Assembly (NCBI GenBank): GCA_012026925.1
Contig: VEPJ01000146.1
Coordinates: forward strand, 1-32,308
Origin: Gammaproteobacteria bacterium
GTDB taxonomy: Bacteria; Pseudomonadota; Gammaproteobacteria; Steroidobacterales; Steroidobacteraceae
Direction of reading: 5' to 3'
Length of the DNA stretch: 32,308 nt
Made by a program: the position numbers and the translations under genes. Positions 1-32,308 of this stretch are shown here, one piece after another. Below the pieces are notes generated by a model. That model did no database searches and was not told where the DNA came from. It saw only the letters and a program-made list of their open reading frames with translations. Each line of letters starts with the position of its first letter. Position 1 is the first letter of the stretch.

Positions 1-2
1 GC

Positions 3-575
3 GCCTGCGAGGGCAACCTCGTGCTGACCGACAGCTGGCCCGGCCAGATGCGCACCGTGTTCGGCGACCACCAGCGCTTCATCGACACGTACTTCAAGAC
101 GTTCCCGGGCCGGTACTTCACCGGCGACGGCGCGCGCCGCGACGAGGACGGCTACTACTGGATCACCGGCCGCGTGGACGACGTGCTCAACGTCGCCGGC
201 CACCGCCTCGGCACGGCGGAGATCGAGAGCGCGCTCGTTGCGCATGCGAAGGTCGCCGAAGCCGCGGTGGTCGGGTGCCCGCACGACATCAAGGGCCAGG
301 GCATCTACGCGTACGTCACGCTGGTGGTGGACGCGACGCCGACCGAGGAACTGCGCAAGGAACTGCGCGAGTGGGTGCGTCGCGAGATCGGGCCGATCGC
401 CACGCCGGACTTCATCCAGTGGGCGCCCGGGCTGCCGAAGACGCGGTCCGGCAAGATCATGCGTCGCATCCTGCGCAAGATCGCCGCCAACGAGTCGGAC
501 CAGCTCGGTGACATCTCGACGCTCGCCGACCCGTCCGTCGTCGCGCAGCTCGTCGACAACCGCATGAACCGCTGA
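3..575 (+). CDS. acs: Acetyl-CoA synthetase, C-terminal part (5' truncated by window edge)
   Basis: Frame open from base 3; [54 protein letters not shown] and [17 protein letters not shown] are typical of Acs C-terminal domains. Confidence 0.95.
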
Positions 576-592
576 CGGAAGGGGACAGAAAG

Positions 593-656
593 AGGGGACA
601 GACGAAAAAGGGGACAGTCCCCAATTGGGGACTGTCCCCTTTTTCGTCTGTCCCCT
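593..656. repeat. 64-bp perfect palindrome made of GGGGACAG boxes (arms 593-624 / 625-656), with an extra GGGGACAG at 581-588
   Basis: GGGGACAGACGAAAAAGGGGACAGTCCCCAA is followed immediately by its exact reverse complement. Confidence 0.95.
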
Positions 657-676
657 TTTTCCTGTCGCCTCCTTTC

Positions 677-694
677 CTACGACCAAGGTCGTAG
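677..694. promoter_or_regulatory. Dyad CTACGACC-AA-GGTCGTAG, candidate regulator-binding site
   Basis: Perfect 8-bp inverted repeat upstream of the DUF485/actP genes; a degenerate second copy lies at 721-738. Confidence 0.6.
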
Positions 695-720
695 ACCGCC
701 GCGCGCCTCGACCCCTCCGC

Positions 721-738
721 CTACGACCAATGTCGCAG
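721..738. promoter_or_regulatory. Second, imperfect dyad CTACGACC-AA-TGTCGCAG, candidate regulator-binding site
   Basis: Same left half-site (CCTACGACCAA) as 676-686; lies just upstream of a possible -10 (TAGATT, 761-766). Confidence 0.5.
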
Positions 739-811
739 TGGGCGCGCACCGGGCCCTTGCTAGATTCCGCCCACGCAGTCCGCGTCGGCGACTACAAACG
801 GGGGACTATTC

Positions 812-1132
812 ATGGCCACAGCGCCCAAGATCGACTGGAATGCGGTGATTGCCGATCCGCGCTTCCAGGCTCTGCACCGCAGAAAGCAGGGGTTCCTCAC
901 GGGACTCATGATTTTCTCCGTGGTGTTCTACTTCCTGCTGCCGATCGGCGCCGCCTATTTCCAGGACCTGTTCAAGACCAAGGTCTGGGGCGTCGTCAAT
1001 TTCGGCATCCTGTTCGCGCTGCTCCAGTTCGTGGTCGCCTGGGGAGTCGCGATCTATTACTCCCGCGTCGCGAACCGCGACTTCGACCGCATGGCCCGCG
1101 AGATCGCGGCCGACTACGAGAAGGGGGGCTGA
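812..1132 (+). CDS. DUF485 family membrane protein (YjcH-like)
   Basis: 106 aa, two TM segments, directly upstream of actP-like symporter. Confidence 0.9.
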   Translation: MATAPKIDWNAVIADPRFQALHRRKQGFLTGLMIFSVVFYFLLPIGAAYFQDLFKTKVWGVVNFGILFALLQFVVAWGVAIYYSRVANRDFDRMAREIAADYEKGG

Positions 1133-1135
1133 GCC

Positions 1136-3046
1136 ATGCTGACTTCGAATCGACGACTCGTCGTCTACGGGATCGCGGGCGCGCTCGCCATCGGCAGCGG
1201 CGCGGCGTTCGCGCAGGGTGCGGTCGCCGCGCAGTATCGCTGGCTGACGTTCGCGGTGTTCGCGGCCATCATCTGCGTGACGATGTACGTCACGTACCTG
1301 GCCGCCAAGCGCGTGAAGTCGGCCTCCGACTTCTACACCGCCGGCGGCGGGGTATCGGGACTGCAGAACGGCTGGGCCATTGCGGGTGACTATCTCTCCG
1401 CGGCTTCCTTCCTCGGCATCGCGGGCCTGATCTCGCAGTACGGCTACGACGGGTTCATGTACTCGGTCGGCTGGCTCGTCGCATACATCACGGTGCTGCT
1501 GGTGATCGCGGAGCCCTGCCGCAACATCGGCAAGTACACGCTGCCGGACATCCTGGCCTACCGCAACAACCCGAAGGCGATGCGCATCGTCGGCGCGATC
1601 TCGGTCGTCACGGTCTCGACGTTCTACCTGACGGCGCAGATGGTCGGCGGCGGCGTGCTCGTGAAGACGCTGATCGGCATCGACTACGAGATCTCGGTGA
1701 TGGCGGTCGGCGTCCTGATGCTCGCCTACGTGCTGTTCGGCGGCATGGTCGCGACGACCTGGGTGCAGATCATCAAGGCCGTCCTGCTGGTGATCGCGTC
1801 GCTCGTGCTCGTGATGCTGGTGTGGACGCCCTACGGGTTCTCGCTGCCGGCCTTCCTCGCCGACGTGGTCGGTGACACGAAGGTGCAGGCGAAGGTGGCG
1901 GGCCTGCTCGGCGATGCAGCGAAGAACATGACGCCCCAGGAACTTGGGCAGCGCTTCCTCGAGCCCGGCCTGTACTTCAAGGCGCCGATCGACCAGATCT
2001 CGCTCGGCATGGCGCTCGTGTTCGGAACGGCGGGCCTGCCGCACATCCTGATGCGGTTCTTCACCGTGCCCACGGCGCAGCAGGCGCGCAAATCGGTCGT
2101 CTGGGCCATGGCGATCATCGGCGGCTTCTACGTGCTGACGCTGTTCCTCGGCTTCGGCGCAGCCAAGGAAGTCGGCCCGGGCGTGATCGCGTCGATCGAC
2201 GCGGGCGGCAACATGGCAGGCCCGCTGCTCGCGCAGCACCTCGGCGGAGGTCCGGACTCGTTCCTCGGCAATTTCATGCTGGCGTTCGTGTCCGCAGTGG
2301 CCTTCGCGACGATCGTAGCGGTGGTGGCGGGGCTCGTGCTCGCGTCGGCATCGGCGATCGCCCACGACCTGTACGTCGGCGTGTATCACGGCGGCGACAT
2401 CGTTCCGCCGCAGCAGCAGGTCCGCGCTGCGCGCATTGCGACGGTCATCGTGGGCGCCGTGTCGATCTCGATCGGCATCGCGGCGAAGGGCCAGAACGTG
2501 GCGCACCTGGTGGCGCTCGCCTTCGCGGTGGCGGCCTCGGCGAATTTCCCGTGCGTCCTGCTCACGATGTACTGGAGACGCTGCAACACCGGCGGCATCG
2601 TGCTCGGCATGGTCGTCGGCACGGTCGCAGCGGTCGGCCTGACGCTGGTGTCGCCGAACCTGACCTACCCGAAGGCGGTCCGCGCGGCTTCGCAGAAGGT
2701 ACTGGACGGCGAGGCGGCGAAGCGCAGCGCGATCGAGGCCGCACTGGCGTCCGGCGACGCCGCGGCGATCGAAAAGGCCACGGTCGACCAGAAGGCACTC
2801 GACAAGGCCGTGACCAAGGCCAAGGACGACATGAAGAAGGTCGAGGGCAAGGAAGTGTCGATCATGGGACTCGAGGAGCCGCTGTTCAAGCTCAAGAACC
2901 CGGGCATCATCTCGATCCCGCTCGGGTTCCTGGCGGTGCTGCTCGGCGCGCTGCTCTTCCGCGACAAGCGCTCGGAGGAGTTGTGGCCGGAGGTCTATGC
3001 CCGCCAGAACACCGGCATCCTGGCGTCGAAGGCCACGAGCCACTGA
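1136..3046 (+). CDS. actP: Sodium:solute symporter, cation/acetate symporter ActP-like
   Basis: 636 aa multi-TM protein; ASDFYTAGGGVSGLQNGWAIAGDYLSAASFLG and LPHILMRFFTVP are SSS-family signatures; adjacent to acs and DUF485 gene. Confidence 0.93.
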   Translation: MLTSNRRLVVYGIAGALAIGSGAAFAQGAVAAQYRWLTFAVFAAIICVTMYVTYLAAKRVKSASDFYTAGGGVSGLQNGWAIAGDYLSAASFLGIAGLISQYGYDGFMYSVGWLVAYITVLLVIAEPCRNIGKYTLPDILAYRNNPKAMRIVGAISVVTVSTFYLTAQMVGGGVLVKTLIGIDYEISVMAVGVLMLAYVLFGGMVATTWVQIIKAVLLVIASLVLVMLVWTPYGFSLPAFLADVVGDTKVQAKVAGLLGDAAKNMTPQELGQRFLEPGLYFKAPIDQISLGMALVFGTAGLPHILMRFFTVPTAQQARKSVVWAMAIIGGFYVLTLFLGFGAAKEVGPGVIASIDAGGNMAGPLLAQHLGGGPDSFLGNFMLAFVSAVAFATIVAVVAGLVLASASAIAHDLYVGVYHGGDIVPPQQQVRAARIATVIVGAVSISIGIAAKGQNVAHLVALAFAVAASANFPCVLLTMYWRRCNTGGIVLGMVVGTVAAVGLTLVSPNLTYPKAVRAASQKVLDGEAAKRSAIEAALASGDAAAIEKATVDQKALDKAVTKAKDDMKKVEGKEVSIMGLEEPLFKLKNPGIISIPLGFLAVLLGALLFRDKRSEELWPEVYARQNTGILASKATSH

Positions 3047-3061
3047 GGCTCGCAAGGCCGT

Positions 3062-3135
3062 ACCCTCACTCGGTCCCGGCCAACCCCCTCCCGCGCTCGC
3101 GCGGGAGGGGGCGAACCCGGGAGACCGGTGAGGGT
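3062..3135. repeat. Nested GC-rich palindrome; central 12-bp stem with 4-nt loop
   Basis: CCCCCTCCCGCG-CTCG-CGCGGGAGGGGG at 3084-3111, flanked by ACCCTCAC(T)CGGT and ACCGGTGAGGGT. Confidence 0.85.
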
Positions 3136-3165
3136 CGGGGCGGGGGCCCCGGCTAGAATTGAGCG

Positions 3166-5073
3166 ATGGCGACCCCGGTGCTCATCGCCGAGACGACCGT
3201 CCGCTTCCTGCGGTCGCACGTGCCGTTCTCGCGCATGGCGCGCAAGGACCTCGAGTTCGTCGCGGAACGCGTCAAGCTCGCGTACTTCCCGGTAGGCACG
3301 ACGATCGTCGACCCGGCGCACGGCGTTGCCGAGCAGCTCCACATCATCCAGCGCGGCCACGTCCGCGTTCACAACACGACGACGGCGTCCGACGACGAGG
3401 TGCGCGGCCCGGGCGAGTGCTTCCCGGTCGCGGCGCTCGCGGCCGGCACTGCGGGTGCCCGGCGCTTCGAGGCCACCGAGGACGTGTTCTGCTACCAGCT
3501 GACCCGCGAGGACTTCGAGTCGCTGCGCCTGCGCTCCGTGCCGTTCGCGGAGTACTGCACGGCGGTGCTCGAGAGCATCGTGCAGCAGTCGCTCGGGCAG
3601 CTGCGCCAGAACTTCAGCCATCGCGCAGTCGAGCAGCGGACCCTGCTCGAGCCGCTCAAGGTCCTCGTCCGCCGCGACCCCGTGTTCTGCGAAACGACGA
3701 CCACGGTTCGCGAGGCGCTCGAGGCGATGCGCCAGGAACGGATCGGCACGATCGCCGTCGTCGACGGGCAGCGTCGCCCGGGCGGCATCTTCACGCTGAC
3801 CGACCTGATGGATCGCGTCGTGCTGCCGGGCGTGGACCTCTCAGCCTCCGTGGCCGAGGTGATGACGCCTGCGCCCGGTACGCTGGACGAGCTCGCGACC
3901 GCGCAGGAGGCGCTGTCCCTCATGGCGCAGCTCGGCTACCACCAGCTCATGGTCACGCGCGAGAACAGGCTCGTGGGCGTGGTCTCCGAGCGCGACCTGT
4001 TCGCGCTGCAGCGCGTGACGATGCGCAACATCATGCAGTCGATCCGGCTGTCCCGCGACCTGACGGGCCTGCAGCGCGCGCGACGCGACATCGACGCCCT
4101 CACCGACAACCTCATCGCGCAGGGCGCGGCGGCCGAGCCGCTCACGCACACGATCACCGCGCTCAACGACGCGCTCGCGGACCGGCTGTTCGGGCTGCTG
4201 GCACCGCGCTTCGAGCTCGACGGCATCGACTGGTGCTGGCTGTCCGTCGGCAGCGAAGGGCGCCGTGAGCAGACCGTCGCGACGGACCAGGACAATGCGA
4301 TCCTGTTCGACTGCGAGGCCGCGGACCGGGACGCGGTGCGGCAGCGCCTGCTGCTCTATGCACGGGCTGCGAACGACGCGCTGGCAGAACTCGGCTTCCC
4401 GTTGTGCACGGGCGACATCATGGCGCGCAACCCGGACCATTGCCTGGCGGCCGAGGAATGGCGGGCCCGATTCGCCGTGTGGATCCGCGAGCCGACACCG
4501 GAGGCGTTGCTGCAGGCGAACATCTTCTTCGATTTTCGCGCGCTGTTCGGCAACCTGGCGCTCGGCGAGGGCCTGCGCAACTGGCTCATGGGAGTGACGC
4601 CGGAGAACCGGCTCTTCCAGCGCCTGCTCGTCGCGAACGCGCTGCAGGCCGAGCCGCCGCTCGGCATGATCCGCAGCTTCAGGACGGACGACGGCGAGCA
4701 CGCGGGCACGATCGACCTCAAGACCCACGGCACGCGCATCTTCGTGGACGCCGCGCGCGCGTTCGCGCTCGCTCTCGGCATCGCGGACACCAACACGGCG
4801 CAGCGCCTCCGTCTCGCGGGACGGCGTCTCAACATCGACGAGCGCGAGACCGACTCGGCGGTCGAGGCCTACCATTTCCTGCAGATGCTGCGGCTGCGCG
4901 CGCAGCGCGATGCGCTGGAGCCCGACAGGGGCGACGCGGCCGAGCGGCCGCGGACCGTCGTCAACCGCATCGACCCGTACACGCTGAACGACCTCGACAA
5001 GCGGATGCTGAAGGAAGCGTTCCGCCAGGCGCGCTCGCTGCAGCAGCGCCTCGAGCAGACCGTCGGCCAGTGA
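3166..5073 (+). CDS. Putative signal-transduction protein: cNMP-binding-like, CBS pair, DUF294 nucleotidyltransferase-like
   Basis: N-terminal cyclic-nucleotide-binding-like region, CBS repeats (IGTIAVVDGQRRPGGIFTLTDLMDRVV; LVGVVSERDLFALQ), NTase motif GSEGRREQTVATDQDNAILFD. Confidence 0.9.
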   Translation: MATPVLIAETTVRFLRSHVPFSRMARKDLEFVAERVKLAYFPVGTTIVDPAHGVAEQLHIIQRGHVRVHNTTTASDDEVRGPGECFPVAALAAGTAGARRFEATEDVFCYQLTREDFESLRLRSVPFAEYCTAVLESIVQQSLGQLRQNFSHRAVEQRTLLEPLKVLVRRDPVFCETTTTVREALEAMRQERIGTIAVVDGQRRPGGIFTLTDLMDRVVLPGVDLSASVAEVMTPAPGTLDELATAQEALSLMAQLGYHQLMVTRENRLVGVVSERDLFALQRVTMRNIMQSIRLSRDLTGLQRARRDIDALTDNLIAQGAAAEPLTHTITALNDALADRLFGLLAPRFELDGIDWCWLSVGSEGRREQTVATDQDNAILFDCEAADRDAVRQRLLLYARAANDALAELGFPLCTGDIMARNPDHCLAAEEWRARFAVWIREPTPEALLQANIFFDFRALFGNLALGEGLRNWLMGVTPENRLFQRLLVANALQAEPPLGMIRSFRTDDGEHAGTIDLKTHGTRIFVDAARAFALALGIADTNTAQRLRLAGRRLNIDERETDSAVEAYHFLQMLRLRAQRDALEPDRGDAAERPRTVVNRIDPYTLNDLDKRMLKEAFRQARSLQQRLEQTVGQ

Positions 5074-5098
5074 CGGCCACGCAAGGGCGCAAGGCACC

Positions 5099-5830
5099 AT
5101 GCGGTTGCCATTCCAGCGCTCGCTAGAGGCGCGACGCACGCGGCGGGCCCTGCCGCCTGCCGTGCGGGACGGCCTGCGCCTGCTGCGGATCCGCGCCCGC
5201 GAGCGGATTGCCGAGGAGCGCTGGAGCGACTCGGGCCTGCTGTCGCTGGCGCGCTTCGTGGCCCTCGATCTCGAGACGACCGGGCCGAACATGCACGCGG
5301 ACCGGATCATCTCGATCGGCGCGGTGGCGGTCGCAGCCCGGGCCATCCGTCACGACGACGCATTCGAGGTCGTCGTGCGGCAGGAGCGCGAGAGCGGCGT
5401 CGACAACATCCTGATCCACCAGATCGGCGGGCAGGAGCAGCGCGGCGGGGCGGACCCGGTGGGCGCGCTGGTCTCGTTCCTGCGGTACCTCGACGGCGCC
5501 GTGGCGGTCGCGTTTCGCGCGGAGTTCGACGCGACGGTCCTGGAGCGCGAACTGCGCGCCTGGCTCGGCATCCGGGTCGGGGTCCGGTTCCTCGACCTCG
5601 CGGCCATCCTTCCGGCACTGCTGCCCGGCACGCCCAACGATTCCCTCGACGACTGGGCGCGGCACTGCGGGCTGCCGCCGATCGGCCGCCACCATGCGAT
5701 TGCGGACGCCTACGCAAACGCGCAATTGCTGCTGATCGCGCTGGAACGCGCGCAGCGGCTCGGATTGACGACGACCGCCGACCTGATCGCCCTCGAGAAA
5801 TCGCAGCGTTGGCTCGGGCGCAGGCGCTGA
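5099..5830 (+). CDS. 3'-5' exonuclease, DnaQ/Pol III epsilon-like
   Basis: FVALDLETTGPNMHADRIISIGAVAV (ExoI) and HHAIADAYANAQLLL (ExoIII) motifs. Confidence 0.9.
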   Translation: MRLPFQRSLEARRTRRALPPAVRDGLRLLRIRARERIAEERWSDSGLLSLARFVALDLETTGPNMHADRIISIGAVAVAARAIRHDDAFEVVVRQERESGVDNILIHQIGGQEQRGGADPVGALVSFLRYLDGAVAVAFRAEFDATVLERELRAWLGIRVGVRFLDLAAILPALLPGTPNDSLDDWARHCGLPPIGRHHAIADAYANAQLLLIALERAQRLGLTTTADLIALEKSQRWLGRRR

Positions 5831-5929
5831 GCCATCCGGGTCGCGCTGCTCCGGGCAGGATAATTACGTACACGACCGGTGCGGCCGGAGCGGGAGAATC
5901 GATCGCATCGTCGGGACGGAGGACGGGCG

Positions 5930-7096
5930 GTGAGGCTCCGGTGCCGCCGCGCGAGCGGCGCTTGTTGCGTGATTGCGGCGGCAGTCTGGGCGATGGCCCC
6001 GGTCCCCGCGTTTGCGGCGCCGGATCTCGAGCTCAGGAAGTCCGTCAGCGATGCCACACCGGGGCCGGGGCAGCCGGTCGAATTCAAGGTGAGCCTGGGC
6101 AACGTCGGCGCCGACGCAGCCGCCGACGTCGTGGTGCGCGACAAGCTGCCACCGGAACTGGCCATCCCCGCCGGCACGGCCGCGTTCCCGAGCATCGGAT
6201 CCTACGATCCCGTCGCCGGGACGTGGACGGTCGGTACGTTGAACGCCGGCGCGTCGGCGACACTCGTCATCCCTGCGATCGTCACGGCCGCCAACCCGCC
6301 GGCGTGCATCGTCAACGTCGCCACGACCAGCGATCCGGGCGACACGCATCGCAGCAACGACCGTGCGACTGCGGCGGTGCGCCGGAGCGTGACCGATCGC
6401 TGCGCGGACCTCGCGGTGGCGTTCGGTGCCATCGGTTTCCCCGACTGCGGCACGTGGCGGAACCTCGACTTCCAGGTCTCCGTCGGCAACCTCGGACCGG
6501 AGGAAGCACGCGACGTCTTCGTCGACCTGGGCCAGAACCCGGTCCTGGCGCCGAACCTCCGCTTCCAGGACACCCGCTGCAGCGGGACGCGCTGCACGAT
6601 CGCGCTGCTGCCGGCCGGCGCGACGGTGTCGCTGCGCGCGGTCTCGGACCAGTTCGCCAACTCGGTGCAGCAGTCGCTGACGCTCACCGTTTCCGCGTCC
6701 AGCAACGACAGCGACTACGACACCTCGAACAACCAGGCCCGAACCACCGTGGTCGTCCCGCCATTCACGGCGTGCCAGGGCACCTTCATCGCGGCCTCCT
6801 GCTTCATCGCCACGGCAGCCTACGGGTCCCCGCTCGAGCCGCACGTCGCCGCCCTGCGCGAGTTCCGCGACCGCTACCTGCAGCGAAACGCGCTCGGGCG
6901 GGCGTTCATCCGCTTCTATTACCGCCACTCGCCGCCGCTCGCCGCAGTCATCGCGGCGCATCCCTCGCTGCGCCTCGCGACACGATGGGTCCTGACGCCG
7001 CTCGTGCTTGCCATCGAGTATCCGCTGCGGACACTGGCGTTCGTGCTGCTCGCGCTGCTGTCCGTCGTCGGGTGGCGACTGCACTTCCGGCGCTGA
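5930..7096 (+). CDS. Exported DUF11-domain protein with C-terminal CFI-box ([10 protein letters not shown]) segment
   Basis: GTG start gives a signal peptide ending [12 protein letters not shown]11-like repeats; [28 protein letters not shown] followed by hydrophobic tail and RLHFRR. Confidence 0.85.
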
Positions 7097-7113
7097 CAGA
7101 CTGGAGTCTCGAA

Positions 7114-8763
7114 ATGCGACACCCACGACCATTCCGGCCGGCATTCATGGTGGCTGCGGCCACTTGCGGTCTTGCGGCCATCGCGGGTTGCACGAGTCGA
7201 ACGGACGTGGGAGCCACGGGGACCGCGCCTGCCGATGCGACGCACCTGTGGGGCACGGTGCAGGAGGTGTGGTTCGCGACTGCTGCCGAGACGCTGCCCG
7301 ACTCGCAGACCGGATGGACCCGCAGGGCACTGTCGAAACCGGTGGTGCTCGACCTCGCGACGGCATCCTCGAGTACGCTGGTCGCGCTGGGATCGAGCCT
7401 CTCCCTGCCGTCCGGCACCTACAAGCAGATGCACCTCGAGCTGGCGGACTCGTGGGACCGGCTGGTCGGTGCGGCGAGCGACGCCGGACTCGACTACAAC
7501 GCCCAGATCGACCTGGCGGACGGCAGCGGCGCGAAGTCGAGGGCGCGGCTCGAACTCCCGGTGCCGGGTACGGGCCTCACGGTCCCGGTGGACCTGGCGA
7601 TCAGGGACCGCACCGATTCCGGGTCGTCGGGCTCCGGCTCGGCCGCGAATCTGTCGCTGGCCATCACGATCGACGCCGCGCGCGACGTCGTCCGGTACGA
7701 CTACGGCTCGAACAAGGGGTACCTCCTGACGCCCTACGTGTCGGTGGACGACGAGGACAGTTCCGGGACCCTGAAGGGTAGCGTCGATGCGAGCGCGCTT
7801 CCGGCCGGTCACCCGCCGATCACGGTGAGCGCCGAGGTCCGGACGAGTTCCGGCAGTCACCGCGTCGTCGTGCAGCGACGCCAGGTCGCCGCCGACGGCT
7901 CATTCATCCTCTATCCGCTGCCGGGTTCGAAGAGCGGCAAGAAGTACGACGTCGTGATCACCTGCGCCGGTGCGGACACGGTGATCGTCCGGGACGTGCC
8001 CGTCACCGCCGGTTCCGCGGCCAGCCCGACCACGGTGCAATCGACGCCGATCGTCCTGGCGGCTGCGCGGACCGTGTACGCGAACGCGACGACCCAGTCG
8101 CCCGCGCTCCCTGCCGGTACCCGCGTCGAGTTCTACCAGACGCGGCCGGGCAGCGACGGCGTCCCGTACCTGGTCGACGGTACGGCGGTCGACCCGATCT
8201 CGCGGCAACTCCCGCACGACGCGTTCGCACTCGCGGCGGGCTCGCTGGTCGTCGGCACCTACGCGGGCGGCAATACGATTGCATTCGCCACCGAGACGCC
8301 GGCCGAAGGGAGCGGCGGCTACGTCGTCGGTTCGGCGGGCCAGTATCGCTCCGACACACTCGCCAGGAACTCCGTGGACGTCGGCGGCGGCAGCAATCGG
8401 CCGACGATCGTTGCGGTGCCGTATCCTGCGGTCGCCTCGGCGGGCATCTCCGGGACCTTGACCGTCAATGTGCAGGCCCCGGTCGGCCGTTTCGATTCAG
8501 GATTCATCGCGCTGAGTTCCGGCTCGCGCCTCATGGAGACGGCGAGCGTCGGCGCGCTGCTCGAGCGCGGAAGCGGCATCGTCACGATCGCTGGATTGCC
8601 GGCCGGCACCGGGCTGGTGCCCGGTACCGGAGTGCCTTACCGGGTGTCGCTGCGCGCCTGGAACTCGCGCAACGCCGTCACGACGCTCACGGTGGTGAGT
8701 GCTTCGACCAGCGTGGTGCTGGGAGACGTGGGGACCGCGAGCACCGCTCTCGTGGTGCAGTGA
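7114..8763 (+). CDS. DUF4382-like lipoprotein
   Basis: Signal peptide with lipobox LAAIAGC; region GTVQEVWFATAAETLPDSQTGWTRRAL...PSGTYKQMHLEL resembles DUF4382. Confidence 0.75.
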   Translation: MRHPRPFRPAFMVAAATCGLAAIAGCTSRTDVGATGTAPADATHLWGTVQEVWFATAAETLPDSQTGWTRRALSKPVVLDLATASSSTLVALGSSLSLPSGTYKQMHLELADSWDRLVGAASDAGLDYNAQIDLADGSGAKSRARLELPVPGTGLTVPVDLAIRDRTDSGSSGSGSAANLSLAITIDAARDVVRYDYGSNKGYLLTPYVSVDDEDSSGTLKGSVDASALPAGHPPITVSAEVRTSSGSHRVVVQRRQVAADGSFILYPLPGSKSGKKYDVVITCAGADTVIVRDVPVTAGSAASPTTVQSTPIVLAAARTVYANATTQSPALPAGTRVEFYQTRPGSDGVPYLVDGTAVDPISRQLPHDAFALAAGSLVVGTYAGGNTIAFATETPAEGSGGYVVGSAGQYRSDTLARNSVDVGGGSNRPTIVAVPYPAVASAGISGTLTVNVQAPVGRFDSGFIALSSGSRLMETASVGALLERGSGIVTIAGLPAGTGLVPGTGVPYRVSLRAWNSRNAVTTLTVVSASTSVVLGDVGTASTALVVQ

Positions 8764-8782
8764 CAGTCGCTGCGCGCCGTCG

Positions 8783-9280
8783 TCAGTACAAGCGCCCCGC
8801 GCCTGCGTAGCGCTTGCGATACCACTCGTCGTCGAGGCTCGCCATCCGCACCTCGCCGCCCGACTGGGGCGCGTGCACGAACTGGTCGTTGCCTGCGTAG
8901 ATGCCGACGTGACTCACGTCCCGGCCGGACAGCCGGAAGAAGACGAGATCGCCCGGGCGCAGGTCGCCGCGAGTCACGGGTTGTGCGGCTGCGTACTGTT
9001 CCGCCGCGGTGCGCGGCACGCTGATTCCGGCCTGGCGATAGGCGTACGAGACGAGGCCGCTGCAGTCGAATGCGTCGGGCCCGGATCCTCCGTAGCGGTA
9101 GGGCGCGCCGATGCGCGACTCGGCTGCGACCAGCGCCGCCGCACCCGGGGTCCCGGGCATGCCCGCTGTCGTCTCACGCTGGAACGGCGCGCACGCCGCG
9201 AGCAGCGCGGCAAGCACGACGACGGCGGCCGGGCGAGCGGCAATGGGCAATGCAGACAGAGTGTTGCGGGCGGGTGCCAT
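8783..9280 (-). CDS. NlpC/P60 family (C40) peptidoglycan hydrolase, lipoprotein
   Basis: LLAACAPF lipobox; FDCSGLVSYAYRQAG, GDLVFFRLSGRDVSHVGIYAGNDQFVHAP catalytic motifs. Confidence 0.95.
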   Translation of the reverse strand: MAPARNTLSALPIAARPAAVVVLAALLAACAPFQRETTAGMPGTPGAAALVAAESRIGAPYRYGGSGPDAFDCSGLVSYAYRQAGISVPRTAAEQYAAAQPVTRGDLRPGDLVFFRLSGRDVSHVGIYAGNDQFVHAPQSGGEVRMASLDDEWYRKRYAGAGRLY

Positions 9281-9416
9281 GCGCGGAGTCTAGATCCGCA
9301 GCTGCCGCCGGGACATGCAGCGCGTCTCAAAGTCGTGCGCAGGTGGCCCGGATTGCAGGTCCGCTGGGGAGGTGCTGCAATGCCTTCCGGACTTCGGAAC
9401 ACCGGGATTCTCGCGG

Positions 9417-10544
9417 ATGAAGTGGCGTACCTGGGCGGTGCTGGGGGGTGTTGCGGCGGTCGCCGTGGGAGCCACGCTGTGGCTCGGGCGCCCTAAGCCG
9501 ATCACCGTCGATACGGTCGAAGTCACGCGCGGCAAGGTGGATCAGACGGTCACCAACACGCGCGCCGGGACCGTCAAGGCCTGCCAGCGCGCGAAGCTCG
9601 CACCGCAGACCGGCGGGCAGATCGCGCGCCTGCCGGTGAAGAAGGGTGACCGCGTCGAGAAGGGCCAGGTGCTGCTGGAGCTGTGGAACGACGACATCCG
9701 CGCCGAACTCAATCTCGCCGAGCGCGACGCCGCTGCCGCACGGGCCCTCAAGGACGAGGCGTGCATCGCGGCCAAGGTTGCGCGGCGGGAGTCGGACCGC
9801 CTCCAGGGCCTCGTCGACCGCAAGCTCGTCTCGGTCGAGCAGGCCGAGAGCGCGGCGGGCGAGGCGGACAGCCGCGCGGCGGCCTGCCGTGCGGCGACGG
9901 AACAGATACAGGTGAGCCAGGCGCGCATCGACGCGGCTCGCGCCCGGCTCGAGCGGACGATGCTGCGGGCGCCGTTCGCCGGCACGGTGGCCGAGATCAA
10001 CGGCGAGGTGGGTGAGTTCGTGACCCCGTCCCCGGTGGGGATCCCGACGCCGCCGGCCGTGGACGTGGTGGACTCGAGCTGCATCTACATCACCGCGCCG
10101 ATCGACGAGGTGGATGCGCCGAAGGTGCGCCAGGGCATGGCGGCCCGCGTCACGCTCGACGCATTCAAGGATCGCAGTTTCCGGGCGCACGTGCGCCGCA
10201 TCGCTCCCTACGTACTCGAGGTCGAGAAGCAGGCCCGGACCGTCGAGGTCGAAGCCGAGATCGACGAGCGCGACGACGCGGCGCTGCTGCCGGGTTACAG
10301 CGCGGACCTCGAGATCATCATCGCCGAGCGCCCGGACGTGATCCGCGTGCCGACGCGTGCGCTGGTCGAGGGCAGCAAGGTGTACGTCCTCGAAGGCGGG
10401 CGCATCCACGAGCGCAAGGTCACGACCGGCATCGGCAACTGGGAGTACACCGAGGTCACGGAGGGCCTGAAGGCCGGTGACCGGGTCGTGGTCTCGATCG
10501 ATCGCGAGGGCCTCAAGGACGGCGTCGCCGCCGTTTCGTCCTAG
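9417..10544 (+). CDS. HlyD/MacA-like efflux periplasmic adaptor subunit
   Basis: N-terminal TM, lipoyl-like segment, coiled coil, LRAPFAGTVAEINGEVGEFVTP; first gene of ABC efflux cluster. Confidence 0.9.
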   Translation: MKWRTWAVLGGVAAVAVGATLWLGRPKPITVDTVEVTRGKVDQTVTNTRAGTVKACQRAKLAPQTGGQIARLPVKKGDRVEKGQVLLELWNDDIRAELNLAERDAAAARALKDEACIAAKVARRESDRLQGLVDRKLVSVEQAESAAGEADSRAAACRAATEQIQVSQARIDAARARLERTMLRAPFAGTVAEINGEVGEFVTPSPVGIPTPPAVDVVDSSCIYITAPIDEVDAPKVRQGMAARVTLDAFKDRSFRAHVRRIAPYVLEVEKQARTVEVEAEIDERDDAALLPGYSADLEIIIAERPDVIRVPTRALVEGSKVYVLEGGRIHERKVTTGIGNWEYTEVTEGLKAGDRVVVSIDREGLKDGVAAVSS

Positions 10545-10558
10545 CCGCGAGGCGCCGC

Positions 10559-11244
<686 letters not shown>

Positions 11245-11248
<4 letters not shown>

Positions 11249-12456
11249 GATTCGGCGACCTGCTGCACCTGGCGACCGAATCGCTCGTGCGGGCGCGGCT
11301 CAGGAGCATCATGATGCGGCTCGCCATGGCGATCGGCGTCGCCGCGGTGGTCGTGCTCACTTCGCTGGGCGAAGGCGCGCGCCGCTACGTGACCGGCGAA
11401 TTCCAGGCCCTCGGTACGGAGCTCCTCATCGTGCTGCCCGGCCGCTCGGAGACGACCGGCGTGCAGCCGGGCATGTTCGCCGGCGAAACGCCGCGCGACC
11501 TGACGCTCGACGACGCGCGCTCGCTGCTGCGGATCCCGGGTGTCGCGCGCATCGCGCCGCTCGTCATCGGCTCGGTGCCGGTCGCGGCCGGCGAACTCAC
11601 GCGCGAGGTCCCGGTCGTCGGCAGCAACTCGGATTTCCTGGCGGTGCGCAACCTCAGCATGGCGCAGGGATCGTTCCTGCCGCCCGGCGAGCTCGATCGC
11701 GACCTGGCGGTGTGCGTGCTCGGCAGCAAGGTGCGCTCGGAACTCTTCCCGCGCGGGCCGGCGGTCGGCGCGACGGTGCGGATCGGCGACCGGCGCTTCC
11801 GCGTCATCGGCGTGCTCGCCGATACGGGGCGGGCGATCGGCTTCGACCTGCAGGAGCTCGTCATCATCCCGGTGTCGAGCGCGCAGCAGCTCTTCAACAC
11901 CCAGTCGCTGTTCCGGATCATGATCCAGGCCACTTCGCGCGAGGCCATGCCCCGCGTCCGCGAGGCGGTCCGCGCGATGCTCAAGGAGCGTCACCAGGGC
12001 GAGGAGGACGTCACGGTCATCACGCAGGACGCCGTGCTCGCGACGTTCAACCGCATCTTCACCGCACTCACGCTCACGCTTGCCGGCATCGCATCCATCA
12101 GCCTGGCCGTCGCGGGCATCCTGATCATGAACGTCATGCTCGTGGCCGTGAGCCAGCGCACGGCGGAGGTCGGTCTGATGAAGGCCCTCGGTGCGCGGGG
12201 CCGGCAGATCACGGCGATATTCCTGACCGAAGCCGTGCTGCTCTCGATCGTGGGAGCGCTGGGCGGGCTCGTCATCGGCTTCGTCGCCGACGCAATCGTG
12301 TCGCGCTTCTACCCGACGCTGCCGCTCGGTCCGCCGCCGTGGGCCGTGGTGCTCGCCGTGCTGATCGCGGTCGCGAGCGGCGTCGTCTTCGGACTGCTGC
12401 CGGCCCGGCGCGCGGCGCGGCTCGATCCCGTCGTGGCACTGGCCGGGAGGCGCTGA
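11245..12456 (+). CDS. ABC transporter permease, MacB/FtsX type (first paralogue)
   Basis: GTG start overlaps stop of the ATPase gene; MacB-type periplasmic domain and FtsX-like C-terminal TM region. Confidence 0.92.
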
Positions 12457-12459
12457 GCC

Positions 12460-13659
12460 TTGCGCGGTTCCGACATCGTGCGTTTCACGAGCCGGTCGGT
12501 GCTGGCGCATCGCATGCGTGCGGTCCTCACGGCGCTCGGCATCGCGGTCGGCGTCGCGGCGGTCGTGCTGCTCACGTCGATCGGCGAGGGCGTGCGCCGT
12601 TTCGTCATCTCCGAGTTCACGCAGTTCGGCACGAACATCATCAGCGTGAGCCCGGGCACCGCGAAGACCATGGGCGGATCGATCGGGGTGTTCGGCACGG
12701 TCCGGCCGCTCACGATCGACGACGCCGAGGCGCTGAAGCGCGTGCCGTACGTGCTCGACGCCGATCCCCTCGTGCAGGGCAACGCGGAAGTCGAAGGCAA
12801 CGGCCGCAAGCGTCGCGTCACGGTGTACGGCACCGGCCCGATGTTCGCGGAGGCCCTGCGCTTCCCGGTGGGCCAGGGAACCTACCTGCCGCCCGACGAC
12901 CCGCGCGCGCCCCGCGCGTTCGCCGTGCTGGGTTCCAAGATGGCGCACGAGCTGTTCGGCAAGACGAACCCGCTCGGCGCCAGCGTGCGCGTGGGCGGCC
13001 AGCGCTATCGCGTCGTCGGCGTGATGGCGCCGAAAGGAACGATGCTGGGCTTCGACCTCGACGACACGGTCTTCATCCCGGCCGCGAAGACGCTCGAGCT
13101 CTTCGACCGCGACAGCCTCTTCGAGATCGACGTCGTCTACGAGGAGAACGCTCCCGCCCGGGAGGTCGAGGACGGCATCCGGCGCGTGCTCGGGGCGCGC
13201 CACGGCGACGAGGACTTCACCGTCACGCCGCAGCAGCAGATGCTCGACGCGCTGGGCTCGGTCCTGAACGTGCTCACTTTCGCGGTGGGTGCGCTCGGCA
13301 GCATCTCGCTCTTGGTCGGTGCCGTCGGCATCTTCACGATCATGACGATCTCGGTGCGCGAGCGGACCGGCGAGATCGGGCTGTTGCGTGCGCTCGGGGC
13401 GGAGCGCGCGCAGGTACTCCGGCTGTTCCTCGCGGAGGCGGTCGTGTTGTCCGTGCTGGGAGGGCTGGGCGGACTCGCGGCCGGGGGCGGCATCGCATTC
13501 CTGCTGAGCCAGGCCGTGAAGCAGCTGCCCGTGAGCTACTCGCCGCTGTTCATCGGCCTGGCGCTCGGGCTGTCGGCCGTGATCGGCCTCGTCGCTGGCA
13601 TCCTGCCGGCCTTCAATGCGGCGCGACTCGACCCCGTCGAGGCGCTGCGGGCGGAGTAA
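12460..13659 (+). CDS. ABC transporter permease, MacB/FtsX type (second paralogue)
   Basis: TTG start; similar architecture to the preceding permease (GVAAVVLLTSIGEGVRRFV vs GVAAVVVLTSLGEGARRYV). Confidence 0.92.
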   Translation: MRGSDIVRFTSRSVLAHRMRAVLTALGIAVGVAAVVLLTSIGEGVRRFVISEFTQFGTNIISVSPGTAKTMGGSIGVFGTVRPLTIDDAEALKRVPYVLDADPLVQGNAEVEGNGRKRRVTVYGTGPMFAEALRFPVGQGTYLPPDDPRAPRAFAVLGSKMAHELFGKTNPLGASVRVGGQRYRVVGVMAPKGTMLGFDLDDTVFIPAAKTLELFDRDSLFEIDVVYEENAPAREVEDGIRRVLGARHGDEDFTVTPQQQMLDALGSVLNVLTFAVGALGSISLLVGAVGIFTIMTISVRERTGEIGLLRALGAERAQVLRLFLAEAVVLSVLGGLGGLAAGGGIAFLLSQAVKQLPVSYSPLFIGLALGLSAVIGLVAGILPAFNAARLDPVEALRAE

Positions 13660-13665
13660 GCCGGC

Positions 13666-16221
13666 TCAGTCCCCGTCCCTGGGCCGCACGCGCCGCGTCG
13701 CGATCGCCTCGTGCGGGTCTTCCGGCCAGTAGTGCTTCGGGTAGCGGCCCTTCAGCTCCTTGCGCACCTCGTGGTAGCCCCGCGACCAGAAGCTCGCGAG
13801 GTCGCGCGTCACCTGCACCGGGCGGCGGGCCGGCGAAAGCAGTTCCAGCGTCACCGGGACCCGGCCGTCCACCACGCGCGGCGACTCCATGAGGCCGAAG
13901 ACCTCCTGCAGCCGCACGCTGAGGCTCGGACCGCTGCCCGCATAGTCGACCGCGATCCGTGATCCGCTCGGCACCGCGAGGTGAGTCGGTGCGAGTTCAT
14001 CGAGCCGGCGCTGGGCGTTCCAGTCGAGCAGCGAGTGCAGCGCGCCGCGCAGGTCGAGCTTCGCGAGCTGGTCGCGCCGCGTGATGCCGTCGAGCCAGGG
14101 GCCGAGCCACGCGTCGAGCGTGTCGAGCAATGCGGCATCGCCGACGTCCGGCCACTGGCCGCGGCCGCGCGGATCGTGTTCGCGGACCAGCTTCAACCGC
14201 GCGCGCCACTGCTCGAGGTCGCGAGTCCAGGGCAGGCATCCGAGGCCCAGCGAGCGAATGCCGTCGAGCATCGCCGCGGCCGAGGCGTCTGCGGCGACGT
14301 TGCGCAACGGCTCGTCGCGCAGCACGAGGTCGCCGAGCCGGCGCACGCGGCGCGCGGCCACGGATTCCGACCGCGAGTCCCAGCCGACGCTGGAAGATTC
14401 CTCGATCGCAGCGGCAAAGTGCTCCTCGAGCTGGGCCGGGTCGAGCCGTGCGGCCAGCTGGATTCGCGCCTCGCGTTCGCCGGCGTCGAGTGCCGCGACC
14501 ACGATGAACTCGGACCTCGCGAGCGCCGTGGCGTCGGCGAACACCGCGCCCCGTCCGCCGCTCAGGTGATAACGGCCACCGCCTCCTTCGCGGGCCCGGC
14601 CGATGCGATCGGGATACGCGAAGGCAGCCAGCAGACCGGCGGCTTCACCCTCGCCGATCGCGGGGATCGCCGGCGCGGCCCGCCGATCGAGTCGGCCGAG
14701 CTGGCGCTCGACCTGCTGAAGCACGCGCTGGATGCGCCTCACGGCCCCACTGTCGACCTGCATGCCCGCCGGCGGCGCCCGGCCGCGTAGCACGTCGAGA
14801 CGCGCCTGCAGGTCCGGGTCGCGGCCGGGACCGGTCGGGCGCAGCGGATCGCGCTCGGAGAGCAGCGCCGCGATTTCGGCCGCGAGCCGTGCGAGCCCCA
14901 GCGCGCGAGCGCGCAGCACCATGTGGGCCAAACGCGGATGCAGGCCGAGCGCGGCCATATCACGGCCGAGCGGTGTCACTTGCCCGCTTGGGTCGAGCGC
15001 CTCCAGGCGCAACAGCAGGTCGCGCGCCTGCGCGAGCGGCGCCGCAGGCGGAGGATCGAGCCAGGCGAGCGATGCGGGATCGCGACAGCCCCAGCATGCA
15101 AGCTCGAGCGCGAGGGGCGCAAGGTCGGCCTCGAGTATCTCGGCGGGAGCCTGCGGCAGCAACGCCGCTTGCGTCGACTCGCTCCAAAGCCGGTAGCAGG
15201 TGCCGGGTGCGGTGCGGCCGGCGCGTCCGCGTCGCTGGTCGGCCGATGCGCGCGAGATGCGCACCGTCTCGAGCCGGCCCATGCCCGTGGCTGGGTCGAA
15301 TCGCTGGCGTCGCTCCACCCCGGAGTCCACGACGATGCGGACGCCGTCGATGGTGAGGCTGGTCTCCGCGATGTTCGTCGCCACGACGACCTTGCGTCGT
15401 CCGCGTGGATCGGGGCGGAGCGCCAGGTCCTGCTCCGCGGCCGCCAGCTCCCCGTAGAGTGGCAGGAGGCTGAACTCGCGGGCGTCGAGACTTGCCGCCA
15501 GTCCTTCCACCACGCGGCGGATCTCACCCGCGCCCGGCAGGAAGAGCAGTGCGTCACCTTCGTGCTCGTGCAGGGCGCGCAACGTGGCGGAGACGACCGG
15601 GCCTTCGATGCGCGTCCGTCGTCCGTCATCGCTCCGCGGCTGCGGCAGGTAGTGCGTTTCTACGTCGAACATGCGGCCCGGGGAGCGCACCGCGACCGCG
15701 TCGTCGAGCAGCCGCAGCAGCGCTTCGCCGTCCAGCGTCGCCGACATCACGAGCATCCGCAGCGTATCGCGCAGGTGCCGCTGGCTCTCGAGACAGAGCG
15801 CCAGGCCGAGGTCGCCCTGCAGGTTGCGCTCGTGGAACTCGTCGAACACGACGCACGCGGTGCCGTCCAGCGCGGGGTCGTGCTGCAGCATGCGGGTGAG
15901 GATGCCCTCGGTGACCACCTCGACCCGCGTGCGCGGCCCCACTCGCGTTTCGAGCCGCGTGCGAAAGCCCACGGTCTGCCCGGTGTCCTCCCCGAGCAAC
16001 CGGGCCATGCGCTCGGCCACGGCCCGGGCGGCGATGCGTCGCGGCTCGAGCATCAGGATGCGGCCGTCCTGGCGCCACCCGGCCTCGAGCAGGGCCAGCG
16101 GAACCACGGTGCTCTTGCCGGCGCCCGGCGGAGCCTCGAGCAGCACGTTGCGGTGCGTGGACAGCGCTTCGTGGAGCGCCGGCAACGCCGCGAGGATCGG
16201 CAACTCGGGGAGTCGAGGCAT
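13666..16221 (-). CDS. hrpB: ATP-dependent helicase HrpB
   Basis: 851 aa; LEAPPGAGKSTVVPLALL, VFDEFHERNLQGDLGLAL, ATNIAETSLTIDGVRIVVDSGVER, QRRGRAGRTAPGTCYRLW. Confidence 0.95.
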   Translation of the reverse strand: MPRLPELPILAALPALHEALSTHRNVLLEAPPGAGKSTVVPLALLEAGWRQDGRILMLEPRRIAARAVAERMARLLGEDTGQTVGFRTRLETRVGPRTRVEVVTEGILTRMLQHDPALDGTACVVFDEFHERNLQGDLGLALCLESQRHLRDTLRMLVMSATLDGEALLRLLDDAVAVRSPGRMFDVETHYLPQPRSDDGRRTRIEGPVVSATLRALHEHEGDALLFLPGAGEIRRVVEGLAASLDAREFSLLPLYGELAAAEQDLALRPDPRGRRKVVVATNIAETSLTIDGVRIVVDSGVERRQRFDPATGMGRLETVRISRASADQRRGRAGRTAPGTCYRLWSESTQAALLPQAPAEILEADLAPLALELACWGCRDPASLAWLDPPPAAPLAQARDLLLRLEALDPSGQVTPLGRDMAALGLHPRLAHMVLRARALGLARLAAEIAALLSERDPLRPTGPGRDPDLQARLDVLRGRAPPAGMQVDSGAVRRIQRVLQQVERQLGRLDRRAAPAIPAIGEGEAAGLLAAFAYPDRIGRAREGGGGRYHLSGGRGAVFADATALARSEFIVVAALDAGEREARIQLAARLDPAQLEEHFAAAIEESSSVGWDSRSESVAARRVRRLGDLVLRDEPLRNVAADASAAAMLDGIRSLGLGCLPWTRDLEQWRARLKLVREHDPRGRGQWPDVGDAALLDTLDAWLGPWLDGITRRDQLAKLDLRGALHSLLDWNAQRRLDELAPTHLAVPSGSRIAVDYAGSGPSLSVRLQEVFGLMESPRVVDGRVPVTLELLSPARRPVQVTRDLASFWSRGYHEVRKELKGRYPKHYWPEDPHEAIATRRVRPRDGD

Positions 16222-16311
16222 GGGTCGCGCAGTGTAACGTCACGGCCGCGGGTGACGCCGCCTGTGGCGGGATGCAATATCCGCGGATCGCGCGACCAAT
16301 CGAGGAGTCCG

Positions 16312-16797
16312 ATGTCTGGATCCGTGGGTCTGTGGTTCCTGGCGGCCGTGCTCGTGCTCGGCGGCGTCGCCGGTTCCGTCCTGCCGGCGCTGCCCGGCGT
16401 GCCGCTGGTCTTCGCGGGGCTCGTCGTCGGCGCGTGGGCCGACGACTTTCAACGCGTCAGCTGGATCACGCTGACGTTGCTCGGCCTGCTGATGCTCGCG
16501 TCGTTCGCGATCGACTTCGTCGCCACCGCGCTCGGGGCGAAGCGCGTCGGCGCGACTCGGCTGGCGGTCGTCGGGGCGATGGTCGGGACGCTGGGCGGCG
16601 TCTTCCTCGGCTTTCCCGGGCTGATCCTCGGGCCCTTCGCCGGTGCGGTCGCGGGCGAACTCATCTCCCACGGGAAGATGGACCAGGCGACCCGGGCGGG
16701 CCTCGCGACCTGGATGGGGCTCCTCTTCGGCACGCTTGCCAAGCTCGCGCTCGTGTTCACGATGCTCGGCGTTTTCGCGCTCGCGTACTTCTTCTAA
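16312..16797 (+). CDS. DUF456 family membrane protein
   Basis: 161 aa, GSVLPALPGVPLVFAGLVVGAW and glycine-rich TM segments typical of DUF456. Confidence 0.9.
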   Translation: MSGSVGLWFLAAVLVLGGVAGSVLPALPGVPLVFAGLVVGAWADDFQRVSWITLTLLGLLMLASFAIDFVATALGAKRVGATRLAVVGAMVGTLGGVFLGFPGLILGPFAGAVAGELISHGKMDQATRAGLATWMGLLFGTLAKLALVFTMLGVFALAYFF

Positions 16798-16798
16798 G

Positions 16799-16853
16799 AG
16801 GGGACGCTTCCCTTTTAGGTCCCCCTGGGGGACCTAAAAGGGAAGCGTCCCCT
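16799..16853. repeat. 55-bp perfect palindrome (1-nt centre) with terminal GGGGAC boxes between two convergent genes
   Basis: GGGGACGCTTCCCTTTTAGGTCCCCC-T-GGGGGACCTAAAAGGGAAGCGTCCCC, plus outer A/T pair; further AGCGTCCCCTT copy at 16859-16869. Confidence 0.95.
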
Positions 16854-16854
16854 T

Positions 16855-17781
16855 TCAGAGCGTCCCCTTCTTGGCGTAGTACTCGCGGCAGCCGGCCTCG
16901 CGCCCGCGCACGACGCGCCGCCCGACCAACGGGCCGTGCGTCTCGGTGACGACCGTGTGCTGACCCTCGGCGTGCTCGTGGTCGTAGAAGTACAGCACGA
17001 CCCAGTCGCGGGTCCGGTTCAGCTGGTGGGCCTGCGCCGTATTCGAGTAGAGCGCGGTGAAGTGCCACCCGTCGCGGTCCGCGTGCAGCACCGGCAGCCA
17101 CGCGGCGCCCGAGGGGTTGAACCGCTTCGGCGCGATGGTCGGCAACGAGCCGGCCGCCGCCTTCTCCCGGTACTCCCGATCGACGTCGAGCAGGACATCG
17201 ACCGACGGACCAGGCGCAGTGCCCGGGTGCAGGGCGGCTCCTTCCGTTGCGCGTCGGGCCCGCCCGCGCGCCAGCATCGACTGGAGGCTCGAGCGGATGG
17301 CGGCCGCGCGGCGTGGGCCGACGCCGGGGACCGTCTCGAGCCGGCCATCGTGGGCGGCGACTTCGAGCGCCTCGAGCGTGTCGATGTGCAACTCGTCGTG
17401 GATGCGCTCGGCCAGGCGGTGCCCGAGCCCGGGTACGGCGGTGAAGAGCTGTACCGGGTCGGCGCTGCCCCGCAGGCGCTCGAGTTGCATCCAGCGACCG
17501 GTGCGGTTCAGTTCGAGCAGCGCCGAGGCGATGCCGCGCCCGACTCCGGGGAGCGCGTCCAGGCCGGCCGCGCCCTCGCGCGCAATCAGCTGCGAGATGT
17601 CCTCCCCGAGGTCGCGGACGGTGTCCGCCGCACGCCGGTAAGCGGCGACTCGGAACGGGTTCGCGCCCTGCGCCTCGAGCAGGTCGGCCGCCTCGCGCAG
17701 CCGGTCCGCACACATCGCATTGCCCGGCCCCCGTGCCTCGGTCGCGGCCGGTCGGGCGGCAGGAACTGAGTCGGCGTCCAT
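16855..17781 (-). CDS. Helix-hairpin-helix protein related to DNA polymerase X N-terminal region, no polymerase catalytic domain
   Basis: NPFRVAAYRRAADTVRDLGEDI...LDALPGVGRGIASALLEL...VPGLGHRLAERIHDEL...VPGVGPRRAAAI; start at MDADSV chosen. Confidence 0.85.
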   Translation of the reverse strand: MDADSVPAARPAATEARGPGNAMCADRLREAADLLEAQGANPFRVAAYRRAADTVRDLGEDISQLIAREGAAGLDALPGVGRGIASALLELNRTGRWMQLERLRGSADPVQLFTAVPGLGHRLAERIHDELHIDTLEALEVAAHDGRLETVPGVGPRRAAAIRSSLQSMLARGRARRATEGAALHPGTAPGPSVDVLLDVDREYREKAAAGSLPTIAPKRFNPSGAAWLPVLHADRDGWHFTALYSNTAQAHQLNRTRDWVVLYFYDHEHAEGQHTVVTETHGPLVGRRVVRGREAGCREYYAKKGTL

Positions 17782-17786
17782 CGGCG

Positions 17787-18227
17787 TCAGGCGACTTCGT
17801 CGGGCCCGGAGTGCGGATGCTGCTCGCGCAGGACCTTGGCGAGCGCCCGGCACACGTCGGTCGTCGTAAAGATCCCGACGAGCTTGCCGCCGCGGGTGAC
17901 GAGCGCCGAGCCGACGTGCCGTTCCGCCATGTGGTTCGCCACGTCCTCGAGGGAGGCGCCCGCGTCCACGATGTACGAGTCCGACTGGTACACGTCACGG
18001 ACGGCCAGCTCGCGCTCGGGAGGCGATCCGAGGTCGGGTCCCAGCGCGAGCTTGATGTCACGGTCGGTGAGCACGCCCGCGAGCTGGCCGCGCTCGGTCA
18101 CCGGCAGGTGGCGGATGCGGCGCTCGCGGAGGAACGCGTGCGCCTCGGCCAGTGGCGCGTCCACGTCGATCGAGTACGGGAACGGCGTCATGTAGGCGAG
18201 GACTTGCGGCAGACGGTGGCGCGACAC
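17787..18227 (-). CDS. CBS-domain pair protein
   Basis: MTPFPYSIDVDAPLAEAHAFLRERRIRHLPVTERGQLAGVLTDRDIKLAL and second CBS repeat VGSALVTRGGKLVGIFTTTDVCRAL; start codon (GTG) uncertain. Confidence 0.85.
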   Translation of the reverse strand: MSRHRLPQVLAYMTPFPYSIDVDAPLAEAHAFLRERRIRHLPVTERGQLAGVLTDRDIKLALGPDLGSPPERELAVRDVYQSDSYIVDAGASLEDVANHMAERHVGSALVTRGGKLVGIFTTTDVCRALAKVLREQHPHSGPDEVA

Positions 18228-18368
18228 GACGGTGGCATCCCCTGGCCACGGAGCAGCAGGGATGCTGCTCCACCCGGTCGCCGCGGGCCATTCGGGTTTT
18301 ACGAGAGGCGCCCTGGACGGTCTATGATCCGGCGCTGGCCGGGCCCGCGCCCGGAGGGTGTCCATCGA

Positions 18369-19847
18369 ATGATCAAGTCAACGTTGCGGTTGATCCGCTG
18401 GGCCATCGGCTCGGTCCTGCTGGGACTGGTCCTGATCCTGGTCGGGGCCTATGTCTGGTTCCTGCGCAGCGGCCCGGAGCCCAGGGTCTGGCACACGGCC
18501 CATCTCGACAAGGAGTTCACTGCGGCCCGGGTCATGGACGTGACCACGATCGAGGCCTACCGCAAGCTCGAGGACCGCCTGTTCGCGGAACTCCAGGCGA
18601 AGATCGTGGACAAGGTACAGCCGGGGGATCGCAACCCCTTCAACCGTTACAGCGCCGGCAGCCGCAGCGATCCTGCGGTCTGGCCGACCAACTGGAACCG
18701 CACGTTCGAGATCACGCCCGAGAACCCCGCCGGAGCCGCGCTGCTGCTGCACGGGCTGACGGACTCGCCCTACAGCATGCGCTCGATCGGCGAGCACCTC
18801 GCGGCGCGCGGGCTCAAGGTCGTGGGGCTGCGGCTGCCGGGCCACGGCACGGCGCCCTCGGGCCTGCTTAGCTTCACGATCGAGGACATGGAGGCCGCGG
18901 TGCGTGTCGCCATGCGTGACCTGCGCCGGCAGATGGGGCCCAACAGGCCGATCTACCTCGTGGGCTATTCCAACGGCGCCGCGCTGGCGGTGGACTACTC
19001 GGTGTCCCTGCTCGAGGGGGCAGACCTGCCGCGACCGGCCGGGCTCGTGCTCCTGTCCCCGGCCATCGGCATCTCGCCATTCGCCGTCGTGGCACGCGTC
19101 AAGACGGGGCTTTCCTCGGTGCCGGGTTTCGAGCGCGCGGCGTGGCAGGTGGTGACGCTCGAGTTCGATCCGTACAAGTACTCGTCCTTCAGCTTCCACG
19201 CGGCGGGCGAGACGCAGCGCCTGACCAGCGGACTCGCAAAGCGGATCCGGGCGCTCGCGGCCGGCGGCAAGATCAAGGATTTCCCGCCCGTGCTCGCGTT
19301 CCTCTCGACGGTCGACTCCACGATCGTCGCGCCCGCCGTAGTGGACACGTTGTTCGAACATCTCGCGCCCGAGTCGCACGAACTGGTGCTGTTCGACGTC
19401 AACCGGTACGCCGGGATCCAGGCGCTGCTCGTGAACGACCCGGGTCCCCTGACGCAGAGGCTGCTCTCGATGCCCGATCGCTCGTTCGCGCTCACCGTCA
19501 TCACGAACGCGAACCCGGGCACGCTGCAGGTGCAGGAGCTCAGGGCCGAGCCCGGTTCGGCCAGCCAGTCGTCGCGCCTGCTCGACCTGTCCTGGCCCCT
19601 GCAGGTCTTTTCGCTGTCGCACGTCGCCATACCGTTCCCACCGGACGACCCGTTGTACGGTTACGAGGCGCCCACCGACCCGCGACACAACGTGCACGTG
19701 CAGCTCGGGCGCGTGCAGGTGCACGGCGAGAACGGCGTGCTGCGCGTGCCCGACTGGGTGCTGACGCGCCAGCGCAGCAACCCGTTCCATTCGTACATGC
19801 TCGAGCGCATCGACGGATTCGTCACGGCGGCGGAACCGCAGCCTTGA
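18369..19847 (+). CDS. Alpha/beta-fold hydrolase (serine aminopeptidase/lipase-like), membrane anchored
   Basis: N-terminal TM; LLLHGLTDSPYSMRSIGEHLAARG, GYSNGAALAVDYS nucleophile elbow. Confidence 0.9.
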   Translation: MIKSTLRLIRWAIGSVLLGLVLILVGAYVWFLRSGPEPRVWHTAHLDKEFTAARVMDVTTIEAYRKLEDRLFAELQAKIVDKVQPGDRNPFNRYSAGSRSDPAVWPTNWNRTFEITPENPAGAALLLHGLTDSPYSMRSIGEHLAARGLKVVGLRLPGHGTAPSGLLSFTIEDMEAAVRVAMRDLRRQMGPNRPIYLVGYSNGAALAVDYSVSLLEGADLPRPAGLVLLSPAIGISPFAVVARVKTGLSSVPGFERAAWQVVTLEFDPYKYSSFSFHAAGETQRLTSGLAKRIRALAAGGKIKDFPPVLAFLSTVDSTIVAPAVVDTLFEHLAPESHELVLFDVNRYAGIQALLVNDPGPLTQRLLSMPDRSFALTVITNANPGTLQVQELRAEPGSASQSSRLLDLSWPLQVFSLSHVAIPFPPDDPLYGYEAPTDPRHNVHVQLGRVQVHGENGVLRVPDWVLTRQRSNPFHSYMLERIDGFVTAAEPQP

Positions 19848-21409
19848 CGCGGGCAGCGACGCGCTGGCTGCTGCTGGGGATCCTCCCGCTGCTGGCGCAC
19901 TGCGCGTCGGCGCCGCGGCTCGACGGCGTGGAGACCAGCCACGCCATTCCGCCGGCGACCTCGACGCGCCTCGACCAGATGGTGCTGAAGCGGCTGGGCG
20001 ACGAGCCCGGGGTGTCGGGCGTCCAGCTGCTGCAGCAGAACGCGCTGGCGTTCGCGTACCGCGCGGGAACTGCGGCGGCCGCCGAGCGCAGTCTCGACGT
20101 CCAGACCTATCTCTGGAGCGCCGACTTCACCGGCAAACTGCTGGCCGCGGAGCTCATGCGGGCGGCCGAGCGGGGCGTGCGGGTGCGCGTGCTCGTGGAC
20201 GACATGGACGCTCGCGCCAAGCACGACATCTTCGCCATCGCCGACCTGCACCCCAACATCGAGGTGCGCATCTTCAACCCGTTCTACGACCGCTACGGGT
20301 TCATCGGCCAGTGGAGCGAGTTCATGCTTCGCAGCACGCGCCTCAACCACCGCATGCACAACAAGGCGTGGATCGCCGACAACCGCGTGGCCATCGTCGG
20401 CGGCCGCAACATCGGCGACGAGTACTTCGGCGCATCGGACCAGTCGAACTTCAGCGACACGGACATCCTGCTCGCGGGCCCGGTCGTGGAGCAGGTGAGT
20501 CGCGAGTTCGACGAATACTGGAACAGCGTGGACGCGGTGCCCGTCTCGCGCTTCGAGGCACACGAGCCGACGCAGGCGGAATTGCAGCAGCTCGTGACGG
20601 CCGCGCAGGAGTTCCGCAAGGAAGCCGGAGAGACGCCGTACATGGCCGCGCTGCGCGACCCGAAGCGGCGGGCCGAGCTGCTCGCCAGCGCCCCGGCGCC
20701 GCTCAAGGTACGCGACATCCAGGTGCTTGCGGACGACCCTTCCAAGATCGGCATGAAGGAGGAAGGACTGCGGGCGTCGCAGGTGCTGAAGGGCCTGTCG
20801 AAGGTCATGGGCCAGGCCGAGAAGGAACTCCTGGTCGTCTCGGCTTACTTCGTGCCAGGCAAGAGCGGCGCGGAGAGCCTCGTGGCGCTCGCGAACCGGG
20901 GCATCCACGTCGAGGTGCTGACGAATTCGCTCGCGGCCACCGACGTCGTGGCCGTGCACGTGGGCTACGCGCGGTACCGGCGCGAGCTGCTCAAGGGCGG
21001 CGTCGAGCTCTACGAGATGAAGCGCAGGACCGACGATGTCGCGGGCCAGAAGCGCATCAGCCTGATGGGCTCGTCGGGCGCCACGCTGCACACCAAGGCC
21101 ATGATGGTGGACGAGCGCTGGGCGTTCGTCGGCTCGATGAACCTAGATCCGCGCTCGGCCAACCTGAACACCGAGATGGGCGTGCTCGTGGACAGCCCCG
21201 AGCTCGCGAAGCAGCTCCGCGAGCAGTTCATGCACAATGTCTCACCCGACCTGAGCTATCGCGTGGAGCTGGACGAGAAGCACGGCCTCGTATGGCACGA
21301 CCGCGAAAACGGCCAGGACCGTGCGCTCGAGGACGAGCCGGACGCGAGCGTCGGCCGCCGCCTGAGTGCTACCTTGATGAGGGCCCTGCCGATGGAGTCG
21401 CAACTATGA
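19844..21409 (+). CDS. Phospholipase D family lipoprotein (cardiolipin synthase-like)
   Basis: Two HKD motifs: HNKAWIADNRVAIVGGRNIGDEYF and LHTKAMMVDERWAFVGSMNLDPRS; LLAHCAS lipobox; TTG start overlaps previous stop. Confidence 0.92.
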   Translation: MTRAATRWLLLGILPLLAHCASAPRLDGVETSHAIPPATSTRLDQMVLKRLGDEPGVSGVQLLQQNALAFAYRAGTAAAAERSLDVQTYLWSADFTGKLLAAELMRAAERGVRVRVLVDDMDARAKHDIFAIADLHPNIEVRIFNPFYDRYGFIGQWSEFMLRSTRLNHRMHNKAWIADNRVAIVGGRNIGDEYFGASDQSNFSDTDILLAGPVVEQVSREFDEYWNSVDAVPVSRFEAHEPTQAELQQLVTAAQEFRKEAGETPYMAALRDPKRRAELLASAPAPLKVRDIQVLADDPSKIGMKEEGLRASQVLKGLSKVMGQAEKELLVVSAYFVPGKSGAESLVALANRGIHVEVLTNSLAATDVVAVHVGYARYRRELLKGGVELYEMKRRTDDVAGQKRISLMGSSGATLHTKAMMVDERWAFVGSMNLDPRSANLNTEMGVLVDSPELAKQLREQFMHNVSPDLSYRVELDEKHGLVWHDRENGQDRALEDEPDASVGRRLSATLMRALPMESQL

Positions 21410-21840
21410 GTACCACTCCCGTCCCGCCGATCGCGCCCGTCCGGCCACGTCGACCGTGGCGGTGGTACGTGGTGGGCTTCCTGTCGGCGGTGGTGCTGCT
21501 CGTCGTCCTGTACACGACGTTCATGCTCCGGTGGAGCTACTCGCAGGGTGAGCGCGCCGGCGTCCTGCAGAAGTTCTCGGAGAAGGGCTGGATCTGCAAG
21601 ACGCACGAAGGCGAGCTGGCGATGTACGTGGTGGCCGGCGTGGCGCCGACTATCTGGAATTTCAGCGTCCGCGACCAGGGCACGGCCGAGGCGCTGAGCA
21701 GGGCCGTCGGCCAGCACGTGCGGGTGCACTATTCGGAGCACCCCGGCCTGCCCACCCGCTGCTTCGGCGAGACCGCCTACTTCGTCGACCGCGTGGAGGT
21801 CACGCCGGCGCCCCAGCTGCAGTTGCAGCCCGCGCCCTAG
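21406..21840 (+). CDS. Small single-TM protein of unknown function
   Basis: ATGA overlap with PLD gene; TM segment WYVVGFLSAVVLLVVLYTTFML then soluble domain. Confidence 0.8.
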   Translation: MSTTPVPPIAPVRPRRPWRWYVVGFLSAVVLLVVLYTTFMLRWSYSQGERAGVLQKFSEKGWICKTHEGELAMYVVAGVAPTIWNFSVRDQGTAEALSRAVGQHVRVHYSEHPGLPTRCFGETAYFVDRVEVTPAPQLQLQPAP

Positions 21841-22658
21841 CGCTCTTCGTCGACCTTCACCCAGGCGGAGTACTGCGAGCTGCCGGTGCGGCGGCCCCAC
21901 ACCAGCAGCCCGCTGCTCGAGCCCGAACTCGATTCCTGCACGGCACCGAGTTCGATCCATTCGCCGAGCCTGCCGGTCACCACCGAGGTCGCGCCGCGGG
22001 TCTCGATGGTGCCGCCGTTCGCGGGCCGGTATTGCTGCTGGCGCGGCGAGATCTCGAGCGTGACGAGATCGCCGTTCACGCGGGCCGTCGCGTAGAAGCC
22101 CGTGTCGACGTCGCGATAGGTGGTGGACTGTCGCACCGTACCTCCCCAGCCGTTGGTCACGACCTGGGTCGACGTGATCGGCACCGACTGCCCGATCGCG
22201 ATGTAGGTCTCGCTGCCTTCGAGCGTGCGCACGCTGCTCTGGTTGCGCAGGTTGGCCTGCTGCCGGCGGCCCTGCATGCTCACCTGCGCGCCGGCCTGCG
22301 GAGCGGGCGGACGATTCACGCCCACCTGCACGTCGCCGCCGCCGATCGTGGCGGAGCCCCGGACGCTCGCTGCGTCGAGATCCGAGACCGTGCCCTGGCC
22401 GACGGTGATGAGCAGCTGGCGCCGCGGGCGATCGATGGCTGCAACGGCAGTCCGGATCTGCTCGAGATTGGACGGCGTCGTGCGCACCAGCAGCTTGTCG
22501 TCGAGTCCGCTCACCACGCCACCCGGCGCGACGAGCGGCTGCACGATCGGCAGGACCTCGTCGGCGCGACGATAGTGCAGGTCGATGACCTGAAGTTCCT
22601 GGCCGAAGGCGGCGGACGCGGTGAGCAGGGCCAAGGGCGCCCAGAAGAAGCGTGTCAT
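21837..22658 (-). CDS. Secretin-like protein (N-domain plus partial secretin-like region), short
   Basis: Signal peptide; LQVIDLHYRRADEVLPIVQPLVAPGGVVSGLDDKLLVRTTPSNLEQIRTAVAAIDRPRRQLLITV is a secretin N-domain pattern. Confidence 0.8.
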   Translation of the reverse strand: MTRFFWAPLALLTASAAFGQELQVIDLHYRRADEVLPIVQPLVAPGGVVSGLDDKLLVRTTPSNLEQIRTAVAAIDRPRRQLLITVGQGTVSDLDAASVRGSATIGGGDVQVGVNRPPAPQAGAQVSMQGRRQQANLRNQSSVRTLEGSETYIAIGQSVPITSTQVVTNGWGGTVRQSTTYRDVDTGFYATARVNGDLVTLEISPRQQQYRPANGGTIETRGATSVVTGRLGEWIELGAVQESSSGSSSGLLVWGRRTGSSQYSAWVKVDEER

Positions 22659-22662
22659 GGAG

Positions 22663-23706
22663 TCAGCGTCCTGCAGCGACGGCCTCGCGCACGCATTTCA
22701 CCAGCGCGTCGATCCCTTCGGGCTCCTGGTCGGCGCGGCAGACGAAGCGTACGTCCCGGCCCAGCTTGTAGAAGCGGAATGGCCCGGAGTCGAGTGCCCG
22801 CACGGCGACGTCGGGCAGGCGCAGGAACAGCATGTTGACCTGCACCGGCGCGACCAGCCTCACGCCGGGGATCGCCTCCAATCGCCGGGCGAGGTCGGCC
22901 GCAAGCGCATTGGCACGGCCGGCACGCTCGAGCCAGCGACCGTCCGCGAGATAGCGCTCGAGCTGCGCGGAGACGAACCGCGCCTTCGACAGCACCTGTC
23001 CGCCGCGCTTCATGCGATACGGGATCGCGGCGGCGAGTCCCGGGTCGAGGACCACGACCGCTTCGGCATTGATCGCGCCGTTCTTGGTCGCGCCGAGCGA
23101 AAGCACGTCCACGCCGCTGCGCCAGGTGAGGTCGGCAGGGCTGCAGCCGAGCGCCGCGACGGCATTGGCGAAGCGTGCGCCGTCCATGTGCACGCGCAGC
23201 CCGTGCCGGTGCGCGACGGCGGACAGTGCGGCGACCTCCCCGGCCGTGTAGAGCGTGCCGAAGTCCGTCGGCTGGGTGATGTTCAGGGCAAACGGCTGCA
23301 CCCGGGTCGGGTTGCCCCGGCCGGCGAGCCCGAGCGCTTCATCGAGGGCGGCGGGGTCGAGCTTGCAGTCGCGGCCCGGCAGGCCAACGAGCTTGGCGCC
23401 CGTGAAGAACTCCGGCGAGCCGCACTCATAGACGTTGATGTGCGCCGTCTCGTGGCAATAGATTGCGCCGTACGGGTTGGCGAGCGCGGACAGAGCGACG
23501 GAATTCGCGCCGGTGCCGGTGGCGACCGGGAATACCTGCACGGGTCGCTCGAAAACGTCGCTGAAACGCTGGATCATGCGACGCGTCCAGTCGTCGTCGC
23601 CGTAGGGGGCGGCGGTGCCTGTGTTGGCCGCGACGATCGCCTCGAGGATCTCGGGCGCCGCGCCGCCGACGTTGTCGCTGCGGAAGTCGTGGACGGTCTC
23701 GGGCAT
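22663..23706 (-). CDS. ltaE: Low-specificity L-threonine aldolase (PLP-dependent)
   Basis: FRSDNVGGAAPEI, YCHETAHINVYECGSPEFFTG, HMDGARFANAVAALG, LSLGATKNGAINAEAVV. Confidence 0.92.
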   Translation of the reverse strand: MPETVHDFRSDNVGGAAPEILEAIVAANTGTAAPYGDDDWTRRMIQRFSDVFERPVQVFPVATGTGANSVALSALANPYGAIYCHETAHINVYECGSPEFFTGAKLVGLPGRDCKLDPAALDEALGLAGRGNPTRVQPFALNITQPTDFGTLYTAGEVAALSAVAHRHGLRVHMDGARFANAVAALGCSPADLTWRSGVDVLSLGATKNGAINAEAVVVLDPGLAAAIPYRMKRGGQVLSKARFVSAQLERYLADGRWLERAGRANALAADLARRLEAIPGVRLVAPVQVNMLFLRLPDVAVRALDSGPFRFYKLGRDVRFVCRADQEPEGIDALVKCVREAVAAGR

Positions 23707-23735
23707 GGTGTGACGGCAGACCAGGGGATTGGGGG

Positions 23736-24299
23736 ATGATCCTACTAGAGACGCAGCGCCTGCGGCTGAGGCGATTCGATCGCAGTGACGTCGATCGGCT
23801 GGTGGAACTCGATTCGGACCCGGAAGTGATGCGATTCATCACCTACGGGGTGCCGACGCCGCGCTCCACCTACGAGGACGTGATCCTGCCCCGGTGGTTT
23901 GCGATCTACGAGGCTACGCCGTTGCTCGGCTACTGGGCGGCGGAGGAACGCGACAGCGGTCGATTCCTCGGCTGGTTCCACCTGCGGCCCGACCGCATGG
24001 ACCCGGACGAGCAGGAACTCGGATACCGCTTCCTGCGCTCCGCGTGGGGCCGCGGGATCGCCACCGAGGGCGCCGCGGCCGTCATCGAGCACGGTTTCCT
24101 GCGCGTCGGCGCAGACAAGATCTCTGCGCGCACGCTTTCGCACAATTTCGCGTCGCAGCGCGTGATGCAGAAGTGCGGTCTCGCCTTTGAAAAGGACTTC
24201 GTCTATCCGGAGGACGTGATCGCCGGCCGGTCGGAGATCGAGCGCGCGGCCGTCAAGTACTCGATCACGCGCCCTGCGTGGCTGGCGCGGCAGGGCTGA
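23736..24299 (+). CDS. GNAT family N-acetyltransferase (RimJ/RimL-like)
   Basis: LETQRLRLRRFDRSDVDRLVEL, ELGYRFLRSAWGRGIATEGAAAVIEH, NFASQRVMQKCGL. Confidence 0.92.
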   Translation: MILLETQRLRLRRFDRSDVDRLVELDSDPEVMRFITYGVPTPRSTYEDVILPRWFAIYEATPLLGYWAAEERDSGRFLGWFHLRPDRMDPDEQELGYRFLRSAWGRGIATEGAAAVIEHGFLRVGADKISARTLSHNFASQRVMQKCGLAFEKDFVYPEDVIAGRSEIERAAVKYSITRPAWLARQG

Positions 24300-25929
24300 G
24301 GAAGCGCTCGCAGTTCTTCCTTCCCTCGTCGCCTGCGGGCAGGCCGCGGCAGATGTCCCCGGTCCGCTTGCGCAGCGTCTCGACGACCGCGGCCCGGTCG
24401 CCCGTCCTGCCCCACTCGAGCAGCTTCGCGCTCAACTGCTCGAGTCGGGTCCGCGTGCGCTGGTAGAAGGCGTCCGGCGAGCTCCCGAGCTCGCCGATGA
24501 CCTTCAGCCCCGTCTGCTCGATCGCCTTGGTGTCGTCGGGCGTCATCTCGAGCAGCCCGACGAGATAGCTGTAGCCCCACTGGAACCGCGTTGCGGGCCC
24601 CTGCGCACCGTCGTAGGCGCGCGCGAGCCACTGGACGGCCTCGTCCTTGCGACCTGCCTTTTCCGCGAGGTCGGCGAGATCGAGCATGAAGTAATACGGC
24701 GACGGCGACTTCTCGAGCGCGGCCACGAGCAGCGCGTTGGCGTCCTCGTCGAGCCCCGCTTCCCAGTACACGTTGGCAGCGGCATTGATGACCGCCTGTC
24801 GCGCATTGGGATCCTTCGTCTCGGCATCGAGGCGCGCGATCGTCGAGTGGATCTGGTCGAGCAACGCCGGCGGCAGCGGGGCCCCCGGATGATCGAGCTG
24901 GGCCAGCAGCACTCGCGCGCGCAGCACCTTGATCTCGTCGGGTGCGGAGAGCGGGGTCGCCTTGTCGGCGACCAGGCGATCGAGAGCGGCTCCCCACGCG
25001 CGGGTGAGCTCCGCGCGCTCCGGCGTGCCGGCGTTCGACAGCAGTCCGATCGCGTCCCGCGAGCCGTAGATCAGGTTGTCGAGATTCGCCTGGTCCACGG
25101 ACGGTGAGGCGAGGAGATCGACGAGCTGCTTGCGCGCAGCGGCGCGATCGAGGCCTGTGAGGGGCGACTTGCCGCCCGTCGTTTCGGCCGCCGCGGCGCC
25201 GAGGTATTCGAAGAACAGTCGCGCGCAGTCGCCCTTCATCTCGGCCGGACAGCGCTGGCTCAACGTCCGGAACGTCTTCAGCCGGTCCTTCGCCGGCAGG
25301 ACGCGACCGTTGTCCGAGCCCCAGGAGTAATAGGCGAGCAGCTGCCAGTCGTTGGCCGTGACGTCCCCGCCGGCCGTGGCGGCCGCGAGGATTTCCTTCA
25401 CCGGCCGCGCGTCCGCAATCGCGACGTCGAGGATCTTCGCGTAGCGCTCGATGTTGACGTTGCCGGGCAGCCGCGTGATCTCGGTCCCGTCCGGCCGGAA
25501 CAGGATCATCGTGGGATAACCCACGACGCCGAAGCGCTCGCCCTGCTTCTGGGCGCTGGGCGTGTCGCCATCGAGATAGACGGGTACGAACAGGCGGCTG
25601 CGCTCCTGGAACTCGCGGCGGTTGAAGATCGTCGCCTTGATCTGCGCGCAGGGCGGGCACCACTCGGCGCCCCAGTACAGGAAGAGCGGCTTCGGCGCCG
25701 CCTTGGCCGCGGCGAACGCGGCGTCCACGTCGCCGTCGAACCAGGCGATGCCGGGTGGCAGGTGCGAGTCGGTCTTTGCCCCGACTGCGGCTGCTGCGGG
25801 CGGCTTCTCGCTGGCGGGCACGGTTGCCGACGAGGGCGTCTGCTTGCGCGAACACGCAGCCAGGGAGAGTGCAAGGGCCAACGTCGCAACGACGGCGGTC
25901 GCGTGGATGGAAGAGGTATTCGGTCGCAT
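24265..25929 (-). CDS. Thioredoxin-fold lipoprotein with long helical C-terminal region
   Basis: Lipobox SLAACSRKQ; PLFLYWGAEWCPPCAQIKATIFNRREF CxxC motif. Confidence 0.9.
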   Translation of the reverse strand: MRPNTSSIHATAVVATLALALSLAACSRKQTPSSATVPASEKPPAAAAVGAKTDSHLPPGIAWFDGDVDAAFAAAKAAPKPLFLYWGAEWCPPCAQIKATIFNRREFQERSRLFVPVYLDGDTPSAQKQGERFGVVGYPTMILFRPDGTEITRLPGNVNIERYAKILDVAIADARPVKEILAAATAGGDVTANDWQLLAYYSWGSDNGRVLPAKDRLKTFRTLSQRCPAEMKGDCARLFFEYLGAAAAETTGGKSPLTGLDRAAARKQLVDLLASPSVDQANLDNLIYGSRDAIGLLSNAGTPERAELTRAWGAALDRLVADKATPLSAPDEIKVLRARVLLAQLDHPGAPLPPALLDQIHSTIARLDAETKDPNARQAVINAAANVYWEAGLDEDANALLVAALEKSPSPYYFMLDLADLAEKAGRKDEAVQWLARAYDGAQGPATRFQWGYSYLVGLLEMTPDDTKAIEQTGLKVIGELGSSPDAFYQRTRTRLEQLSAKLLEWGRTGDRAAVVETLRKRTGDICRGLPAGDEGRKNCERFLSPAAPATQGA

Positions 25930-26029
25930 CCTGTCAGGATACTGATCCGGTCGAACGCGGGCAAAGCGCGCGCATTGCGCATCTTCGCGGCGACGACTAT
26001 CGTGAATCGCACACCCAAGGGCTCCCGCG

Positions 26030-26941
26030 ATGTCGTCCGACCACGGCTCCTCCGCCAAGGCGATCCTTTATGCGTTCCTCGCGAACCTGGGGATCGCGAT
26101 CACGAAGAGCGCGGCGGCCGCTTTCACGAACTCCGGGAGCATGCTCGCGGAAGCGATCCACTCCTACGCCGACTGCACGAACCAGGTGCTGCTGTACCTG
26201 GGCCTGAAGCAGGCGGACAAGCCCCCCACGGCCGAACACCCGCTCGGCTTCGGCAAGGCGACCTATTTCTGGAGCTTCGTGGTCGCCCTGCTGCTCTTCA
26301 GCATCGGCGGCCTGTTCTCGATCTACGAAGGCTGGCACAAGCTGCACCAGCCGGAGGCACTCAACAAGGCCTGGGTCGCGCTCACCGTGCTCGGCATCGC
26401 GATCGTGCTGGAAACCGGCAGCCTGGTCGGATGCCTGAACGAGATACGCAAGATCCGGCGCGACCGCGGGTTCGGCACGTGGCTCGAGCACACCCGCAAC
26501 GCGGAACTCGTCGTCGTACTCGGCGAGGACATCGCGGCGCTGACGGGACTCGCGCTCGCCTTCGTGTTCGTCTCGCTCGCGGCCTGGACCGGCGACACGC
26601 GCTTCGACGCGATCGGTTCGATCGCCATCGGCGTGGTGCTGATCCTGGTCGCGGCGTTCATCGCGGTGCGCATCAGCGCGCTCCTGATCGGGAAGTCGGC
26701 CGAGCCGCACCTCGAGCGTCGCATCGACGCGCTGATCGCGGCCGACCCGGCCATCGAGAAGCTGCTCAACACGATCACCCTGCAGATGGGGCCGAAGGTC
26801 GTGCTCGCCGCCAAGGTGAAGATGCAGCCGGGTCTCAGCATCGAGACGGCCGTGCAGCGCCTGAACGAGCTCGAGCGGCGCATCAAGGAGGAGGCGCCGG
26901 AGGTCGGCTGGTGCTTCGTCGAGCCCGACGTCAGCGACTGA
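26030..26941 (+). CDS. Cation diffusion facilitator (CDF) family transporter
   Basis: GSMLAEAIHSYADCTNQVLLYLGLKQADKPPTAEHPLGFGKATYFWSFV typical of CDF. Confidence 0.93.
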   Translation: MSSDHGSSAKAILYAFLANLGIAITKSAAAAFTNSGSMLAEAIHSYADCTNQVLLYLGLKQADKPPTAEHPLGFGKATYFWSFVVALLLFSIGGLFSIYEGWHKLHQPEALNKAWVALTVLGIAIVLETGSLVGCLNEIRKIRRDRGFGTWLEHTRNAELVVVLGEDIAALTGLALAFVFVSLAAWTGDTRFDAIGSIAIGVVLILVAAFIAVRISALLIGKSAEPHLERRIDALIAADPAIEKLLNTITLQMGPKVVLAAKVKMQPGLSIETAVQRLNELERRIKEEAPEVGWCFVEPDVSD

Positions 26942-27905
26942 ACGCCGCGATCTCGTAGATGATGCGGGCCGCGGTGCGCGCGGTCCGGCCGGCCACGTCG
27001 TGGGCCGGGTTGAGTTCCGCGACGTCCGCCAGCAGCAGCTTGCTGGACGCCGTGCCGTGGAGGCACGCGGCAAGCACTCCACGCAGGAGCCCGATCGCGC
27101 GATGCAGCGCCAGGCCCAGGCCGGACGGCGCGCTCACGCCGGGGGCCACTGCGGGTGGCAGCACGTCGAGGCAGAACGTCAGGTAGATCGCCGAAGACTC
27201 CTCGACGAAGCGGCGCAGCCGATCCTCGGCTTCGCGTTCGGCGGCGTCCACGTCGTAGATGATCTCGGTCCCCAGCGCGGCCGCCCTGCGGAGGAGGGCC
27301 TCGGTATTGGATGCAGGGCTCGCACCGATGCAGAGATAGCGGAACTCGCGCCCGGCAGCAGCCCGCGCTTCCGCGATCTGCAGGAACGGCGTGCCGGACG
27401 TGCCGCGCCCCGCCGTTTCCGGGCGGCGGAGATCGAGGTGCGCGTCGAAATTGATGATGCCCAGGCGATCGAGGCGGGGATCGCCGGCAAGGGAGAGTTC
27501 CGCACCCTGGTATGCCGCCCAGGCAATCTCGTGTCCGCCGCCGAGCCCGATCGGCAGGTGCCGGGCCCGGAGCAGTGCGGCGAGGCGGGTTGCGTAGTCC
27601 TGCTGCGCGACCTCGAGCGCATCGCCCTCGCAGACGACATCTCCCGCGTCGTAGAGCCTCGCGACGTCGCCGCCGTGCCACGCCAGATTGCCCAGCGCGC
27701 GACGCAGTTCGCGCGGGCCGTCGGCGGCGCCCGGACGGCCATGGTTGCGCCGCACGCCGGCGTCGCACCCGAAGCCGAGCAGCGCGACACCCTTGCCGTC
27801 GGCGGCCGCGACGGGCCGGACGACCTGGTGCCAGCGCCGGCCGAGCTCGCCGTCCGCGGCGTCCACCCGGCCGGTCCATGAGCTCATGTCGTCGCGATGC
27901 GGCAC
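26931..27905 (-). CDS. hutG: Formimidoylglutamase-like arginase-family protein
   Basis: GLGGGHEIAWAAYQG, IINFDAHLDLR, LDVLPPAVAPGVSAPSGLG; located in hut block. Confidence 0.88.
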   Translation of the reverse strand: MPHRDDMSSWTGRVDAADGELGRRWHQVVRPVAAADGKGVALLGFGCDAGVRRNHGRPGAADGPRELRRALGNLAWHGGDVARLYDAGDVVCEGDALEVAQQDYATRLAALLRARHLPIGLGGGHEIAWAAYQGAELSLAGDPRLDRLGIINFDAHLDLRRPETAGRGTSGTPFLQIAEARAAAGREFRYLCIGASPASNTEALLRRAAALGTEIIYDVDAAEREAEDRLRRFVEESSAIYLTFCLDVLPPAVAPGVSAPSGLGLALHRAIGLLRGVLAACLHGTASSKLLLADVAELNPAHDVAGRTARTAARIIYEIAAFSR

Positions 27906-27915
27906 CGTGCCTCCT

Positions 27916-29139
27916 TCAGATCGGGCGCTCGAGCACGATCGCGCCGTCCTTGACGACCATGCTGCATGGATTGAAGCCCACCCAGTAGCCGAGTTCGTCG
28001 AGCGTGTCGACGGACCACACGGCGAAGTCCGCCGCGCTGCCGGGCGCGATCGAGCCGCGTTGCCGGGCGAGTCCGAGTGCGCGAGCGGCGTGGCGAGTGA
28101 CGCCGAGCAGCACTTCCTCGCTCGTCATGCCGAACAGGCGGCGCGCCATGTTCATCGCGAGCAGCAGCGAGGCGCCCGGCGCGGAGCCCGGATTGCAGTC
28201 CGACGCGACGGCGAGCGGGACTCCGTGCGCACGTAGCGCCTGCAGCGGCGGTAACTGCTTCTCGGCGAGCACGTAGAACGCGACGGGCAGCATCACGGCG
28301 ACCGTGCCACTGCGGCCGAGCGCCGCGGCTTCCTGTTCGCTTGCGTACTCGAGATGGTCGCAGGACAGCGCGCGGTGCCGTGCGGCGACCTGGCTGCCGC
28401 CCACGTTGGACAGCTGCTCCGTGTGGAGTCGCACGGGCAGGCCCAGGCTTCCCGCGGCTGCAAAGATCCGATCGCACTGGGCCGACGAGAAGGCGATGTC
28501 CTCGCAGTACGCGTCCACGGCGTCGACCAGGGCGGGTTCGCGCTCCCGTGCCAGTCGGGGCAGCCAGTCGCTGCAGATCGTATCGACGTACTCGTCGGCG
28601 CGGCCGCCGAATTCCGGCGGCAGCGCATGCGCAGCCAGGAAACTGGTCGAGACCGTGACCGGATGCTCCGTACCGAGCCTGCGCGCCACGCGGAGCATCT
28701 TCGCTTCCGCTTCGAACTCGAGGCCATAGCCCGACTTGATCTCGACCGTGGTCACGCCTTCGTGCAGCAGCGACTGCAGGCGAGGGCGGCTGTGCTCAAC
28801 GAGCGAGTCCTCGGTGGCGGCACGCGTCGCCCGCATCGTACTCACGATGCCGCCACCCTCGCGCGCGATCTCCGCGTAACTGCTGCCGGACGTGCGACGG
28901 GCGAACTCGGCCGCGCGCTGTCCCGCGAACACGAGGTGCGTGTGGCAATCGACCAGGCCCGGCGTCAGCCAGCGTCCGGCGAGTTCGACGGTGCGGTCGG
29001 GCCGCGTTCCTGCGGGCAGTTCCTGCTCGGCGCCGACCCACTCGACGATTCCGTCGCGTGTCAGCACGGCGCCCGGCGCGTGCACCTGCATGCGTTCGTC
29101 GCAGGTGGCGATGCGGGCCTTGCGCCAGAGCGTGCGCAT
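27916..29139 (-). CDS. hutI: Imidazolonepropionase
   Basis: LVDCHTHLVFAGQRAAEFARR, TTVEIKSGYGLEFEAE, ASDCNPGSAPG, next to hutU. Confidence 0.96.
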   Translation of the reverse strand: MRTLWRKARIATCDERMQVHAPGAVLTRDGIVEWVGAEQELPAGTRPDRTVELAGRWLTPGLVDCHTHLVFAGQRAAEFARRTSGSSYAEIAREGGGIVSTMRATRAATEDSLVEHSRPRLQSLLHEGVTTVEIKSGYGLEFEAEAKMLRVARRLGTEHPVTVSTSFLAAHALPPEFGGRADEYVDTICSDWLPRLAREREPALVDAVDAYCEDIAFSSAQCDRIFAAAGSLGLPVRLHTEQLSNVGGSQVAARHRALSCDHLEYASEQEAAALGRSGTVAVMLPVAFYVLAEKQLPPLQALRAHGVPLAVASDCNPGSAPGASLLLAMNMARRLFGMTSEEVLLGVTRHAARALGLARQRGSIAPGSAADFAVWSVDTLDELGYWVGFNPCSMVVKDGAIVLERPI

Positions 29140-29143
29140 GGGA

Positions 29144-30798
<1,655 letters not shown>

Positions 30799-30802
<4 letters not shown>

Positions 30803-32151
30803 GTGGGGCGTACCCGCGGCGCGAGCCAGCGATAGAGGAGCAGGGTCGCGAGCAGGCCGACGCAGAAGAGCGCGATCAGCCACGCCACGCGAACGAAGAA
30901 GTAATCCACCAGCGAGCGCCCCTTGCTCACGCTCGCGTCGAGCGCGGTGCCGAGTTGCGGCGCCTGCGTCCCGACCGTGCCGAGCAGGACCTGCAGCTGG
31001 TTCGCGGCGCGCGTGATCTCCGCCGCGGCCTGCGTGTATTCGCTGATGTCGAACGGCTTGCCGGGCGGCTCGCCGGGCTTGCGATCGAAGCGCGCGACGA
31101 GCGTGTCGATCGCCTGCACCGCCTGGTCCACCGATGTGGCGGCGGTGTTGCCGGCCTCGAGCGCCGCGCGCACGTCGAGCAGCATCGGGCGCAGCGTGGC
31201 CTGCTGCGACTCGAGCGTGTCGGACAGCTGCCGGATCGCGGCGTCACGCTCGGCGGACAGCGTCGCGGGCAATGCCTCGGCCACGGCGGCGAAGCGGGCT
31301 GCGGAGTCCGCCAGGCTCGCGGTCTGCTGCTGCAGCTTCTGCGACTCGGGCCCGGCCGCCATGCGATTGAGCGAGCGGTCGAGCTGCAGGTCGAAGATCA
31401 CCGGCATGCGCTGCGCGTAGAAGATCGCGCGTTCGGCCATCAGGCGCGTCTGCTCCACCTGGCGTACCGCGGGGTCGAGGCCGGCCATCGGGTCGAGCCC
31501 GATCAGGCCCATGAGGCCACCGGAAAGGAGCGTGCCGCCCTTCGCGTCCTGCACGTGCATCTCGTTGACGAAGCTCTGGAAGCGGACGAACGGAACGTTC
31601 ACCACGTCCGGGTTCTGCTTCTGCCACTCGACGAAGAGACTGCGGAGTTCCTGCTGCTGGGCCGGGCTCAGGGTGTCGGTGACGAGCAGCCACGCGGCCG
31701 ATTCGAGTTCGCGGTGCGCCGTCAGCAGCGGCTGCGCCTGCGGCGGCAGGCGATGACCGATCGTCTCCTCGACGACCATCCTGCTCAGCGTGGCGAGCGT
31801 GACGAGGTCGAGGCTGCTCACGACGGGACTGTCGCCCGAGGCGCTGATGTACGCCGCGTTCGCCTGCTCGAGCAGCCATCCGGAGAGGACGTAGCGCTGC
31901 CCCGCGTCCATCACCATCGGCTCGGTGTCCCGCACCGCCTCGATCAGCCGGCCGACGTACTCGTCCGCGAACCGGAGATTGCGGGCCTGGCGCTGCACGA
32001 GCAGGGGCTTGGTTTCCTCGGCCTTGCGGGCCGAGGGTGTCATGTCCTCGATCGTCTTGCAGCCGGCGAGCGCGATCGCCGCGGCCACCATGCAGAGGAG
32101 GGTGGGCCCGAGGCGGGAGGACGCAGGAAGCAGGGAGCCGGTACGGAACAT
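30799..32151 (-). CDS. Predicted lipoprotein with coiled-coil region and C-terminal TM helix, unknown function
   Basis: Lipobox IALAGCKT, extended helical region, C-terminal [22 protein letters not shown]; stop overlaps hutU start (ATGA). Confidence 0.8.
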
Positions 32152-32271
32152 CCGCGAAGTATGGTCAGCGGGAGGTCCCGTGCAAAGGGCGGGCGCGGCG
32201 GGCGGGTCAGGAGCGCCGTGCCCACGGTGCGCCTAGAATGGCAGACAACCCGTCATCACCCCGGAGCCCAC

Positions 32272-32308
32272 GTGATCCGCTGGATCGTCATCCTCTCGCT
32301 GCTGCAGG
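32272..32308 (+). CDS. Possible start of a truncated gene (VIRWIVILSLLQ...), divergent from the hut block
   Basis: GTG with a hydrophobic start running off the window; too short to identify. Confidence 0.35.
   Translation, partial: MIRWIVILSLLQ

Follow-up and report, generated by a model that had tools for sequence, protein, structure and literature searches.

Tripartite sorting signals, such as LPXTG, PEP-CTERM, GlyGly-CTERM and MYXO-CTERM, carry a short motif right before a transmembrane (TM) helix, which is in turn followed by basic residues. The motif of MYXO-CTERM contains an invariant Cys, and the exported proteins that bear it finish in an Arg-rich end (PMC11980579). GlyGly-CTERM is paired with rhombosortase and PEP-CTERM with exosortase, and for signals that have only one target per genome a heuristic is available, namely to look for the enzyme adjacent to the lone target gene (PMC3237569). 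It is against this background that the term ‘CFI-box-CTERM’ has to be read, since it is a genome-annotation name which, by analogy with other CTERM names, invites a sorting-tag reading. A literature search found no paper on the CFI-box domain.

The gene considered here lies in a window (the whole stretch of DNA that was analysed) of 32,308 nucleotides, contig VEPJ01000146.1 of a gammaproteobacterium in the Steroidobacteraceae. A first-pass annotation had described its product as an exported DUF11 protein and had implied that the CFI box at its end might be a processing or anchoring tag awaiting an enzyme. The description holds, as set out below; the tag reading fares badly, in that the same domain, Cys included, ends cytoplasmic-type proteins. 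It now appears probable, if not firmly so, that the CFI region is an autonomous C-terminal four-helix interaction module rather than a sorting signal, to which the exported members add a stop-transfer anchor.

The gene at 5930–7096 and its surroundings

The coding sequence runs on the forward strand from 5930 to 7096 (388 amino acids), with a GTG start at either 5879 or 5930 and a TGA stop at 7094–7096, and specifies an exported DUF11 protein whose CFI-box domain is followed at the C-terminus by a TM helix and a basic tail. Its first 30 residues (5930–6019, forward strand; hydrophobic-stretch score 2.28) read as a typical Sec signal peptide. The ectodomain that follows matches DUF11 in two stretches (PF01345, E = 1.4e-32, 112.8 bits against a gathering score of 24.6), the better of which spans residues 32–150 (6023–6379) and was also matched by TIGR01451 B_ant_repeat; the second DUF11-like repeat, with approximate boundaries drawn by eye, would occupy 6410–6770. 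The CFI box itself, a stretch of 10 residues at 6800–6829 whose invariant Cys is encoded at 6800–6802, opens a module of ~74–75 residues (6800–7021), as delimited both by an AlphaFold2 model and by a match to profile A5. The NCBIfam model NF041770 (CFI_box_CTERM) aligns to residues 291–359 over its positions 1–69 of 69 (E = 4.2e-31), and because the score of 106.6 bits stands against a curated cut-off of 40, a chance match is excluded. Only 98 residues separate the Cys from the C-terminal end; in other words, the NF041770 domain sits at the C-terminus.

AlphaFold2 predicts five helices in this region (mean pLDDT 86.6). Four belong to the module, at 6806–6823, 6839–6880, 6890–6958 and 6962–7018 (residues 3–8, 14–27, 31–53 and 55–73, numbered from the Cys), and the fifth is the C-terminal TM helix at 7022–7090 (residues 75–97; model helix 85–107), called also from hydropathy; the last residues of the basic tail, WRLHFRR, come after it. 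Two hinge prolines, P67 and P75, sit where this TM helix begins. On this evidence, what was first noticed in the letters of the sequence, a helical region that gives way to a hydrophobic segment and then to a basic C-terminus, is real.

Upstream of the gene are a DUF294/CBS protein and a DnaQ-like exonuclease, and downstream a DUF4382 lipoprotein (7114–8763, forward strand; Pfam), an RND-type adaptor, two MacB-type permeases and HrpB. These neighbours, identified by Pfam and NCBIfam, confirm the earlier remark that no sorting enzyme is adjacent, and there is no evidence that the DUF4382 lipoprotein acts with the CFI protein. The source genome is a 3.1 Mb draft, 72% complete, in which another DUF11 plus CFI-box gene (L001) is found elsewhere. 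In the sister genome G007 (L215) only ~0.8 kb lies between the exonuclease and hrpB; a stretch of ~7.8 kb (window 5831–13681), comprising the CFI gene, the lipoprotein, the adaptor and the two permeases, is missing there, and is therefore an accessory gene block. Farther along the window, the reverse strand at 21837–22658 encodes a protein of ~273 amino acids with Secretin_N and Secretin matches, shorter than a usual secretin.

One module in exported and cytoplasmic-type proteins

The CFI domain is present in 16 of 118 related genomes, in one to three copies each, as well as in 34 of 321 genomes of a wider class sample and 15 of 300 of a phylum sample around a Desulfoscipio-labelled metagenome-assembled genome; many of the loci are from metagenome-assembled genomes. 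The anatomy of the exported clade was drawn from 107 distinct tails, taken from 80 collection loci and from relatives, where the collection scan had been seeded with CFIATAAY, such that the conservation of the box is inflated in the collection set. With topology called from hydropathy and sequence reading, a signal peptide and a varied ectodomain come first in the plan, then often a Gly/Ser-rich linker, after which the Cys and helical region lead to a TM helix and a basic end. The distance from the Cys to the C-terminus is near-fixed (median 101 residues in the 107 tails), and a linker of at least 60% Gly plus Ser precedes the Cys in 60 of them, the window protein being among those without such a linker. 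About 16 of the 107 have an N-terminal lipobox, and the segment after the TM helix is net positive in 96% of 136 TM-tailed exported members.

Several of these genes have distinctive surroundings. Two stand within T2SS operons, one between gspF-like and pseudopilin genes (L037) and the other before gspC/D/E-like genes (L090), and in Geobacterales CFI genes lie closely downstream of pilMNOPQ (L022, L029, L042, L058, L063, L075, L081 and L082). A type IV prepilin-like protein (PF07963; L184:427–1311, forward strand) ends in a CFI box, a TM helix and RRRRL, and its gene adjoins another pseudopilin gene and a prepilin-peptidase-like gene; a similar gene in a second genome (L185, 9837–10475, reverse strand) is interrupted by the contig end.

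The module is not, however, limited to exported proteins. When that of the window protein was compared by tblastn with plasmids and phages, matches were obtained in proteins annotated as cold-shock, CAP and calcium-binding, from haloarchaea, Bacteroidota, Cyanobacteria, Bacillota and a Clostridioides phage. Architectures with neither a signal peptide nor a TM helix after the box place the CFI module behind a CSD plus zinc ribbon, a TPR region, a zinc ribbon, an Mrr nuclease plus WYL, an STK_OB kinase, or a short Cas4-like N-terminal part encoded beside PD-(D/E)XK or Cas4 genes. Overall, these cytoplasmic-type proteins score 52–90 bits with NF041770, above its own cut-off of 40: 86.8 and 90.2 bits for CSD plus zinc ribbon, 85.2 for a phage zinc-ribbon protein, 84.4 for Mrr nuclease plus WYL, 74.1 for a Cas4-neighbour protein, 64.5 for a Sel1 protein beside dynamins and 52–54.5 for the kinases. 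Kinases with treble-clef fingers end in a divergent subtype (CFITT..C...GK.DD..EL), seen in L135, L136 and, on sequence similarity, L200; the L197 kinase, the L196 Sel1 protein and the L199 phage protein end in it too. Moreover, the module occurs in RTX-type proteins of Paracoccus that have no obvious link to a membrane. Viral contigs yielded no relatives when searched with the exported-clade alignment, and 8 loci when searched with a phage sequence.

Some of these loci merit separate description. One CFI-ended kinase adjoins VWA and PP2C genes in a TerY-P-like triad (L197:1263–5604), and another matches the PADLOC STK_OB model at 2e-104 (L109:1297–3231). On an E. coli plasmid the CFI-ended Sel1-repeat protein follows two dynamin-family genes (L196:1–4315), and in a podovirus a protein encoded between the portal and capsid genes finishes in a Gly-rich linker and the divergent module (L199:412–3396). 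Plasmid proteins of ~140 amino acids (L105, L110, L112, L113 and L115) join a short N-terminal part, Cas4-like by eye, to the CFI module, with a PD-(D/E)XK or Cas4-like gene beside or near it at L110, L112 and L113. Distant relatives in two gammaproteobacterial genomes (L190–L195) keep a Cys and an LR.FRD..L...G...YY core; in G652 and G537, secreted M4 peptidases, amidases and others (L190–L192, L194, L195) end in such a Cys-containing relative of ~130 amino acids with no TM helix, possibly an undescribed C-terminal domain.

What is common to the two groups, and what separates them, can be stated with some precision. Of 100 complete TM-tailed members, 89 also have a signal-like N-terminus; among 23 members that lack the tail, a single one does (hydropathy; Fisher 3e-15). 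C1, R23, D24 and Y40 are 100% conserved in both groups, under a filter in which the profile match had to start at the box, so that Cys-less variants could have dropped out. P67, in contrast, is present in 99% of TM-tailed members and 13% of those without the tail, and P75 in 87% and 22%, respectively; the two prolines mark the TM-tailed, exported clade. A tree, unrooted, built on a short alignment and with few nodes resolved, groups almost every TM-tailed member in a single clade (SH-aLRT 97); the cytoplasmic forms mostly branch off elsewhere and are long-branched. Within the genus, the window protein, its paralogue L001 and L006 share 73–81% identity in the module, 45–55% in the ectodomain and 30–50% in the TM helix and tail. 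Since identity is highest in the module and lowest in the TM and tail, the module, and not the TM helix, is the constrained unit; selection acts on this unit, and the TM behaves as an exchangeable anchor.

In the AlphaFold2 model of a phage cytosolic module (pLDDT 90.3), helices are placed at residues 2–8, 14–25, 31–53 and 55–73, such that the window and phage modules are predicted to share the same four helices with nearly equal boundaries. Sequence searches of the PDB gave only weak chance matches to isochorismatases, and among solved folds none matched either model. Foldseek against a viral structure library returned, for the cytosolic model, one predicted structure, A0A6J5QZ65, that bears the name of an intramolecular chaperone auto-processing protein; the alignment reaches a TM-score of 0.68 at probability 0.99, yet with E = 0.26 it is non-significant and suggests no more than a lead.

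An interaction module or a signal for processing

Within the window protein, the CFI module stands between a Sec-exported, Ig-like DUF11 ectodomain and a plain C-terminal stop-transfer helix. From this arrangement we infer that the mature protein is left uncleaved in the inner membrane, its ectodomain and module facing the periplasm and its basic tail lying on the cytoplasmic side. The module would then most likely work through protein–protein interaction or self-association, a role that is favoured because the same module ends kinases, nucleic-acid-binding, TPR/Sel1, phage and RTX-type proteins. Indeed, the diversity of its soluble, phage and RTX-type partners would favour interaction over membrane docking. 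It is conceivable, though rather unlikely, that the module does one conserved biochemical job at its Cys and Arg/Asp/Tyr residues independently of compartment, be it through a common partner, a ligand or Cys chemistry, and, with the same reserve, that this job spans cytoplasmic defence-like kinases and nucleases, phage proteins and envelope proteins. Against the module reading are the sorting-tag-like features of the exported clade, namely the Gly/Ser linker, the near-fixed distance to the C-terminus and the TM helix with its basic tail, together with the T2SS-operon and pilMNOPQ neighbours and the lipobox-bearing and prepilin members, in which a permanent C-terminal TM helix is awkward. The oddity of a TM helix on these last members may allow for processing of some exported proteins.

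The principal alternative, which we consider unlikely, is that the CFI segment of the exported clade is a sorting signal after all, cleaved at the Cys or at the pre-TM hinge by an intramembrane or periplasmic enzyme acting in trans, with surface display as its outcome, possibly through the T2SS, in the manner of MYXO-CTERM or GlyGly-CTERM. Its attraction lies in the tripartite look of invariant Cys, TM helix and Arg-rich tail that recalls MYXO-CTERM (PMC11980579), in the Gly-rich linker and a P67/P75 hinge specific to the exported clade, and in the T2SS, pilMNOPQ, lipobox and prepilin cases described above. Set against these, ~66 residues of predicted folded domain intervene between the Cys and the TM helix, and conservation is lowest in the TM and tail. 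Moreover, cytoplasmic-type proteins conserve the Cys and core just as strictly, which makes a Cys-directed extracytoplasmic enzyme hard to credit. The segment is thus probably not the signal of a hidden sorting enzyme, because proteins that stay within the cell possess a folded helical module of the same kind.

Nor do candidate enzymes track with the domain. Profiling of CFI-box presence against such candidates, which had been proposed as a check, was made over the 118 related genomes and for named families only. Exosortase occurs in 7 of the 16 genomes with the CFI domain and 46 of the 102 without (p = 1), rhombosortase in 12 and 72 (p = 1) and GspD in 13 and 89 (p = 0.45), respectively. The GspD/T2SS comparison is low in power because nearly all relatives (115 of 118) have a secretin match; in G083, which does carry the CFI domain, GspD gave no match whatever. 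The source genome, 72% complete, yielded no exosortase. An association with exosortase or rhombosortase was accordingly rejected.

Gene neighbourhoods tell much the same story. No recurrent enzyme was seen beside CFI genes across 80 loci; clustering of 1182 neighbour genes from 101 loci revealed recurrence only within lineages (e.g. pilMNOPQ in Geobacterales) and single T2SS-operon cases, and in a Pfam tally of 172 non-redundant neighbours no family exceeded three members in either half. The one-target-per-genome heuristic (PMC3237569), applied to 24 single-copy loci, gave no shared adjacent enzyme; these loci are from Gammaproteobacteria, and because some of the genomes are incomplete a second CFI copy may have been missed. 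Between them, the 80 loci and the 24 single-copy loci led to a dedicated neighbouring enzyme being rejected. The sole recurrent direct neighbour at the single-copy loci is an outer-membrane barrel-like protein (PF13505, above its gathering score in one of three such proteins scanned). At L228, L233, L234, L235 and L237, in three gammaproteobacterial families, a beta-helix plus CFI protein is paired with an adjacent PF13505-like barrel, and the two could possibly form an envelope-spanning pair.

Membrane docking, likewise an unlikely reading, would have amphipathic, basic CFI helices bind the membrane from either side, with the TM helix as a reinforcement in exported members. The mean net charge from residue 53 on, +3.5 in members that lack the TM tail, would fit, as would the direct run of the module into the TM helix in the window model and the RRRR that precedes the TM helix of the haloarchaeal L114, suggesting the opposite orientation; amphipathic helices are, however, to be expected of any small helical bundle, and the RTX-type Paracoccus proteins and the phage protein L199 show no obvious ties to a membrane. 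Least probable by far is a reactive centre formed by the Cys with Arg20, Arg23, Asp24 and Tyr40, that would serve self-cleavage or covalent attachment whatever the compartment, for while the Cys and polar residues are invariant in all groups and the weak viral Foldseek match bears an auto-processing name, the residue before the Cys varies (G 71, S 6, K 5, A 5, others; n = 107) and no catalytic His or Ser is apparent among the residues invariant in both groups.

For the favoured interaction module there are practical consequences. The Cys and helical core can be studied as a soluble, foldable unit, expressible from small cytoplasmic or phage members, and the question of processing belongs instead to the P67/P75 hinge and TM helix of the exported clade. 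By the same token, a CFI-box annotation alone is an unsafe basis for predicting surface localisation.

Comparison with described C-terminal signals

The CFI segment resembles the tripartite signals as a class in its TM helix and the basic residues that follow. It differs from them in having no short motif right before the TM, the Cys box being separated from it by the predicted four-helix module, in its occurrence beyond exported proteins, and in showing neither joint presence and absence with the known enzymes examined nor an adjacent enzyme at single-target loci. The likeness to MYXO-CTERM extends to the invariant Cys and the Arg-rich end on exported proteins, whereas the Cys motif of MYXO-CTERM directly precedes its TM helix (PMC11980579), where CFI has a folded module that is found in cytoplasmic-type proteins too. 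GlyGly-CTERM is similar in its C-terminal position, its TM helix and basic residues, and in the low-complexity linker that many CFI relatives also have (PMC3237569); unlike it, CFI does not co-occur with rhombosortase and lacks it as a neighbour in single-copy genomes. PEP-CTERM likewise ends exported proteins with a TM helix and a basic end, but the window protein has no PEP motif, and exosortase is unassociated among the relatives.

The ectodomain of the window protein, for its part, is built of the DUF11 (PF01345) repeats of surface proteins. With respect to NF041770, the window gene shows no departure from the described family, which it matches over the full length, at the C-terminus, with the box and the helices that follow. 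It is the family as sampled here that is broader than its CTERM name suggests, since it includes cytoplasmic-type proteins.
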